Source: Arenibacter sp. F26102
GTDB lineage: Bacteria; Bacteroidota; Bacteroidia; Flavobacteriales; Flavobacteriaceae
NCBI RefSeq assembly: GCF_023015865.1
Contig: NZ_JALKBC010000009.1
Coordinates: 124,001-188,000 of the forward strand
Direction: 5' to 3'
DNA: 64,000 nt
Shown: piece by piece, positions 1 through 64,000 of the stretch
How the letters are laid out: every line of letters begins with the position of its first letter
Position numbering within the stretch: position 1 is the first letter of the stretch
Translations under genes and position numbers: made by a program
Notes under the pieces: model-generated
What the model was told of the DNA's origin: nothing
What the model saw: only the letters and a program-made list of their open reading frames with translations
Databases searched by the model: none

Positions 1-1
1 A

Positions 2-949
2 ATTTTTGGCGGGAATACCACCAAATGGCAAAAATTGGTCAATTCCTTTAGATTAAAGGTGCTTATGACCCTTTCCAAAAAGGTGAGCGATGCGGACTTG
101 AACGTAATAAGTTCCTTTGCCAGTATTTACAATAATGAACCTATAATGGTGTCTAACGAGGACAATGGCCAGTTGGTCTTTTTAGACAAGGAAGGAAGTA
201 GGTATACAGAATTCAACTCTAGCGGTTACGGGTCGGGAATGTACATGTCCTCAACCTTCATTGAAAGGCTTCAGGACAGACAGGATCCTAGGCTGTTCAT
301 TTATTGTGGACAGACCAAAAATGCCAAGGAAGCAGGATTGGCCATTGATGATTTTATGGCCTACGAAGGGGGAGATCCCTTGGCGCCTTATGCCGAGGTT
401 AACGATAAGGCGGCTGCAGGTGATGTCTCCAAGGTAAACCTGAGATATACTACAGACCCTACAACCGAGCCGCACAACCTAATGGGGTATTGGGAATTGG
501 AGTTTATTTTGGCTGAAGCATCCGTTCGTGGATGGATCGCTACCGATGCCAAGGAACATTATGAAAATGGGGTAAAATCATCTTTTGATTTTTATAATAC
601 CTATGCCAAGAATTTTGAAACCTATGTAGAGCCAACGGATGCCGACGCCTATCTTTTGGTATCGGAGGTGGCCTTTGATAACAGCTTGACCACAGAAGAG
701 AAAATGGAGCTCATTCTGACCCAGAAATATTTTACCTCCTTTTTGCAAACAGGCTGGAGGGCATATTTTGATCATTTAAGGACGGGTTATCCGGAATTTG
801 CACAATTACCGGGAGCCACGCCTCCAACCCGATGGATCTACCCCAATTCTGAGTACAACAACAATGCTGCAAATGTAGCTGCAGCCATTGAAAGACAGTT
901 TGGAGCTGGGAACGATAAGATTCGTGAAATAACCTGGTGGTTGGAATAA
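2..949 (+). CDS. SusD/RagB-family outer-membrane nutrient-binding lipoprotein (C-terminal part)
   Basis: The frame is open from the first base, so the signal peptide, lipobox and N-terminal TPR half lie upstream of the window. The first visible residues carry the KWxKLVNSFRLKVL pattern typical of SusD-like proteins, followed by a DxADLNVISSF segment and a C-terminal end with aromatic residues (ITWWLE). It best resembles the SusD-like group 2 family. SusD proteins sit on the outer membrane over a SusC TonB-dependent porin and bind the substrate; a susC gene would be expected immediately upstream. The following genes are phosphatase-like hydrolases rather than glycoside hydrolases, so the ligand may not be a plain glycan (inference). 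A terminator-like hairpin follows at 1032-1061. Confidence 0.88.
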   Translation: MFGGNTTKWQKLVNSFRLKVLMTLSKKVSDADLNVISSFASIYNNEPIMVSNEDNGQLVFLDKEGSRYTEFNSSGYGSGMYMSSTFIERLQDRQDPRLFIYCGQTKNAKEAGLAIDDFMAYEGGDPLAPYAEVNDKAAAGDVSKVNLRYTTDPTTEPHNLMGYWELEFILAEASVRGWIATDAKEHYENGVKSSFDFYNTYAKNFETYVEPTDADAYLLVSEVAFDNSLTTEEKMELILTQKYFTSFLQTGWRAYFDHLRTGYPEFAQLPGATPPTRWIYPNSEYNNNAANVAAAIERQFGAGNDKIREITWWLE

Positions 950-1251
950 TTTTCAGCATCATTAAGGGCATAGAAGCAAAATGCCAATATTGTTTGGCAA
1001 TACAAAACCTAGTCTCTTCAATAATTTGCCCAAGGCCATAGCAAACTTCTGCTGTGGCCTTGTCATTTATTACCTGAACTAGAATTGGAAGTCGCCAAAG
1101 TCGAGAGGATTAAATAAAGTGTTATGGTGTGTATTCCATATCACATAATTATAGTTATAGTTACAAAAATTTAATATTATTAACTATTTAACTTAACTTA
1201 GTTACATGATATTTACACTTCTTCGTCAATCAAAAATTAAAACCAAGCAAA
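950..1251. other. intergenic region between susD and phosphodiesterase gene
   Basis: It holds a hairpin at 1032-1061 (see terminator). The rest is AT-rich, with no credible ORF. No clear TTTG/TAnnTTTG promoter pair was found, although the AT-rich part at 1130-1230 is the likely place for the promoter of the next gene. Confidence 0.6.
1032..1061 (+). terminator. terminator-like hairpin after susD
   Basis: A 12-bp stem (AAGGCCATAGCA against TGCTGTGGCCTT, one G-U pair) closes a 6-nt loop about 80 nt after the susD stop. The following T-rich stretch (GTCATTTATT) is weak, so intrinsic termination is likely but not certain. Confidence 0.5.
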
Positions 1252-2967
1252 ATGATCAAAGCCAATTTTGTGCTGAAACCCCATTATATTTCTACCATGG
1301 AGGACACCTTGCGTAGAATAATCCATAAAATGCACCTGTCAAAGGCTCTTGTAATGTTCGCGCTATCGTGTTCGATATGGTCCTGCTCCACTTCTGAACA
1401 GGAACAATCTCCCTCGGTAAAGCATGTGGTTGTTATTGGTTTTGATGGATTGAGTCCGGATGGATTGGAAAATGCCAATACGCCAAACTTTGATATGGTA
1501 ATAAGTGAAGGGGCTTCCACAATGCATGCGAGGGCAGTTTTGCCTACAAGTTCCAGTACCAATTGGGCCTCCATGATTATGGGTGCCGGGCCGGAGCAGC
1601 ATGGGATTACATCCAATAGCTGGGAGAAGAATAATTTTGTATTGCCCACGATTACTCAGAGTGAGGATTTCCTTTTTCCAAGCATCTTTCAATTGATCAA
1701 TGACCATCAGGAAGATGCGGAAATTGGCGCTATTTATCATTGGACCGGATTTGGCAGGTTGTTTGAAAAAGGTGCTGTTGATTATGACATAAGCCCTGAT
1801 TCCGAAGATAAAACGGCGGCCTTGTCAAGTGCCTATATAAAAGATAAAAAACCAACCTTCACTTTTATCCATTTTGATCATGTAGATCATGGCGGACATG
1901 AATATGGCCATGGAAGTCCAGAATATTACAAATCCGTTGAAAAAGCGGATGAATTGCTTGCTGAGGTAATGGAAGCTATACAGGCCTCTGGAATGGCAGA
2001 TGAAACCTTGGTCATCATAAGTGCCGATCATGGGGGATTCGGCAAAGGACACGGAGGGGAATCTTTAGAGGAGATAGAAATTCCTTTTATACTTTGGGGG
2101 AAATCTGTTAAGAAGAACCATGTGCTAAAATATCCGGTTTATCAGTACGACAATGCAGCCACTGTCGCTTTTGCTTTGGGAATAAAAATACCTTTGGCAT
2201 GGATTGGCAAACCTGTAAAAAATGCCTTTGAAGGTTTTGATCTTAACGATGACTATCCCACTACTGTACGGGTAAAGGGACCTGTTATATTACCTGCAGC
2301 GGAATTGAACAAAAAGGCCGGTGGATTATTTAATGAATCCGCAACCATTGTTATGGAGAATCCCAACACCTTGGGAGAAATAAGGTACACCACGGACGGT
2401 TCCATGCCCAATGCAAATTCAACATTATATACAAAAGCAGTTACGACTTCCGATAATGGGGTTGTTAAAAGCGCTATTTTTAACAAAGGGAAAATTGTCA
2501 GTACCGTTTCGGAAGCGTTTTTTAGAATAAAAAATAAGACAATGGCCCCACCCATTTCTTATGAGGTATTTTATTTGGAAAACTTGACCAGCATTCCTAG
2601 TTTGGATAATAAAAGACCGGATGCCAAGGGAACTTGTTTTGAAATTACATCAGATGAGGTAAAGGAAGAAATTAAAAGCAATACAGTGGTAAGATTCAGG
2701 ACTACCCTTCGGGTTGAAAACGAGGATAGATTTACCTTTTATACCAATTCTGACGATGGCAGTAAATTATGGGTAAATAATGAATTGGTAGTGGACAATG
2801 ATGGGGACCATGGGGTCATTGAAAAGAATGGTAGTATTACCCTTAAGCCAGGGACCTATCCTTTAGAGGTAATTTGGTTTAATGGGGGTGGTAATGGATG
2901 GTTGAATGTGGATTATAAAACCAATACCATTCCTAAGCAAGTGCTACCTACATCAATATTAAAGTAA
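1252..2967 (+). CDS. NPP/alkaline-phosphatase superfamily phosphodiesterase with chitobiase-C-like and PA14 domains, probable lipoprotein
   Basis: The catalytic part (about residues 60-340) has the type I phosphodiesterase/nucleotide pyrophosphatase pattern: GFDG near the start, a Ser/Thr-rich nucleophile region (LPTSSSTNW), FDHVDHGGHEYGHG and SADHGGFGKGHGG, which supply the two-zinc ligands. After it come a chitobiase/hexosaminidase C-terminal-like segment (IRYTTDGSMPNANSTLY) and a PA14-like segment (FYTNSDDGSKLWVNNELVVD), both often used for binding carbohydrate. Three ATG codons are possible (1252, 1297, 1330). The last gives the neatest lipoprotein signal, ending in SIWSC with Cys at position 19, so I think 1330 or 1297 is the true start. 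Hydrolysis of phosphodiester or sugar-phosphate headgroups at the cell surface is inferred; the substrate is unknown. Confidence 0.85.
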   Translation: MIKANFVLKPHYISTMEDTLRRIIHKMHLSKALVMFALSCSIWSCSTSEQEQSPSVKHVVVIGFDGLSPDGLENANTPNFDMVISEGASTMHARAVLPTSSSTNWASMIMGAGPEQHGITSNSWEKNNFVLPTITQSEDFLFPSIFQLINDHQEDAEIGAIYHWTGFGRLFEKGAVDYDISPDSEDKTAALSSAYIKDKKPTFTFIHFDHVDHGGHEYGHGSPEYYKSVEKADELLAEVMEAIQASGMADETLVIISADHGGFGKGHGGESLEEIEIPFILWGKSVKKNHVLKYPVYQYDNAATVAFALGIKIPLAWIGKPVKNAFEGFDLNDDYPTTVRVKGPVILPAAELNKKAGGLFNESATIVMENPNTLGEIRYTTDGSMPNANSTLYTKAVTTSDNGVVKSAIFNKGKIVSTVSEAFFRIKNKTMAPPISYEVFYLENLTSIPSLDNKRPDAKGTCFEITSDEVKEEIKSNTVVRFRTTLRVENEDRFTFYTNSDDGSKLWVNNELVVDNDGDHGVIEKNGSITLKPGTYPLEVIWFNGGGNGWLNVDYKTNTIPKQVLPTSILK

Positions 2968-3050
2968 TCTGTAGTGTTGGATAAAAGATTTTCAATGAAG
3001 CCCAGTATTCAATCTTCTTGTTCCTCCCAAACGATTTATAATAGCAAAAT

Positions 3051-4424
3051 ATGGACCTTATGAAGCAAGATAATTTAGGGGTTGATGCCCAAAACAAAAA
3101 GACAGAAGGGGATATAAATTTTACTCCGGCACGGGCTGCCTGGATGGACTCACAGATTAACGAGGAGACCAAGGAAATATTGGAAAGGGATGCCAGATAT
3201 TTTCTGCACCAGTCCATGTCCACACCCTGTTTGGATGTCTTAAAAGGTTGTGAAGGGTCCTATATTGAGAACATATCAGGAAAAAAATACCTTGACTTCC
3301 ATGGCAATAATGTGCACCAAGTGGGCTACGCCAATCCACAACTGATAGAAAAAATCATTGAACAATTAAAGGTTTTACCTTTTTCCCCAAGACGTTATAC
3401 CAATATTCCTGCCATTAATTTTGCCGAAAAATTGGCCTCTTTAATGCCATCCGACCTGAATAGGGTACTTCTTACACCAAATGGTAGCTCTTCTATAGGG
3501 ATTGCTTTAAAGTTGGCTAGGGCTGTTACAGGAAGATTTAAAGTGGTTTCCTTTTGGGATTCTTTTCATGGGGCCTCCTTGGATGCCATTAGTGTAGGTG
3601 GGGAATCCGTTTTTAGGGAATCTATGGGGCCTTTAATGCCGGGCGTAGAGCGCATTCCACCGCCAGTAACCTACCGCGGAATATTTGAGGACAATGAGGA
3701 TAAATGTTTGGAATATTTGGAATATGTGTTTTCCAAGGAAGGAGATATTGGGGCTTTTATTGCCGAAACTATTAGGAATACGGATGTACAATTGCCTTCC
3801 AAAACATTTTGGAAGAAAGCAAGGGAACTTTGCAACAAATACGGGGTATTGTTGATTTTGGATGAAATTCCGATAGCCTTGGGTAGAACCGGCAAAATGT
3901 TCGTTTTTGAACATTATGAAATTGAACCGGATATATTATGTATCGGCAAAGGATTGGGAGGCGGTATCTTCCCGCAGGCCGCAATAATTACCAGGGATGA
4001 ATACAACAAATTTGGGGATATCTCCCTTGGTCACTATACCCATGAAAAAAGTCCGCTGGGTGCCGTAGCAGGGCTAGGTACCATAGCCTTTTTGGAAAAT
4101 GAAAAAATATTGGACAAGGTCAAGGCAGATGAAAAATACCTAAGATCTTCCCTAGCCGCTTTACAGTTAAAATATCCTTTAATAGGCGATGTTAGGGGCA
4201 TGGGATTGCTTTGGGGAGTGGAATTGGTATTGGATAAAAAAACAAAGGAAAAGGCTATCAATGAGGCCGAAGTGGTCATGTACGAATGCCTAAAGATGGG
4301 CCTTAGCTATAAGGTTTCCGCGGGCAATGTGCTTCAATTATCACCGGCATTAACCATAAGTAGAAAGGAATTGGATTCGGCCTTAAATATTCTTGATGAA
4401 AGTTTGGCCATTGTACATTCGTAG
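3051..4424 (+). CDS. class III PLP-dependent aminotransferase/lyase, possibly phosphoethanolamine- or phosphonate-type lyase
   Basis: This 457-aa protein has the full class III fold: an N-terminal YLDFHGNNVHQVGYANP segment, GSSSIGIALKLAR, the LILDEIPIALGRTGKMF block and the PLP lysine in IGKGLGGGIFP. The DEIPIALGRTG variant differs from the DEVQTGFGRTG seen in ordinary omega-aminotransferases. Class III proteins also include lyases acting on phosphoethanolamine (ETNPPL/AGXT2L1 type) and on 1-hydroxy-2-aminoethylphosphonate (PbfA type). The flanking phosphodiesterase and phosphatase make such a lyase attractive here, but this is inference from context. The start ATG at 3051 could also be the ATG at 3060. 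The phosphatase-like pseudogene begins 21 nt downstream, which suggests an operon. Confidence 0.85.
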   Translation: MDLMKQDNLGVDAQNKKTEGDINFTPARAAWMDSQINEETKEILERDARYFLHQSMSTPCLDVLKGCEGSYIENISGKKYLDFHGNNVHQVGYANPQLIEKIIEQLKVLPFSPRRYTNIPAINFAEKLASLMPSDLNRVLLTPNGSSSIGIALKLARAVTGRFKVVSFWDSFHGASLDAISVGGESVFRESMGPLMPGVERIPPPVTYRGIFEDNEDKCLEYLEYVFSKEGDIGAFIAETIRNTDVQLPSKTFWKKARELCNKYGVLLILDEIPIALGRTGKMFVFEHYEIEPDILCIGKGLGGGIFPQAAIITRDEYNKFGDISLGHYTHEKSPLGAVAGLGTIAFLENEKILDKVKADEKYLRSSLAALQLKYPLIGDVRGMGLLWGVELVLDKKTKEKAINEAEVVMYECLKMGLSYKVSAGNVLQLSPALTISRKELDSALNILDESLAIVHS

Positions 4425-4445
4425 TTAAAATACATAGATCAAAAA

Positions 4446-6038
4446 ATGGAAATTAGGATTAAAGTAGTATTGTTTTTTGTCATGGCATTTCATTTTATGG
4501 GAGGTGCCCAAAATGTGACTGGAGAAATTTTAGTTCAACCCTATCTTCAGGACGCAGAACCCAATTCCATAAAGATTATGTGGGAAACTTCATTGGGGGA
4601 GGAAAGTTTGGTGGAGTGGGGATAAACGCCAAAACTGGGTAAAAAGACCCAGGGCATTGCCTATGATATCAATTTTAGTGAATCGCGGATCCACGAGGTT
4701 AAATTGGAAGGATTGAAGCGATTTACGGAATACTACTACCGTGTGAAAACGGGAAAGATAGTGTCGGACATATTCCAATTTAAGACCCCACCATTTGCCA
4801 GTGACCATGAGTCCTTTAAAATTGTGGCTATGAGCGATATGCAAATAGACCATAATAATCCCAATAAGTTTTCGGAAGTAGTCAATGATGGTATATTGCA
4901 ATATTTGGAAAAGGAGTTTGGGGGCAAACTTCCCAATAATTTGGCTATGGTGATGATACCAGGCGATTTGGTGGAGAATGGCACCAAATATTACCAGTGG
5001 AAAGACCATTTTTTTAATCCCGCCGAAAAATTATTTGCGGAGGTACCGGTCTACCCAGTATTGGGGAACCACGAAAAAAATTCGGTATTTTATTTTAAAT
5101 ACTTCAGTCTTCCAGAAAACGGCACGCCGGCCTATGCGGAACACTGGTGGTTCAAGTATTATGGCAATACCAGGATCATTGGGCTCAATTCCAACGACGG
5201 CTACAATAATAGTAGGGATCAGTATGAGTGGTTGCAAAAGCTGTTGGACGAAACGGCCAAAAATGAAGAGGTGGATTTTGTTTTTGCTCAATTGCACCAT
5301 CCCCATAAATCGGAACTTTGGATTCCAGGAGAAGAAGATTTTACAGGAAAGGTGGTAGATCTTTTGGAAGCCTTTACCACTAAGACGGGGAAGCCGAGCA
5401 TACACTTTTTTGGACATACCCACGGTTATTCCAGAGGTCAGTCCAAGGATCATAAGCATTTATGGATCAATGTTGCCTCTGCAGGAGGGGGCATTGATAA
5501 TTGGGGGGAATTTGAAGGCAGGGATTACGATGAATTTACGGTAACCCAGGACGAGTATGGTTTTGTGATGGTGGAAGTTGATGCCAGTCAGGAGGACCCT
5601 AAGTTTACCATTAAGAGAATTAGCCAGGGGAACGAGGAGTTGGAGCGTAAAAACGAACTTAGGGACAGCCTTGTAATTTATAAAAACGAAAGAAAACCTG
5701 AAGTACCCAGTGTTATCTCGCCCAATAACGAAACGGTTAATTTTACAGGAACTACCCTAAAAGCAGGGGATTTTAATAGCAGCTTCAGCAATGCATTCCA
5801 TGCTGCTTCCCATTGGCAGATTGCAGAGAGCAACCACTTTGAAAAGCCAATTTTTGATAGCTGGAAACAATTTGAAAATTGGTACTACAAGGAAAACAGG
5901 CAAAAGGATGATGACCTTACCGATGAAAAAACCAATAGGTTAAACCCCAACACTACCTATTTCTGGAGGGTCCGTTACCGGGATCAAAATTTAAATTGGA
6001 GTGACTGGTCATCTACCGCTACATTTGAGACCAATTAA
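4446..6038 (+). pseudogene. purple-acid-phosphatase-like metallophosphoesterase interrupted by an in-frame TAA
   Basis: From ATG 4446 the frame encodes a signal peptide (KVVLFFVMAFHFMGGAQN), then a purple-acid-phosphatase N-terminal domain (VQPYLQDAEPNSIKIMWETS), and reaches TAA at 4623-4625 inside EESLVEWG-stop-TPKLGK. The same frame then runs unbroken to 6038 with all metallophosphoesterase motifs: MSDMQIDH, PGDLVENG, LGNHE, QLHHPH and GHTHGYSRG, followed by a C-terminal fibronectin-like segment (YFWRVRYRDQNLNWSDW). One base change (for example GAA to TAA) explains the break, and everything else looks under selection. It may be a recent nonsense mutation or a sequencing error. A shorter product restarting at an internal codon near 4704 would lack the signal peptide. 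Expected role: periplasmic or surface phosphatase. Confidence 0.85.
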
Positions 6039-6174
6039 TGTTAAAGCTGGGTATTTTAGGACTATCTTTTTAGATTAAATTTCAAATTAAGGACAAACGC
6101 GGAGAAAAAAATTATTGGTATTTGAATTAATTCATAATCGCATAGTTTTTGTAACTTTATTTTAAAATGATTAA

Positions 6175-6417
6175 ATGGGCACGGCAGAATTAAACAAAAC
6201 CAAAAAAGAGCTTGTAGGATGGATTCAATCTTTAACCGATGATTCTATTTTAAGTCTCCTTAATTCTGTTAAATTGTCTAGTGAGGACAAATCTGTAGAC
6301 TGGTGGGAAGAACTTACAGAAACGGATAGGATTAATATACTAAGTGGCATCAAAGAATATCAGCAAGGTGAAACAATGGAATCCAGTGAATTCTGGGAAG
6401 GTTTAAACAATGGATAA
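6175..6417 (+). CDS. putative antitoxin of a ParE/RelE-type pair
   Basis: This 80-aa acidic protein (rich in Glu, with DWWEELTETDRINILSGIKEYQQGE) overlaps the toxin gene by 8 nt. Small acidic partners of this type directly upstream of a ParE/RelE toxin are usually antitoxins, in which the C-terminal part wraps the toxin and the N-terminal part mediates dimer or DNA contacts. I do not recognise a named DNA-binding fold. A TTTTTG-TAACTTTA promoter-like sequence lies about 25-30 nt upstream of the ATG. Confidence 0.75.
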   Translation: MGTAELNKTKKELVGWIQSLTDDSILSLLNSVKLSSEDKSVDWWEELTETDRINILSGIKEYQQGETMESSEFWEGLNNG

Positions 6418-6703
6418 ACCTTGTAAGGTGGAATGGACAAAAAGGTCATTGCACAATGCCATTTCCATTAAACATTACCTGATTCAAAAGTTCACTGTAA
6501 AGGAGGTCACCAAATTTGAAGGTTTACTTCGGCAATTTGAATTAACGGTTTCAAATTTCCCAACATTATATCCTGAATCAAAAAGTCAAAAACTTTTAAG
6601 GCGAGCAGTCATACATAAAAATACAACTGTTTATTATATTTTCAACAAAGAGAGAGTGACGGTTATAGCGATGAAGGACAACCGGCAAGAGAAGGCCCTT
6701 TGA
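6410..6703 (+). CDS. ParE/RelE-family toxin
   Basis: This 97-aa basic protein has the usual ParE/RelE layout: an N-terminal KVEWTKRSLHNAISIKHYL helix-forming segment, a middle EGLLRQFELTVSNFPTLYPES segment, and C-terminal beta strands with RRAVIHKNTTVYYIF and ERVTVIAMKDNRQE. In this fold the C-terminal strands carry the active surface; RelE members cut mRNA on the ribosome while ParE members poison gyrase, and the sequence alone does not settle which applies. The ATG lies inside the end of the antitoxin gene, so the two are translationally coupled. Confidence 0.82.
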   Translation: MDKPCKVEWTKRSLHNAISIKHYLIQKFTVKEVTKFEGLLRQFELTVSNFPTLYPESKSQKLLRRAVIHKNTTVYYIFNKERVTVIAMKDNRQEKAL

Positions 6704-6755
6704 TATTCTAACTAATTTTCATGACTCTAGTGTAATAATTTTTAAAAGAGTAAGA

Positions 6756-8564
6756 TTACACCTCCGATAAAGAAAATGTTTCTATCTCTAGTTTAAAACC
6801 TTCCAATGTTTTTAAACCTTGGGTCAATTCTGCTAGAACAGCAACCTTTACACCTTCAAATTGTCCTTTAAGGCTGCCAAATAAATGTTGGTAATAGGTG
6901 ATGCCTTCATTTAAATTTTGGGTAAATGTTCGCAGATATTTTTCTTGTTTCTTATTCATGGAATCCCGGGATTCTTCAATTTTATTTTTAAGATAATCAA
7001 GGTAAATACCCAGTTCCTTAATAAACATATGTGGTCTATCGGTTCTGGAAATAACATTGCCACGCCCGAAAATGTGGTCAACCATATCTTTTAAGGTCAT
7101 TATTTTGGAATAATAGGCCATATTGGGTCCGGGGCAGATAGACACTCCTGGCCCTTCAGTTTTTGTATCAAGGCCGTAAGCCAACAGGGCAGAGGTGCCG
7201 AGACCAACACAGGTACATGATTTTTCTGTTATTTTATTTAACCTTCCTGCGTATTCCTTTTCTGTTAAATCTTGGCTATCCAATTCCTTAATTTTTAAAT
7301 GTTGGTATTGCCTGGATGCAGTACAGAGACCTTTGTCAGAGTAATCCTTGTTCAAGGCCACGAATTTCTTTGGACACGAGCTTCCTGGTCGATCCTTATC
7401 TATATTTTGCAGTTTTTCCAAATCCTTGGTGTTACCTCGAAGGTTATGGAAGGGTACTCCCAATGGGGAAATGTCACTTAAGTACAAATCCTCTTCTTTC
7501 GCTGCTACCAATTTTTCCAATGTAGCCTTATCCACAGTAGTGGCCTCCGGGACCAATAGAAATGGCGTTCCCCAACCAACAGAATCCACCTTGTAATGAT
7601 CCAATAGAAACTCGTGTTCCTCAAGGGTGCCAACACCGCCCTGGGCCGTAATTTTTAGGGATAGATTTTGTTTGGGTATCTCGCGGCCCTTGTTGGCAAG
7701 TGCCGGAATTAAAATGTCATGGATTTCCTCTATATATGCTTGTTTGTTGTCCCTGAACTCGGCCATAATGGGTCCCATTAAATACCCGTCGGTAGCAAAG
7801 GCATGTCCACCACAATTTAAACCTGATTCTATCCTATACTCCGATACCCAAATTCCTTTTTTGGCCAAAAATTTGCCTTGGATCAATGCAGACCTATAAT
7901 CGCTTACCTTTAAGACTATCTTCTTTTTAATATTGCCATTTTCATCTGGAAAAAAATCATCAAAATTTTCCATATAACTATATAATCGGGGATTCATCCC
8001 GGCAGAAAGAATTACGGAGGAATTTAGTTCGCTGTTGGCATATCCACGTAAAGCGGCATGTGCATCATTAAATTCGGTGGGCAATTTGTCATTTTTTGTA
8101 TAATTTTCCTTGTCCACCTTGGTCATAATGTTTACGTCAATACTGCCCATGGACAAATTCTCCTTTAACCATTTTTTAATTTCGGAAGAATTGAGATCAT
8201 TTGAGGTAAGTTTTTCAAATTCTTCCTTTAGATGGGAAGCATTTGGAAGGAGACTCAAGTATTCCTTTATCTCTTTACCGGTGTTATGGGCAGAATTAAT
8301 CAATTCCACAAATTTTTTGTGCGCCACATCATTGATCAAGTTTAGATAACTGGTAATTCTTTTGGCTCTGAAATCTTCAAATTTATCTGAAATTTCCTGG
8401 TAGGGAAGTTCAAATTTTTCACAGTACATTTTCCTTAATTTTTCAATCAGTATGTCATCAACCAAAGAAATTACCGAATCTATACCTAGGTGGGAAACTT
8501 TTAAGGGAGTATCTATGGTAAAACCAATTCCCATAACCGGTATATGAAAGCTATGTTTTTTCAT
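6756..8564 (-). CDS. uncharacterised 602-aa protein, probable FMN TIM-barrel with cysteine cluster
   Basis: I cannot name this protein. It opens with PVMGIGFTIDTPLKVSHLGI, like the first strand of nitronate-monooxygenase/enoyl-reductase-type FMN barrels. Later it has ESGLNCGGHAF (about 246-255) and ITAQGGVGTLEEHEFLLDHY followed by VGWGTPFLLVPEA (about 305-341), which matches the usual FMN phosphate-binding GG...G-T-F-E pattern. The C-terminal third adds cysteines at about 397, 414, 450, 452 and 477 (SSCP, GLCTAS, KSCTC, SICPGP), suggesting an iron-sulfur cluster or zinc site. No signal peptide or membrane segment is visible, so it should be cytosolic. It stands alone, with a 366-nt upstream spacer. 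Redox function is inferred from fold motifs only. Confidence 0.8.
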   Translation of the reverse strand: MKKHSFHIPVMGIGFTIDTPLKVSHLGIDSVISLVDDILIEKLRKMYCEKFELPYQEISDKFEDFRAKRITSYLNLINDVAHKKFVELINSAHNTGKEIKEYLSLLPNASHLKEEFEKLTSNDLNSSEIKKWLKENLSMGSIDVNIMTKVDKENYTKNDKLPTEFNDAHAALRGYANSELNSSVILSAGMNPRLYSYMENFDDFFPDENGNIKKKIVLKVSDYRSALIQGKFLAKKGIWVSEYRIESGLNCGGHAFATDGYLMGPIMAEFRDNKQAYIEEIHDILIPALANKGREIPKQNLSLKITAQGGVGTLEEHEFLLDHYKVDSVGWGTPFLLVPEATTVDKATLEKLVAAKEEDLYLSDISPLGVPFHNLRGNTKDLEKLQNIDKDRPGSSCPKKFVALNKDYSDKGLCTASRQYQHLKIKELDSQDLTEKEYAGRLNKITEKSCTCVGLGTSALLAYGLDTKTEGPGVSICPGPNMAYYSKIMTLKDMVDHIFGRGNVISRTDRPHMFIKELGIYLDYLKNKIEESRDSMNKKQEKYLRTFTQNLNEGITYYQHLFGSLKGQFEGVKVAVLAELTQGLKTLEGFKLEIETFSLSEV

Positions 8565-8930
8565 TTTTCAATTTTTGTTGGACCCTTAAAGTGTTACTTC
8601 TATAATTTACATAAGAGGTATCCAATTATGGGATAACTACTTGTCATGGTATAGTCCAAATATGAATCGACAAATTTTAGGCGAAATACCTTCTTAGAAT
8701 ATGATAATTATCAGGAAATGGAGAAAACATATAGCTGGTAATTAGGGGGTTGGATAATGCACATATCCTTAGGACGAGGAGGCTTTTATTTATGGTAATG
8801 TTAGCTTGAAGTTTAGTTAACTTTTACCTGGTTTTTTAGTGCGATTTTTGTTTCGAAAAGTTTGAGTTAGTATTAGTTTGAGTTAGTCTAGTTGAAGAGC
8901 TGGTGCACTGCACCAGCTTTTTTTAGCTCA
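8565..8930. other. intergenic region with plus-strand terminator and short tandem repeat
   Basis: It lies between two minus-strand genes. It contains a TGATAATTATCA palindrome at 8702-8713, a 16-nt-period tandem repeat (GTTTGAGTTAGT at 8860-8871 and 8876-8887) and a hairpin with a T run on the plus strand at 8898-8924. No convincing ORF was found. The terminator points the wrong way for both flanking genes, so a plus-strand small transcript is possible. Confidence 0.5.
8898..8924 (+). terminator. orphan plus-strand intrinsic terminator
   Basis: AGCTGGTG and CACCAGCT form an 8-bp stem around CACTG, followed directly by seven T on the plus strand. The adjacent genes are both on the minus strand, and no T run follows the hairpin in that direction. 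Confidence 0.7.
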
Positions 8931-9713
8931 TTACCTGAAAAGAATTAGGAAGGCACCAACCGCGGTAAGAATCAAAATCATCTTGCGATAGAATTGTTCT
9001 TTAATAATTTTTACCATTCGTATGCCAACAATAATTCCCAAAATAATTCCGGGCACTAATTTTAGATTAATTAATAAGGTCTCTGGAGTAATGGTCTTCC
9101 ATATAAAAATATGAAAGGGCAGTTTAAAAATATTTACTATAAAAAAGAGCCAGGCTGCGGTTCCAATAAATTCGTTTTTAGGCAGTCTCATGGCTAAAAA
9201 ATAAATGTTGGAAAAAGCCCCGGCCAAGTTGCCAATCATGGTAGTAATACCTGCCATTGTTCCAATAAAACCTGCAAATGCCCAATGCGTAGGAACGTTT
9301 TTGGATTTTTTTCTATCCCACCAGTACATCATTATTACGGTTCCGAGTATAATTACGGACATGCTAATCTTAAAGGTGGTTTCCGGTAAATCTTTTCCAA
9401 TGGCAGTGCCAATAAATATGCCTAATATCATCCATGGCAAAAAAGCGACTATATACTTCCATTGGGCATGTCTGTTATAGTAAACAACGGCAAAGGCATC
9501 CCCCACAACAAGCAGGGGGACAATGAGTCCCGTTGATTCTTTGGCTCCAAAGGCCAATGCCATTAGTGTAACATTGATGATGGCTATTCCTTTTATTCCG
9601 GCCTTGGAAATTCCTATTACAAATGCAGCGGTTAAGGCAAGTGCCCAGGCCGTTGTGGTTATATCCAGTGTTGTTGAGAGCATCATATGTGACATTTGGC
9701 GAACAAAGGGCAA
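8931..9713 (-). CDS. TauE/SafE-family membrane transporter (sulfite/anion exporter type)
   Basis: About eight hydrophobic helices cover this 260-aa protein, and it contains the family's ISKAGIKGIAIINVTLMALAF N-terminal signature and the second-half GNLAGAFSNIYFLAMRLPKNEFIGTAAWLFF repeat signature. Members export or import small organic or sulfur anions; the substrate here is not evident. Internal start codons at 9695, 9686 or 9683 would give a more normal N-terminus (LDITTTAWALALTAAF) than the ATG at 9713. The gene is divergent from the symporter that follows, with fewer than 90 nt between starts, so the two may share a control region. Confidence 0.85.
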   Translation of the reverse strand: MPFVRQMSHMMLSTTLDITTTAWALALTAAFVIGISKAGIKGIAIINVTLMALAFGAKESTGLIVPLLVVGDAFAVVYYNRHAQWKYIVAFLPWMILGIFIGTAIGKDLPETTFKISMSVIILGTVIMMYWWDRKKSKNVPTHWAFAGFIGTMAGITTMIGNLAGAFSNIYFLAMRLPKNEFIGTAAWLFFIVNIFKLPFHIFIWKTITPETLLINLKLVPGIILGIIVGIRMVKIIKEQFYRKMILILTAVGAFLILFR

Positions 9714-9769
9714 AAGTATCCCAAAAAAATTTATCTTTAGCTCTTAATTCTAAAACCAAAGCCAAACTG

Positions 9770-11581
9770 ATGGAATTAAGTACCCTCGATTACAGTTTTA
9801 TTATTGTTTTTTTCTCAATCGTTTTATTTATCGGAATTTATGTCTCTAAAAAATCTGGGGCAAGTTCTTCAGAATATTTTCTTTCCGGTAGAACCATGCC
9901 ATGGTGGCTGTTAGGCCTTTCTATGGTGGCCACGACCTTTTCTACAGATACACCCAATTTAGTTACCGATATTGTGCGTACCAATGGGGTTTCGGGAAAC
10001 TGGGTATGGTGGGCCTTTCTGCTGACCGGCCTACTTACCGTCTTTGTATATGCAAAACTTTGGAGGAAATCCAACGTAAGTACGGATTTGGAATTTTATG
10101 AAATGCGTTACGGCGGTAAACCAGCAAGCTTTTTGAGAAAATTTAGGGCTGTTTATTTAGGAGTAATTTTTAATGTGATAACCATGTCCGCCGTTACATT
10201 GGCGGCAATCAAAATAGGAGGTATTATGTTGGGCTTGGAACCATGGGTAACCGTGGTGAGCGCAGGATTGATAACCGTTACATTTAGTGCCTTGGGAGGA
10301 TTTAAAGGAGTGGTATATACTGATTTTCTACTTTTCTTTGTAGCTATGGGAGGTGCCATTGGAGCAGCGTACTATTTGGTCAATATTCCAGAAGTTGGGG
10401 GAATTGAAGCCTTAATGGCTAACGAAAATGTAGTGGATAAGCTATCTATCTTGCCCGACTTCAGCAATAAAAAAGCGTTAATCACCCTATTTATAATACC
10501 GCTGGCAGTACAGTGGTGGAGTTCTTGGTATCCCGGAGCAGAACCGGGAGGTGGAGGTTACATAGCCCAGCGTATGTTGGCGGCAAAAAATGAAAATCAT
10601 GCTATTGGAGCAACATTCTTCTTCAATATTATGCACTATGCCTTACGCCCATGGCCATGGATTTTGGTGGCATTGGCATCTTTAGTTGTATATCCGGACA
10701 TAGCTAGTATTCATGAGGCCTTCCCTAATGTAGCTGTAGATAAATTGGGTCATGATTTGGCTTATTCCGCTATGTTGACCAAATTGCCAAGTGGATTATT
10801 GGGCTTGGTTTTGGCTTCCTTAATAGCGGCCTATATGAGTACCATTTCTACCCAACTAAATTGGGGTTCCTCTTATATTGTATATGACTTCTATAAACAA
10901 CAGATAAATCCCAATGCCTCAGAAAAAAGATTGGTAGCAGTTGGTAGAATATCTACAGTGATCCTAATGGTCTTCAGCGCTGCATTGGCCTTGCTTTTAC
11001 AAAATGCCTTACAGTTATTTGAAGTGCTTTTGGTGTTTGGTGCTGGTACCGGACTTATTTTTATTTTGAGATGGTTTTGGTGGAGAATCAATGCCTGGAG
11101 TGAAATTACCGCTATGTTTGCTTCGGGAATCATCTCCATAATATTAAAACTAACAGCTGTAGGGCCTTTCTTATTTGCTACTGAAACCGGGGTGTTACCA
11201 GATTGGGCGGAATATCCTTTCGTGGTTTTGGTTACCAGCATAATTTGGTTGGGGGCAACATTTATGACACAACCGGAATCTAAGCAGGTATTGCAGGATT
11301 TTTATAAAAAAATTCAACCGGGTGGACCAGGTTGGTCCAAGGTGATCAAGGATGCAAAAGATGAAAATGTTGAGATAGTGAACACTAAAGAAAAATGGAG
11401 TGTTCCCGCAGGAATTACGGCCATGTTATTAGGTTGTGTGCTAATTTATTCCTGTATGTTCGCTACAGGCTACTGGATCTATGGAAAAACCACCAGTGCA
11501 CTTATTTTGACCGGTGTGGCCATTGTGTCCGGATTATTGTTGGCACGGGCATGGAATAAAATGAAGGATCATATTTTGTAG
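9770..11581 (+). CDS. sodium:solute symporter (SSS family)
   Basis: This 603-aa protein has some 13-14 transmembrane helices and the SSS pattern SSSEYFLSGRTMPWWLLGLSM near residues 30-50, the conserved sodium-site region after it, and GFKGVVYTDFLLF in the middle. I start it at ATG 9770 (MELSTLDYSF) because the longer open frame to 9623 is polar sequence overlapping the divergent gene. A TATCTTTA box lies about 30 nt upstream. SSS proteins couple sodium influx to uptake of sugars, amino or carboxylic acids. The next gene, a HGSNAT-like acyltransferase, hints at an amino sugar or sugar acid, but this is inference. Confidence 0.9.
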   Translation: MELSTLDYSFIIVFFSIVLFIGIYVSKKSGASSSEYFLSGRTMPWWLLGLSMVATTFSTDTPNLVTDIVRTNGVSGNWVWWAFLLTGLLTVFVYAKLWRKSNVSTDLEFYEMRYGGKPASFLRKFRAVYLGVIFNVITMSAVTLAAIKIGGIMLGLEPWVTVVSAGLITVTFSALGGFKGVVYTDFLLFFVAMGGAIGAAYYLVNIPEVGGIEALMANENVVDKLSILPDFSNKKALITLFIIPLAVQWWSSWYPGAEPGGGGYIAQRMLAAKNENHAIGATFFFNIMHYALRPWPWILVALASLVVYPDIASIHEAFPNVAVDKLGHDLAYSAMLTKLPSGLLGLVLASLIAAYMSTISTQLNWGSSYIVYDFYKQQINPNASEKRLVAVGRISTVILMVFSAALALLLQNALQLFEVLLVFGAGTGLIFILRWFWWRINAWSEITAMFASGIISIILKLTAVGPFLFATETGVLPDWAEYPFVVLVTSIIWLGATFMTQPESKQVLQDFYKKIQPGGPGWSKVIKDAKDENVEIVNTKEKWSVPAGITAMLLGCVLIYSCMFATGYWIYGKTTSALILTGVAIVSGLLLARAWNKMKDHIL

Positions 11582-11626
11582 ACTTAGGTGATTTGCAATA
11601 AATAGCTGGTCAGTAACCAGGCAAGA

Positions 11627-12721
11627 ATGAATATTCAGAATAGAATAGTTTCCGTGGATATCTTTAGAGGGCTTACCATTGTCCTTATGATATTGGTAAA
11701 TACACCTGGTACCTGGTCCCATGTGTACGGTCCTTTTTTACATGCTCCATGGCACGGATATACTCCTACGGATCTTGTTTTTCCTTTCTTTCTGTTTATC
11801 GTAGGCTGTTCCATTGTTTTCTCTTATCAAAATAAGGCCGTAGATTCAAGCACTTATAAAAAAATTACGATTAGGGCTTTGAAACTAATAGGTTTGGGGT
11901 TGTTCTTGGGAGCATTTACCATTCACTTCCCTTTCTTTAAGGATTTCGATATCATTCGTTTTCCAGGGGTGCTACAGCGTATTGGCATAGTGTTTTTCTT
12001 TGCCTCAATTTTGTTCATCAATTTTAATTGGAAATCATTGGTTGGTATTTGCGCCTTTTTATTAATAGGCTATTGGTTAGTGATGGGTTTTGTACCGGTC
12101 AACGGAATGGCATCTACATTTGAACGTGCCCCGAACAATTTGGCAAATTTTTTGGATGTCCTCATTTTTGGATCCCATAGCTATAAGGCGGATTATGATC
12201 CCGAAGGCTTGTTAAGTACTTTACCATCAATAGCTACCGCATTAATGGGGGTCTTTACAGGTCTTATTTTACGCTCCAAAAGGGCAAAAAAGGAAATGTT
12301 TCTGTTCGGCATAGGAATTGCAATGTTGTTGGTAGGTTATATATGGGATTTATTTTTCCCTATCAACAAGGCCTTGTGGAGCAGTAGTTTTGTAATGGTA
12401 ACGGCTGGTTGGGCTAATATAATTCTGGGACTAATTTATTACGTGTCCGATGTAAAGGGAATTAAGTTTGGAAGTATATTTAAATATGCCGGGGCCAATG
12501 CCATTGTCCTGTATTTTCTTTCCAGTTTTATAAGTAAAATTATGGGCATGTTAAAGGTAGACGGGGATACTTCTCTGCACGGCTGGCTTTTTAAAACCGT
12601 TTATGTTCAGGATTTTATGGCAATGCAGACCTCTTCATTGTTGTATGGACTCTCGGTAGTCTCTTTTTATGTGTTTCTGGGATATATTCTTTATAGAAAA
12701 AAGATATTCATTAAGGTATAA
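11627..12721 (+). CDS. HGSNAT/NagX-like multi-pass membrane protein (DUF5009/DUF1624 family)
   Basis: The N-terminus has VSVDIFRGLTIVLMILVNTPG and the HAPWHGYTPTDLVFPFFLFIVG block, which define the heparan-alpha-glucosaminide N-acetyltransferase-like family; about ten membrane helices follow. The lysosomal relative transfers acetyl groups across the membrane to glucosamine ends, and bacterial NagX is linked to amino-sugar use. The position 45 nt after a sodium symporter in the same direction suggests co-transcription and a joint role in sugar handling. The gene ends one base before the convergent esterase gene. The true bacterial activity is not established from sequence. Confidence 0.85.
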   Translation: MNIQNRIVSVDIFRGLTIVLMILVNTPGTWSHVYGPFLHAPWHGYTPTDLVFPFFLFIVGCSIVFSYQNKAVDSSTYKKITIRALKLIGLGLFLGAFTIHFPFFKDFDIIRFPGVLQRIGIVFFFASILFINFNWKSLVGICAFLLIGYWLVMGFVPVNGMASTFERAPNNLANFLDVLIFGSHSYKADYDPEGLLSTLPSIATALMGVFTGLILRSKRAKKEMFLFGIGIAMLLVGYIWDLFFPINKALWSSSFVMVTAGWANIILGLIYYVSDVKGIKFGSIFKYAGANAIVLYFLSSFISKIMGMLKVDGDTSLHGWLFKTVYVQDFMAMQTSSLLYGLSVVSFYVFLGYILYRKKIFIKV

Positions 12722-12722
12722 T

Positions 12723-13535
12723 TCAGCCCTTTTGGAAAGCCCATTTTAAGAATTGTGGCAGGACTGCGCTCCATGTGTATAGATCATGCTTTCCCCCTTC
12801 AATTTCTTTGTAGTAAATATCCCCAGGATAGGAATAACCCTTTAACTGCAATTCGTTTATCACGTCCATGGTATCGTCTATGACATCAATAATACCATTA
12901 TTGTTACGATCATCTGTCTCTTCCGCCGTGCCACATTGAAAAAAGTATTGTATGGGGGATAATTGATCCGCGTTCTTGATCATGTCCAAAGTTATTCGGC
13001 TCCTATCCTTCATATCGTTCTTCTGGTAAGGTTTCTTACGCCACCAAAAGGAACCGCTAAAAACGCCTATTTTACCAAAAAATTGGGAGTTATTGAATGC
13101 AATGTCGAAAGCGGAAAGTCCTCCTAAGGAAAAACCGCAATAGACCCAATTTTGAACAGGAGGGGAGACTTTAAATTCTTGGCATAGGAAGGGCACGAAT
13201 TCCTCTATGATAAATTTGGAGTATTTTAAAGCCTTGTTCCCCCTACCTTTAAAATCGGCGGAAATTGAAGTTCCGTACTCGTAAAGTCTATTTTTATCGG
13301 CTTCAATTCCCACGAAAACAAAGGGAATAGTTTTCTTGTCCCTATAGGCTTCGGACAGGGTTTTTTCTAAATTCAAACCCACATAATCCTGGCCATCATT
13401 CATTAATAATACAGGAAATGGAGTTGGTGATTCTTTGTAGTTTGGCGGCGCAACCAATCTAAAGGCTACGTTTCTATCTAAATTGAAAGAAAAAACGCTT
13501 CCTTTCAAACTAATATAATCACTTTTAAACTGCAT
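12723..13535 (-). CDS. alpha/beta-hydrolase esterase (esterase D/Fes-like)
   Basis: This 270-aa protein is of the putative-esterase family. It has FPVLLMNDGQDYVGL near residue 40 in place of the usual oxyanion segment, the nucleophile motif GFSLGG at about 132-137, and a C-terminal GGKHDLYTW carrying the catalytic His. No signal peptide is visible, so it is probably cytosolic. Family members hydrolyse ester bonds such as acetylated sugars, feruloyl groups or siderophore esters. The neighbouring HGSNAT-like gene makes an acyl-sugar substrate possible. It converges with that gene with a gap of one base and no visible terminator between. Confidence 0.85.
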   Translation of the reverse strand: MQFKSDYISLKGSVFSFNLDRNVAFRLVAPPNYKESPTPFPVLLMNDGQDYVGLNLEKTLSEAYRDKKTIPFVFVGIEADKNRLYEYGTSISADFKGRGNKALKYSKFIIEEFVPFLCQEFKVSPPVQNWVYCGFSLGGLSAFDIAFNNSQFFGKIGVFSGSFWWRKKPYQKNDMKDRSRITLDMIKNADQLSPIQYFFQCGTAEETDDRNNNGIIDVIDDTMDVINELQLKGYSYPGDIYYKEIEGGKHDLYTWSAVLPQFLKWAFQKG

Positions 13536-13662
13536 ATTATAACTTCAAATCTTGCAAGTATAACGATTCTTGAAATTAATATTGTATTTAAAAAAGTATT
13601 TAACCTGTCCAATTACGGCTGGAACAATCTTGGGAGAATTGATCTATTAATTCTTAACTTGC

Positions 13663-13935
13663 TTAGGGAAGGCATTTTTGAAAAAAACAGTATGATTTGC
13701 TGTCAGAGTTCAGAATCAATTGTACTTTCTCCCCTTCCTTGGTTTTAAAGTATCCTTTCCAATATTTAGTGCTTTCCCTCAAAGTATAATATCCGGAAAG
13801 AAGATTTGTTGCATTGTTTTTAGCAACGGGAAATGCAATGGCAATGAAAAGAAGCCCCGTTCCAATAAGTGCGTAAAGCATATGAATTAATCCTTGTAGT
13901 GTTGTAGGTGATTGCAATTGGCATAATTTTTTCAA
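13663..13935 (-). CDS. small hypothetical membrane protein
   Basis: The frame encodes 90 aa (72 aa from the second Met at 13881). It has one hydrophobic helix (ALIGTGLLFIAIAFPVA) and then a polar domain with SGYYTLRESTKYWKGYFKTKEGEKVQL, ending in KSYCFFQKCLP. I do not recognise the family. It lies 46 nt after ribE in the same direction and could be its co-transcribed partner. The ordered layout of helix plus soluble domain makes it plausible as a real gene, but there is no motif to prove it. Confidence 0.4.
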   Translation of the reverse strand: MKKLCQLQSPTTLQGLIHMLYALIGTGLLFIAIAFPVAKNNATNLLSGYYTLRESTKYWKGYFKTKEGEKVQLILNSDSKSYCFFQKCLP

Positions 13936-13981
13936 AAGTCGCTCTAGGAATCTGGGAATTTATCTCTTGGTCTTTACAGTT

Positions 13982-14572
13982 TTAATTTCTGAGTTCCAAT
14001 AGTCTGGAAACGTATTTGCCTATTACATCAAATTCAAGATTAACCCTTGTCCCTACATTATAATTTCCAAATCGTGTATGCTCATAGGTATAAGGTATTA
14101 TGGCAACGCTAAAGCTGTCTTTCTGGGAATCAACTACGGTTAAGCTGGTCCCATCTATGGTTATGGATCCCTTTTCTATGGTAACATTATTTTGTTTGGA
14201 ATCATAGCTGAAGGTGAAGAACCAGCTACCATCCTTTTCTTCAATATTTATGCATTTACCTGTTTGGTCTACATGTCCCTGTACTATATGTCCGTCCAAT
14301 CTGGCGCCTAGTACCATGGCTCGTTCCAGATTTACCGACTCCCCTTCCTCAAGGTCGTTCAAGTTTGTTTTGTTCAAAGTCTCATCAATAGCGGTTACAG
14401 TATATTGATCGGATGCTATTTTCACGACCGTTAGACATACTCCGTTATGGGCAACACTTTGGTCTATTTTTAGTTCTTGGGTAATCTCAGATCTTAGGGT
14501 AATATGAAGATTGCTTCCCTCTTTTTCCAATTTTATTACTTCTCCCAAAGTTTCAATAATCCCAGTAAACAT
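13982..14572 (-). CDS. ribE: riboflavin synthase, alpha subunit
   Basis: This 196-aa protein begins MFTGIIETLGEV, the near-invariant start of riboflavin synthase. It shows the two tandem lumazine-binding barrels: the first half has NGVCLTVV and GHIVQGHVDQTG, and the second has IDGTSLTVV near residue 140 and RVNLEFDVIGKYV at the end. The enzyme joins two molecules of 6,7-dimethyl-8-ribityllumazine into riboflavin plus the pyrimidine precursor. It is cytosolic. The gene is divergent from pdxA, so a vitamin B2 and a vitamin B6 gene share the 70-nt intergenic region. No FMN riboswitch fits in that space. Confidence 0.96.
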   Translation of the reverse strand: MFTGIIETLGEVIKLEKEGSNLHITLRSEITQELKIDQSVAHNGVCLTVVKIASDQYTVTAIDETLNKTNLNDLEEGESVNLERAMVLGARLDGHIVQGHVDQTGKCINIEEKDGSWFFTFSYDSKQNNVTIEKGSITIDGTSLTVVDSQKDSFSVAIIPYTYEHTRFGNYNVGTRVNLEFDVIGKYVSRLLELRN

Positions 14573-14642
14573 GTGTCGTTTAAATTAAGTAGTTTTGTGT
14601 TGTAAATTTAAGGGTTTATTTCATATTAAACGAAAACAGGAA

Positions 14643-15695
14643 ATGCAGGAAACTGGAAAGATCAAATTGGGGATATCCATAGGGGATTTAAATGGGATTG
14701 GGTGCGAAGTGGTGCTTAAGACGTTTGAGGATTCCCGGATGTTGGATTTCTGCACACCGGTTATTTTTGCATCCAATAAAACCATCTCCCACCAAAAAAC
14801 GGATTTGGGCTTTGAGATCAATTATAACGGTATCCAAGATGCCTCTAAGGCTATAGATGGCAAGATCAATGTTGTAAATGTATGGAAAGAAACACCGGTT
14901 ATTAATTTTGGAGAGCCAACACCGGAGAGTGGAAAATACGCCATTCAATCCCTTAAAGCGGCGGTTGCTGCCTTGAAAAATGATGAGATAGATGTTTTGG
15001 TTACGGCACCAATAAACAAGAACAATATACAGGCAGATGATTTTAAATTTCCAGGGCATACAGACTATTTGGCCCAGGAATTGGAAGGTGAAAGCCTAAT
15101 GTTTATGGTATCGGATGATTTAAGGGTAGGCTTGCTTACCGATCATGTTGCGGTAAAGGATGTTGCCGCAAGTATTACACCACAACTTATTCGCTCAAAA
15201 ATCGCCACTATTTCCAACTCCCTAAAAATGGATTTTGGAATTAGAAAACCTAAAATTGCCCTTTTGGGGATAAACCCTCACAGTGGGGATAATGGGGTAA
15301 TTGGTAAAGAAGATGATGAGGTGTTAAAGCCTGTTATCAAGGAAATGTCGGAAAAGGGGCATTTGGTATTTGGGCCATATTCTGCCGATAGTTTTTTCGG
15401 GTCGGACAATTATAAGAATTTTGATGCTATTTTGGCGGCGTATCATGACCAAGGACTTATACCGTTTAAAACCTTATCTTTTGGCAAAGGGGTAAACTAT
15501 ACGGCCGGCCTTAATAAGGTGCGTACTTCCCCTGACCATGGTACTGCTTATGAAATTGCTGGAAAAGGCAAAGCGGACCATAGCTCTTTTAAGGAGGCGG
15601 TTTTTATGGCCTTACAGATATTTAAGAATAGAGAGGAATATAAAGAGTTAATAGCTAATCCCTTAAAAAAACATAAATTAAAAAGAGGGGCTTAG
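14643..15695 (+). CDS. pdxA: 4-hydroxythreonine-4-phosphate dehydrogenase
   Basis: This 350-aa protein has the PdxA pattern: GISIGDLNGIGCEVVLKTF at the N-terminus, TAPINKNNI, the metal-binding His segments GHTDYLAQ and TDHVAVKDV, GINPHSGDNGVIGKED and AYHDQGLIPFK. It oxidises 4-phosphohydroxythreonine, which then reacts with deoxyxylulose phosphate in pyridoxal phosphate synthesis. ATG 14643 is chosen because the 16 residues upstream of it (MCCKFKGLFHIKRKQE) are not conserved-looking and the family starts just before KIKLGIS. The next genes start after a strong promoter of their own. Confidence 0.95.
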   Translation: MQETGKIKLGISIGDLNGIGCEVVLKTFEDSRMLDFCTPVIFASNKTISHQKTDLGFEINYNGIQDASKAIDGKINVVNVWKETPVINFGEPTPESGKYAIQSLKAAVAALKNDEIDVLVTAPINKNNIQADDFKFPGHTDYLAQELEGESLMFMVSDDLRVGLLTDHVAVKDVAASITPQLIRSKIATISNSLKMDFGIRKPKIALLGINPHSGDNGVIGKEDDEVLKPVIKEMSEKGHLVFGPYSADSFFGSDNYKNFDAILAAYHDQGLIPFKTLSFGKGVNYTAGLNKVRTSPDHGTAYEIAGKGKADHSSFKEAVFMALQIFKNREEYKELIANPLKKHKLKRGA

Positions 15696-15777
15696 TCTTG
15701 CTTAAATAAGAGAGCCTACTGTACATTATGTCAATGATTTAAGGGAATTTGATCGGAAAATATTTATTTCGTTCTAT

Positions 15778-15810
15778 TTGTTGGCTTTTTATAAAATAAT
15801 AGTATCTTTG
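15778..15810 (+). promoter_or_regulatory. promoter of the DUF177-rpmF operon
   Basis: A TTG (15781-15783) is followed after 19 nt by TATCTTTG (15803-15810), an exact match to the Bacteroidota sigma-A minus-7 box TAnnTTTG. It lies 38 nt before the first ATG. Confidence 0.8.
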
Positions 15811-15847
15811 CACCCGCCATTATTACGGCGAGTACGTTAAAACTAGT

Positions 15848-16387
15848 GTGATCATGATGCAGCATAAGGAGTTTATTATTCCTTTTTCGGGACTGAAACA
15901 GGGAAAACACGAGTTTGAGTACACTTTTGACAATACGTTCTTTGAGTCTTTTGAGTATGATGAGTTTAACGGTGCGGATATTAAATTAAACGTTACCTTG
16001 AACAAAATGAGTACGATGATGGAGTTGGAAATGAAATCGCTGGGAACGGTAAACGTTATTTGTGATCTCACCAGCGAACCTTATGATCAGAAAGTTAAGG
16101 CCGATTTGGAATTGGTTGTTAAGTTTGGTGATGAGTACAACAATGACAATGATGAAATATTGATTATTCCGCACAGCGAATACCAGATCAATATTGCACA
16201 ATATGTTTATGAAATGTTGGTGTTGTCGGTACCACTTAAAAAAGTTCATCCAGGAGTTTTGGACGGCACTCTGAAATCAGAGGTGTTGGCAAAGCTGGAA
16301 GAACTGCAACCAAAAGAAACAAAGGAAAACAAAGAAGATATTGATCCCCGTTGGGACGCACTAAAAAAATTATTAACGGATAAATAA
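15848..16387 (+). CDS. DUF177 (YceD-like) protein
   Basis: This 179-aa acidic protein is of the YceD/DUF177 family, with the family's CDLTSEPYD-type segment at about 75 (normally C-x-R-C; the second Cys is absent here) and the [34 protein letters not shown] block at about 115-140. The gene almost always precedes rpmF, as here with an 8-nt gap. The family is linked to 23S rRNA accumulation in plants and bacteria. ATG 15848 could be replaced by 15854 or 15857. It is transcribed from the promoter at 15778-15810. Confidence 0.9.
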
Positions 16388-16395
16388 GTTTCATA

Positions 16396-16593
16396 ATGGC
16401 ACATCCTAAAAGAAAAATTTCCAAAACCAGAAGAGACAAGAGAAGAACGCATTATAAGGCGGTAGCTCCTACTGTAGCTAAAGACCCAACCACTGGAGAA
16501 ATGCATTTGTTTCATAGAGCTCATTGGCATGAGGGCAAATTATACTATCGTGGAGAGGTTTTGATTGACAAAACTGAAGAAGCAGTAGCATAA
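16396..16593 (+). CDS. rpmF: 50S ribosomal protein L32
   Basis: This 65-aa basic protein begins [19 protein letters not shown], the diagnostic bL32 start. It lacks the zinc-binding cysteine pairs, so it is the Cys-free form. It binds domain V/VI region rRNA in the large subunit. It sits directly behind the DUF177 gene and ahead of a strong terminator at 16619-16649, so the ribosomal pair forms its own transcription unit even though the usual fabH neighbour follows. Confidence 0.97.
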
Positions 16594-16618
16594 TTTACGT
16601 TAGCACAATATAATTTGG

Positions 16619-16649
16619 ACTCCCACTTCTTAAGAGTGGGAGTTTTTTT
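16619..16649 (+). terminator. intrinsic terminator after rpmF
   Basis: ACTCCCACT and AGTGGGAGT form a perfect 9-bp stem around a 7-nt loop, followed by seven T. It separates rpmF from fabH. Confidence 0.92.
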
Positions 16650-16767
16650 ATGAGGCTGATGTAAAATTCAAAAACAAGGTATTTTTGGACTTAAAGTCGC
16701 AGAAAATCACTAATTTTCACAAATTTTCAATTGTTTTTGAAGATTTATTGATAAAAATCAAATTTAG

Positions 16768-17763
16768 ATGAGCAAAATAACAGCTGCAATTACTGCTGTA
16801 GGGTCTTATGTACCAGACTTTGTAATGACTAATAAGATTTTGGAAACTTTGGTGGATACCAACGATGAATGGATTACGACCAGAACTGGTATTAAAGAAA
16901 GGAGAATCTTAAAGGGAGAAGGACTGGGAACGTCCTATCTTGCCATAAAAGCTGCAGAGCAACTTCTGGAAAAACGGAAATTGGATCCTAAGGAGATCGA
17001 TCTCATTATTGTGGCTACCGCAACTCCGGATATGATGGTTGCTGCAACTGCTGCCTATGTGGGTTCGGAGATAGGAGCAACAAATGCCTTTGCCTATGAT
17101 TTGCAAGCCGCTTGTTCCAGTTTTTTATATGGAATGTCCACGGCCGCCAGTTATATTGAATCCGGCCGATATAAAAAAGTATTGCTTATTGGGGCAGATA
17201 AGATGTCTTCAATAATAGATTACACTGATAGAACTACCTGTATAATCTTTGGGGATGGTGCAGGGGCGGCGCTTTTTGAACCTAACACCGAAGGTCTAGG
17301 GCTGCAGGACGAATACTTAAGATCGGATGGCGTGGGAAGAAATTTCCTTAAAATGGATGCCGGTGGCTCTTTGCTCCCCGCCTCGGAAGAAACCGTTAAA
17401 AACCGTCAGCATTTCATTTATCAGGACGGAAAATCGGTTTTCAAATTTGCGGTGACCAATATGGCGGATTCCGCAGCCAAAATTATGGAGCGAAATAATT
17501 TGTCGCATGATGATGTTGATTGGTTAATACCTCATCAGGCCAACAAAAGAATTATTGACGCCACATCCAATAGAATGGGATTGGAAGATTCCAAAGTAAT
17601 GATGAATATACAGAGGTACGGTAATACCACATCCGCAACTCTGCCACTTTTATTGAGCGACTATGAAACCCAGCTTAAGAAAGGTGATAATTTGGTTTTT
17701 GCAGCCTTCGGTGGTGGTTTCACCTGGGGCTCCATTTATTTAAAATGGGCATACAATTCATAA
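16768..17763 (+). CDS. fabH: beta-ketoacyl-ACP synthase III
   Basis: The 331-aa sequence carries the FabH catalytic triad: Cys116 in LQAACSSF, His256 in IPHQANKRI and Asn286 in YGNTTSA, plus the CoA-binding segment NDEWITTRTGIKERR near residue 32. The enzyme condenses acetyl- or branched acyl-CoA with malonyl-ACP to start each fatty acid. It is followed at 33 nt by accB and then accC, giving a unit for malonyl-CoA supply and chain initiation. In flavobacteria FabH often prefers branched primers; that cannot be judged here. Confidence 0.96.
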   Translation: MSKITAAITAVGSYVPDFVMTNKILETLVDTNDEWITTRTGIKERRILKGEGLGTSYLAIKAAEQLLEKRKLDPKEIDLIIVATATPDMMVAATAAYVGSEIGATNAFAYDLQAACSSFLYGMSTAASYIESGRYKKVLLIGADKMSSIIDYTDRTTCIIFGDGAGAALFEPNTEGLGLQDEYLRSDGVGRNFLKMDAGGSLLPASEETVKNRQHFIYQDGKSVFKFAVTNMADSAAKIMERNNLSHDDVDWLIPHQANKRIIDATSNRMGLEDSKVMMNIQRYGNTTSATLPLLLSDYETQLKKGDNLVFAAFGGGFTWGSIYLKWAYNS

Positions 17764-17796
17764 ATCTGAGGCAACCTATAAACTAAAACGAACTCT

Positions 17797-18282
17797 ATGG
17801 ATATTAAAGAAATTCAAAGCTTAATTAAATTTGTAGCCAAATCTGGGGCTAGTGAAGTAAAATTGGAGATGGAAGATATAAAAATCACCATCCGTACCGG
17901 GGCAGCTGGTCATACCCAAGAACCAACTTATGTTCAGCACATCCCTATGGGGAACCCTATGCAACAGCATATGGCTGCATCGCCTACTGGCTCTCCTTCG
18001 GTAGAAGTAGAGGTAAAAAAGGAAGCTGATGAAAATTCAAAATATATTACCATAAAATCCCCGATTATTGGAACATTTTATAGGAAACCCTCACCGGACA
18101 AACCTAATTTTGTTGAAGTTGGAGACACAATAAATAAAGGTGACGTGCTATGTGTCATAGAGGCGATGAAATTATTTAACGATATTGAGTCTGAAGTTTC
18201 CGGAACAATCGTGAAAGTTCTTGTAGATGATAGTTCACCTGTAGAATTTGATCAACCATTATTTTTGGTAGATCCATCATAG
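17797..18282 (+). CDS. accB: biotin carboxyl carrier protein of acetyl-CoA carboxylase
   Basis: This 161-aa protein has an N-terminal helix domain (MDIKEIQSLIKFV), a linker rich in Pro, Gln and Met at about 40-70, and a C-terminal biotinyl domain with the EAMKLFND motif; Lys125 is the biotin site. The thumb segment IGTFYRKPSP is typical of AccB. It carries carboxybiotin between AccC and the carboxyltransferase. It is co-directional with fabH and accC. Confidence 0.96.
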   Translation: MDIKEIQSLIKFVAKSGASEVKLEMEDIKITIRTGAAGHTQEPTYVQHIPMGNPMQQHMAASPTGSPSVEVEVKKEADENSKYITIKSPIIGTFYRKPSPDKPNFVEVGDTINKGDVLCVIEAMKLFNDIESEVSGTIVKVLVDDSSPVEFDQPLFLVDPS

Positions 18283-18373
18283 GAAGTTTTAAATGTTAAA
18301 TGTCGGATGACGATTTTCTATGGTTATTCCGAACCATTTAAAATTTAGATTACAAAATTTAAAATTTCAAAAG

Positions 18374-19726
18374 ATGTTTAAAAAGATACTTATTGCAAAT
18401 AGGGGAGAAATAGCGCTTCGTATTATCAGGACCTGTAAGGAAATGGGTATTAAAACGGTAGCGGTATATTCGAAAGCGGATGAGGAAAGCTTGCATGTTC
18501 GTTTTGCGGACGAAGCGGTTTGTATAGGTCCACCTCCAAGTAGTGAATCATATCTGAAGATTCCAAATATTATTGCTGCGGCCGAAATTACCAATGCCGA
18601 TGCTATTCACCCTGGGTATGGTTTTCTTTCCGAAAACTCCAAATTTTCCAGAATTTGTGCGGAGCACGATATAAAATTTATAGGGGCCACAGGGGACCAC
18701 ATAGACAAGATGGGAGATAAGGCCACGGCCAAGGAGACCATGAAAAAGGCTGGCGTACCTTGTGTGCCCGGTTCTGAAGGCTTGCTAAAAGATGTAGCCG
18801 ATGCCAAAAAAGTGGCTAAAAAGATGGGTTACCCCGTTATGATCAAAGCTACCGCTGGTGGTGGAGGTAAGGGAATGCGTGCGGTAATGTCCGAGGACAA
18901 GATGGAGGATCTTTTTAACAGTGCGGTTAAAGAGGCTACAGCAGCTTTTGGAAATGGCGGTATGTATATGGAAAAGCTGATAGAAGAACCACGCCATATA
19001 GAAATCCAGATCGTAGGAGATCAATACGGCAAGGCATGTCACCTTTCAGAAAGGGACTGCTCTATTCAACGACGCCATCAAAAATTAACGGAAGAGACGC
19101 CTTCGCCCTTTATGACAGATAAGTTAAGGGACGATATGGGGAAAGCAGCAGTAAAGGCTGCTGAATATATTAAATATGAAGGAGCTGGTACAATAGAATT
19201 TCTAGTGGATAAACACCGGAACTTTTATTTTATGGAAATGAATACCAGGATTCAGGTAGAGCATCCCATAACAGAACAGGTAATAGATTACGACCTTATA
19301 CGCGAGCAAATATTGGTTGCTGGTGGGGTACCTATTTCAGGGAAAAATTATCTTCCAAAGCTACACTCTATAGAATGCAGGATAAATGCCGAGGATCCCT
19401 ACAACGGATTTAGGCCCTCTCCTGGAAAAATCACTACTTTGCATACCCCAGGGGGGCATGGGATTAGATTGGATACACATGTTTATAGTGGTTATACCAT
19501 TCCTCCTAATTATGACTCCATGATTGCAAAGCTGATTACCACGGCGCAAACCAGGGAGGAAGCCATTAATAAAATGAAGCGTGCCTTGGATGAGTTTGTT
19601 ATTGAAGGAATTAAGACAACCATACCTTTCCATAGACAGCTTATGGATCACCCAGATTACTTGGCGGGCAATTACACTACCAAGTTTATGGAAGACTTTG
19701 TAATGGCACCACAGCCAGTGGAATAA
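18374..19726 (+). CDS. accC: biotin carboxylase subunit of acetyl-CoA carboxylase
   Basis: The 450-aa protein starts [20 protein letters not shown], as AccC enzymes do, so I take ATG 18374 and reject the in-frame extension to 18320. It shows [10 protein letters not shown] (ATP-grasp glycine loop), [30 protein letters not shown] and a C-terminal biotin-carboxylase domain with RINAEDP. It carboxylates biotin on AccB using ATP and bicarbonate. A long perfect hairpin lies just after the stop. Confidence 0.96.
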
Positions 19727-19749
19727 CGGATAAGTGTAAAGAAAATTTA

Positions 19750-19812
19750 TTTAACTAAGAAGGCGAAGTAATCTGTAGTATACCAACAGATTACTTCGCC
19801 TTCTTAGTTAAA
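19750..19812. repeat. 27-bp perfect inverted repeat with 9-nt loop
   Basis: The arms 19750-19776 and 19786-19812 are exact reverse complements (right arm begins ACAGATTACTTCGCC and ends TTAGTTAAA); the loop is AGTATACCA. It begins 23 nt after the accC stop. No clear T run follows on either strand, so this is longer than a usual terminator and differs from every other hairpin in the window. It could block exonucleases on the accC message, act as a terminator, or be the trace of a small mobile repeat. Confidence 0.9.
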
Positions 19813-19915
19813 GCGATTATTGCAACAAGCTTTTGCCCTTGATTCCATTTATCGCCAAAGAAATAATACCTTTATTCCACTATTGTTATATTGATTATAA
19901 ATACACCTACCCTCT

Positions 19916-21031
19916 ATGAACCTAAGTTATTGGGAATATAAAACGTGGTTATCCAACATAGATTTCACTGTTGTAGGTAGTGGGATAGTAGGGCTTAATT
20001 GTGCGCTATATTTAAAGAAACAATTTCCTGAAGCTAAGATTTTAGTATTGGAAAGAGGCCTTCTGCCTCAAGGGGCAAGTACAAAAAATGCTGGATTTGC
20101 ATGTTTCGGTAGTGTATCGGAGATTTTATCGGACTTGCGGAAGCATACCGAGAAAGAGGTGCTGCAATTGGTAAAAAAGCGTTGGGAGGGTGTGCAATTA
20201 CTTCGGAAAAATCTTGGTGATGAACAAATAGATTATCAAAACCACGGTGGGAATGAGGTTTTTTTGAAGGATCAAGAGGGTCTTTATGAAGATTGTCTGG
20301 ATAATTTGGATAGGGTTAATTCCCTTTTAAAACCTGTATTCAAGGCGGACGCTTTCCAAACGCTCCCAAATAGCTTTGGTTTTAAGGGGATTCAGGAGAA
20401 CTATATTTCCAGTCCGTTCGAAGGGCAGATCAACACCGGTAAAATGATGAAAACCTTATTGGATAAGGTGCAAAATAGTGGTGTAACGATCCTAAATTCC
20501 ATTAGGGTGGAGAACTTTGTAGAAAATATAGACCATGTCATGATTAAAACCGATCATTTCGAATTCAGAACCAACAAGCTATTCATTGCAACCAATGGTT
20601 TTGCATCCCAATTAATTCGGGAAAAGGTAAAACCCGCCAGAGCACAGGTGCTGATTACCAAACCTATACATAACCTGAATATCAAAGGTACTTTTCATTT
20701 GGATGAAGGATATTATTATTTTGGGAACATTGAAGACCGAATTCTATTTGGAGGGGGAAGAAATCTGGATTTTAAAGGTGAAGAAACCAGCACTTTTGGA
20801 GAGACCACTTTGGTACAGAATAGTCTTGAGAATATATTGCGGACCGTAATTTTACCCAATACGCCCTTTGAAATAGACCTAAGATGGAGTGGTATTATGG
20901 GTATGGGTAAACAAAAGAAACCCATTGTAAAACACTTGGGCAATAATGTATATTGCGGGGTTAGAATGGGGGGAATGGGTATTGCCATCGGTAGTTTAAT
21001 AGGAAAGGAATTGGCCAATTTGGCGAAGTAG
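19916..21031 (+). CDS. FAD-dependent oxidoreductase (DAO/glycine-oxidase type)
   Basis: This 371-aa protein has an N-terminal Rossmann motif (VVGSGIVGLNCALYLKK, about 19-35), then LERGLLPQGASTKNAGFACFG, and a C-terminal LRWSGIMGMGKQKKPIV plus VRMGGMGIAIGS FAD-binding end. These are features of the D-amino-acid/glycine oxidase family, which oxidises amine substrates with oxygen or another acceptor. The first 14 residues (MNLSYWEYKTWLSN) resemble the start seen in related bacterial proteins, supporting this ATG. The substrate is unknown and the neighbours give no clue. Confidence 0.87.
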   Translation: MNLSYWEYKTWLSNIDFTVVGSGIVGLNCALYLKKQFPEAKILVLERGLLPQGASTKNAGFACFGSVSEILSDLRKHTEKEVLQLVKKRWEGVQLLRKNLGDEQIDYQNHGGNEVFLKDQEGLYEDCLDNLDRVNSLLKPVFKADAFQTLPNSFGFKGIQENYISSPFEGQINTGKMMKTLLDKVQNSGVTILNSIRVENFVENIDHVMIKTDHFEFRTNKLFIATNGFASQLIREKVKPARAQVLITKPIHNLNIKGTFHLDEGYYYFGNIEDRILFGGGRNLDFKGEETSTFGETTLVQNSLENILRTVILPNTPFEIDLRWSGIMGMGKQKKPIVKHLGNNVYCGVRMGGMGIAIGSLIGKELANLAK

Positions 21032-21085
21032 CCAGAAGGTAAAAAATGGCGAATATCTTAAAAGTTTAAATTAATGTATTTCTAA

Positions 21086-21541
21086 ATGGACCAACCACCG
21101 AAACAACAACTATATGGGTTTTGTCAATTGTTTATTGAGAGTCGGTTAGCGCGGATTCAAAAAAATATTGATTCCTTACAGGAGGCCTTGAGCTCGGAGA
21201 CGAAAAGCAGTGCCGGTGACAAGCATGAAACTGGTAGGGCAATGATTCAGTTGGAGCGTGAGAAATTGGGGAATCAGCTTGCGGAGGTAAATTTACTTCA
21301 AGAGTTGTTTAAGAAGATACCCCTAAAGACCAATTTGTCCCACATAGGATTGGGAAGTGTAGTATATACCGATAAACAAAATTATTATTTGGGAATAAGT
21401 GCGGGGGAAATAAAAGTAGACAGAGTTTCCTTTTATGCCATTGCACCCAATACACCAGTGGGGAAATTGTTAATGGGGAAAGTAGTAGGTGATATTGTTG
21501 TTTTTAATACAAAGGAGATTGAAATACGGCAAATTGCGTAG
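21086..21541 (+). CDS. GreA/GreB-like protein
   Basis: This 151-aa protein has an N-terminal coiled coil (RLARIQKNIDSLQEALSSETKSSAGDKHETGRAMIQLE) like the Gre-factor arm, then a C-terminal domain with VVYTDKQNYYLGISAGEI and APNTPVGKLLMGKVVGD, which matches the FKBP-like GreA/B C-domain (SPLGKALLGKxVGD). Gre factors rescue backtracked RNA polymerase. The coiled coil is shorter than in GreA, so it may be a Gre-like regulator with a distinct role. Similar proteins are sometimes mislabelled 3-oxoacyl-ACP synthase. Confidence 0.78.
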   Translation: MDQPPKQQLYGFCQLFIESRLARIQKNIDSLQEALSSETKSSAGDKHETGRAMIQLEREKLGNQLAEVNLLQELFKKIPLKTNLSHIGLGSVVYTDKQNYYLGISAGEIKVDRVSFYAIAPNTPVGKLLMGKVVGDIVVFNTKEIEIRQIA

Positions 21542-21652
21542 TCTTGTGTTATCCTGTTTCCGGCGCAATCCTTGGTAATAAAGATATAGCACTAAATTGT
21601 TGGATTGGTTACGGTTTTTGGAGCATAGTTCTTATAGGTAAATGCAAAGGGA

Positions 21653-22057
21653 TCAATCCAATTTAGGCTTACTGCGGTTTATTTTTTTGAGGGCAGCCCG
21701 TTTTTTGCTCTTTAATCGTTTTTCAATAGCCGATCTGGTGGGTTTGGTCTTTCTTCTTCTTTTTGGGACGATCAAATTTACTTGGATCGTTTCAAGGAAT
21801 TTTTGAATGACCAGTTCCTTGTTTTTGTGTTGACTACGGGTTTCCTCGCATTGCATTAAAAGAAGGTTTTCTTTACTTAGCTTGGAGGACAGTTTTTTGC
21901 GGAGTCTATATTTTTCCAATTCAGTAAGGGCGTTGGAATTTTCCAGATCGAAAGTCAGTTCCACTTTGGAGGAAACTTTGTTTACATTTTGCCCCCCGGC
22001 ACCGCTGCTTCGCACTGCTTTAAATTTTAACTCCTGAATGATGCCTTCCCTGTTCAA
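21653..22057 (-). CDS. arfB: alternative ribosome-rescue factor ArfB (peptidyl-tRNA hydrolase)
   Basis: The 134-aa protein has the release-factor GGQ motif at about residues 21-23 in RSSGAGGQNVNKVSSKVEL and a highly basic C-terminal tail (KRRRKTKPTRSAIEKRLKSKKRAALKK) that in ArfB enters the empty mRNA channel. It releases nascent chains from ribosomes stalled without a stop codon. It lacks the codon-recognition domain of RF1/RF2, as expected. It sits 7 nt after the ABC ATPase gene and is likely co-transcribed with it. Confidence 0.92.
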   Translation of the reverse strand: MNREGIIQELKFKAVRSSGAGGQNVNKVSSKVELTFDLENSNALTELEKYRLRKKLSSKLSKENLLLMQCEETRSQHKNKELVIQKFLETIQVNLIVPKRRRKTKPTRSAIEKRLKSKKRAALKKINRSKPKLD

Positions 22058-22064
22058 TTGGCTA

Positions 22065-23039
22065 TTACGGTTTTAGACGTTGGTTAATGGTTTCTAGAGC
22101 AATGTTTAGAAAGACCTGTTTTCCTTCGGTTAGGAATTCATCGGAATTAAACCGTATTCTATTCTCTCCGGACAATCCTTCTATTAAAAAATGACTGCCC
22201 ATAAAATAGCATTTTTCTACAGTTGTTGGAATTCCAGATTTATTCGAGATTCTAAATTCATGTGCGTAAACAATAATTTTCCGCTCCACATCGCCATAGG
22301 ATTTTATAATGTTTATAGGAATATGGTTGGCTTCCCCGAACAAGGTGGCTGTATATATATTTTTTGGGTTGTTATAAAGGTTTTTGGTATTGGCATCTAC
22401 CATTATTTCTTGATCCTTAAGAACAATGATCCTATTGGCGTAAGGAAGAATATCTTGGAAGTCATGTGTGGCCGTGATACAACTGATCTCTTCCTTTTTT
22501 AAATATCCAAAGAGATTTCTTCTCAGTTGATTTTTCCTAAAATTGTCTATATGGCCAAATGGCTCATCCAGAAGCAGTAGTTCCGGTTTTTGTGCCAGGA
22601 CTCTGGCCAATGCTACTCTCTGTTGCTGGCCACCACTAAGGTTTTTGACCTTAACTTTGGCAAAGGGGACCATGTCTATCATTTCCAACAATTCAGCTGT
22701 TCTTGCCTTTAATTCCTCAGGATAGAAAACAGATAGAAATTGACTTACATTTTCCGCCACAGTAGTGAAAGGCATTAGGTCAAAATCCTGCGACAGGTAT
22801 TTCATGTAGGATTCACCTGGAACAAGATTAAAATCAGGTCCCAATACCTGTTTCTCTCCCCAGAATATATCGCCTTGATCGGGTTGAAGTAGGCCGTAAA
22901 TAATTTTGAGCAAGGTGCTTTTTCCACACCCACTTTCTCCTACTATGGAAATGTGTTCACCTTTGGACACCTTAAAACCAATATCGGTCAATACCGGTAT
23001 TTTATCATAAGCGAACGAAAGAGAATTGACTTGTAACAT
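22065..23039 (-). CDS. ABC transporter ATP-binding protein (spermidine/iron-type, with C-terminal TOBE-like domain)
   Basis: The 324-aa ATPase has Walker A GESGCGKST (about 34-42), the signature LSGGQQQRVALARV, Walker B LLLLDEPF and the switch His in ATHDFQD. A C-terminal extension of about 90 residues with IRFNSDEFL and QVFLNIAL looks like a TOBE regulatory domain, as in PotA/FbpC/ModC importers. No permease or binding protein is nearby, so its partners must be encoded elsewhere. It forms a pair with arfB. Confidence 0.85.
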   Translation of the reverse strand: MLQVNSLSFAYDKIPVLTDIGFKVSKGEHISIVGESGCGKSTLLKIIYGLLQPDQGDIFWGEKQVLGPDFNLVPGESYMKYLSQDFDLMPFTTVAENVSQFLSVFYPEELKARTAELLEMIDMVPFAKVKVKNLSGGQQQRVALARVLAQKPELLLLDEPFGHIDNFRKNQLRRNLFGYLKKEEISCITATHDFQDILPYANRIIVLKDQEIMVDANTKNLYNNPKNIYTATLFGEANHIPINIIKSYGDVERKIIVYAHEFRISNKSGIPTTVEKCYFMGSHFLIEGLSGENRIRFNSDEFLTEGKQVFLNIALETINQRLKP

Positions 23040-23071
23040 GGGCTAAAACTATAAATATAATTTTTGGGGAT

Positions 23072-23104
23072 AAAAAAAGTCCATTTCTAAAAGAAACGGA
23101 CTTA
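23072..23104 (-). terminator. intrinsic terminator after the prolyl oligopeptidase gene
   Basis: AAGTCC..TTTCT and AGAAA..GGACTT pair with one internal mismatch; read on the minus strand the hairpin is followed by TTTTTTT. It lies 26 nt beyond the peptidase stop. Confidence 0.88.
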
Positions 23105-23129
23105 AAACAAAATTATTGATTTTTTTTAA

Positions 23130-25289
23130 CTAATCCTTAAAATCTTTTAAAACTCCCTTGTTGGGGAGTTCCAAATAACCCATATTGAACAATGTGAATC
23201 CATAAATATCCACATTTTGCTCAATGGTCTTGCTCACCGGAGTTCCTGCTCCATGGCCGGCATTAACTTCAATACGTATTAAAGTAGGGTTGTTCCCCGA
23301 TTGCTTTTCCTGCAGTTCCGCAGCAAACTTAAAGCTATGTGCTGGTACTACCCTATCGTCATGATCGCCAGTGGTAATAAGGGTTGCAGGGTATTGTACA
23401 CCTGCCTTAACATTATGGACGGGGGAATATCCCTTTAGGTAATTAAACATTTCCTGATTGTCTTCAGAGGTCCCATAGTCATAGGCCCAGCCCGCACCTG
23501 CAGTAAAAGTGTGGTATCTAAGCATATCCAAAACGCCTACAGCTGGTAATGCTACCTTCATTAAATCTGGTCTTTGGGTCATGACAGCGCCAACCAAAAG
23601 TCCACCATTGGAACCTCCCTTAATGGCCAAATGGTCGCTTGAGGTATATTTTTGGTCAATCAGATACTCAGCGGCAGCTATAAAATCGTCAAAGACATTT
23701 TGTTTTTTGGTTGTGATACCGGCATCATGCCATTTTTTACCATATTCGCCACCTCCTCTTAAATTGGGTACAGCAAAGACTCCACCTTGTTCCATCCAAA
23801 CCGCATTGGTAACACTAAATGTGGGCGTTAGGCTAATATTGAATCCACCATAACCGTAAAGTATGGTCGGATTTGTGCCGTTCAATTCCAATCCTTTTTT
23901 ATGCGTGATGATCATGGGTATCCCAGTGCCGTCCTTTGAGGAGTAGAAGACTTGTTTGGATTCATATTCTTCTGGATCGAAATCCAATTCAGGTTTCCAG
24001 TATAACGTATATTCTCCGGTAGTAATATTGTATTTATAGGAGGATCCTGGGGTATTGTAGTTGGTAAATGAGAAGTAGAGTTCAGTTTCCTTCATTTTTC
24101 CGCTAAAACCAGCGGCACTTCCAAGTCCTGGAAGTGCAAGTTCGCGGATCATATTTCCTTCATGGTCGTATTGGTACACTTTGGAAATGGCATCTACCAT
24201 ATATTCTGTAAAGAAATATCCCCCGGCAGTGCCCACAGATAGAACATTTTGCGTTTCTGGTATTAGATCGGTCCAATGATCCGGAGTTGGATTTTGTACA
24301 TCCACGGAAACAACTTTCTTATTGGGTGCATTTCTATTGGTCAATATAAACAGTTTTGACCCTACATTGTGTATAACGTGGCTATCCGTGTCAGGTGTAT
24401 CCAAAATGGTGATTAGATCGCTTCCAGCTTGGTTTAAGTCTTTTATAAATAGCTTATTGCCCGAGGTAGATATTGCGGCCGAAATAATTAGATAGTTATC
24501 ATCTTCTGTAACATAACCACCAACATACCTGTGTTTTTCTGATGGAATACCACCAAATACCACTTTATCGCTTTTCTGGGGGGTTCCCAGTTTGTGATAG
24601 TAAAGTTTGTGTTGGTCCGTCTTGGCAGATAATTCACTGCCTTTGGGTTTGTCATAGCTAGAGTAATAGAAACCCTCGTTTTCTTTCCAGGAAACCCCAC
24701 TAAATTTTATATCTACCAAAGTATCTTCTACTATGGATTTGTTCTCGGTATTAATTACGAGTACTTTGCGCCAATCGCTACCGCCTTCCGATATGGAATA
24801 TGCGGCTATAGTGCCATCCTTGGAAAAATTTATTCCCGCTAAAGAGGTTGTTGCATCGTCGGAAAAGGAATTGGGATCCAGGAATATTTCTGCTTCCCCG
24901 TCATCTCCGTTCTTCCGGTACAATACATTCTGATTTTGCAAGCCATCGTTCTTAAAGAAATAAGTGTAATTGCCTTCCTTGAACGGAGATCCCAGCTTCT
25001 CGTAGTTCCATAATTGTTCCAAACGATTTTTCAAATCCTGCCGAAATGGGATTTTGTCCAAATAAATGTTAGTGGTCTTATTTTGTTGCTTTACCCAATT
25101 TTCGGTTTCCGTGCTTCTATCGTCTTCCAACCAACGGAACGGGTCATTGACCTTTGTTCCAAAATAGGTGTCTATGGTATCAACTCTTTTTGTAGTGGGA
25201 TAATTCAAAACGATTGCTTCTTTTTTTGGACTGGGCTCGCAACCAGAATTGAGTATAGCTGCAAGTGGGATTATTATAGATTTCTTCAT
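23130..25289 (-). CDS. prolyl oligopeptidase family serine peptidase (S9A), probable lipoprotein
   Basis: The 719-aa protein starts with [20 protein letters not shown], a short lipoprotein signal with Cys17. The N-terminal [19 protein letters not shown] segment and the seven-bladed propeller region are typical of prolyl endopeptidase. The catalytic residues are Ser560 in GGSNGG, Asp in GDHDDRV (about 644) and His679 in NAGHGAG. It cuts short peptides after proline, here at the outer side of the inner membrane or on the outer membrane. A single-gene unit is likely, with terminators on both sides. Confidence 0.94.
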
Positions 25290-25321
25290 GAATGGGGGTG
25301 CGCTTATGCCAAAAATAGCAT

Positions 25322-25358
25322 AAAAAAAACCTTTGTAATTAGTAGTTACAAAGGTTTT
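25322..25358 (-). terminator. intrinsic terminator after asd
   Basis: A perfect 13-bp stem (AAAACCTTTGTAA / TTACAAAGGTTTT) surrounds a 7-nt loop and on the minus strand is followed by eight T. It lies about 70 nt beyond the asd stop. Confidence 0.92.
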
Positions 25359-25430
25359 AACATCTTATCCTCCACTCTTGGTCTCCTAACGGAGGAGTTG
25401 GATATATACCTAAGGTATTAAGTGAACAAA

Positions 25431-26420
25431 TTACACTAATTGGTTCTGAACCAAATATTCTGCAATTTGTACTGCGTTCGTAGCCGCTCCTTTTCTTAGG
25501 TTATCAGCCACGATCCACATGTTCAAAGTATTGGATTGTGTTTCATCCCTTCTAATTCTACCTACAAAAACATCATCCTTACCATGAGCATAAATTGGCA
25601 TTGGGTAAGTATTGGTATCCGTGTTGTCCTGAACTACGATCCCTGGGGTTTCATTTAATAGTCTCCTTACTTCCGATAGTTCAAAATCGTTTTCAAATTC
25701 TACGTTAACCGATTCTGAATGACCTCCAGCTGTTGGGATACGTACAGCTGTTGCCGTTACGGAAAACGTTTTGTCATTGAATATTTTTTGTGGCTCCTTG
25801 GCCAACTTCATCTCTTCTTTGGTGTAGCCATTGTCCAAAAATACGTCACAATGTGGCAATGCATTTTTTCCGATGGGATAAGGATATGCCATTTCACCCT
25901 GTATTCCTGCTATTTCATTTTCCAGTTGCTGAACGGCCTTTACCCCTGTTCCCGAAACCGACTGGTAGGTAGAAACTACCACCCTTTTCATTTTGTATGT
26001 TTTATGTAAGGAAGACAGAGCCAATACCATCTGAATAGTGGAACAGTTTGGGTTTGCTATTATTTTATCTTCCTTGGTCAATTCGCCGGCGTTTATTTCA
26101 GGAACCACCAATTTTTTGGTGGGATCCATACGCCATGCCGAAGAATTATCTATTACGGTGGTACCAACGGCTGCAAATTTTGGGGCCCATTCCAAAGAAG
26201 TGTCTCCTCCCGCAGAAAATATGGCAATGTCCGGTTTAGCGGCTACCGCAGTTTCAAGGCCAATTAGAGTATGTTCCTTACCTTGGAAGGTTAATTTTTT
26301 GCCTACAGATCTTTCAGAGGCTACTACCAATAATTCAGTTACAGGAAAATTACGTTCTGCCAATACTTTTAGCATCACTTCCCCTACCATCCCTGTTGCA
26401 CCAACTACAGCTACTTTCAT
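25431..26420 (-). CDS. asd: aspartate-semialdehyde dehydrogenase
   Basis: The 329-aa sequence has the NADP-binding GATGMVGEVMLKVL start, SAGGDTSLEWAPKF, the catalytic Cys in ANPNCSTIQMVLAL (about 130) and the substrate His in RIPTAGGHSESV. It reduces aspartyl phosphate to the semialdehyde for lysine, diaminopimelate, threonine and methionine synthesis. It forms a single-gene minus-strand unit with a clear terminator; the upstream spacer carries the mscL terminator. Confidence 0.96.
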   Translation of the reverse strand: MKVAVVGATGMVGEVMLKVLAERNFPVTELLVVASERSVGKKLTFQGKEHTLIGLETAVAAKPDIAIFSAGGDTSLEWAPKFAAVGTTVIDNSSAWRMDPTKKLVVPEINAGELTKEDKIIANPNCSTIQMVLALSSLHKTYKMKRVVVSTYQSVSGTGVKAVQQLENEIAGIQGEMAYPYPIGKNALPHCDVFLDNGYTKEEMKLAKEPQKIFNDKTFSVTATAVRIPTAGGHSESVNVEFENDFELSEVRRLLNETPGIVVQDNTDTNTYPMPIYAHGKDDVFVGRIRRDETQSNTLNMWIVADNLRKGAATNAVQIAEYLVQNQLV

Positions 26421-26534
26421 TACGATTAAATTAAAATTTCAGTTGGCAAATGTACAGATAATAGGGTATTAAACAATACATAAATCAGAATGTATTAAAA
26501 ATATAACAAATTGTTACAAATAACACATTGTTGT

Positions 26535-26578
26535 AAAAAAGAACCGTCAACTGGGATAGCGAATCTTAGTTGACGGTT
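26535..26578 (-). terminator. intrinsic terminator after mscL
   Basis: AACCGTCAACT and AGTTGACGGTT (26542-26552, 26568-26578) form a perfect 11-bp stem with a 15-nt loop. On the minus strand TTCTTTTTT follows. The plus strand also has GGTTTTTG after it, so it may work both ways. Confidence 0.85.
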
Positions 26579-26651
26579 TTTGTTGGTTAGTTGGTAGTGA
26601 AGCGGTTAGACCTTGAATAGACTTCAAAGTCAAATATGTTTTTTAATGATA

Positions 26652-27059
26652 TTATTTTTTTAATAAATCCCTGATTTGAGTCAATAGCTCTTCCTGACTT
26701 GGGCCTTTTGGTGCTTCGGGAGCCGCCTCTTTAGGCTTTTTGGTTTTGTTATAGGCTTTTACAATTACAAAAAGAACAAACCCAACAATAATCAAGTTGA
26801 TTATAGAATTTACCCATGCCCCGTAACGGATGGCACTTGCTGGTTTTTCAACTGTTCCGTCCGCAGCCATGACCGCCTCCGAAAGGACAATTTGCATATC
26901 GGAGAAATCAACGCCTCCAGTAAAATATCCCACTATAGGCATCATAATATCATTGACAAATCCACTGACAACCAAGCCTGCGGCGCTAGCCAATAAAACT
27001 GCAACAGCCAAATCAATGACATTACCTGTCATTATAAATTCCTTAAATTCTTTGAACAT
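26652..27059 (-). CDS. mscL: large-conductance mechanosensitive channel
   Basis: The 135-aa protein has the MscL start MFKEFKEFIMTGNVIDLAVAV, the first pore helix with the Ala/Gly-rich face, NDIMMPIVGYFTGG, a periplasmic loop and a second helix (IINLIIVGFVLFVIVKAYN), ending in the C-terminal bundle segment EELLTQIRDLL. It opens under membrane tension on hypo-osmotic shock. Single-gene unit. Confidence 0.96.
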   Translation of the reverse strand: MFKEFKEFIMTGNVIDLAVAVLLASAAGLVVSGFVNDIMMPIVGYFTGGVDFSDMQIVLSEAVMAADGTVEKPASAIRYGAWVNSIINLIIVGFVLFVIVKAYNKTKKPKEAAPEAPKGPSQEELLTQIRDLLKK

Positions 27060-27206
27060 AACTAGTGTTTTAATTAATTAATAGTATCTGCAATGTAACT
27101 TAAAAAGCAATCCTAACAAAATGTTAAAATAATTTTCTATACAAAACGTATACTTTTTAATTGGTAGTATTCATTGATGATTCTGGGGAAGTTGTGTGGT
27201 GGAAAA

Positions 27207-28313
27207 CTAGTCAATATATATCCTTTTAACCCGCTGTGAAATTCCGGTAAGAAGCTCATAAGTTATCGTTTTGGCAGAAGAGGCTAAAGATTCTGCACTG
27301 GGTTTCTTGCCAAAAATAACGACCTCGTCCCCTTCCTTACAATCAATTCCTGTGATATCTACCATAATCATATCCATACATACGTTCCCAATAATGGGCG
27401 CCAACTTACCATGTACGGAAACCTGTCCAACCCGATTGCCGTATTGTCGGCCAATTCCATCGGCGTGTCCCAAAGGAAGTGTTGCGGTTACAATGGACGT
27501 ATTGGACACAAATGCCCTATTATACCCTACGCTTTCATTCGGTTCAACTTTATGAATCTGTGAAATAATCGTTTTAAGGGTAGCTACAGGAATTAATTTT
27601 TCATCTTCGGAGGCTTCGTTGCCAAAACCGTAGATACCAATTCCACTTCTTACCATATCATACTGCGCTTCCGGATAGTTTAGGATTCCGGAAGTGTTCA
27701 GCATATGCCTCCATGGTTTGTAATTCAATTTGGGGATAAGTTGAGAACTAATTTTTTCGAAAAGCTGTATCTGTGCCAATGTAAACTCCTTCTCATTTAA
27801 ATCTTCGGAGGCCGCTAAATGGGAAAACAAAGAGCTAATTTTTATCTGTTCTACTCCAACAAGCGATCTAACAATAAATTCTATATCCTTTTCTCCAAAC
27901 CCCAACCTATTTAAACCAGTATTGAATTTTATATGTACTGGGTAATTCTTTTGACCCAATTGCTTTGCCAATTTCAAAAAAGAGCTGAAAATAGCAGGGG
28001 AATAAAGACTTGGTTCCAGACATTTTTCTATCATAGTGGCAAAACTTACCTGTTGGGGGTGAAGTACCAAAATGGGCAATTTTATACCTGCGTTCCTCAA
28101 GGCCACTCCTTCTGAAGTATAGGCTACCGCTAGGTAATCTGCTCCAAGGGATTCCAATTTTTTGGCAATGGCAATGGAATCACTACCATAGGCGAATGCC
28201 TTCACCACTCCTAGAAATTTAGTGCTGGGATTAATTTTTGATCTTAAATAATGATAATTGTGTTCAAGTGCCCTTAGGTCGATTTCCAGAACGGTTTCTC
28301 CAACCTTAGTCAT
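27207..28313 (-). CDS. alr: alanine racemase
   Basis: The 368-aa enzyme has the PLP lysine Lys38 in [19 protein letters not shown], the catalytic Tyr segment [10 protein letters not shown] and the [12 protein letters not shown] block. It makes D-alanine for peptidoglycan. ATG 28313 ([13 protein letters not shown]) fits the family start and overlaps the end of tdk by 8 nt; the longer frame to 28364 lies inside tdk. The overlap suggests translational coupling with tdk. Confidence 0.95.
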
Positions 28314-28950
28314 TCGATTTTTTTTGAGGGGGGAGTACTTGCTCTGAAGTAACTTCAATGGCACTCACTTTTTCCTTTAGCATGGCTTTGTAGTATGCAG
28401 CGCGACTAAGGGGTTCATATTCTTCGGTTTCTCCCAGAAACACCAATTTATTATTGTTGGCCTTTCTAAAACTATAGTTGGCCAGATTGCCTGTTCGTGT
28501 ACAAACGGCATGTACTTTGGTAACGTATTCCGCAGTAGCCATAAGCGCGGGCATAGGTCCAAACGGATTGCCTTTGAAATCCATATCCAATCCGGCCACT
28601 ACCACTCGGATACCCTTGTTGGCCAGATCATTGCAAACCGTTACGATTTCATCATCGAAAAATTGTGCCTCATCAATCCCCACCACGTCACAACCATCCG
28701 CCAAGAGACGAATATTTGCAGCTGCAGGTACCGGCGTAGATCTTATTTCGTTGGCATCGTGGGAAACTACCATTTCCTCGTGATATCTTTTATCTACCAT
28801 GGGCTTAAAAATCTCCACTTTTTGTTTTGCAAATGTGGCTCTTTTCAACCTCCGGATCAGTTCCTCGGTCTTGCCAGAGAACATGGAACCACAGATTACT
28901 TCGATCCAACCGAATTGTTCTTTAGGGTTAACAGTATTTTCGAGAAACAT
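28306..28950 (-). CDS. tdk: thymidine kinase
   Basis: The 214-aa type II thymidine kinase has the P-loop [15 protein letters not shown] (about 20-34), the DEAQFFDDE Walker B region with the catalytic Glu, and [14 protein letters not shown]. Two of the four zinc-binding cysteines are obvious only in part (VCTRTG), so zinc binding may be reduced. It phosphorylates thymidine for salvage. It is transcribed away from the next gene, with a 204-nt divergent spacer. Confidence 0.95.
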
Positions 28951-29106
28951 TTTGTAATTTTAGACTAAAGTAATTTGTTTTCCGTTTGTTTTTTAGAAGG
29001 GATAAAATTATTAAAAAAATAATCCTTCTGGTATTAATATAGGTAAAAGTTGGTATTCTTAATTACGTGATTGTATAGCCTAGTATTATTACCTATAAGG
29101 AATTGT

Positions 29107-29114
29107 TATTTTTG
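29107..29114 (+). promoter_or_regulatory. putative minus-7 box before the 228-aa hypothetical gene
   Basis: TATTTTTG matches TAnnTTTG and lies 41 nt before the ATG at 29155. A matching TTTG at the right distance is not evident, so support is partial. Confidence 0.4.
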
Positions 29115-29154
29115 GCACTCAAATTGAGCTCCAACTAATTAAAAATATATTCAG

Positions 29155-29841
29155 ATGAAAAAGAGACTTAAAGAGGAATTGAGAAAATTATCAACAGAAA
29201 TAATAACCTCGAGAAATTTAAACGATTTCTCGGCCTTATATGAAACTGCCAGGGAGTTATATGAAAAGTTGGCAGTTCTTAAATATATTGAAGAGAAATT
29301 AAACGAGGTAGAGATTGATGTTTCCAAGAATGCCATTGCCGCCAAATTTGAAACCATGGCGAATTCGGTTTTAAATGCAAATTCATCTGTACCGGAAAGT
29401 AACCCACACAAAGAGGATATTATTATTCCCGGTATCGATACCATTAAGGACATGATATCCGAAATGCCCGGTGCCACGACCATAGACGAGGTTTTGTCAC
29501 AATTTACCAACAAGCCGGATTTGATAAAGAACGATAAGGACTTATTTATGCCCAAAGAAGTGAAAACCGTAAAAGCTGGTGGAACGGCCCAATCGGTGGA
29601 ACACGGTTCTCAAAAAGTGCTAAAAGTGGATTTAAACGATCGCTTGGCATTTGTAAAGCATCTCTTCAATAATAATATGGAAGATTATAACAGGGTATTG
29701 TCCCAATTAAGTACTATTGACAGTGAAGAACGTTCTGTTTCATTTATTACTAACATGGTAAAGCCGGACTACAACCATTGGGAAGGCAAGGAAGAGTACG
29801 AACAGCGTTTTATGAATGTAATTGCCCGCAAATTTTCGTAA
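29155..29841 (+). CDS. conserved-looking hypothetical protein with N-terminal coiled coil
   Basis: The 228-aa protein begins with a charged helical region (MKKRLKEELRKLSTEI... to about 60), has a variable middle rich in Pro and Asp, and ends with a compact domain: DLNDRLAFVKHLFNNNMEDYNRVLSQLSTIDSEERSVSFITNMVKPDYNHWEGKEEYEQRFMNVIARKF. Similar proteins accompany tdk and rsmI in flavobacteria, to my recollection. There is no signal peptide or catalytic motif. The C-terminal part looks like the conserved core; function is unknown. Confidence 0.85.
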   Translation: MKKRLKEELRKLSTEIITSRNLNDFSALYETARELYEKLAVLKYIEEKLNEVEIDVSKNAIAAKFETMANSVLNANSSVPESNPHKEDIIIPGIDTIKDMISEMPGATTIDEVLSQFTNKPDLIKNDKDLFMPKEVKTVKAGGTAQSVEHGSQKVLKVDLNDRLAFVKHLFNNNMEDYNRVLSQLSTIDSEERSVSFITNMVKPDYNHWEGKEEYEQRFMNVIARKFS

Positions 29842-29944
29842 ATCGGTATATCTTGTCGCTTACAGAATTATGGAGCAATGATTTTCATTATTTTTGCCAC
29901 TTCTTGCCTGCAATTTCAAAAAAAGTGGGTGTTTAATACAATTG

Positions 29945-30616
29945 ATGGGGAAATTATATATAGTACCTACTCCAATAGGTAATTTAGAAGATATTACGTT
30001 ACGCGCTATCAGGGTGCTCAAGGAAGTAGACCTAATTTTGGCAGAGGATACCCGAACAAGTGGCAAATTATTGCATCATTACAATATAGAAACCCCAATG
30101 CAAAGTCACCATATGCACAATGAGCATAAGACGGTAGAGGGTATTGTAAGACGATTGCAAGCTGGGGAGGTCATTGCATTGATATCGGATGCCGGAACCC
30201 CGGCCATATCCGACCCTGGTTTTTTGCTTACCCGTGCCTGTGTGGAAAACAACATTGAGGTAGACTGCCTGCCCGGGGCAACTGCATTTGTCCCTGCATT
30301 GGTAAATAGTGGTCTACCCAACGATAAATTTGTTTTTGAAGGGTTCTTGCCCGTAAAAAAAGGAAGGCAAACTAGACTGACTTTATTGGCCGAGGAACCC
30401 AGGACGATCATAATCTACGAATCCCCACATAAGTTGGTTAAGACCTTGTCCCATTTTGAGACTTATTTTGGATCTGATAGGTTGGTTTCGGTTTCACGGG
30501 AGTTGTCAAAAATGTATGAGGAAACTATAAGGGGCACGGTAAAAGAGGTCTTGCGGCATTATACTGATAATCCGCCCAAGGGTGAGATCGTTATTGTGGT
30601 GTCTGGTAAAAAGTAA
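29945..30616 (+). CDS. rsmI: 16S rRNA (cytidine(1402)-2'-O)-methyltransferase
   Basis: The 223-aa protein starts MGKLYIVPTPIGNLEDITLRAI, the standard RsmI start, which rules out the extension to 29894. It also has AEDTRTSGKLL, ISDAGTPAISDPG and PSGxx-like GATAFVPALVNSGLP. It methylates C1402 in the decoding centre of 16S rRNA. Its TAA shares its last A with the ATG of the next gene. Confidence 0.95.
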   Translation: MGKLYIVPTPIGNLEDITLRAIRVLKEVDLILAEDTRTSGKLLHHYNIETPMQSHHMHNEHKTVEGIVRRLQAGEVIALISDAGTPAISDPGFLLTRACVENNIEVDCLPGATAFVPALVNSGLPNDKFVFEGFLPVKKGRQTRLTLLAEEPRTIIIYESPHKLVKTLSHFETYFGSDRLVSVSRELSKMYEETIRGTVKEVLRHYTDNPPKGEIVIVVSGKK

Positions 30617-31194
30617 TGGAACGATTTTTATCGGAAATAAGAAGTTGCCAAGTATGTAAGGCTTATTTGCCCTTGGGCCCTAGACCCATAGTAGCCGCAC
30701 ACCCCAAGGCCAGGATTATCATTATTGGCCAGGCTCCCGGAACCAAGGTACACGAAACTGGAATTCCTTGGGATGATCTCAGCGGTAGGCAGTTGAGAAA
30801 ATGGCTCAATATTTCAGATCCCGATTTTTATGATGAAAGTAAAGTAGCACTGATGCCAATGGGCTTTTGCTATCCTGGTAGGGGTAAGGGGGGAGACTTG
30901 CCTCCGAGACCGGAATGCGCCCCTTTGTGGCACAATGGATTGCTGGAAAAGATGACTCACTTGGAATTGATTATTCTAATTGGCAACTATGCCCAGAATT
31001 ATTACTTAGGTAAGAGCGCAAAAAGAACCTTGACCGAAACGGTGAAGTGCTATCGGGAGTTTCTACCCAAATATATTCCTCTGCCCCATCCCTCTCCCAG
31101 AAATAGGTTTTGGCAGACAAAAAATCCTTGGTTTCAAACTGAGGTGGTACCGGTATTACAGGATAGGGTTGCCCAGATACTTCAAAATTGGTGA
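30616..31194 (+). CDS. uracil-DNA glycosylase family protein
   Basis: The 192-aa protein has the family motif A variant IIGQAPGTKVHETGIPWDD at about 36-54 and motif B PLPHPSPRNRFW near residue 155. A Cys pair sits in RSCQVCKAYLP at the N-terminus. It resembles the family-4-like/UDG-superfamily proteins acting on uracil in DNA. It overlaps rsmI by one base. Substrate range is not provable here. Confidence 0.85.
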   Translation: MERFLSEIRSCQVCKAYLPLGPRPIVAAHPKARIIIIGQAPGTKVHETGIPWDDLSGRQLRKWLNISDPDFYDESKVALMPMGFCYPGRGKGGDLPPRPECAPLWHNGLLEKMTHLELIILIGNYAQNYYLGKSAKRTLTETVKCYREFLPKYIPLPHPSPRNRFWQTKNPWFQTEVVPVLQDRVAQILQNW

Positions 31195-31329
31195 TCCCAG
31201 ATAATTTATTATTTTAATTACATCCCTACAAAAGGTTCAGTACCCCGTAACAAAAGTATTTCAACCTATAATTGGGAAGTTTGTCTAAAACCTTTTTTAC
31301 GCCACTGCCTTTAAGTTACTTTTGGAGGA

Positions 31330-31400
31330 CCATAGCATAAGTAGGTTAAGTTCATGGTAAGATTTGGGGAAAAAAGGCGGAGCTTAGCTTCGCCTTTTTT
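31330..31400 (+). ncRNA. candidate small RNA, copy 1
   Basis: The 39-nt core (31330-31368) begins CCATAGCATAAGTAGGTTAA and continues to GATTTGGG; its CCAT and ATGG ends can pair around a 20-nt loop. A terminator follows: AAGGCGGAGC (31374-31383) pairs with GCTTCGCCTT (31387-31396), then T to 31400. A TACTTTTG box (31317-31324) lies 5 nt upstream of the core, in the right place for a minus-7 element. It could instead be part of the 3' end of the upstream mRNA. Confidence 0.6.
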
Positions 31401-31534
31401 ATTGCTGAAAATCAGTATTTTAACCAATATTTTGTCACTTTTAACGATAATAGTTGATCATCAATGAAAATAATTATGGATAAAAGGTCATAATTATTTT
31501 TGTTATTTCTCACAATACCAGTATTTTAGTATCG

Positions 31535-31606
31535 CCATAGCATAAGTAGGTTAAGTTTATGGTAAGATTTGGGACGAAAAGGGTGGAGGCTTCTCCACCC
31601 TTTTCT
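31535..31606 (+). ncRNA. candidate small RNA, copy 2
   Basis: The core 31535-31573 matches copy 1 at 38 of 39 positions; here CCATA and TATGG close the loop, a change that keeps pairing. The terminator at 31577-31604 is a perfect 12-bp stem (GGGTGGAG/CTCCACCC with flanking A/T) unrelated in sequence to that of copy 1. Upstream, TTTG (31498-31501) and TATTTTAG (31522-31529) are 20 nt apart, a near-consensus promoter. Confidence 0.62.
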
Positions 31607-31620
31607 ATTTATGAAAACAA

Positions 31621-31658
31621 AAAAGTCCGCTCATTAAAATTTTAATGAGCGGACTTTT
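31621..31658. terminator. 38-nt perfect palindrome, bidirectional terminator
   Basis: The arms AAAAGTCCGCTCATTAAAA and its exact complement meet without a spacer, so the hairpin has an AT loop with T runs on both strands. It would stop sodA transcripts on the minus strand and any read-through from small-RNA copy 2 on the plus strand. Confidence 0.85.
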
Positions 31659-31702
31659 AATTTTAGCGTGGATCGCCTAAGAAGGCAACCGAAAATTATC
31701 CG

Positions 31703-32311
31703 TTATTTATTAGCCTTAAAGGAAGCGGCTACTTTATCCCAATTGACTACATTAAAAAATGCATTGATGTAGTCTGGTCTTCTATTCTGATAATTTAGGT
31801 AATAGGCGTGTTCCCATACATCCAAGCCTAAAATTGGAAAACCTTCGCAGCCAGTTCCGGGCATAAGAGGGTTGTCCTGGTTTGGAGTGGAGCATATTTC
31901 CAGTTTTCCGCCTTTATGAACACATAACCAAGCCCATCCAGAGCCAAATCTTGTTGCCGCGGCTTTGGAAAAAGCATCCTTAAAAGATTCGAAAGAACCA
32001 AAAGTGGAATTTATAGCATCTGCAAGATCTCCGGAAGGTTGTCCGCCACCATTTGGGGACATTATCTCCCAAAATAAAGAGTGATTGTAGAAACCTCCTC
32101 CGTTGTTTCTTACAGCAGCATTGGACATGTCTAAATTGGTCAAAATATCCATAATGGATTTTTTTGCCAAATCCGTTCCCTCAATAGCGTTATTTAAATT
32201 GGTAGTGTACCCGTTGTGATGCTTGGTGTGATGTATTTCCATGGTTCTGGCATCAATATGTGGTTCCAAAGCGTCGTACGCATAAGGTAATTTAGGTAAT
32301 TCAAAAGCCAT
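31703..32311 (-). CDS. sodA: superoxide dismutase, Mn/Fe family
   Basis: The 202-aa enzyme has all four metal ligands: His in [10 protein letters not shown] (about 28), His in YNHSLFW (about 77), and Asp and His in [21 protein letters not shown]. Gly in [11 protein letters not shown] and Gln in TPNQDNPLM are the pair typical of manganese enzymes, so I favour MnSOD, though cambialistic activity is possible. No signal peptide is seen, so it is cytosolic. The palindromic terminator lies 45 nt beyond the stop. Confidence 0.95.
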
Positions 32312-32430
32312 AATGTTATAGTTTTTATGTTAAAAAATGTTGTTTCCCAAAATTACGGTTTTATGATAGAAATTCAACTAATAATTTGTTAAGAACTGTT
32401 TAATATTGCTTATTTTGCGACTAAAATAAC

Positions 32431-35400
32431 GTGCAGGACGCTCCTTACAAAATTTACAACGCCTCTGCTGGCTCTGGCAAGACCTACACCCTAGCAAAAG
32501 AGTATTTAAAAATAATCCTTTCCTCCGATTTTAATAAGAACTATCGCAGTATTTTGGCCATTACGTTTACCAACAAAGCTGTAAACGAAATGAAACAGCG
32601 AATTTTGGGCAGTCTTTTTAATTTTGGAAAACTGTCGGATAATTATGAAGTTCCTCCAATGCTGGCCGATATATCCCTGGAATTAGGGGTCGATATAGGT
32701 ACACTGCGTAATAGATCCAGGAAGGTGCTAAAGGAGATCCTTCACAATTATGCCTTTTTTGATGTTTCTACAATTGATAAATTCACCCATAGGCTAATTA
32801 GAACTTTTGCAAAAGATCTAAAACTTCCCCAAAATTTTGAGGTGGTCTTGGATACCAAATTATTGTTGGATGAGGCTATCGCCAAACTCATCAATAAGGC
32901 TGGTGCCAATGCTCAATTGACCAAGGTGTTGATTGATTTTGCTTTGGAAAAAATCGACAGTGATAAAAGTTGGGATATTGCTTTTGACCTACAAAAAATA
33001 GGCACGTTATTATTCAATGAAAATCAGACTCCACATTTAAAGAAACTGGAAGGAAAGAGTATAGAGGATTTTGTAGATTTAAAAAAGGAATTGGTACTGC
33101 AAATCCAGGCCCATGAAATGAAAATAATAGACTGGGCAAAGGAAACCCTAACTATAATTGAGGATAATAATCTGGAATTCAATAATTTTAAAGCAAGCTA
33201 TTTTCCAAAATTTATTGCTAAAATAGCTGATGGAGATTTGAATATAGATTTCAATTCCGGCTGGAAACAAAATTTTGAAAAAGACCCCTTATACGCCAAG
33301 GCCTGCCGCCAGGATATTAAAGATATACTGGACGGACTACATCCGAGATTTATAAGTCTGTTTAATGAAATAAAGGAAAACTCCATTGTTTTGTCCCTCC
33401 TCAAGAACGGCTATAACAACATTGTTCCACTAACGGTTCTTAGCGCTATACAAGGTGAAATTAAGAATCTGGAATTGGAGCGGGATCTGCTGCCCATATC
33501 GTCGTTCAATAGTATAATTTCCAAGGAAATTAAAGATCAACCAGCCCCTTTTATTTATGAACGTATTGGTGAAAAGTACCGTCATTATTTTGTGGATGAG
33601 TTCCAGGATACTTCCGAGATGCAATGGAACAATCTAATACCTTTGATCGGGAACGCATTGGAAAGTGTGGACGACCAAGGAAGAATAGGTTCATTGCTTT
33701 TGGTAGGCGATGCCAAACAGGCTATATACCGTTGGAGAGGCGGAAAGGCCGAACAGTTTTTAAATCTGATCAACCTAAAGGAAAATCCGTTTGTAATTCC
33801 ACCAACCACATCAAATCTTCCTGCCAATTACCGTAGTCATGAGGAAGTAATTAAATTTAATAACGATTTTTTCACGGTTACCAGTCCATTTTTGGAGAAC
33901 AGTGTTTATAATAAATTGTTCCTGGAGGGAAATAGTCAACACTACAATAGTAAGAAAGGTGGTTTGGTACAACTTTCATTTATTGATGTTGAGGAATCCA
34001 GTGATGAAGACGAGGAATACTGTAATTCGGTATTGAACACTTTGGAAGAAGCTCTAAAAAGGAACTATTCTCTTAGGGATATTTGTATCCTTACCCGCAA
34101 GAAAAAACACGGTATTTTATTGGCAGATTTCCTAATGCAAAATAATGTTCCTATTATTTCGTCTGAAACTCTGCTGTTAAACAGTAATCCCAAGGTAAGG
34201 TTCTTGGTTAATTTATTACATTTTAGTCTTCAGCCTAATGAGAAGGAGAGGTGTTATGAAATCCTTAGCTTTCTTTCCGAGGCCCAGGAAAAGAGACATC
34301 AATTTATAAATTCCAATATTAATAGGGTAGCCCAATTGCTCCAGGAGAACTACGGGTTTAATGTAAAAATGCTGGGACAGTCCTCCGTTTATGACGGTTT
34401 GGAATATGCTATTAAAAAATTTGGATTGGCAGACATTTCTGACGCCTATATAACGTATTTTTTGGATGTTGTTTTGGAAGTGGAACAAAAGGAAGGTGCC
34501 AATACCCAGGTTTTTTTGGCTCATTGGGAAAAGAAAAAGGAAAGCTTAAGTGTAACTGCACCGGAAAATGTTGATGCCGTTCAGATAATGACCGTACATA
34601 AATCCAAGGGTTTGGAATTTCCAATTGTAATCTTTCCTTTTGCCAATACCAATATATATGAAGAAAGGGATGCTAAATTATGGCTGCCTGTTAATCCTAT
34701 TGCCTTTAATGGTTTTGAAGAGATTCTTATCAATAAAAAGCAGGAGGTGATTAGCTATGGTGCAGAAGCGGAAGCACTTTATAATGAGGAACAGCATAAA
34801 TTGGAATTGGATGCCTTTAATTTATTGTACGTAGCCTTGACCAGGGCTATAAAGGGCCTATATGTGATCTCTAAAAAAGACCTAACACCAAAAGGTGAGC
34901 ACAAACCAAATTTATACTCCGGATTATTCATACACTATTTAAAGGAAAAGGGTTTTTGGGAGGAGACCAAGACTTGCTATCAATTCGGAAATCTTGAAAT
35001 TCAGGATGAACCGTCCCAGGGGGAACATCAGGAAAAGATATCCCATTTATACAGCTTTAAGGAGCGACCAGAGTTTCGGATTTTAACCAAGTCGGGCGCT
35101 CTATGGGATACCGAAAGGGGAACTGCCATTAGTAAAGGAAATTTATTGCATTTTATAATGGGGCTAATAGAGACCAATGAGGATATAGACCGTACTATAG
35201 ATGGGTTAATAAGAAATGGTGATCTTTCCCAAGAGGATAGCATGGGGATGGCTCAAAGGATAAAGGCCATTGTAGATCATCCAAAACTGGACAGCTACTA
35301 TGACAAAGGAAACCTTATAAAGAATGAACAGGACATCCTTACCAAAAACGGGAAGATACTTCGCCCCGATAGGATAGTTATAAAGGATAACAGGGCGACA

Positions 35401-35547
35401 ATAATAGATTATAAGACGGGTAAAAAGAATCCCGCCTACCACGAACAAATCTATTCCTATGCGGACGCCTTGGGAGCAATGGGATATGAAATTGAAAACA
35501 AAATCCTCATATATATCAATGAGGAAATTACGCTGGACTTTATCTAG
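32431..35547 (+). CDS. UvrD/AddA-like helicase-nuclease
   Basis: The 1038-aa protein has a UvrD-type motor: Walker A YNASAGSGKTYTL (about 9-21), ITFTNKAVNEMKQRIL, the Walker B region YFVDEFQDTSEMQW, LLVGDAKQAIYRWRGG and the motif V/VI segments TVHKSKGLEFPIVIFPF and LLYVALTRAIKGLYVI. The C-terminal part has a PD-(D/E)XK nuclease (GNLLHFIMG, DRIVIKDNRATIIDYKTGKK). With the AddB-like protein at 37.7 kb it should process double-strand ends for recombination. The start is a GTG: in-frame TAA at 32422-32424 forbids an upstream start, and the first ATG is too far inside. Confidence 0.92.
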   Translation: MQDAPYKIYNASAGSGKTYTLAKEYLKIILSSDFNKNYRSILAITFTNKAVNEMKQRILGSLFNFGKLSDNYEVPPMLADISLELGVDIGTLRNRSRKVLKEILHNYAFFDVSTIDKFTHRLIRTFAKDLKLPQNFEVVLDTKLLLDEAIAKLINKAGANAQLTKVLIDFALEKIDSDKSWDIAFDLQKIGTLLFNENQTPHLKKLEGKSIEDFVDLKKELVLQIQAHEMKIIDWAKETLTIIEDNNLEFNNFKASYFPKFIAKIADGDLNIDFNSGWKQNFEKDPLYAKACRQDIKDILDGLHPRFISLFNEIKENSIVLSLLKNGYNNIVPLTVLSAIQGEIKNLELERDLLPISSFNSIISKEIKDQPAPFIYERIGEKYRHYFVDEFQDTSEMQWNNLIPLIGNALESVDDQGRIGSLLLVGDAKQAIYRWRGGKAEQFLNLINLKENPFVIPPTTSNLPANYRSHEEVIKFNNDFFTVTSPFLENSVYNKLFLEGNSQHYNSKKGGLVQLSFIDVEESSDEDEEYCNSVLNTLEEALKRNYSLRDICILTRKKKHGILLADFLMQNNVPIISSETLLLNSNPKVRFLVNLLHFSLQPNEKERCYEILSFLSEAQEKRHQFINSNINRVAQLLQENYGFNVKMLGQSSVYDGLEYAIKKFGLADISDAYITYFLDVVLEVEQKEGANTQVFLAHWEKKKESLSVTAPENVDAVQIMTVHKSKGLEFPIVIFPFANTNIYEERDAKLWLPVNPIAFNGFEEILINKKQEVISYGAEAEALYNEEQHKLELDAFNLLYVALTRAIKGLYVISKKDLTPKGEHKPNLYSGLFIHYLKEKGFWEETKTCYQFGNLEIQDEPSQGEHQEKISHLYSFKERPEFRILTKSGALWDTERGTAISKGNLLHFIMGLIETNEDIDRTIDGLIRNGDLSQEDSMGMAQRIKAIVDHPKLDSYYDKGNLIKNEQDILTKNGKILRPDRIVIKDNRATIIDYKTGKKNPAYHEQIYSYADALGAMGYEIENKILIYINEEITLDFI

Positions 35548-35957
35548 TTGGTATTAAGGCTTTTACCTTACAAAGACGATGAAAAATTAACTTTGAAATG
35601 GGCTGGCAGCGATTTAATTGAATGTTTCACCCCCGTTTTTGGTCCTAAATCTTGCTGAACGATGCCTAAATAAGGAGGAAAATGACCAAAATAATGTCTG
35701 AAATTGCTATTTATGTAAGTGGATTATTGCTTTCTGTGAAACTTAAAGGAAACCTTATAACAGGGCTTGGACCAAAGGTATGGAACACGTGGGTGGTTAA
35801 ATAACTGTTTTACCATGGTAGGCACTGCATTAAATATCGATTAAATGCGTCTTTTTTCGCATGAAATACGTTAAAAAAATTAAGAAAATGATTTTGTTAA
35901 TAATTTTTAACAACTTACATTTGCAGCTAATAAACACTTAAACTTAAAAAATTAAAC
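35548..35957. other. intergenic region before ompA
   Basis: This 410-nt spacer contains the ompA promoter (35892-35923). A 40-codon frame at 35682-35804 is preceded by AGGAGGAAA, but its product shows no recognisable feature and I do not call it. The rest shows nothing. Confidence 0.5.
35892..35923 (+). promoter_or_regulatory. ompA promoter
   Basis: TTTTG (35892-35896) is separated by exactly 19 nt from TACATTTG (35916-35923), a full match to the Bacteroidota consensus. The ATG follows 34 nt later, after an A-rich leader of the kind that supports strong translation in this phylum. Confidence 0.88.
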
Positions 35958-37328
35958 ATGAAACATCTTAGCAAATTATTGGTTGTTGCCTTACTTATTG
36001 TAGGTTTTAACAACGTACAAGCGCAAGACGAGAATAACCCTTGGCAAGTAAGTTTCGGAGCTAACGCAATTGACGTTTATCCTTCAGGAGATACTGACGC
36101 CTTAATGAACCATGGCTTTATGGCCGGAAATTTTGGGGACGAATTCTTTAATGCAACAGACCATTGGAACATCCTTCCATCTATTTCTTATGTTGCCGTA
36201 TCTAAGTATGTAGGTAGTGGCTTCTCAATTGGTGCAAGAGGTTCTTTGAACCGTATTGAAAAATTGGGAGATGTTAGTGTAGACGATTTGTCTCACTATG
36301 GTCTTGATGGTACAATCAAATATAATTTCTTAAAAAGTACAGTAATCGATCCATTCATCGAAATAGGTGGTGGTTATACTTGGATAGACGAAATTGGTGC
36401 CGGTACCGTTAATGGTGGTATTGGACTTAACCTTTGGTTTACTGAAAACATTGGTTTAACCTTACAAACGTCTTACAAGCATGCTTTTGAAGATTACTTA
36501 GCTAAGCATTTCCAACATATGGCCGGTATTGCTATCAAATTTGGTGGTACTGATACAGATGGTGACGGAATCTATGACAAAGATGATGCTTGTCCAGAAG
36601 TTGCTGGTCTTGAGATTTTCAACGGATGTCCAGATGCAGACGGTGATGGTATCGAGGATAGCAAAGATGCTTGTCCTAATGAGGCTGGTTCTAAAGAAAT
36701 GAACGGATGTCCAGATGCAGATGGTGATGGTGTTGCCGATAAAGATGATGCTTGTCCTAACGAAGCTGGTCTTGCTGCTTTAGCTGGTTGTCCAGATGCA
36801 GACGGTGACGGTATTGCTGATAAAGATGATGCTTGTCCTAACGAAGCTGGTCCTGCCGCTAACAAAGGATGTCCTTACCAAGATAAAGATGGTGACGGTG
36901 TATTGGATAAAGATGATAAATGTCCAGATGTTGCCGGAACTGTAGCTAACCAGGGTTGTCCTGAAGTTACTGAAGAGGTTCAGAAGCAATTGAACGAATA
37001 CGCTAGAACAATCTTGTTCGATACTGGTAAATCTTCTATCAAAGCAGAATCTACTTCTGTAATGGTTGATATTATTACCATCCTTAAAGAGTATCCTACT
37101 GCTAAATTTACTGTAGAAGGTCATACTGACAGTGTAGGTAGTAGTTCTTTGAACCAAAAATTATCAGAGTCAAGAGCGCTTTCAGTTAAAACGTTCCTAG
37201 TAGATAAAGGTATTGAGGAATTTAGATTATCTGCCATAGGTTACGGTGAGGATAAGCCAATTGCTACTAACAATACTAGTGCTGGTAGAAAGCAAAACAG
37301 AAGAGTTGAAATTAACTTGGTAAAGTAA
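35958..37328 (+). CDS. OmpA-family outer-membrane protein with thrombospondin type-3 repeats
   Basis: The 456-aa protein has a signal peptide ([23 protein letters not shown]), an eight-stranded-barrel-like N-terminal domain to about 190, then five calcium-binding type-3 repeats of the form DxDGDGxxDxxDxCP (about 196-330), and a C-terminal OmpA peptidoglycan-binding domain ([42 protein letters not shown]). It links outer membrane and cell wall. The consensus promoter, low use of rare codons and strong terminator fit a highly expressed structural protein. Confidence 0.95.
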
Positions 37329-37355
37329 TTTACAAGTAGTTTTCAAACTATAAAT

Positions 37356-37387
37356 AAGAGCCCCGCTATTTAGCGGGGCTCTTTTTT
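37356..37387 (+). terminator. intrinsic terminator after ompA
   Basis: AAGAGCCCCGCT and AGCGGGGCTCTT form a perfect 12-bp stem with a 4-nt loop, followed by a T run to 37387, 27 nt after the stop. Confidence 0.95.
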
Positions 37388-37532
37388 GTTTTTAAATGAA
37401 CAGGGATAAATCTCTAAAATATAAGCCCGAACCAAAAATTATTATATTTTTCAGGATAGAACGGAGTGCATGCCTTCGTTCTGTTTTTTATAATTAAATT
37501 ACCCCGTATTTAGAGAATTTTAAATTTCTAAA

Positions 37533-37703
37533 ATGAATTTTGGGATTGAAGTTCCAGTGGATGTTTTGAAGAAATTATTATTAAGGAAACCGGTAGGTAT
37601 GGTGGAGGTAACTTCAGATGATTGTTGGGGGCAACACTTGATCGATGATTTGCAGATTGCTATTGGCAGGCAGGTTCCGACTTTAAAAGATATGATGATA
37701 TAG
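37533..37703 (+). CDS. small 56-aa protein upstream of the AddB-like gene
   Basis: ATG 37533 to TAG 37701-37703 encodes 56 residues: MNFGIEVPVDVLKKLLLRKP, then a segment with SDDCWGQHLIDDLQIAIGRQ, ending KDMMI. The AddB-like gene begins 3 nt later, so the two would be co-transcribed and possibly coupled. The composition is like a real cytosolic protein, but I recognise no family. An alternative view is a decayed 3' piece of an older gene. Confidence 0.4.
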   Translation: MNFGIEVPVDVLKKLLLRKPVGMVEVTSDDCWGQHLIDDLQIAIGRQVPTLKDMMI

Positions 37704-37706
37704 CCG

Positions 37707-40457
37707 ATGAAAAGTTTTCTCCAACAGGTAGTTGATGATTTATTAAAGACCTATGATTCCTTCGACAACTTAATCTTAATATTACCCAGCAAACGGGCAG
37801 GGACTATTTTACGTACCACCTTGGCCAAAACAGCCAATAAAACAATATTTTCTCCTAAAATATACAGTATAGAAAGCTTTGTGGAACATATTTCAAAGCT
37901 ACAGGGCGCTTCAAATATGGAGCAACTTTTTACACTATACAAGGCTTATTCAGCAATGGAAAATGGCGAAAAGGATAATTTCTCTACCTTTTCCAAATGG
38001 GGTCAGACCTTATTGCAGGACTTTAATGAGATCGATAGATATTTAATTGATGCAAAAGATATATTTTCCTATTTGGCGAATATTCAGGAAATAAACCATT
38101 GGTCGTTACAGAAGGAAAAATCCGAAATAATTACCAATTATATTAAATTCTGGAATAATCTTGAACCGTTATATAAGGCTTTTAATGATTTGCTGAAAGC
38201 CAAAAAATTGGGTCATCAGGGTTTAATTTATCGCACGGCCTGTGAACAATTGAAAGATTATTTGGCAAATAATGAAAACAAGACACACATATTTCTAGGT
38301 TTTAACGCATTAAATACGGCAGAGTCCCATATTATTCAGGAAATATTGACCAAAACCAAAGGGGATATTTTTTGGGATTGCGATACTTATTTTGTGGAAG
38401 ACGCTATACACGATGCCAGTTATTTTATTAGACAGCATCAAAATAGTTGGCCCTATCTTAAAGGGAAAGCACTAAAAGGAATTGAAAGCAATTATACGGC
38501 CCAAAAGAATATTAAAATAATAGGTGTACCCAAAAACGTTTCCCAAACAAAGTATGTAGGGGGTCTTTTGTTGAAACTTAAAGAAGAGGACGACAACATT
38601 CTCAAGAACACGGCTATAGTTTTGGGTGATGAAACCCTGTTGAATCCCCTTTTGAACGCTATACCCTCGGAGCTGGACACCGTAAATATTACTATGGGAT
38701 ATCCGTTAAAAAGTACTCCCTTGGCCAGTTTGTTCTCCCAATATCTTTCACTACACTTAAAAAAGGATTCCCAAGGGTGGTATTTTCAACAGCTGTTGGA
38801 TTTTTTGTCACATCCTTACATACAAATTCTATGTACCGAAAAGGAGCAAAATATTGCTGCCATTATAAGTGAGGCCATTAGATTGAAAAATTGGGCATTT
38901 ATAAGCTCAAATAATTTACGTTCTGCAATAGAAGGAAATGACCACTTGCTTAGTCTACTGTTTTTTCAGGAGAAGGTTTCGGGAACCAATTTTATACATA
39001 AATGTCATCAAATTATCCAAATACTTAGGGAGAAATTTGTACTATCCAAAGAGTCCCTTGGTTTGGAGTATTTGTATAGGTTTTATACCTTATTCAATCA
39101 ACTTCAGGACATGGTGGAGCAATATGCTTTCGCTAACGACCTACAATCATTGGAAAGCCTTTATTTGGAAATTGTAAGGCACGAAACTCTGGATTTTCAA
39201 GGAGAACCTTTGGAAGGACTGCAAATAATGGGAATGTTGGAAAGTAGGGTGTTGGATTTTGAAACCGTTATTCTAACTTCGGTGAACGAAGGTATACTTC
39301 CTTCCGGCAAGTCCAATAATTCCTTTATCCCCTTCGATCTAAAAAAGTATTACAAACTTCCTACTTATAAGGAAAAGGATGCAGTGTATACGTATCATTT
39401 TTATCGCTTATTACAACGGGCAAAAAACATCTATTTGGTGTACAATACCGAGGCCGATGTTTTGGAAGGCGGTGAGAGAAGTAGGTTGCTGACCCAACTC
39501 CTTACCGATGAAAATAAATTGGCGGATATTACCGAAATTATTGCCGCACCCGAAATAAATCCAACTGTTAAGGTTTTACAGACCATTACAAAGGATGCGG
39601 ACCTTATGGATTTGATCAAGGAGCATGCTTCCAAAGGTTTTTCACCCACCTCTTTGAGTAATTATATCAGAAATCCCATAGATTTTTATAAAAGAAATCT
39701 GTTGGGAATAGACGACGTTATGGAAGTGGAAGAAACCGTTGCCAACAATACTTTTGGAACCATTGTACATGACACCCTGGAGGACCTTTACAAACCTTAT
39801 TTGAATACCTATCTGGAAGTGTCCATGCTTCAAGAAATGAAAAAGAAGATAAAGACTACTGTAATAGGTCATTTTGCGAAGAGCTTCGCAGAAGGGGATA
39901 TTTCCAGAGGAAAAAACCTGATTGCCTTTAATGTGGTGGTGAGGTACATAGAAAATTTCCTAAAGATGGAATTGGCAGAAGTTAAACAACATCGAATTAA
40001 AATATTAGGGGTAGAAGAAAAACTTCGAATGAATATAGCTGTTCCCGGACTGGATTTTCCCGTGGTCCTAAAAGGAAAACTGGACCGGATAGATGAAAAA
40101 GACGGACTTATTAGAATAATCGACTATAAAACAGGTAACGTGACAAGTCCCCAGGTCGAAATTGTGGAATGGGAGGACGCCATACAGGACTACAACTACA
40201 GCAAAGCCTTTCAATTGTTATGCTATGCTATTATGTACAACAACGATCAAGCCATTGGTAAAATAGAAGCAGGAATAATTTCATTTAAAAATTTAAGTTC
40301 GGGTCTGCTAAAATTTGCAGTAAAAGAAAAGAAGGGCAGTAGAAACAAGGATAATTCCATTACCCAAGAAACTATTGCCCATTTTATGGAATCTATTAGA
40401 ATTTTAATTTCTGAAATTGGTAATCCTTTAGTACCATTTACAGAAAAGGAGGTATAG
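37707..40457 (+). CDS. AddB-like PD-(D/E)XK nuclease
   Basis: The 916-aa protein has an inactivated UvrD-like N-terminal part (LILILPSKRAGTILRTTL, without a Walker A), a central region with VILTSVNEGILPSGKSNNSF, which resembles helicase motif V/VI of AddB, and a C-terminal nuclease with FSPTSLSNYIRNPIDFYKRNLLGI, GTIVHDTLEDLY, LKGKLDRIDEKDGLIRIIDYKTGNV. It is the natural partner of the helicase at 32.4 kb. The Cys residues of the AddB iron-sulfur cluster are not evident around the nuclease domain. It converges with the SDR gene. Confidence 0.88.
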   Translation: MKSFLQQVVDDLLKTYDSFDNLILILPSKRAGTILRTTLAKTANKTIFSPKIYSIESFVEHISKLQGASNMEQLFTLYKAYSAMENGEKDNFSTFSKWGQTLLQDFNEIDRYLIDAKDIFSYLANIQEINHWSLQKEKSEIITNYIKFWNNLEPLYKAFNDLLKAKKLGHQGLIYRTACEQLKDYLANNENKTHIFLGFNALNTAESHIIQEILTKTKGDIFWDCDTYFVEDAIHDASYFIRQHQNSWPYLKGKALKGIESNYTAQKNIKIIGVPKNVSQTKYVGGLLLKLKEEDDNILKNTAIVLGDETLLNPLLNAIPSELDTVNITMGYPLKSTPLASLFSQYLSLHLKKDSQGWYFQQLLDFLSHPYIQILCTEKEQNIAAIISEAIRLKNWAFISSNNLRSAIEGNDHLLSLLFFQEKVSGTNFIHKCHQIIQILREKFVLSKESLGLEYLYRFYTLFNQLQDMVEQYAFANDLQSLESLYLEIVRHETLDFQGEPLEGLQIMGMLESRVLDFETVILTSVNEGILPSGKSNNSFIPFDLKKYYKLPTYKEKDAVYTYHFYRLLQRAKNIYLVYNTEADVLEGGERSRLLTQLLTDENKLADITEIIAAPEINPTVKVLQTITKDADLMDLIKEHASKGFSPTSLSNYIRNPIDFYKRNLLGIDDVMEVEETVANNTFGTIVHDTLEDLYKPYLNTYLEVSMLQEMKKKIKTTVIGHFAKSFAEGDISRGKNLIAFNVVVRYIENFLKMELAEVKQHRIKILGVEEKLRMNIAVPGLDFPVVLKGKLDRIDEKDGLIRIIDYKTGNVTSPQVEIVEWEDAIQDYNYSKAFQLLCYAIMYNNDQAIGKIEAGIISFKNLSSGLLKFAVKEKKGSRNKDNSITQETIAHFMESIRILISEIGNPLVPFTEKEV

Positions 40458-40459
40458 CG

Positions 40460-41173
40460 TTATTTTTTATCAGGTCGTGTAGGCCTTACCTCTATTTTAC
40501 TGGGCAACGTCCTTGGATTCATATTCAAAAGATCCAAAACCAACTCGCCAATATCTTCTGGCTGTATCTTCCAAGCATCCTCTTTGGACGGTTCATTATC
40601 ATTAAAATTTGTGGCTACAGAACCAGGCATTATTGTAGATACTTTAATATCATAAGGCCTTAAATCCAACATGGCGGCTTGGGTAAAACCTACTACACCA
40701 AATTTGGTGGCATTGTATCCTGCACCATTGGCAAAGAAATTGGTGCCGGCCAAACTTGCCACAGTAATATAATACCCCTTAGATTTCTTCAGGGCCTCTA
40801 CCGAAGCTTTTAGTGAGTGAAATACTCCGTTTAGGTTAGTGTTTACCATCTCGTGCCAAAGAGTGTCGGAAATTTGATCTACTGGAGCAAAATGTCCAAC
40901 TCCTGCATTGGCGATGACCACATCCAATTTCCCCCATTTATCCAAAATCTTTTTTACAGCCGACTTTTCATCCCCAATTTTTGAAACATCCGAGGCAATG
41001 GCCAGTACATTGTCGGCCGATCCAAGGCTTTTTGCAGCTTTTTCGGCACTTTCCAATAGCCTGCTACTAATGGCTACTTTCATTCCTGCCTCCAGTAGTT
41101 TGGAAGCAATGCCATATCCTATTCCCTTGGAACCTCCTGTAATATAGACCACTTTATTTTTTAAATCATTCAT
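40460..41173 (-). CDS. short-chain dehydrogenase/reductase
   Basis: The 237-aa protein has the classical SDR marks: TGGSKGIGYGIA cofactor loop (about 12-23), NAGVGHF, catalytic Ser in ITVASLAG, and YNATK with Tyr and Lys (about 153-157). PGSVATNF follows. The Ser/Arg after strand 2 (ISSRL) suggests NADP preference. The substrate is unknown. It ends 2 nt from the stop of the convergent AddB-like gene. Confidence 0.92.
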   Translation of the reverse strand: MNDLKNKVVYITGGSKGIGYGIASKLLEAGMKVAISSRLLESAEKAAKSLGSADNVLAIASDVSKIGDEKSAVKKILDKWGKLDVVIANAGVGHFAPVDQISDTLWHEMVNTNLNGVFHSLKASVEALKKSKGYYITVASLAGTNFFANGAGYNATKFGVVGFTQAAMLDLRPYDIKVSTIMPGSVATNFNDNEPSKEDAWKIQPEDIGELVLDLLNMNPRTLPSKIEVRPTRPDKK

Positions 41174-41345
41174 GTTGTTTAGTTTTAAGTGAAATTATAA
41201 TTATACGGGCAGATATTAAAAAACTGAGCGTTATTATTTTCTTAAACTCCGCCTAAATAAATTCCTTAAAAACGTGGAGGCAATTAGCGGTAAGCGTTAT
41301 CAGCCGTGGATCACCTAAGTGCTTGTGGTTGTATTTCAGTGAAAA

Positions 41346-42188
41346 CTATAAATTAACCTCATTATAACTCAGCAGGGGGATAGCGATATGTTCTTCAATT
41401 TTTGCTACCAGGCTTTTGTGGAATATTTTTTGAAAAAACCCAGTTTCTTCCCTTTCCAATAATACCAATAGGTTGGCGCCTATGGTACGGGCGTAGTCCT
41501 TAAGTTTTTCTTCGATCATATCCGAGTATAATACGGTAAAGTCTATGGAGGAATCGTTTATCTCTTGCTGGGCCAAGTCTTTAAACCATGTCATCTGCTC
41601 ATTTACGGCATCTTCCTTCCCTTTTGAGATATGCACCATTTGTATTTTGGCACCTAGCGCTTTTGCCATTGGGACCAATTTTTTAAGAGCCAGCACATCT
41701 GCCTCTTCAAAATCCGTTGCATATAAAATACTCTTAATGGACTTTTCCTCGATAGTGTTTGGTATAATAAGCAAGGGACAAGGCGCTTTTTCTTGAAGTC
41801 CCTTTCCTATATTACCAACAAAGAGGCCACGGTCCGTATGTCTATCCTTCCTGCCAATGATAATAAGATCGGTAGAAATGTCCTTGGTCTTCTCAAGAAT
41901 GGCACTGGAAACCGAGTCGTTGTGAACGGCTTCCACCTGCAATTTGTTTCCATCTACGGATACGCCCAAATGCTTTTCACAATAAGATTCCAAAATTTCT
42001 GTCTGTTCCTTAATTACATGATATTCAATTTGGGATGTTGGGCGTGAAACGGAAACTCTTATTGGATCAATTTCGTGAACATAGAGAACCAGCAGTTTAG
42101 CTTTAAGTGTTCTGCTTAAGTGATATGCATATTTTAATGCCGGTACAGAGTGTTCTGTGCGATCGGAGGCGTAAAGTATCGTCTTCAT
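41346..42188 (-). CDS. universal stress protein, tandem UspA domains
   Basis: The 280-aa protein has two UspA halves. The first starts MKTILYASDRTEHSVPALKYAYHLSR and has the nucleotide-binding-like IIIGRKDRHTDRGLFVGNIGKGL; the second starts KSILYATDFEEADVLALKKL and is more degenerate (LLVLLEREETGFFQKIF). Such proteins respond to starvation and low oxygen. A TGACCAATATCA palindrome sits 51 nt upstream (42239-42250), suggesting Crp/Fnr-type control. Confidence 0.92.
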   Translation of the reverse strand: MKTILYASDRTEHSVPALKYAYHLSRTLKAKLLVLYVHEIDPIRVSVSRPTSQIEYHVIKEQTEILESYCEKHLGVSVDGNKLQVEAVHNDSVSSAILEKTKDISTDLIIIGRKDRHTDRGLFVGNIGKGLQEKAPCPLLIIPNTIEEKSIKSILYATDFEEADVLALKKLVPMAKALGAKIQMVHISKGKEDAVNEQMTWFKDLAQQEINDSSIDFTVLYSDMIEEKLKDYARTIGANLLVLLEREETGFFQKIFHKSLVAKIEEHIAIPLLSYNEVNL

Positions 42189-42238
42189 AGTTACTTTGTT
42201 TAAAGATTAAAACTATAAGCTATTGTTGATAATAACAA

Positions 42239-42250
42239 TGATATTGGTCA
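42239..42250. promoter_or_regulatory. Crp/Fnr-like palindrome before the usp gene
   Basis: TGATATTGGTCA has the TGA-N6-TCA layout, centred about 56 nt upstream of the usp start codon. Confidence 0.5.
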
Positions 42251-42358
42251 TACCCATTATATCCTTTCATTCTTTATATGGTAAAAAATCGCTTTTCAAA
42301 AATCCTAACTTATGTGCGGAATACCTATGGGAATCCTTGGCCCTAAATTTATGTTAAC

Positions 42359-42370
42359 TGATCTTGGTCA
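42359..42370. promoter_or_regulatory. Crp/Fnr-like palindrome before the HMA-like gene
   Basis: TGATCTTGGTCA differs from the usp site at one position and lies 84 nt before the ATG at 42454. Confidence 0.5.
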
Positions 42371-42453
42371 TTTCAGATACCAATTTGCCAGCGTATATTG
42401 TTGATCGTTGTAAACAAATAATTTAATTGATAAGTGTTGTTAACAAAGACCTG

Positions 42454-42723
42454 ATGAAAGCCATAGCAAAAATAGGAAACCTAATCTCTGAAAGTGATAA
42501 AAGAGTAATTCTTCGCAACCTGAGTCGCATTATGGATATTAGAATAATAAATCTGGAGGTTGATACCGGAAGACTTATTTTCTTTTACTACAGTCCAATT
42601 GCACTGGAACAGGTAAAACAAGAACTTTGGAGAATTGGTTACCCCATCAGACATTTCAAATTTCTTTCCACGTTAAGTCCAAATATGCAGAATGAAGGCA
42701 GAGGTGAAACAACCCTTGCCTAA
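42454..42723 (+). CDS. small protein with HMA-like ferredoxin fold
   Basis: The 89-aa protein from ATG 42454 (the frame is open further back only from a TTG) has IRIINLEVDTGRLIFFYYSPIALEQVKQELWRIGYPIRHF, whose beta-alpha-beta spacing and ELWRIGY end recall the heavy-metal-associated domain (ALEEAGY). The metal-binding CxxC is absent, so it would not bind copper in the usual way. Function unknown; its upstream palindrome ties it to the neighbouring stress genes. Confidence 0.7.
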   Translation: MKAIAKIGNLISESDKRVILRNLSRIMDIRIINLEVDTGRLIFFYYSPIALEQVKQELWRIGYPIRHFKFLSTLSPNMQNEGRGETTLA

Positions 42724-42900
42724 TTATTACTAAAAAATGTTTTTTTGTAACACTAACGTGGCAACTTTCCCGTAGCCATACCCAAAGGCGTTTACAAAAA
42801 ATTTCGAGTGAGTCATTGTTGACAACGGCAATCATTGCCAAATTTTACATTGCTAGAAGAATTGGTGATAATTGGAAGTTATTACAGGCTTTCCTTTTGA

Positions 42901-42912
42901 TGATTCTTGTCA
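42901..42912. promoter_or_regulatory. Crp/Fnr-like palindrome before deoC
   Basis: TGATTCTTGTCA has the TGA-N6-TCA form, 86 nt before the deoC ATG. Confidence 0.42.
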
Positions 42913-42997
42913 TAAAATAACATGGAAAAGAAGTTTACTTTTGGTAAAATAGGGTGTTATCCATTCACAGAATTACCAAAATGATATACTTTTCCAT

Positions 42998-43642
42998 ATG
43001 CAATTTGAAAATTTTATAGACCATACACTATTAAAACCTACGGCAACAGAGGAAGATATTAGGCTTCTTTGCGCCGAAGCTTTAAATTATAAGTTTTATG
43101 CCGTATGTATCAAAGGTTGTTACCTATCCCTTGCAAAAGAATTGTTAAGAGGCACTAAGGTAAAGCTGGTTGCAGTAGTAGGGTTTCCCTTAGGGGCTAT
43201 GTCCACTAGGGCGAAAGTACAGGAAGCGGAGGATTATATGGAACAAGGAGCCGATGAGCTGGATATGGTCCTAAATATTGGATGGCTTAAATCTGGTAAA
43301 TTTTCAGTTGTAGAAGATGAAATAACCCAAGTGAAAAAGGTGCTGGGTAGCGATGTATTAAAAGTTATTTTGGAAACCTGTTATTTAACCGAGGAGGAAA
43401 AAAGGATGGCCTGTACATTGGCAGTTAATGCCAAGGCTGATTTTGTAAAGACTTCAACCGGTTTTGGTCCCGGAGGGGCAACTCTTGAAGATGTGGTTCT
43501 GATGAAGTCAGTGATAAAGAACAAAATCAAAATAAAGGCATCTGGGGGAATTAAAGATGCTGCCACAGCCAAACGATATATAGATTTAGGAGTTTCCCGA
43601 ATAGGGACATCTTCTGGAGTTGCTATAGTAACGGACCAATAA
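42998..43642 (+). CDS. deoC: deoxyribose-phosphate aldolase
   Basis: The 214-aa enzyme has IDHTLLKPTATEEDI at the start, VVGFPLGAMSTRAKVQEA, ELDMVLNIGWLKSG, the Schiff-base Lys151 in DFVKTSTGFGPGGAT, and the second Lys in KIKASGGIKD. It splits deoxyribose 5-phosphate into glyceraldehyde 3-phosphate and acetaldehyde in nucleoside breakdown. The purine nucleoside phosphorylase gene follows 48 nt later. Confidence 0.96.
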   Translation: MQFENFIDHTLLKPTATEEDIRLLCAEALNYKFYAVCIKGCYLSLAKELLRGTKVKLVAVVGFPLGAMSTRAKVQEAEDYMEQGADELDMVLNIGWLKSGKFSVVEDEITQVKKVLGSDVLKVILETCYLTEEEKRMACTLAVNAKADFVKTSTGFGPGGATLEDVVLMKSVIKNKIKIKASGGIKDAATAKRYIDLGVSRIGTSSGVAIVTDQ

Positions 43643-43690
43643 AGTTGACTTTCCTCTGGAATTGGCTTGAATATAAAAATTGAAGTAAAT

Positions 43691-44389
43691 ATGAGCGTAC
43701 ATATTGAAGCGAAAAAGGGTGAAATTACAGAAACTGTATTATTGCCAGGGGATCCGTTAAGGGCTAAATGGATAGCGAATAGCTTTCTTGAAAATCCTAT
43801 CTGTTATAATCAGGTTCGTGGTATGTTGGGATATACAGGAACCTATAAGGGCAAACGTATTTCGGTTCAGGGAAGCGGTATGGGCATACCTTCTGCTCTG
43901 ATCTATTATCAGGAGTTAATTAATGATTATGGGGTGAAAAATCTAATTCGCGTAGGTACTGCCGGTTCTTATCAAAAAGAGGTTAAAATACGTGATATCG
44001 TATTAGCGATGGCAGCTTCCACCACCTCGGGAATTAATAATTCAAGATTTATTAACGCCGACTATGCCCCAACCGCTGATTTTGACTTGCTTCTTAAGGC
44101 TGCACTTTACGCAAAGGAAAAGGGTATTGCCATTAAGGCAGGTAATGTTCTTTCTTCGGATGAATTTTATGAGGATGATCCAAATTCCTATAAATTGTGG
44201 GCAAAATTCGGGGTCCTTTGTGTAGAAATGGAGGCGGCCGGATTATATACCATTGCCGCCAAGTTTAATATTAAGGCCCTAACGATATTGACTATTTCGG
44301 ATTCTTTAGTGACGGGTCAAAAATCAAATTCCATAGAAAGGGAAACCACTTTTCAGGACATGATAGATATTGCCCTTAATATTGCCTAA
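43691..44389 (+). CDS. deoD: purine-nucleoside phosphorylase (DeoD type)
   Basis: The 232-aa protein has the hexameric PNP pattern: [48 protein letters not shown]-like [25 protein letters not shown] and [11 protein letters not shown]. The Asp of SDS is the catalytic acid. ATG 43691 ([13 protein letters not shown]) matches the family start; the longer frame begins with TTG. With deoC it degrades purine deoxynucleosides to base and central metabolites. Confidence 0.95.
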
Positions 44390-44532
44390 GGCAGGGAATC
44401 GACTATCTATTTTATTGATTCTCCGTACATTAATTATGCCTCTTATTTTAAGGAAAAGGAGAATTTTTGGTCGCCCGATGGGGTATTTCCAGTAAAAACT
44501 CAATTTAACTTAGGTTATCAATATTACCAATA

Positions 44533-44544
44533 TGACCAAGATCA
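44533..44544. promoter_or_regulatory. Crp/Fnr-like palindrome before the DUF2267 gene
   Basis: TGACCAAGATCA is the exact reverse complement of the site at 42359-42370 and lies 56 nt before the ATG. Confidence 0.52.
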
Positions 44545-44599
44545 TTTTACAAACCAAAAGATAAAGCCATTTTTGTATATATCCCAAAATTAAGCAATC

Positions 44600-45052
44600 A
44601 TGGCACTCAATTTTAATCAGTATGCAACAGAGGGACATACCTTCTTAAAAGATTACACTAAACAAATGGATATGGGCAAGGATACCGACAAAGCCGGACG
44701 GGTTCTTACCTCCATACTCCATGCCTTAAGGGAAATTATTCCGGTTGCAGAATCACTGCAATTTATTGCGCAGTTACCCATGTTTTTAAAAGGGGTCTAT
44801 GTAACTGGTTGGTCCTTAAAACAAGAAAAACCCAAAATTAAAAACATGCCCGAATTCTTGGACCTGGTTAGACAATTTGACGGACCAGCTGCAGTAAACG
44901 ATTTTGAATACAGTGATGAAGTGGCAGAAGAATATGTAAACACTACCTTTATTTATTTACGAAAATATGTTTCCCAAGGAGAAATGGCCGACATCCGGGA
45001 TAGCCTTCCAAAAAATCTTAAAGGAATGATTTTTAATAATTTAATATTCTAA
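44600..45052 (+). CDS. DUF2267 protein
   Basis: The 150-aa acidic helical protein begins MALNFNQYATEGHTFLKDY and contains AGRVLTSILHALREIIPVAESLQFIAQLPMFLKGVYVTGW, a repeat-like segment typical of DUF2267, which often accompanies universal stress proteins. No signal peptide or catalytic site is visible. Given the upstream palindrome, it is probably induced with the usp gene; the biochemical role is unknown. Confidence 0.88.
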   Translation: MALNFNQYATEGHTFLKDYTKQMDMGKDTDKAGRVLTSILHALREIIPVAESLQFIAQLPMFLKGVYVTGWSLKQEKPKIKNMPEFLDLVRQFDGPAAVNDFEYSDEVAEEYVNTTFIYLRKYVSQGEMADIRDSLPKNLKGMIFNNLIF

Positions 45053-45063
45053 TAACCAATATT

Positions 45064-45147
45064 ATGACCTTATACATCGCTCTTTTTATTTATGCCAGTA
45101 TTTATTCAATAACCTATTTGTTAAAAAAGTATTCCAGAAGAGTTTGA
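45064..45147 (+). CDS. possible 27-aa single-helix membrane microprotein
   Basis: ATG 45064 to TGA 45147, 11 nt after the DUF2267 stop, encodes MTLYIALFIYASIYSITYLL followed by KKYSRRV: one hydrophobic helix with a positive C-terminal tail, as in many stress-linked microproteins. A chance frame of this length is common, so this is a suggestion only. Confidence 0.25.
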   Translation: MTLYIALFIYASIYSITYLLKKYSRRV

Positions 45148-45246
45148 AAAAGTGTGATGCAAATGTTTTAAATTGGACTCTAGTAACCTGAATTATTTCC
45201 AAAACCTACCTTATCCCTTAAGATAAATATTTTAATTTAATATTTC

Positions 45247-45702
45247 ATGATATCAAAAACACAGTTGTTTATCGAGTTGTGGGAAGAAGCCAGAACCCGG
45301 TTTTCAAATCAATTGTCCAATTTAAAGGAAGACGATTTAAACAAAAAGTTATTGCCGGCCCCCAATAGTATAGGATTTCTTATTCGACATATAGGCGATG
45401 TTGAACTACTTTTTGCCAAAAATGTATTTGGAGCGCAGGATATAAAGGTAATTGCAAAAACGGTCATTGCTCAAAAGGATACGGGCGAGTGGACCAATTT
45501 GGAGGAATTATTGGAATACGTACAACATTCATTTTTAATGATAAAGACTATAATAGAAAAGCAGGAAGATAAGGATTGGGAAACAACTATTACAACCAAA
45601 GAATTTGGAACAAAGACAAAGGCGGAGGCATTTGGAAGAATAGTTTCCCATACCACCTATCATTCTGGTCAAATGGCCATTATTAAGAAATATGGGTCAT
45701 AG
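45247..45702 (+). CDS. DinB-family protein
   Basis: The 151-aa protein is a predicted four-helix bundle with the three metal-binding His of DinB/YfiT proteins: His in FLIRHIGDVE (about 43), and two in RIVSHTTYHSGQM (about 136 and 140). The family includes thiol-dependent transferases and stress proteins. It is preceded by 99 nt from the microprotein and is convergent with the DUF302 gene, 3 nt apart. Confidence 0.88.
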   Translation: MISKTQLFIELWEEARTRFSNQLSNLKEDDLNKKLLPAPNSIGFLIRHIGDVELLFAKNVFGAQDIKVIAKTVIAQKDTGEWTNLEELLEYVQHSFLMIKTIIEKQEDKDWETTITTKEFGTKTKAEAFGRIVSHTTYHSGQMAIIKKYGS

Positions 45703-45705
45703 AAT

Positions 45706-46098
45706 TTAGTGGATCTTTTCTACCACCTTCTTTAATTTCTCGCCCACTTCATCCGCTATATTCATTAAATCCAAATTAATTACGGCCTGCATGGATGCCA
45801 TGGGGTTTACTGCTGCTATTTCCACAAGTCCTGGTTCCTTTTCCATAACAATTACATTACAGGGCAACATGGTACCAATTTTATCTTCGGCCTGTAGTGC
45901 TTTGTGGGCAAAGGGAGCGTTACATGCGCCCAGGACCATATAATTATAGAAATCTACGTCCAATTTCTTCTTTAGGGTAGCTTTCATATCTATTTCCGTT
46001 AGCACGCCAAAGCCCTCTTCCTGTAGGGCCAATTTTGTTTTTTCCACTGCCTTGTCGAAAGGTATATTTCCAATTGTTTTATTAAAATAATACTCCAT
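45706..46098 (-). CDS. DUF302 protein
   Basis: The 130-aa protein has the DUF302 pattern: VEKTKLALQEEGFGVLTEIDMKATLKKKLDVDF at about 19-50, LGACNAPFAHKAL at about 57 and LPCNVIVME at about 79. DUF302 proteins have a compact alpha/beta fold with conserved Cys residues (both present here) and are often found with thiol or sulfur metabolism and stress genes. Function not established. Confidence 0.9.
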   Translation of the reverse strand: MEYYFNKTIGNIPFDKAVEKTKLALQEEGFGVLTEIDMKATLKKKLDVDFYNYMVLGACNAPFAHKALQAEDKIGTMLPCNVIVMEKEPGLVEIAAVNPMASMQAVINLDLMNIADEVGEKLKKVVEKIH

Positions 46099-46254
46099 AA
46101 TAATATTTTTATCGGGTTTTTAAAAAACAAGAATAGGAAGCAAAAGCCTCCGGTTTCAAACTTGGTAAATAATATTCAATTTTTTTAATCCATTTAATTC
46201 GGTCTATGCCATAAATAAGGTAAAGTGGACCTTTTATATAACAGGGACTCTATA

Positions 46255-46440
46255 TAATAAAAAGGATTGGGATATCTAAATATCCCAATCCTTTATGTCC
46301 GGGGCAAGTAGCTCTTTTACACTAATCCAAGTCTTGGACGGCGAGTTGCAATTGCAACATCCGAACAGGGTGTTTGGGCGATTAGGCTCAAGAAGTTACA
46401 TGGGCTCCGGAGTATAGTCGCTAAGGCATTACTGCTTAGA
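46255..46440 (-). ncRNA. candidate structured RNA ending in a strong terminator
   Basis: On the minus strand the element ends in a perfect 15-bp hairpin (46261-46294, loop 4 nt) followed by TTTTTATTATA. Its body can form nested pairs: TCCGG ends at 46298 and about 46407-46414, CTAATC/GATTAG (46322-46327, 46380-46385), ACATCC/GGGTGT and the palindrome GTTGCAATTGCAAC. The GC content is above that of the surrounding spacer. The size, about 185 nt, is like 6S RNA, but I cannot match it to that family, and the G-U pair in the outer stem favours the plus strand instead. Confidence 0.4.
46261..46294 (-). terminator. 15-bp intrinsic terminator hairpin
   Basis: AAAGGATTGGGATAT pairs fully with ATATCCCAATCCTTT around a 4-nt loop; on the minus strand TTTTTATTATA follows. 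It is 310 nt from the OmpA lipoprotein stop, so it more likely ends a separate minus-strand RNA. Confidence 0.75.
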
Positions 46441-46517
46441 AACTTTATTTTAATATCTATCAAAGAACTATTGCTTTATAATAATACCAATATATAATTA
46501 TCATATTGGATTCGGAA

Positions 46518-46529
46518 TGATATATATCA
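46518..46529. promoter_or_regulatory. Crp/Fnr-like palindrome before the structured element
   Basis: TGATATATATCA is perfectly palindromic and lies about 80-90 nt upstream of the candidate minus-strand RNA. Confidence 0.45.
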
Positions 46530-46603
46530 GTTGGGTGTGTTTTTTTTTCGATTTTTAAAAAAGAAAATAGGATTGCTTAATTTCCTGTTTCCTGTTATGT
46601 CTC

Positions 46604-47470
46604 CTATCCTTTTCCCTGGCCCTCGACATTTGTGGTTGGCGGTTCCAGTAATTCAAAGAATTGATCTAGTTTAGGTAAAATAATTATCTCGGTCCTGCGG
46701 TTTATGGCTCTACCTTCCGTTGTTGCATTGGTAGTTTTTGGAAGGTATTCAGAACGGCCTCCAGCAGTCATTCTTAGGGGTTGAACAGCAAATTTAGTTT
46801 GCATTAATCGTACAATGGACGTTGCCCTTTTTACACTTAAATCCCAGTTATCGACCATGCATTCGGTAGAAATGGGAACATTGTCTGTATGCCCCTCCAC
46901 CAAAATATCCAGTTCCTTATGGTCATTGATGATCTTGGCAATTTTACCAATAACTTCCTCCGCCCTGTTACTTATGTTGTAACTTCCAGAACGGAAAAGC
47001 ATCTTGTCTGAAATTGATACATACACCACTCCCTTCTTCACTTCAATGTTAATATCCTCATCTTCAAAATTGTCCAAGGATCTTTTTAAGTTCATCACCA
47101 ATACTAAATTAATGGAGTCTTTTCGCTGTATGGAACTTGTAAGATCTTTTATGTATTTATTCTGTTCGTTTAGGGCTTCCAAAGATTTTTTAATGCTTTC
47201 TGCTCCAGATTTGCTCACAACTGAAAGATCGGAAAGTCTGGCCAACAGGTCCGTATTGGTACTTTTGAAGTATTCCATTTGTTGCTCCAAGGATTTAGAT
47301 CTGTTTTTCTCATTGGCCAATCCGGCTTCAAGCAAATTATTTTGATTCTTGGTTGTATTTAATTCATTTTCGCAATTTGCGGCCCGATCTTGCATAGCAG
47401 TATATTTTTTTTGGCTTACACAAGAAGTAAAAAGGGTAAGTGCTAGGACGTAAAGATGTAGTGGTTTCAT
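46604..47470 (-). CDS. OmpA/MotB-domain lipoprotein
   Basis: The 288-aa protein begins MKPLHLYVLALTLFTSCVSQ, a lipoprotein signal with Cys17. A coiled coil (about 35-115, heptad-like ENELNTTKNQNNLLEAGLAN and onward) leads to an OmpA-like domain with MLFRSGSYNI, LVEGHTDNVPI, WDLSVKRATSIVRLMQ and NRRTEIIILP. It would tether the outer membrane to peptidoglycan. A palindrome at 47534-47545, 64 nt upstream, suggests the same control as the surrounding stress genes. Confidence 0.92.
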   Translation of the reverse strand: MKPLHLYVLALTLFTSCVSQKKYTAMQDRAANCENELNTTKNQNNLLEAGLANEKNRSKSLEQQMEYFKSTNTDLLARLSDLSVVSKSGAESIKKSLEALNEQNKYIKDLTSSIQRKDSINLVLVMNLKRSLDNFEDEDINIEVKKGVVYVSISDKMLFRSGSYNISNRAEEVIGKIAKIINDHKELDILVEGHTDNVPISTECMVDNWDLSVKRATSIVRLMQTKFAVQPLRMTAGGRSEYLPKTTNATTEGRAINRRTEIIILPKLDQFFELLEPPTTNVEGQGKG

Positions 47471-47533
47471 TTTTATACGTTATTTGGATGATTCCTATCC
47501 AATAAAGAAAGTCACTATTCCAATAATATCAAA

Positions 47534-47545
47534 TGATATTAATCA
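47534..47545. promoter_or_regulatory. Crp/Fnr-like palindrome before the OmpA lipoprotein gene
   Basis: TGATATTAATCA, with an ATC/GAT core, lies 64 nt upstream of the start codon. Confidence 0.5.
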
Positions 47546-47676
47546 TATCCTATATGGCTGATATTCAATTTTTTGATAAGAGGGATCTGACCATTGCTAT
47601 GCTCCTTTATTACTGATTATTATTTGGATATATCCTTGTGTTGTACAGCTCCTATTTCTACATGTGCAACTATAAC

Positions 47677-47688
47677 TGACAAAGGTCA
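47677..47688. promoter_or_regulatory. Crp/Fnr-like palindrome before the flavodoxin-like gene
   Basis: TGACAAAGGTCA lies 153 nt before ATG 47841; a one-mismatch copy (CGATATATATCA, 47789-47800) is closer, 41 nt before the ATG. Confidence 0.45.
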
Positions 47689-47840
47689 TAGGGTGGTGTA
47701 CAGTTAAGGAATAGCTTTATGATTTAAAGTTTTAGGAAAGCATCTAAGCCAGTTCATGAAATAATTGGATGTGCAACGGATTATGATACGATATATATCA
47801 CAACTAATATTAGGGGTAGAATTTGAATTAAAGGATTATT

Positions 47841-48362
47841 ATGAATAAGGTAAAAAAGTTTTCGCTCATATTTTTATCCATAGTAGTGGTGTTCTTGCTG
47901 TTTATGCTTTGGTATCAAAATGAATATGCCATGGACATTGCCGAGGAGTATGAGGTAAATTCTCCCATGGAGAATTCCAAATTACTTATCGCAACACAGG
48001 GCAGTACATTTAAAAATACAATTACTACCGCTATTGTGGAGTATTATAAATCGGAGTCTATTTATATTAAAATAATAGATGTTTCGGCATTGGCAGATGT
48101 TAATCCTACCAATTACAATGCCCTGTTAATAATCCATACCTGGGAGATGTGGAAACCACCGGCATCTATAAAATCGTTCATGGACAGAACCGTAGACGAT
48201 AGGGGTAAAATGGTTGTCCTGACAACCTCGGGTGAAGGGACTTACAAAATGGAAGGAATAGACGCAATTACGGGGGAATCCATTTTGGATGAAACTCCCT
48301 TGTATGTGGGTAAAATCATTAATGAATTAAATCCGTTAATAAAATTGTATACATCGCAGTAG
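47841..48362 (+). CDS. membrane-anchored flavodoxin-like protein
   Basis: The 173-aa protein has one N-terminal membrane helix (FSLIFLSIVVVFLLFMLWY) and then a domain with KLLIATQGSTFKNTITTAIVEYY, where the phosphate-binding loop of flavodoxins would be, YNALLIIHTWEMWKPPASIKSFMDRT (like the flavodoxin W/Y loop) and VVLTTSGEGTY. It probably faces the periplasm or cytosol beside the membrane. FMN binding is inferred. It is followed at 39 nt by the phosphotransferase gene. Confidence 0.75.
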   Translation: MNKVKKFSLIFLSIVVVFLLFMLWYQNEYAMDIAEEYEVNSPMENSKLLIATQGSTFKNTITTAIVEYYKSESIYIKIIDVSALADVNPTNYNALLIIHTWEMWKPPASIKSFMDRTVDDRGKMVVLTTSGEGTYKMEGIDAITGESILDETPLYVGKIINELNPLIKLYTSQ

Positions 48363-48401
48363 TTATTTTAAAGTCGGATTCCGGAATGCTAATTAATAAA
48401 T

Positions 48402-48998
48402 ATGTATAATTTTAAATATTTCAATATCGCCGATTGGTTTTCCTTCTATCGGATTATGGCCGTTCCCATATTACTTGGCCTAATTTGGGTTGGGGAACGT
48501 GAATGGTTTAGTTGGATGTTGCTTATAAGTTATAGTACGGATGCAATTGATGGTTTTTTGGCAAGGAGGTTAAAAATTACAAGTGCCAGGGGCTCACAAC
48601 TCGATTCTCTTGGAGATCAAATAACCTTGATTATTGGGTTGATCGGTCTAGTCTTTTTTGAAAATACTTTTATCAAAGCAAATTATCTTCTAATACTTTT
48701 GGCATTTGTCCCATATCTGGTTCAAATGTTTATTGCCTTTGTTAAATATGGAAAGGCAACTGCATTTCATACCTATTTGGCCAAAATTTCGGCCATTACC
48801 CAAGGGATTTTTATTTTATGGTTGTTGTTTTTTGGACCAGTTTATTGGTTGTTCTATGTAATGATTGTTTTAGGCGTTTTGGAAACTATTGAGGAAATTA
48901 CACTTATCTTTATGTATGATCAGTGGGTAGAAGATGTAAAAGGCTATTTCTGGGCACTCAGTGATAAAAGAAGGCCAAAGAATACGAATTCCCAATAG
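48402..48998 (+). CDS. CDP-alcohol phosphatidyltransferase family protein
   Basis: The 198-aa membrane protein has the family motif DGxxAR with flanking acids: STDAIDGFLARRLKITSARGSQLDSLGD (about 46-73), which fits D-x2-D-G-x2-A-R-x8-G-x3-D-x3-D exactly. About six helices are visible. Such enzymes join an alcohol (glycerol phosphate, serine, inositol, etc.) to CDP-diacylglycerol; the acceptor cannot be told. It lies in a likely operon with the flavodoxin-like gene before and the phosphoesterase gene 14 nt after. Confidence 0.9.
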   Translation: MYNFKYFNIADWFSFYRIMAVPILLGLIWVGEREWFSWMLLISYSTDAIDGFLARRLKITSARGSQLDSLGDQITLIIGLIGLVFFENTFIKANYLLILLAFVPYLVQMFIAFVKYGKATAFHTYLAKISAITQGIFILWLLFFGPVYWLFYVMIVLGVLETIEEITLIFMYDQWVEDVKGYFWALSDKRRPKNTNSQ

Positions 48999-49012
48999 CA
49001 AAACTTTTATTA

Positions 49013-50233
49013 ATGCGATCTTACACTTTTTTTGCCATAGTCCTATTATGTTTGGCCATTTTACTAATAGATACCTTAGCTTTCTTCTGGCTTAAATCTA
49101 TAATGGAACCTATTACTTCTTCCGGTATAAAGAGTAGTATATTCATCGCATTTTGGTTTTTTACCATAGGACTTATTATTTCTATTTTGGTGTTAAAAAT
49201 CAGATTGGAAAGTATAGCCCCAAAAAGAAAGCAACTGCTTATTTCATCCTTATATGGTTTAACAGTTTCCTCCTTTATTCCCAAATTAATATTTGTTGTG
49301 GTTATCTCAATACTCTATTTCTCCAACTTTTTAATTTCGGGCGAGAAATCCTTACTTATCATTCCTGTGGTCGGTGTTTTTTTTGGGTTTTTGCCTTTCT
49401 TCGTTATCGTTTATGCCGTTTTTAGAGCGGTATATAGGTTTAAGGTTCACCATGTTAAGATAAAATCCGAATTGCTTCCAAAAAATTTTAGCGGCTTGCG
49501 AATAGTTCAAATATCCGATCTTCATTTGGGCAGTTTTAACTATCGCTACCATATACTGGACCGTGCCATTAAAACTATAAACCAATTAAATCCCGATTTT
49601 ATTTTTTTTACGGGCGATTTGGTGAACAACTATGCATGGGAATTGAATGGTTGGGAGAAGGTTTTAAAGCAGCTTACCGCCAAACAGGGCAAATATTCTG
49701 TGCTTGGGAATCATGATTACGGGGATTATAGCAAATGGGAATCTGAGAAAGAAAGGAAAAGCAATTTTGATGATATCAAAGATTTTCAGGCCAAAATAGG
49801 TTTTAAGCTTTTGCTGAATGAATCCGAAAGTATTGTAAACAATGGTGAGGAAATTGCAATCGTAGGTGTAGAGAATTGGGGCAATCCACCCTTTAAACAA
49901 TATGGGGACCTTAAAAAATCCCTGCTGGATGTAAACGGAATAGCGTTTAAAATTTTATTGTCCCACGATCCTTCGCATTGGCGTGGGGAAGTAGTGGAGC
50001 AAACCAATATAGCCCTTACACTTTCTGGTCATACACATGGTATGCAGGCCGGGATCAATATCAGAAATAGAAAATGGAGTCCCATAAAGTACAAATACGA
50101 ACACTGGGCGGGATTATACCGGTTGGGCCAGCAGTATCTTTATGTAAGCCGAGGATTGGGGTGGATGGGATTTCCTGGCCGCTTGGGGATGCGCCCCGAA
50201 ATCACCTCTATAGAATTGGAGAAGGTGCAATAA
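49013..50233 (+). CDS. membrane-bound metallophosphoesterase
   Basis: The 406-aa protein has four N-terminal membrane helices (to about residue 145) and a calcineurin-like domain with ISDLHLGS, FTGDLVNN, LGNHDYG, LLSHDPSH and SGHTHGMQAG, giving all dinuclear metal ligands. Relatives such as YkuE/YaeI act on membrane or lipid phosphates. Being co-transcribed with a CDP-alcohol phosphotransferase suggests that both act on phospholipid headgroups (inference). Confidence 0.92.
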   Translation: MRSYTFFAIVLLCLAILLIDTLAFFWLKSIMEPITSSGIKSSIFIAFWFFTIGLIISILVLKIRLESIAPKRKQLLISSLYGLTVSSFIPKLIFVVVISILYFSNFLISGEKSLLIIPVVGVFFGFLPFFVIVYAVFRAVYRFKVHHVKIKSELLPKNFSGLRIVQISDLHLGSFNYRYHILDRAIKTINQLNPDFIFFTGDLVNNYAWELNGWEKVLKQLTAKQGKYSVLGNHDYGDYSKWESEKERKSNFDDIKDFQAKIGFKLLLNESESIVNNGEEIAIVGVENWGNPPFKQYGDLKKSLLDVNGIAFKILLSHDPSHWRGEVVEQTNIALTLSGHTHGMQAGINIRNRKWSPIKYKYEHWAGLYRLGQQYLYVSRGLGWMGFPGRLGMRPEITSIELEKVQ

Positions 50234-50283
50234 TGGCATTAAATTCTGTTCGGTACAACTAATAAATAGTTGGGTATAGGAAT

Positions 50284-51273
50284 TTATTCATTGATTTTCT
50301 CCTGCTCCTTTTTTTGCTCTTTTTCTTTTTTTTTGAAATATCGCCGAGTTAAGAAATTATGTTTTAAAGCTTCCGTAATTTCATTGAAATTTTTAACCCC
50401 TTCCGTAACATTTTCCATGGTAGTTTCCAGTTGCTGTACCAGTAAGGTGTCCGATGACAAATAGTTAATGGCTCCCTTCCCTTTTTTTATATCCATGATT
50501 ACAGAATTTAAATCCGTGGACATTTTTTCGATTTCGATACTGGAATTTTCCAAATGGGAAATTACATTTCTCATTTTATCCCCGGAAATAGAGTCCTTTA
50601 AGAGAACTCCTGCAATACTATTGTCTAAATCGAACTGTTTTACTATTTTGTTCATTTCCCCAATCACTATATTGGCTTCTCTACTGCTAAGTTTCAGGTT
50701 GGTAATGGTTTGGTGAAGTTCCGAGGCCATTTGGGAATCGTTCAACAACATGCCAAAGGTTCCTTCGCCCTGTGTCAAGGATCGTGTTACTTTTAACAGG
50801 TCTTGTGTCAACAAGGCTGCATTTTCATTTGTTAGGTTTAGGGTGTTTAGCATATCTTGGGTAGCAACCCTGCTATAGGATTGCAATTCATCCCCTGGGC
50901 CAATATGGTTTGTTTTCCCTTCCCCAGGTACTATATTGATGAGCATACTGCCCACAAGACCATCGGAACCAATGGTGGCTACAGCATCTTTCTTAATGTG
51001 GTCTTGCATTTTTTCCTCAATAATCATTCGGACGCGAATGGTGGTATCGTTTATCATTTCTATTTTATTTACCGTGCCTACATTTATACCTGAAAAGCGC
51101 ACATTATTCCCATTTTGAAGTCCGTTCGCATTCTTGAATATGGCGCTTATAGGAATGGTTTTACTAAACATATTCTGTCTGTTCCCTATTAAATAGGCCG
51201 CTACCACAAGCAAGGCTGTGCCGAGGACAACAAATATCCCTAATTTCAAATTTTCTAATTTTGTCTTTGCCAT
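50284..51273 (-). CDS. mlaD: MlaD-family substrate-binding protein (MCE domain)
   Basis: The 329-aa protein has one N-terminal helix (LKLGIFVVLGTALLVVAAYLIG) followed by an MCE domain (IPISAIFKNANGLQNGNNVRFSGINVGTVNKIEMI) and a long C-terminal helical region. MlaD hexamers bind phospholipid between the inner-membrane permease and the periplasm. It is the third gene of mlaE-mlaF-mlaD, 4 nt after mlaF. The long helical tail could form a tunnel-like bundle. Confidence 0.9.
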   Translation of the reverse strand: MAKTKLENLKLGIFVVLGTALLVVAAYLIGNRQNMFSKTIPISAIFKNANGLQNGNNVRFSGINVGTVNKIEMINDTTIRVRMIIEEKMQDHIKKDAVATIGSDGLVGSMLINIVPGEGKTNHIGPGDELQSYSRVATQDMLNTLNLTNENAALLTQDLLKVTRSLTQGEGTFGMLLNDSQMASELHQTITNLKLSSREANIVIGEMNKIVKQFDLDNSIAGVLLKDSISGDKMRNVISHLENSSIEIEKMSTDLNSVIMDIKKGKGAINYLSSDTLLVQQLETTMENVTEGVKNFNEITEALKHNFLTRRYFKKKEKEQKKEQEKINE

Positions 51274-51277
51274 TATA

Positions 51278-52060
51278 TTATTTTTTAAAAAATGCTTCTA
51301 CTTTAGAATCGGTAGATTGCGACAATTGTGAATAGGTGCCTTCTGCGTAATTAATACCATCTACCAATAAGATCATCCGCTCCGATATTACTCTGGCGCA
51401 ATCCACATCATGGGTAATTATTAGGGAGGAAGTACCGTATTTCTTTTGTATGGAACGCATTAGTTCTATAATCTCCTTGGAGGTAATGGGGTCTAAACCA
51501 CTTGTTGGCTCATCATACAGGATTACCTTTGGTTTTAGGATCAGTGTGCGCGCCAAGGCTACTCTTCTTTTCATTCCTCCTGATAGTTCTACGGGCATTA
51601 AATCCATAGTATGGGCCAATCCAACATTTTCCAGTGCTTCCTGAACCAGGGGTTCGGTATCCGCAACCACTCCCAGTTTTTCTTTGTGCCTACGCATTGG
51701 AAATTCTAAATTTTCCCGGACCGTCATAGAATCGTACAGCGCACTTCCCTGAAAAAGAAATCCGATATCCGAACGCAATTCGTCCAAAGTTTGCTGATCT
51801 AAAGTGTTTATTTCCTTGCCCAATACTTTAACCGTTCCACTATCGGGTTTTTCCAATCCTACAAGGCATTTGATCATTACCGATTTACCGGAGCCCGACT
51901 TCCCCATGACCACAAGATTTTCGCCTTCCAACAGGGTCATGTTAAATCCGTTCAATACGTGATTGTCGCCAAAACTTTTATAGAGATCTTTAATCTCTAT
52001 AACGGCTTTTCCGCCATGGGCAGATTCGTTTGAAGGTGTTATTTGGTCCGGGTCTGTCAT
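51278..52060 (-). CDS. mlaF: Mla-type ABC transporter ATP-binding protein
   Basis: The ATPase has Walker A VMGKSGSGKSVMIKCLVGLE, signature ELSGGMKRRVALARTL, Walker B VILYDEPTSGLDPIT and switch His in IITHDVD. The SGGMKRR form is typical of MlaF/Ttg2A. I choose ATG 52060 because its TAATATG arrangement follows directly on the mlaE stop; starts at 52072 and 52099 lie inside mlaE. It powers phospholipid movement to keep outer-membrane asymmetry. Confidence 0.92.
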   Translation of the reverse strand: MTDPDQITPSNESAHGGKAVIEIKDLYKSFGDNHVLNGFNMTLLEGENLVVMGKSGSGKSVMIKCLVGLEKPDSGTVKVLGKEINTLDQQTLDELRSDIGFLFQGSALYDSMTVRENLEFPMRRHKEKLGVVADTEPLVQEALENVGLAHTMDLMPVELSGGMKRRVALARTLILKPKVILYDEPTSGLDPITSKEIIELMRSIQKKYGTSSLIITHDVDCARVISERMILLVDGINYAEGTYSQLSQSTDSKVEAFFKK

Positions 52061-52061
52061 A

Positions 52062-52850
52062 TTAAAGTTCATAAAAAATATCGGAAATAAAAACCGCAAT
52101 AAAATCTACCACAAACAAAAGTAAGGATGCCATGACCACCGCGGTATTGGCCGCTACACCAACACCTGCAGTACCTTTTTTACAATAATATCCTTTATAA
52201 CAGCCTACCAATCCTATTGTAAATCCAAAAAAGACCGATTTTATGGTGGCCGGTACCAGATCGGCAAAGGATAAAGCATCAAAAACCGTATTAAAGTAGA
52301 GTTGAAAGGAAACATCTCCCTTTAAATTCTCTACTAAAGCAGATCCGTATAGAGCTACCAAATCCCCATATATCACCAGAATAGGGAGCATTAAAGTAGT
52401 GGCCATTATCCGTGTAATTACCAAATATTTAAAAGGGTTGGTCCCGGAGACTTCCATGGCATCAATTTGCTCTGTTACCCTCATAGAACCTAATTCGGCG
52501 CCTATCCCCGATGCAATTCTGCCCGCACAGATAAGTGCCGTAATAACGGGTCCTATTTCCCTTACTATAGAGATACCGACCATATTCGGCATCCAGGAAA
52601 CCGCTCCAAATTGAATTAATGTGGGCCTTGATTGCAAGGTCAGTACCAGTCCAATGATAAATCCAGTTACCGTTACCAAAACTAGTGACCTGTTCCCCAT
52701 TTGATAGCATTGGCGTAGCAGCTCCTTAAATTCGAAAGGAGGTTTTAATACCTCCTTAAAAAATCGGGCAGTAAAATATGAGAGATCACCGATCTCTACA
52801 AAAAATTCTTTTACCCCTTTAAATAACGTTGATGTATTGTCCATACCCAA
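52062..52850 (-). CDS. mlaE: Mla-type ABC transporter permease
   Basis: The 262-aa permease has five to six helices and the MlaE-family signatures LVLVTVTGFIIGLVLTLQ, VREIGPVITALICAGRIASGIGAELGSMRVTEQIDAMEVSGTNPF and FGFTIGLVGCYKG. It is the first gene of the operon. Two TGA-N6-TCA palindromes (52907-52918, 52929-52940) lie 57-90 nt upstream, between it and the divergent L,D-transpeptidase. MlaB and MlaC homologues are absent here. Confidence 0.92.
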   Translation of the reverse strand: MGMDNTSTLFKGVKEFFVEIGDLSYFTARFFKEVLKPPFEFKELLRQCYQMGNRSLVLVTVTGFIIGLVLTLQSRPTLIQFGAVSWMPNMVGISIVREIGPVITALICAGRIASGIGAELGSMRVTEQIDAMEVSGTNPFKYLVITRIMATTLMLPILVIYGDLVALYGSALVENLKGDVSFQLYFNTVFDALSFADLVPATIKSVFFGFTIGLVGCYKGYYCKKGTAGVGVAANTAVVMASLLLFVVDFIAVFISDIFYEL

Positions 52851-52928
52851 ATCCTTTTGAAAGGACCTATTTCATCAAAGATAGCATGAAAGCCAAGGGC
52901 TTAAAATGAGGAATGTCATGTGGCGGAG

Positions 52929-52940
52929 TGACCATTGTCA
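52929..52940. promoter_or_regulatory. Crp/Fnr-like palindrome between mlaE and the L,D-transpeptidase gene
   Basis: TGACCATTGTCA lies in the 148-nt divergent spacer; a second looser copy TGAGGAATGTCA is at 52907-52918. Confidence 0.48.
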
Positions 52941-52998
52941 TTTTATAATACACATAGCAGCACTAGTTTTGCTTTAATCAAAACCAAGCCAAAGGCAA

Positions 52999-53952
52999 AT
53001 GAATAAATCCTATACATTCTTACTATATTTTTTAGTTCTTTTAGGTGTTTCCTGTGGTGTTAAGCGACCCATTTTACCAAAGAATACTTTCATTGAAAAG
53101 TCCTATTCCGTATCTCAAAAAGAGAGAGATCAAAATATTATACTTAAGAAAACCATACCCCTAAAGGCGTATGTTACCAGGAATATTACAGTGGATCAAT
53201 ATTTTAAGTTTATGGATTCGTTGGCTAATAAATATGATTCCTTAGTGCCCTATGCTTTATCCGAGCATGTCTTGGTGCGAGCCAATCCATGGATTATGGA
53301 TACTTTGGCCAATACGGATTATTATAGGCAAATGGCACGGGATTCCTTTGTTTATGACCAACGAAAAATGATTGTTCTCCAGGCTCATGATTCTTTGGTG
53401 ATACCTGCTGTGGAGGAAGGGCAGAATCTTATAAGGGATATTGAAACTACTCGGATAGACGTAAATATTCCAGAGTACAAGCTTCGTATTTATCAGGATT
53501 CCCTGCTGTTGTTTACCTTCCCCATACGGGTAGGACAACATAGAAAAAGATATTTGGTCATGGGGGATCGCGTTACAGATTTAAGGACCAAAACAGGAAA
53601 AGGTAAAATAGTAAGGTTGGAAAGGAATCCTAGTTTTTATGATCCCGTGACCGGCAAGCGATTTTATGTAACCAAAAGGGATGATAAAAAAACAACCATA
53701 ATGCCTGTTATTCCATGGATAGAAACGGAAATAAATGGTATTCGGAATGGGCAAATGATACATCCCACTACCAATCCAGAGACCTTGGGCAAGGCATATT
53801 CCAACGGTTGTATAGGTGTTACGGAAGCCGATGCATGGATTATTTATTACCACGCCCCTCTGAATACCCCTGTCCATATACGATATGATCTGACTATTTT
53901 GGATGATAATGGTGAAAAACAGGTCCTAGAGGATATCTATGGTTATCAGTAG
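52999..53952 (+). CDS. L,D-transpeptidase (YkuD family), lipoprotein
   Basis: The 317-aa protein has a lipoprotein signal (LLYFLVLLGVSCG) and a YkuD domain (about 150-305). The active-site region is MIHPTTNPETLGKAYSNGCIGV, where His and Cys are in the expected places although the usual HG and SHGCIR spelling is changed to HP and SNGCIGV. Such enzymes crosslink peptidoglycan at meso-diaminopimelate or attach lipoproteins. It is divergent from mlaE and shares its control region. Confidence 0.88.
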   Translation: MNKSYTFLLYFLVLLGVSCGVKRPILPKNTFIEKSYSVSQKERDQNIILKKTIPLKAYVTRNITVDQYFKFMDSLANKYDSLVPYALSEHVLVRANPWIMDTLANTDYYRQMARDSFVYDQRKMIVLQAHDSLVIPAVEEGQNLIRDIETTRIDVNIPEYKLRIYQDSLLLFTFPIRVGQHRKRYLVMGDRVTDLRTKTGKGKIVRLERNPSFYDPVTGKRFYVTKRDDKKTTIMPVIPWIETEINGIRNGQMIHPTTNPETLGKAYSNGCIGVTEADAWIIYYHAPLNTPVHIRYDLTILDDNGEKQVLEDIYGYQ

Positions 53953-54035
53953 CCTACCCAAATTATTGGTAAATTACTATTGCTAGTTGTTCGCAGATCA
54001 TACTTTTTGTTAGTTTGCAGAACAAATAATGGTTT

Positions 54036-54611
54036 ATGAGTAATTTACAAGAATTCCAAAAGTTGGTTATAGCCAATGCCGCTCAGGCAGAAGGGCTTTC
54101 CAAAGGGGATATGGCACCTGATTTTTCATTGCTTAATGCCTTAGGCCAAAAAGTATCACTATCTGAAGCGTTAAAATCTGGTATTGTAATCATAAAATTT
54201 TATCGTGGTGAATGGTGCCCTATCTGTAATTTAGATCTTAGGGAAATACAGAGTCACTTGCCTCAGATTAGGTCCTTTGGGGCCACCTTATTGGCTATTA
54301 GCCCTCAAAGGCCGGATGATGCACTTACAGCCACCCAAAAAAACAAACTTGAATTTGAAGTGCTCAGTGATGCAGATCAAGAAGTGATAAAAGCCTATAA
54401 TCTACAGTTTGATCCAGGGGAAGATTATCACCAGCGTCGAGATTTAGCGGAATTGAATGGTGAGGGGTTAAAGACCCTACCTGTTCCAGCAACTTTCATA
54501 GTCAATACCAACCAGATCATTAAAGCAGCACATGTTGAGGCCAATTATACCGAAAGGATGGGCTCAAAGGAAATAATAGAGGTGCTTAAAGGAATGGAGA
54601 AGAAAGCATAA
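54036..54611 (+). CDS. peroxiredoxin-like AhpC/TSA protein
   Basis: The 191-aa protein has the thioredoxin-like pattern GDMAPDFSLLNALGQKVSLSEAL and the active-site segment YRGEWCPICNLDLREIQ with a WCPIC motif (two Cys separated by two residues, as in thioredoxin-like peroxiredoxins). PVPATFIVNTN provides the conserved cis-Pro strand. No signal peptide is seen. It probably reduces peroxides; the electron donor is unknown. Confidence 0.9.
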   Translation: MSNLQEFQKLVIANAAQAEGLSKGDMAPDFSLLNALGQKVSLSEALKSGIVIIKFYRGEWCPICNLDLREIQSHLPQIRSFGATLLAISPQRPDDALTATQKNKLEFEVLSDADQEVIKAYNLQFDPGEDYHQRRDLAELNGEGLKTLPVPATFIVNTNQIIKAAHVEANYTERMGSKEIIEVLKGMEKKA

Positions 54612-54889
54612 CGGTATAGGTCATAACAGTTTCATTGCCATTTACATTCCTATAATTGAGAGGACAAATTTAAGCACAGATCACAGACAATTGTAGTGTT
54701 GAGGATTTATAAGATATTGTTAATGGTGAATTAATTTCGTGGTTCCAAACTTCTTTAAGTCAATAATTATAGGCTAATTATGCTAATCTTTGGTTAATAA
54801 GGACTATTTAATTGTCTGATAGTTAAGGGTCAACTATTTTTTAAATTGCTTAACTTGTGCTACACCCCTTTAAGAAATTGGATTAGTAG

Positions 54890-56914
54890 ATGAGTTCGGA
54901 CAAGAATTTGGACAAAGGATTTCACGAAAAATCAATGGGGGGTGCTCTAGTCGAGCAACTTACCAAAGAAATTGAGGTGCACTTAAACAACGATCAATTT
55001 GGGGTGGATAGTCTTGCCCAAGCGGTGGGAATGAGCCGTTCTAGTCTACATCGAAAACTGCACAAAATATTAGGTGTCTCTACAAGCCAATTTATCAGGG
55101 AATATAGATTAAAGAGGGCTTTGGAGCTGCTAAGAGAGGAAAATGTTACAGCCTCAGAAGTAGCTTATCGGGTGGGTTTCAGTAGTGCCACCTACTTCAG
55201 TACCTCTTTCCATAAGTTTTACGGGTACACCCCAGGGGAGGTAAAATCTAGAGACGCCAGTGTGGGCGTTGAGAGTAAGGAACCATCCAATACCGCAACA
55301 GGCCAAAGGTTGCTCTCCGATGTGGACCTATCAAAAAAACAAAAAGGAAGCTATAAAAAACCATTGATCTTGTCGGTTTTGTTAGTAGCAATAGTATCAG
55401 CAGCCTTATTTCTTAATAGTACTACTTCAAAGAAAAATGTTGAAACCAAAGGCATGGAAAACCTGATTTTAGAAAAATCCATTGCCGTACTGCCCTTTAA
55501 GAATTGGACGGGAGATCCAAATCTGGAATATATTAGTGATGGAATGACAGATGCCGTTATCTCTAGACTCACCAAAATTAATTCTATTGATAAAGTTATT
55601 CCCTTTACATCTACTATAAAATACAAAGAATCGAATAGGTCTACCCAAGAAATAGCTACAGAATTGGGGGTGACAAACCTCTTGCAGGGCAATCTTCAGA
55701 TTTCAGGTGACCAAATCAAAATAAACCTGCAAATGATAGACAGTCGTACGAATGATCATTTGTGGTCGGAAGAATACGTAAGGGAATGGAGAAGTGACGA
55801 AATTTTTAAAATGCAGACAGAGGTGGTAGAAGGTATTGCCGCCAACATGAATGCTGATATTGCCGAAAATGAGCTTGATAATATTCAAAAAGTGCCTACA
55901 AAAAGCAAACAGGCCTACTCCTATTACCTGCAAGCCGAGTTTCAAATGAATAAGGCCAATGAACTATCGTACTCCAATGCTATTGCCTTATATGAAAAAG
56001 CTATCGCCATAGACCCTAATTTCGTGGAAGCCTATAGAGGGCAGGCTATAGTATGGAGCTTCGGAGGATTGGTCTGGGGTATATATGATGAACAAGAAGC
56101 TTGGAGTAATGCGAAAAAATTACTGGAAAAGGCACTGAAATTAGATCCTACCAATAAGGAAGTGGAAGAAGAATTATACAGCGGGTATTTTTTTTACGAT
56201 TGGCGTTTTGAAGAGGTAGAGAAATATTACCAACGAATTTTGAAGGATTCCTTCATAGACAATACACCCGCTATCAATGCGGATTATGCTATAAAAACAG
56301 GAAGGTATCAAAATGCTCTCAATGCAATGAATGAAGTTATTTTGACCGATTCATCAATTGGCTTTCTTTTCAGCTTCAAGGCAGAAGCCTTGTTTTTTCT
56401 TGGAAAAACCGAAGAAGCATTGGAGCTCTTAAACAATACCTATTCTTTACATAGTGATAATTGGTTTTACCTAAGGGAGTCCGCTAAACTTAATTACTAT
56501 CTAAAGGAATATCAAAATTCAAAAAAACAACTTCATAAATTACTGACCCAATTCCCGGATTATCCACCAATTTTGATGTGGCTTAATGCCGTCTATGCCC
56601 AAATGGATGGCAATACTGTAGATGCTTCCAAATATTTGGCGGAGTTGGAAAGCAAGTATGAAAATCGCTCTTCTGGTAGCCCAGCATGGTTTATAGCACT
56701 ATTTTATAGTACTCAAAAAAATTATGAGAAGACCTTTGAATGGCTACAAAGATCGTACGAGAGGCATGAGGTAGAAATGACATGGTTAAGGGAAGAGCCA
56801 CTTCTTGCCCCTCTAAGAAGCGATCCACGATACATAAGTCTTTATGATAAAGTTGGATTTTCAGGAATAGGGATACCCATTAAAACTTTTTCAGATAGTA
56901 ATAGCTCCAACTAA
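54890..56914 (+). CDS. membrane-spanning regulator: AraC HTH, TM helix, TolB-like domain, TPR
   Basis: The 674-aa protein has an N-terminal AraC-type DNA-binding domain (about 20-118; SLAQAVGMSRSSLHRKLHK and VAYRVGFSSATYFSTSFHKFYG), one membrane helix (about 158-176), a FlgO/TolB-N-like domain (SIAVLPFKNWTGDPNLEYISDGMTDAVI..., about 197-330) and a TPR region (EFQMNKANELSYSNAIALYEKAIAIDPNFVEAY onward). The layout is like CadC/ToxR: cytosolic DNA binding with a periplasmic sensor. The target genes are unknown; the divergent arrangement is absent, so the next gene (methyltransferase) is a candidate. Confidence 0.9.
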   Translation: MSSDKNLDKGFHEKSMGGALVEQLTKEIEVHLNNDQFGVDSLAQAVGMSRSSLHRKLHKILGVSTSQFIREYRLKRALELLREENVTASEVAYRVGFSSATYFSTSFHKFYGYTPGEVKSRDASVGVESKEPSNTATGQRLLSDVDLSKKQKGSYKKPLILSVLLVAIVSAALFLNSTTSKKNVETKGMENLILEKSIAVLPFKNWTGDPNLEYISDGMTDAVISRLTKINSIDKVIPFTSTIKYKESNRSTQEIATELGVTNLLQGNLQISGDQIKINLQMIDSRTNDHLWSEEYVREWRSDEIFKMQTEVVEGIAANMNADIAENELDNIQKVPTKSKQAYSYYLQAEFQMNKANELSYSNAIALYEKAIAIDPNFVEAYRGQAIVWSFGGLVWGIYDEQEAWSNAKKLLEKALKLDPTNKEVEEELYSGYFFYDWRFEEVEKYYQRILKDSFIDNTPAINADYAIKTGRYQNALNAMNEVILTDSSIGFLFSFKAEALFFLGKTEEALELLNNTYSLHSDNWFYLRESAKLNYYLKEYQNSKKQLHKLLTQFPDYPPILMWLNAVYAQMDGNTVDASKYLAELESKYENRSSGSPAWFIALFYSTQKNYEKTFEWLQRSYERHEVEMTWLREEPLLAPLRSDPRYISLYDKVGFSGIGIPIKTFSDSNSSN

Positions 56915-57187
56915 GCATTTCATCATTTTTTAAAGGTTGCGCACCATAATTTAAAGGCCTGACCAAAAAATTAACAAGTTTGCATCATAGCTGTTAAGCA
57001 GCGCTTTACGTTTATACCCATCTTTGATAACATCAATTTTGAGGTATAGGATAAATAGTCTGTTGTACGGAAATACTCCCTCCATATGCAGTAATATTGA
57101 AACCCTCCCCGTACAGTCTTTTTAACCTTAAAGTAAACTTTAGTTCCCCTTCATAATTAAATTAATTATTCACTTAAAATTAGAATC

Positions 57188-58243
57188 ATGGAATTAAATG
57201 AAGCAAAATTAAACGAGTTACTGGGAAAAGTAGTTACTGAAATGGGAGCTGCTGCCAATGGACCCTTAATCTTATTGGGGGATAAATTGGGACTTTTCAA
57301 ATCATTGGCGGCATCGGGGCCAATGAATTCGACCGAATTGGCCGATGAAACAAATACGGCGGAAAGATATGTCCGCGAATGGCTATCGGCTCAGGCGGCA
57401 TCGGGGTATGTAAGTTATGATGCCACTACCAGTAGCTTTTCAATGACCCCGGAACAGGCGGCTGTTTTTGGCGATGAAAAAAGTCCTGTATTTATGACCG
57501 GGGCATTTTATGCAATTACATCGGTCTACAATGATGCACCCAAGATGGAAAAAGCTTTTAAATCAGGTGAAGGGGTCGCTTGGGGCGATCACAGCACTTG
57601 TTTGTTCTGCGGTACCGAAAAATTCTTCAGTCCATCCTATGAGAATAATTTGGTGAATCACTGGATTCCATCTTTGGATGGTGTAGAGGCCAAATTAAAG
57701 AATGGGGCCAAGGTAGCGGATATAGGCTGTGGCCATGCCGCGTCTACTATCATTATGGCCAAGGCTTATCCCAATTCCACTTTTATTGGATATGATTATC
57801 ATCCTAAATCTATAGAACATGCTAGGGAAAGCGCCGCCGCCGCCGGGTTGGACAATATTTCTTTTGAAGTGGCCCTGGCCAAAGATTTTCCAGGCAGCGA
57901 TTATGATTTTATAGCCTTCTTCGATTGCCTGCATGATATGGGCGATCCCATAGGTGCCTGTGCCCACGTAAAAAAAGCCTTAAAACCGGATGGGACCTGT
58001 ATGATCGTGGAACCTTTTGCAAATGATACTTTAGAGGAAAACCTAAACCCTGTAGGGAGGGCATTTTATGCATTTTCCACTACACTGTGTACACCCTGTT
58101 CCTTAAACCAGGAGGTAGGTCTAGCCCTAGGTGCACAGGCAGGGGAAAAACGCTTACGGGAAGTTGCTACAGCAGGAGGGTTTAGTAGATTTAGAAGGGC
58201 TACGGAAACGCCTTTTAATTTGATTTTGGAGGCAAGGGCATAG
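57188..58243 (+). CDS. class I SAM-dependent methyltransferase with winged-helix N-terminus
   Basis: The 351-aa protein has an N-terminal winged-helix-like domain (STELADETNTAERYVREWLSAQAASGYVSYD), as in Rv2258c-type methyltransferases, and a Rossmann domain with VADIGCGHAASTIIMAKAYP (about 174) and FIGYDYHPKSIEHAR, then IAFFDCLHDMGDP. The C-terminus has conserved Cys residues (TTLCTPCSLNQ). A small-molecule substrate is likely; none is indicated by the neighbours. Confidence 0.9.
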   Translation: MELNEAKLNELLGKVVTEMGAAANGPLILLGDKLGLFKSLAASGPMNSTELADETNTAERYVREWLSAQAASGYVSYDATTSSFSMTPEQAAVFGDEKSPVFMTGAFYAITSVYNDAPKMEKAFKSGEGVAWGDHSTCLFCGTEKFFSPSYENNLVNHWIPSLDGVEAKLKNGAKVADIGCGHAASTIIMAKAYPNSTFIGYDYHPKSIEHARESAAAAGLDNISFEVALAKDFPGSDYDFIAFFDCLHDMGDPIGACAHVKKALKPDGTCMIVEPFANDTLEENLNPVGRAFYAFSTTLCTPCSLNQEVGLALGAQAGEKRLREVATAGGFSRFRRATETPFNLILEARA

Positions 58244-58301
58244 ATCTTTTTATTCTTGCTCTGAGATGCAACCATTTTGATTTTATGCTGAAAAGGAATA
58301 A

Positions 58302-58493
58302 AACAATCCTTATTTGCAAACTGCCGTTTATGGCGATGTGGCCAATTTAACCTTTCACTCGGATTTTCATTTAAAATTTGGAGAGGAACCAGTAATGGTT
58401 AATGACCAAATAACCTTGTTATTCGTCAAGACGGATAATGGATGGAAAATGGTTCACGAGCATCATTCACCCTTGGCAAAAGAGGATAGTTAA
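58302..58493 (+). pseudogene. remnant of a SnoaL_3/NTF2-like protein (C-terminal part)
   Basis: The frame after TAA 58299-58301 reads YGDVANLTFHSDFHLKFGEE, then VNDQITLLFVKTDNGWKMVHEHHS to TAA at 58491-58493. The GDVA...VKTDNGWKMVHEHHS end is characteristic of SnoaL_3/DUF4440-type proteins, which are normally about 120-140 aa; the first half is missing and no start codon stands before it in frame. Confidence 0.7.
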
Positions 58494-58666
58494 AAGAGCG
58501 CCATAATATTAAATATAGACAAGTGCTTGGGCTATTTCCATTTTATATACCATCTGTACAAACATTTATTCACAACGGTGGGGAATCTATATTTTCATTT
58601 CCCCACCTATTATTATAATCTTAAAGGATCCAAAGCACTAACTCAAAGTCGATTACCTCAGAGCAA

Positions 58667-58710
58667 GCCTGTCTGCCGACAAAGGCAGGCCTGTCTGCCG
58701 ATAAAGGCAG
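58667..58710. repeat. 22-bp tandem repeat, two copies
   Basis: GCCTGTCTGCCGACAAAGGCAG at 58667-58688 is followed directly by a copy with one change (GATAAAGGC) at 58689-58710. Each copy contains CTGCC and GGCAG arms that form a small hairpin. The GC content is far above the surroundings, and similar CCTGTCTGCCG sequences are dispersed in flavobacterial genomes. Confidence 0.75.
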
Positions 58711-58792
58711 GCTCATGAGGCATCGGAAGGAAATCACAGATAACATTTCGACAAAACGTCAGGGCCTTCAAATCTCACTTAGTGGGTAAATA

Positions 58793-61235
58793 ATGAAAAT
58801 TACATACACAATGCGTCAACTCAATTATTATAGTTTAGTAGTGGTTCTTCTGCTTATGGGAGCAGGACAGGTCTTATGTGGACAGAACGCTACGCTGGCA
58901 GGCAATGTTTATGATGAAAATAAAGAGGCAATGCCTTTCGCACATGTACTTCTTTTACAACAACAGGATTCTGTTTTGGTGAAGGGCGTAACCACCGATA
59001 CCATGGGGGGGGTTTGTTGTGGAAGGAATATCAATTGGTAATTATATACTTAATATTTCCCTCTTGGGATATGAACCTTACTGTAGATCTATAGCACTTA
59101 ACGATTTAAAAGAGCATACTAGGTGGAATATCCAATTATCACCTATGAGCCAACAGTTACAAGGCGTTCAGGTGGTTGGGCGTAAGGCCTTATTCCAGCA
59201 AATGAGCGATAGGTTAATATTGAATGTGGGGTCCTTGCCTGCCTTTAGTGGTAATAATGCCCTGCAAGTGCTTCAAAAGGCACCTGGGGTCATTGTTCAG
59301 GAGAATTCGAACAGCATTAGTCTAAACAATAAGGGTGAGGTGCTGATTATGATAAACGATAGGGTCTCGCGCGTACCCAAGAGTAACTTGATACAGCAAT
59401 TAAAGGGAATGCGGGCAGAAAGCATTGATCGTATTGAACTCATTCATCAGCCCTCGGCAAAATATGATGCTGATAATGCCGCCGGTATTATCCATATTGT
59501 CATGAAGGAAAATAATCATTATGGTTTTAATGGTAACGCTAGTTTTACCGCTGGTATTGGGCAAAGGGAAAAATTCAACGGAAGTACCGACTTTAATTAT
59601 CGCAATAACAGTTTGAATATTTATGGCAATGCCACTGGCTTTCATAGCAGATCGCCCCAGTTATTGATAAATCATTTTAGGGAATATGAATATGAGGGCG
59701 ATTATTACTATTACGAGAACAAGTTGAAATTTGAAAACCCTACCAGCAATTCATTGGGCTTTACATTGGGGGCCGATTTTGAAATTGACAAAAACAACAT
59801 TGTAGGGGGTCTTTTTGGGTATTCCAAAAATAATGCACTGGGCCATGATTATACTAGTAGATCAAGTGGTTCAATAAATTCGGTGCCCAATACCGATTCA
59901 GAATTCCTCCTTGATGTTGACAATCCTAACAGCAACACCTTTATAAACCTAAACTATTTTCGAAAAATAGGGGCTAATGCTTCTTTAAATATCGATGTGG
60001 ATAGGGTAACATTGGATGTGCAAAATTCTTCCGAACTTTCCAATCTTGATCCTTCGGAAGCTATTGAAAGAACAGAAGTTGATCGTGAATCACAATTTGA
60101 AATCAAAACGGCAAAGGCCGATTTTGAATGGGAGACGGAAGCGGGCAACAAATGGGAAACAGGTCTTAAAGGCACTTTTAATAACTCCAATACCCAATCA
60201 CAAATTCGGAATAGATCATCCGGTGTTTGGGAAGTGGACGAAGCTTTTACAATGAACGATGATATTGCAGAAAAGGTCTTGGCAGCCTATGCCTCGTTTC
60301 AAAGACAATGGAACGGGAAATGGGAAAGTAATCTGGGCCTTAGACTGGAGCACTATAATTATGAACTTGACGATACCGTTGGAGAGAAAGACTTTAACGT
60401 TACTTACAATAATATTTTTCCGGTCGTAAGGACCAGCTACGCTATAGATTCAACCAAGTCGCTGACTTTATCCTTTAACCGCCGTATTGAGCGGCCGTCT
60501 TTTTTTAGTCTGGCAGGTTACTACGTTTTAATAGACCCGTCGTTATTCGCCAGTTCAAATACGCGGATTAGGCCATCGTTTACCAATGCGGTCAGGCTTG
60601 CATATAACCAAGGTTCTTTTTTGATCTCGATGGAAATAAATAGGACCAAGGGCGCCATCGCTTTCTATAACACGGTTGATAAGGAAAAGAATCTGCAGAC
60701 AAGTATCCCTATTAATTTTGATCAAATGAACGGATTCCTGTTAAATATGAGCTTCCCGATAAAAATTAGTAAAATGTGGAAAATGAATTGGAATTTGGAT
60801 GGTGCCTACAAAAAGGTAAAAGATGCCTCTAATCGGCCCCTGCCTTTTGAAAAAGGACTATTTACTGTTACAGCTCAGTTGGCCAATGTTTTTGAACTAG
60901 GTAATTCATGGACCGCCAACATAGATGGTAGGTATATGAGTCCGTACATATCCGGAGACCAAGAGCAGTACGTGCAACATTACGTAAACTTCGGGATCAG
61001 CAAAAAATTCAAGAACGAAAGTACCCTTACCTTCAGTGTACAGGATATCACTGCCACCAGCGGCATCATCGAATGGGAATATAATCAGCCGGAACTGGGT
61101 ATAAAGACCTATGGCGACAACGACTGGTCCGAAAGGGTATTTCAACTAACCTATTCTTTTCCCTTCGGGAATAAAAAAGTAAAAGAAACAAGAAAACGGC
61201 AAACGGGATCCCAAGAGGAGCGCAATCGGATGTAA
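58793..61235 (+). pseudogene. outer-membrane beta-barrel receptor, frame broken at a G8 tract (possibly phase-variable)
   Basis: The first frame (58793-59041) encodes a signal peptide (YYSLVVVLLLMGAGQVLCG) and the start of a carboxypeptidase-like plug (ATLAGNVYDENKEAMPFAHVLLLQQ), then goes wrong after TTDTMGG. With seven instead of eight G at 59005-59012 it would read on as MGGFVVEGISIGNYILNISL and join the second frame, which runs to 61235. That part has a TonB-plug-like region (LQVLQKAPGVIVQENSNSISLNNKGEVLIMINDR) and an outer-membrane beta-barrel of the OMP_b-brl_3 type. The downstream coding region is intact. Slipped-strand switching, mutation or sequencing error can all explain the break. 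Confidence 0.88.
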
Positions 61236-61497
61236 ACATATCTAAATGGATAATTTTATATTTAGAGTAGGCATCCTACAAAGAGTGAATAATTATCAAA
61301 GTAGAATAATTGAAATCCAGTAAAATCAATCTTAAATTCATTTAAGTTTTGAATCAAATTAAAAGGCTTCAAAAAATGGGTCTGGAATTGTCAGGTAAGT
61401 AAGTTAATACTCAGGGTTTGCTCCTAATTACCAGCCCATAAACTGACTAATGTAGCCATGGTTTAACCTTTTACCTTGCCATATTGTTCGGTTCCCT

Positions 61498-63348
61498 TTA
61501 ATTAATGTTAAGTCCCCATTTATTCACCAAGTTCATGGCAGCCCTATAATTGTATTGATTGCGATCTAAGGTCTTCATTCGCTTTAGTGTATTCACTACC
61601 TCTTCTTTTAATAATTGGCTGTTGTCATCAATTAAATAAATAGAATTCATGGCCTGTGTTTGTGCAAATTCCCTGTCGGTTTTTAAGGCCCTTAAGAAGC
61701 CTTCATAAGCTTCTTCTTTTTCACCAAGTCTATACAGCGATTCTGCGGCTACCACTGCTACACTCACCGAAGGGTCGTCAATGGCCTTTTTTAAAGCGGC
61801 GATTTCAGATTTTCCTTTTTCCCCAAGAAGGAGTAAACCCGTTGCACCCCAATAACGAATTGCCGATTCTTTGGATTTAAGGAATTCTACCATCTTTCGT
61901 TTATTTTCAATTTTCCCAAATGAGGCAAGCTCTGCTGCTTCAATGATTTCCTCAATAGGTACCTTACCACTTTGAAAGTAATCGAATATTGCCTGATCTT
62001 TTGCCCTTATTGTGCGCTCATCCTCTGGCATAAATCCGGTATCCTTAATATTAGTCAACCACATGCTGTTGGCTGCTCGCATTTCCTCTAAAATATCGGC
62101 GTATTTAGGGTCTTTGGCCAGGTTGTTTATTTCCCAGGGATCGTTGTCCGTGTCGTACAATTCCTCCACAGGTTTTGTATTCCAATAGGCACTCTGAATT
62201 TCGTTGCATTCACCATTCTCATAGGCTGTTTGCCATGATTGCAATGACTTGGCCCGGAACAAATACTCTATTGGCAAGGCATAAATTCGGTGTGGCATGT
62301 AATTGTGGATATAACGGTATTTTTTACTTCTTACGGCCCTGCTCATATCATACCACTCGTCCATACGGTCACGGAACATATAGGCATATTTTGGATCTGG
62401 GCTTATATTTTCACCTAAGAACGCCTCACCTTGTAATTGTTCGGGCACATCAGCACCTACCAAATTTAATAATGTGGGATATAGATCAACAAAGCTGATC
62501 AAACGGTCTACTTTGGAATTAGGCTCTTTGGCAGGCCAGAATTTTTTATATTTTTCAGGAATCCGCACAATGAAGGGTACATGTGTACCTGTTTCGTATA
62601 CATATCGTTTGCTGCGCGCCAATACACCGCCATGGTCCGCGTAATAAATTACTATCGTATTATCGGCCATTCCTGAGTCTTCCAATTCTTTTAAGCGTTG
62701 GCCTACAAAAGCATCCATTTGCTGAATACGATCATAATACTGTGCCCAGTCGCGTTCCATATCGGGGGTACGCGGATGGTAAGGAGCAATAGGGACTTTT
62801 TTGGGATCGTGACTCAACTCACTTATGGGCAGTTGATCGTGTATTTTGCTTTCATGGGTAATGGTAGTATTAAAAATAGCGAACCAGGGTTTTCCCTTTG
62901 GCGCATTTTTATAATGGGCATCCGAACTACATTCATCCCATACTTCTTTATTTACATTGGTGTTATAGTCGGTTTTGACAGAATTGGTAGTATAATAGCC
63001 CAATTCCCGCATGGCCTCTACATGGAATTTTACCTGGCTTCCTCTGGGGTAATTACTTCTCATATTGGAATGGCCTCCCGAATTGGCATAGATTCCCGAG
63101 ATAATAGTGTTTCGTGCAGGAGCACAAACAGGGGCATTGGCATAGGCATGGGTGTACAAAAAACCTTCCCTCGCCAATTTGTCAAGATTGGGGGTATTGG
63201 CAAATTCATCTCCGTAACAACCCAGAAATGCGCTATTGTCCTCGCTGGTTATCCATAGAATATTTGGGAGATCCTGGGAATGTAGTTGGTTGATGCAAGC
63301 CATCGTACAAATACAGGCTATTAAAAGGTAAACGGGATGTTTTTTCAT
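61498..63348 (-). CDS. sulfatase (type I, formylglycine) with C-terminal helical-repeat domain
   Basis: The 616-aa protein has a signal peptide (PVYLLIACICTMACINQLHSQ) and a sulfatase fold: ILWITSEDNSAFLGCYGDEF with metal-binding Asp, the formylglycine site CAPAR at 75-79, YYADHGG and THVPFIVRIPEKY. After about residue 450 it has HEAT-like helical repeats (SFGKIENKRKMVEFLKSKESAIRYWGATGLLLLGEKGKSEIAALKKAIDDPSVSVAVVAAESLYRLGE). It removes sulfate esters from polysaccharides in the periplasm or outside. A maturase (anaerobic or FGE) is not in the window. It faces the receptor gene tail to tail. Confidence 0.93.
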   Translation of the reverse strand: MKKHPVYLLIACICTMACINQLHSQDLPNILWITSEDNSAFLGCYGDEFANTPNLDKLAREGFLYTHAYANAPVCAPARNTIISGIYANSGGHSNMRSNYPRGSQVKFHVEAMRELGYYTTNSVKTDYNTNVNKEVWDECSSDAHYKNAPKGKPWFAIFNTTITHESKIHDQLPISELSHDPKKVPIAPYHPRTPDMERDWAQYYDRIQQMDAFVGQRLKELEDSGMADNTIVIYYADHGGVLARSKRYVYETGTHVPFIVRIPEKYKKFWPAKEPNSKVDRLISFVDLYPTLLNLVGADVPEQLQGEAFLGENISPDPKYAYMFRDRMDEWYDMSRAVRSKKYRYIHNYMPHRIYALPIEYLFRAKSLQSWQTAYENGECNEIQSAYWNTKPVEELYDTDNDPWEINNLAKDPKYADILEEMRAANSMWLTNIKDTGFMPEDERTIRAKDQAIFDYFQSGKVPIEEIIEAAELASFGKIENKRKMVEFLKSKESAIRYWGATGLLLLGEKGKSEIAALKKAIDDPSVSVAVVAAESLYRLGEKEEAYEGFLRALKTDREFAQTQAMNSIYLIDDNSQLLKEEVVNTLKRMKTLDRNQYNYRAAMNLVNKWGLNIN

Positions 63349-64000
63349 TGGTAATGGGATGAGGATGTTGGATATTAAGGCATTAAATTAAGAAATAAAG
63401 TTCAGAGTAATATGGTGTGCCAAGGTCTGTATCCAACATCGTCGAAAAATTGCTTACTAATAAAAAGGTGGATTTTAGTTTTGGATGTTTTAAGTTAAGT
63501 CCGATACTTAGTTACTGCTTGAATAAAGGCAAACATCTTTTTTTAAAACTCGGTCTCTAAAAACTTTAGCTTAATAAAATGTTCTAAAAACTAAGTAATG
63601 GTTGATCCATGGCAAGTAGGCCGCCGGGAAAGTTTACCAAACTGATATTCATCATTTTACATATAGGTTGCCATCAGTATCTTCGATTTATAATTGGTAC
63701 TCCAAGGAAAAGTCTATTCCCGTCATTTCATTCTAACATTGAGCGCTGCTTATCAAATTATCCAACCGCAATCTTGCAGGTAGCCATTTGAATGGAAAGA
63801 AAATTATTCTTTTGGATTTTGATACGAACGGATTCGCTCTTGACCCATTTGAAAAAGTCTTGGATGTTTTTAACGATGCAAGTTTTTTTACAGTCTCAAC
63901 ATCTGGATCTACCAAAGGCCATATAGCTTACTTTATCAATAATGAGCCAACTCCACAGCTTATTGTTGGGGACGCAGAATTGAACAGTTGGGCAGTTGCA
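63349..64000. other. window edge region with a gene fragment
   Basis: After the sulfatase promoter region, no gene is evident up to about 63742; a metallo-beta-lactamase-fold fragment follows to the edge. Nothing else is recognised. Confidence 0.5.
63743..64000 (+). pseudogene. metallo-beta-lactamase-fold fragment, probably degenerate
   Basis: After the in-frame TGA at 63740-63742 the frame reads SHLNGKKIILLDFDTNGF, then FFTVSTSGSTKGHIAYFI and PQLIVGDAEL to the edge. The TxGxTxGHIxYxI...GDAEL pattern is the second half of a lactonase-type MBL domain. The HxHxDH metal site should precede it, but the upstream 140 nt has stops in this frame and no such motif, so the N-terminus is lost or frameshifted; the rest lies beyond the window. 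Confidence 0.45.

Follow-up and report, generated by a model that had tools for sequence, protein, structure and literature searches.

We identified, at positions 31317-31606 of the window (the whole 64,000-nucleotide stretch of Arenibacter sp. F26102 DNA analyzed here), two copies of a conserved family of short sequences that we call sRNA1. We judge it probable that they are two genes of a trans-acting small RNA family that works as a multicopy repressor and is counteracted by a dedicated sponge RNA, sRNA2. The family itself, its conservation, its syntenic array, its promoter and terminator anatomy, and its complementarity both to sRNA2 and to the leaders of orthologous S8 subtilase genes are computed results. 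More broadly, we lean slightly toward a three-layer circuit specific to the Flavobacteriaceae, in which an sRNA array, mRNAs that start with its site, and one or more later-evolved antisense sponges in genera with larger arrays would set the output of a secreted protease and of other surface or secreted products. A third RNA is possibly a further sponge in this circuit.

The Flavobacteriaceae form a major part of the communities in the sea, in soil and in fresh water, and some are pathogens of fish (PMC9723704). Their trans-acting sRNAs have received little study, and sRNA1 offers an entry point: about 90% of genera have it, its core hardly varies, Rfam does not list it, its proposed protease target can be tested, and an antisense RNA matches it. 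No sponge RNA was found described in Bacteroidota in the literature searched; if the proposed role of sRNA2 holds, it would be the first as far as that search shows, and it would illustrate multicopy sRNA dose and antisense counter-dose evolving together.

Two predicted small-RNA units beside sod

The two units appear as a 61-nt direct repeat (31317-31377 and 31522-31582) with a spacing of 205 nt. As the first-pass annotation of this DNA had reported, 39-nt cores at this spacing share 38 bases: copy A (31330-31368) and copy B (31535-31573) differ only by a C/T change at core position 24. The annotation was also right that the likeness is confined to the core and that each copy has its own terminator, since near-identity stops at the core and the hairpins at 31370-31400 and 31576-31605 diverge in sequence; their arms are 93% and 100% complementary, respectively. 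Its proposal that the single change preserves a CCAT(A)/(T)ATGG pairing is not simply so, as the MFE fold of copy A leaves position 24 bulged out.

Promoter-like boxes had been claimed for both copies, and both -7 boxes fit TAnnTTTG, which PMC9723704 reports as the flavobacterial sigma-A consensus at -7. The box of copy A, TACTTTTG (31317-31324, plus strand, as are all sRNA1 features here), matches it and is conserved in 96 middle-subtype copies, and that of copy B, TATTTTAG (31522-31529), has one mismatch. The spacing claimed for copy B was off by one: its TTTG (31499-31502) lies 19 nt upstream of TATTTTAG, not 20. Copy A is also preceded by the half-sites TTTCAAC and TTTGTCTAAAA, about 20 bp apart (31259-31290), which were recognized from its own sequence and from the middle-subtype logo, where positions around -70 and -50 are conserved. 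They are a possible regulator site, with the function inferred.

Given the repeat, the core family and the fold, copy A is predicted to yield an RNA of some 72 nt that begins at the CCAU and runs through the T tract (31330-31401). The predicted transcript of copy B spans 31535-31607 and is supported by the repeat, the fold and 60 last-subtype copies that have U24 and its 3' flank in common. In the MFE structure, sRNA1 has two hairpins in total, one weak and one the terminator: a 28-nt hairpin with a GUAGG pentaloop (31330-31357 in copy A) is followed by the unpaired linker UAAGAUUUGGGG (31358-31369) and then by the terminator, which is placed by its inverted repeat in both copies and by the fold in copy A. 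The equivalent linker of copy B, UAAGAUUUGGGA (31563-31574), is assigned on the same grounds, and both linkers are proposed seeds. Covariation in the 5' hairpin did not rise above shuffles, while the terminator stem is kept across sRNA1 copies as its sequence varies. The first-pass annotation had suggested that a single-stranded loop could pair with mRNA or serve as a protein site; that region is predicted to form the weak hairpin, and the unpaired stretch is the linker after it. The complement of the linker is conserved in S8 leaders and in sRNA2, and the likely mRNA-contacting part of sRNA1 is UAAGAUUUGG (core positions 29-38). The most conserved part of the RNA, UAAGUAGGUUA, is located in the hairpin, not in the linker.

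A superoxide dismutase-like gene (sod, 31703-32311, minus strand), an open reading frame whose name is inferred from its own sequence, follows copy B and serves as a synteny marker rather than as part of the RNA. Between the two lies a perfect, gapless 19-bp inverted repeat (31621-31658), a predicted terminator for sod on the minus strand and possibly for both strands.

The sRNA1 family in the Flavobacteriaceae

With up to three mismatches allowed, the 39-mer is present in 87 of 250 Flavobacteriaceae genomes, compared to none for a reversed control pattern, so chance similarity can be excluded. A covariance search, one of the checks proposed in the first-pass annotation, was run with a model built from 17 core variants on 120 Flavobacteriaceae genomes, one per genus. 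It placed sRNA1 in 108 of the 120 genera, with one to six copies, usually about 200 nt apart on the same strand. The core is near-invariant among the 363 copies, and the -7 box and terminator are conserved along with it. Homologous loci without core conservation would have refuted the annotation's reading of twin small-RNA units; this did not come true, and the reading is supported by the family-wide retention of core, box and terminator, with transcription itself inferred. Judged by sequence and conservation, each unit has what is expected of a base-pairing trans-acting sRNA gene, being short, standing alone and carrying a promoter and a terminator of its own.

The array has a stable genomic place: an amidophosphoribosyltransferase-like gene flanks 132 of 148 loci and sod flanks 115. 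The Arenibacter genome (G000) has four copies, of which the window holds two; the others are on a second contig, at G000:C10:42007 and 42225. Its amidophosphoribosyltransferase-array-sod block is split, with the amidophosphoribosyltransferase side and two copies on C10 and the sod side and two copies in the window. A middle-subtype copy remains on each side of the split (window 30616-31330; G000:C10:41900-42300, locus L009), which would fit a rearrangement that broke the array. The open reading frame now upstream of copy A (30616-31194) matched only one of the 148 array loci.

Strong matches to the model were confined to the Flavobacteriaceae in a class-wide genome sample. Candidate homologues outside the family (24-29 bits, five genomes) were close to the number expected by chance and were rejected. 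No exact match occurred in viral contigs, on which ground a viral origin was set aside, and no dispersed copies were found elsewhere in the Arenibacter genome; two further 26-bit matches there were discarded, one lying inside an ECF-sigma-like open reading frame and the other lacking the loop sequence. Coding from ATGGTAAGATTTGGGG was also dismissed, because 98 of the 363 copies carry a frame-shifting 1-nt deletion and the frame runs into the varying terminator. Comparison with Flavo-1 and other Rfam models had been suggested, and no family of Rfam 15, Flavo-1 included, reached its gathering score in the 64-kb window; the low-threshold list consisted mostly of matches to terminators. The core sequence was not found in the literature searched. 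We conclude that sRNA1 is a new sRNA family, of RNAs of about 72 nt that were not catalogued before.

Subtypes and promoters within the array

Across the 363 copies, core subtypes track position in the array. Copies adjacent to sod (last copies) have U24, GGGACGAAAAGGG and a near-invariant promoter from the TTTG to the -7 box (60 copies); middle copies read TAc.TTTG.AGgA, with a pair of half-sites further upstream that are separated by about 20 bp; and first copies carry GGGGCAAAAAAGG. One A is absent from a large group of genomes, where the sequence is GGTAGATTTGGGG. In the window, copy A is of the middle subtype with C24 and copy B of the last subtype with U24 and GGGACGAAAAGGG, and the C/T change between them is therefore an inherited subtype marker; the alternative at position 24 is a fixed mark of the sod-proximal copy across many genera.

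The promoter of the sod-proximal copy (31499-31529 in the window, comprising TTTG, spacer and TATTTTAG) has a spacer that is near-invariant in the 60 copies and contains the palindrome-like AATACCAGTATT. This pattern suggests a DNA-binding protein, as yet only predicted, whose site would overlap the promoter of this copy alone.

A conserved complement in S8 subtilase leaders

Target prediction against mRNA leaders, also proposed in the first-pass annotation, gave a divided answer. We scanned the leaders of about 1000 genes of the same genome, drawn from roughly a quarter of it (the window, L009 and 60 stretches of 20 kb). Neither exact-complement nor duplex-energy scans of these leaders gave a clear excess beyond that of the CAU triplets of the core against AUG, which may reflect a small regulon or a weak test. 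One leader did stand out: TATATTTG-TAGT-CCAAATCTTACTATAAACTTTATC-ATG, which precedes a 734-aa S8 subtilase with a T9SS sorting tail (L273). It pairs with the U24 subtype over 20 contiguous nucleotides including one G-U, and with the C24 core it forms a duplex of -28.6 kcal/mol (z -6.3). Judging from the position of the -7 box, the mRNA would start at or beside CCAAATC, and the predicted S8 mRNA begins CCAAAUCUUA.

The same element precedes S8 orthologues in other genera. A pattern search of the 120 genomes found TTTGTAGTCCAAATCTTA before orthologues in three more genera, and a protein search over 80 sampled genomes recovered six orthologues, in six of the genomes, at E < 1e-230. CCAAATCTTA is exact in five of these six; in the sixth (G056), CCCAATCTTA stands instead, and after it comes AACCTACTT, which also belongs to the complement. 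A leader model added three orthologues that are 55-59% identical over the first ~400 residues, two with the exact element (G153 and G120) and one with CCAAATCCTA (G108). In total, nine S8 orthologues from nine genera have the element directly after the -7 box, seven of them exactly, and conserved complementarity to target leaders, which is expected of a trans-acting sRNA, is present in this respect. The element was found by searching for the complement. Outside the Arenibacter genome, pairing with S8 leaders beyond 10-13 nt varies. Among the more distant S8 homologues, 22 had a start region that could be read, and a 9-nt match was absent from all of them; G030, one of these, has the near match CCCAAATGTTA.

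Because S8 orthologues at that E-value occurred in only 6 of 80 genomes, S8 cannot explain the presence of sRNA1 in 90% of genera. Other targets must exist, and we have not pinned them down. The complement of core positions 14-34, tried as a 21-nt target, returned only the sRNA copies and one site with three mismatches.

Single-genome cases of leaders with long core complements occur at G075:C14:26839-26867 (L477), G102:C1:1976538-1976567 (L473) and G027:C1:70144-70183 (L336), and in the Arenibacter genome a PorP/SprF gene (L264:11473-12420, minus strand) has a 12-nt exact core complement at -20 to -9. The genes behind such leaders are a response regulator, a small lipoprotein-like gene, a polysaccharide-biosynthesis-like gene and the PorP/SprF gene. 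Near an sRNA1 copy in another genome (L349, region G078:C1:1085700-1086400, up to 1088276) are seven tandem repeats of about 105 bp, each containing (GT/CC)CCAAATCTTAATGGGG, the linker complement. At L462 (G106:C9:29006-29035), CCCAAATCTTA directly follows the stop codon of a gene, precedes a terminator and is a possible 3' UTR decoy.

sRNA2, a predicted antisense RNA

Two matches to the linker-complement pattern were not genes but short units with a promoter and a terminator. A 23-nt pattern derived from them gave 18 sites in 14 of the 120 genomes, compared to four control matches. A few of the 18 are background without the anatomy of the unit; in most, cTTGACAACTA lies at about -45 and is joined by a -7 box, CCCAAATCTTACCAAACTAAACC...TTAATGCT and a terminator rich in GC. 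We call this unit sRNA2. The Arenibacter genome has one copy (G000:C33:217842-217963), and in one genome four copies stand in tandem about 197 nt apart. Strong matches to an sRNA2 model were found in 20 of the 120 genera, the Arenibacter genome included.

With a 2-nt gap, sRNA2 reads antisense to almost all of the sRNA1 core (reverse complement CCCAAATCTTACCATGAACTTAACCTACTTATGCT). Computed hybrids with sRNA1 range from -28 to -38.5 kcal/mol for the copies found by pattern (-29.2 in Arenibacter) and from about -28 to -43 kcal/mol for eight diverged copies found by the model only, compared to -11.8 (sd 3.0) for shuffles. The first ~11 nt of sRNA2 had been selected by the search, and positions 14-36 were hence tested separately: they alone average -14.4 compared to -7.2 for shuffles, a difference whose significance is overstated because the sequences are related. 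Three or four copies (G153, G080, G026, G075) pair little beyond the seed half. All 20 genomes with sRNA2 also have sRNA1, and they have more copies of it (median four, compared to two; Mann-Whitney p 3e-10, not corrected for relatedness).

A sponge should offer extended antisense pairing and be separately encoded, and sRNA2 meets both points; it probably titrates sRNA1 as a dedicated sponge, although the sponging is inferred. sRNA1 is the more widespread of the two (108 and 20 of 120 genera), and sRNA2 is therefore best read as a later antagonist.

Another intergenic unit was noticed in three genera, upstream of a similar gene in each: L465 (G000:C44:291215-291246, minus strand), L466 (G120) and L471 (G056). 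It consists of CCCAAATCTTAYCATT and then a terminator-like hairpin, GGCTGTGCA..., and may encode a further RNA whose sequence complements the sRNA1 linker.

Half-sites at the three promoters

Paired half-sites recur in the promoters of all three elements. S8 promoters (L400-L405, L461, L463, L464) have TTTCATCGA and TTTATCGA 21 bp apart, and most also have TTTCACAACA further upstream. The promoters of first and middle sRNA1 copies have similar half-sites about 20 bp apart (31259-31290 in the window), and the sRNA2 promoter has TTAGCATAC and TTGACAACT 21 bp apart. This spacing recalls LytTR-type direct repeats. If one regulator were to read both the S8 and the sRNA1 promoters, we infer that an incoherent feed-forward loop would result.

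Proposed mechanism and alternatives

In the mechanism that we propose, an upstream regulator would drive expression of sRNA1, and each copy would be transcribed from its own TAnnTTTG promoter, starting at about CCAU. The linker UAAGAUUUGGGG, often extended into a strand of the hairpin, would nucleate pairing at the first bases of a target mRNA; the duplex would then spread into the leader, most likely blocking translation initiation. sRNA2, transcribed from its own promoter, would pair with the linker and then with the whole core, removing sRNA1. Transcription, RNA-RNA pairing in cells, the repressive sign and the sponge action are all inferred.

It is unlikely, though it should be kept in view, that sRNA1 instead mainly binds a protein, as a CsrB-like or 6S-like decoy or as the ligand of an RRM-type protein, by analogy with FopS and RbpB, with tandem copies raising the dose, sRNA2 serving as an antisense inactivator rather than a target mimic, and S8 being incidental. 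Near-invariance extends over the whole 39-nt core, beyond the needs of a 10-nt seed, the most conserved UAAGUAGGUUA is in the hairpin, and S8 orthologues are far rarer than sRNA1, all of which would suit a protein ligand. The linker complement nevertheless starts both sRNA2 and the orthologous S8 leaders of nine genera, and the hairpin pairs lack covariation above shuffles. In another reading, CCAAATCTTA would be an initially transcribed or protein-recognized element that the promoters of S8 and sRNA2 share, and its complementarity to sRNA1 would be secondary or coincidental. The element does stand at a constant distance after the -7 box, and the preceding TTTGTAGT is conserved too, but we find the idea hard to credit when the complementarity between sRNA2 and sRNA1 extends over almost all of the core, beyond CCAAATCTTA, and when CCAAATCTTA is missing from more distant S8 homologues.

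The sign of regulation might be the opposite of the one we prefer, a view that we regard as doubtful: sRNA1 would activate its targets by protecting the 5' end of their mRNA against decay, and this activation would be switched off by sRNA2. Pairing that starts at the predicted mRNA 5' end is compatible with such protection, and the flavobacterial sRNA Rfp18, which looks unrelated to sRNA1, raises protease mRNA levels (PMC9723704); however, with leaders of only ~20-30 nt, the duplex (-24 to -5 in Arenibacter) would cover the ribosome-loading region. Finally, the tandem arrangement of the copies and the different array lengths between genomes could be taken for a non-functional intergenic repeat spreading by duplication. 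This is scarcely tenable for a core that is near-invariant family-wide at one syntenic place, with promoters conserved by subtype, no dispersed copies in its own genome and no exact match in viral contigs. The conservation of core and promoters likewise bears out the first-pass annotation's view of a functional RNA as opposed to a simple duplication.

Relation to known systems

The repressor-and-sponge reading has a counterpart in Vibrio cholerae, where the near-identical sibling sRNAs Qrr1-4 act with Hfq and have a separately encoded sponge, QrrX (PMC9732341). For sRNA1 and sRNA2, the shared traits of near-identical siblings and a separate sponge are inferred from sequence. The systems differ in that the sRNA1 siblings lie in one tandem array, the antisense RNA covers the whole core, and sRNA2 is itself tandem in one genus; Vibrio belongs to another phylum, and no sequence relation is claimed.

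Within Bacteroidota, the closest comparison is with the FopS sRNAs of Bacteroides (Rfam RF04319), a set of 14 paralogues to which RbpB binds (PMC11697453). FopS resembles sRNA1 in being multicopy and short, with a seed, predicted to be unpaired in sRNA1, beside a terminator. In FopS an unpaired 5' region with the R1 seed precedes the terminator hairpin; sRNA1 has the terminator, and a local match, UUCAUGGUA..AGAUUU, links it to the 5' region of FopS (p about 0.002 against shuffles, uncorrected), but this match is suggestive only and lies partly inside the predicted hairpin of sRNA1. Membership was rejected, as copy A scores 17.1 bits compared to a gathering score of 56, and a search of the Arenibacter genome with the FopS model gave matches of 17.6-22.2 bits that did not include sRNA1, none above the cut-off. 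sRNA1 differs by its syntenic tandem array and by a predicted hairpin in place of the open 5' stretch of FopS, and no FopS sponge is reported in the text consulted. A crude motif scan of ~24% of the Arenibacter genome, with the rest uncovered, found no RRM-like open reading frame of the RbpB type.

Other comparisons are looser. Flavo-1 is, like sRNA1, a noncoding element of Flavobacteriaceae, one that remained below its gathering score in the window. LhrC1-5 of Listeria (PMC5880928) and the sibling sRNAs of Neisseria (PMC9973317, PMC5362039) are near-identical families like sRNA1, from other phyla and with no sequence relation claimed. Rfp18 of Flavobacterium psychrophilum is a flavobacterial sRNA tied to secreted proteases, as we propose for sRNA1, and its deletion lowers the mRNAs of two metalloproteases (PMC9723704). 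It has at least three stem-loops and pairs via the third (PMC9723704), whereas sRNA1 has one weak hairpin and a terminator.
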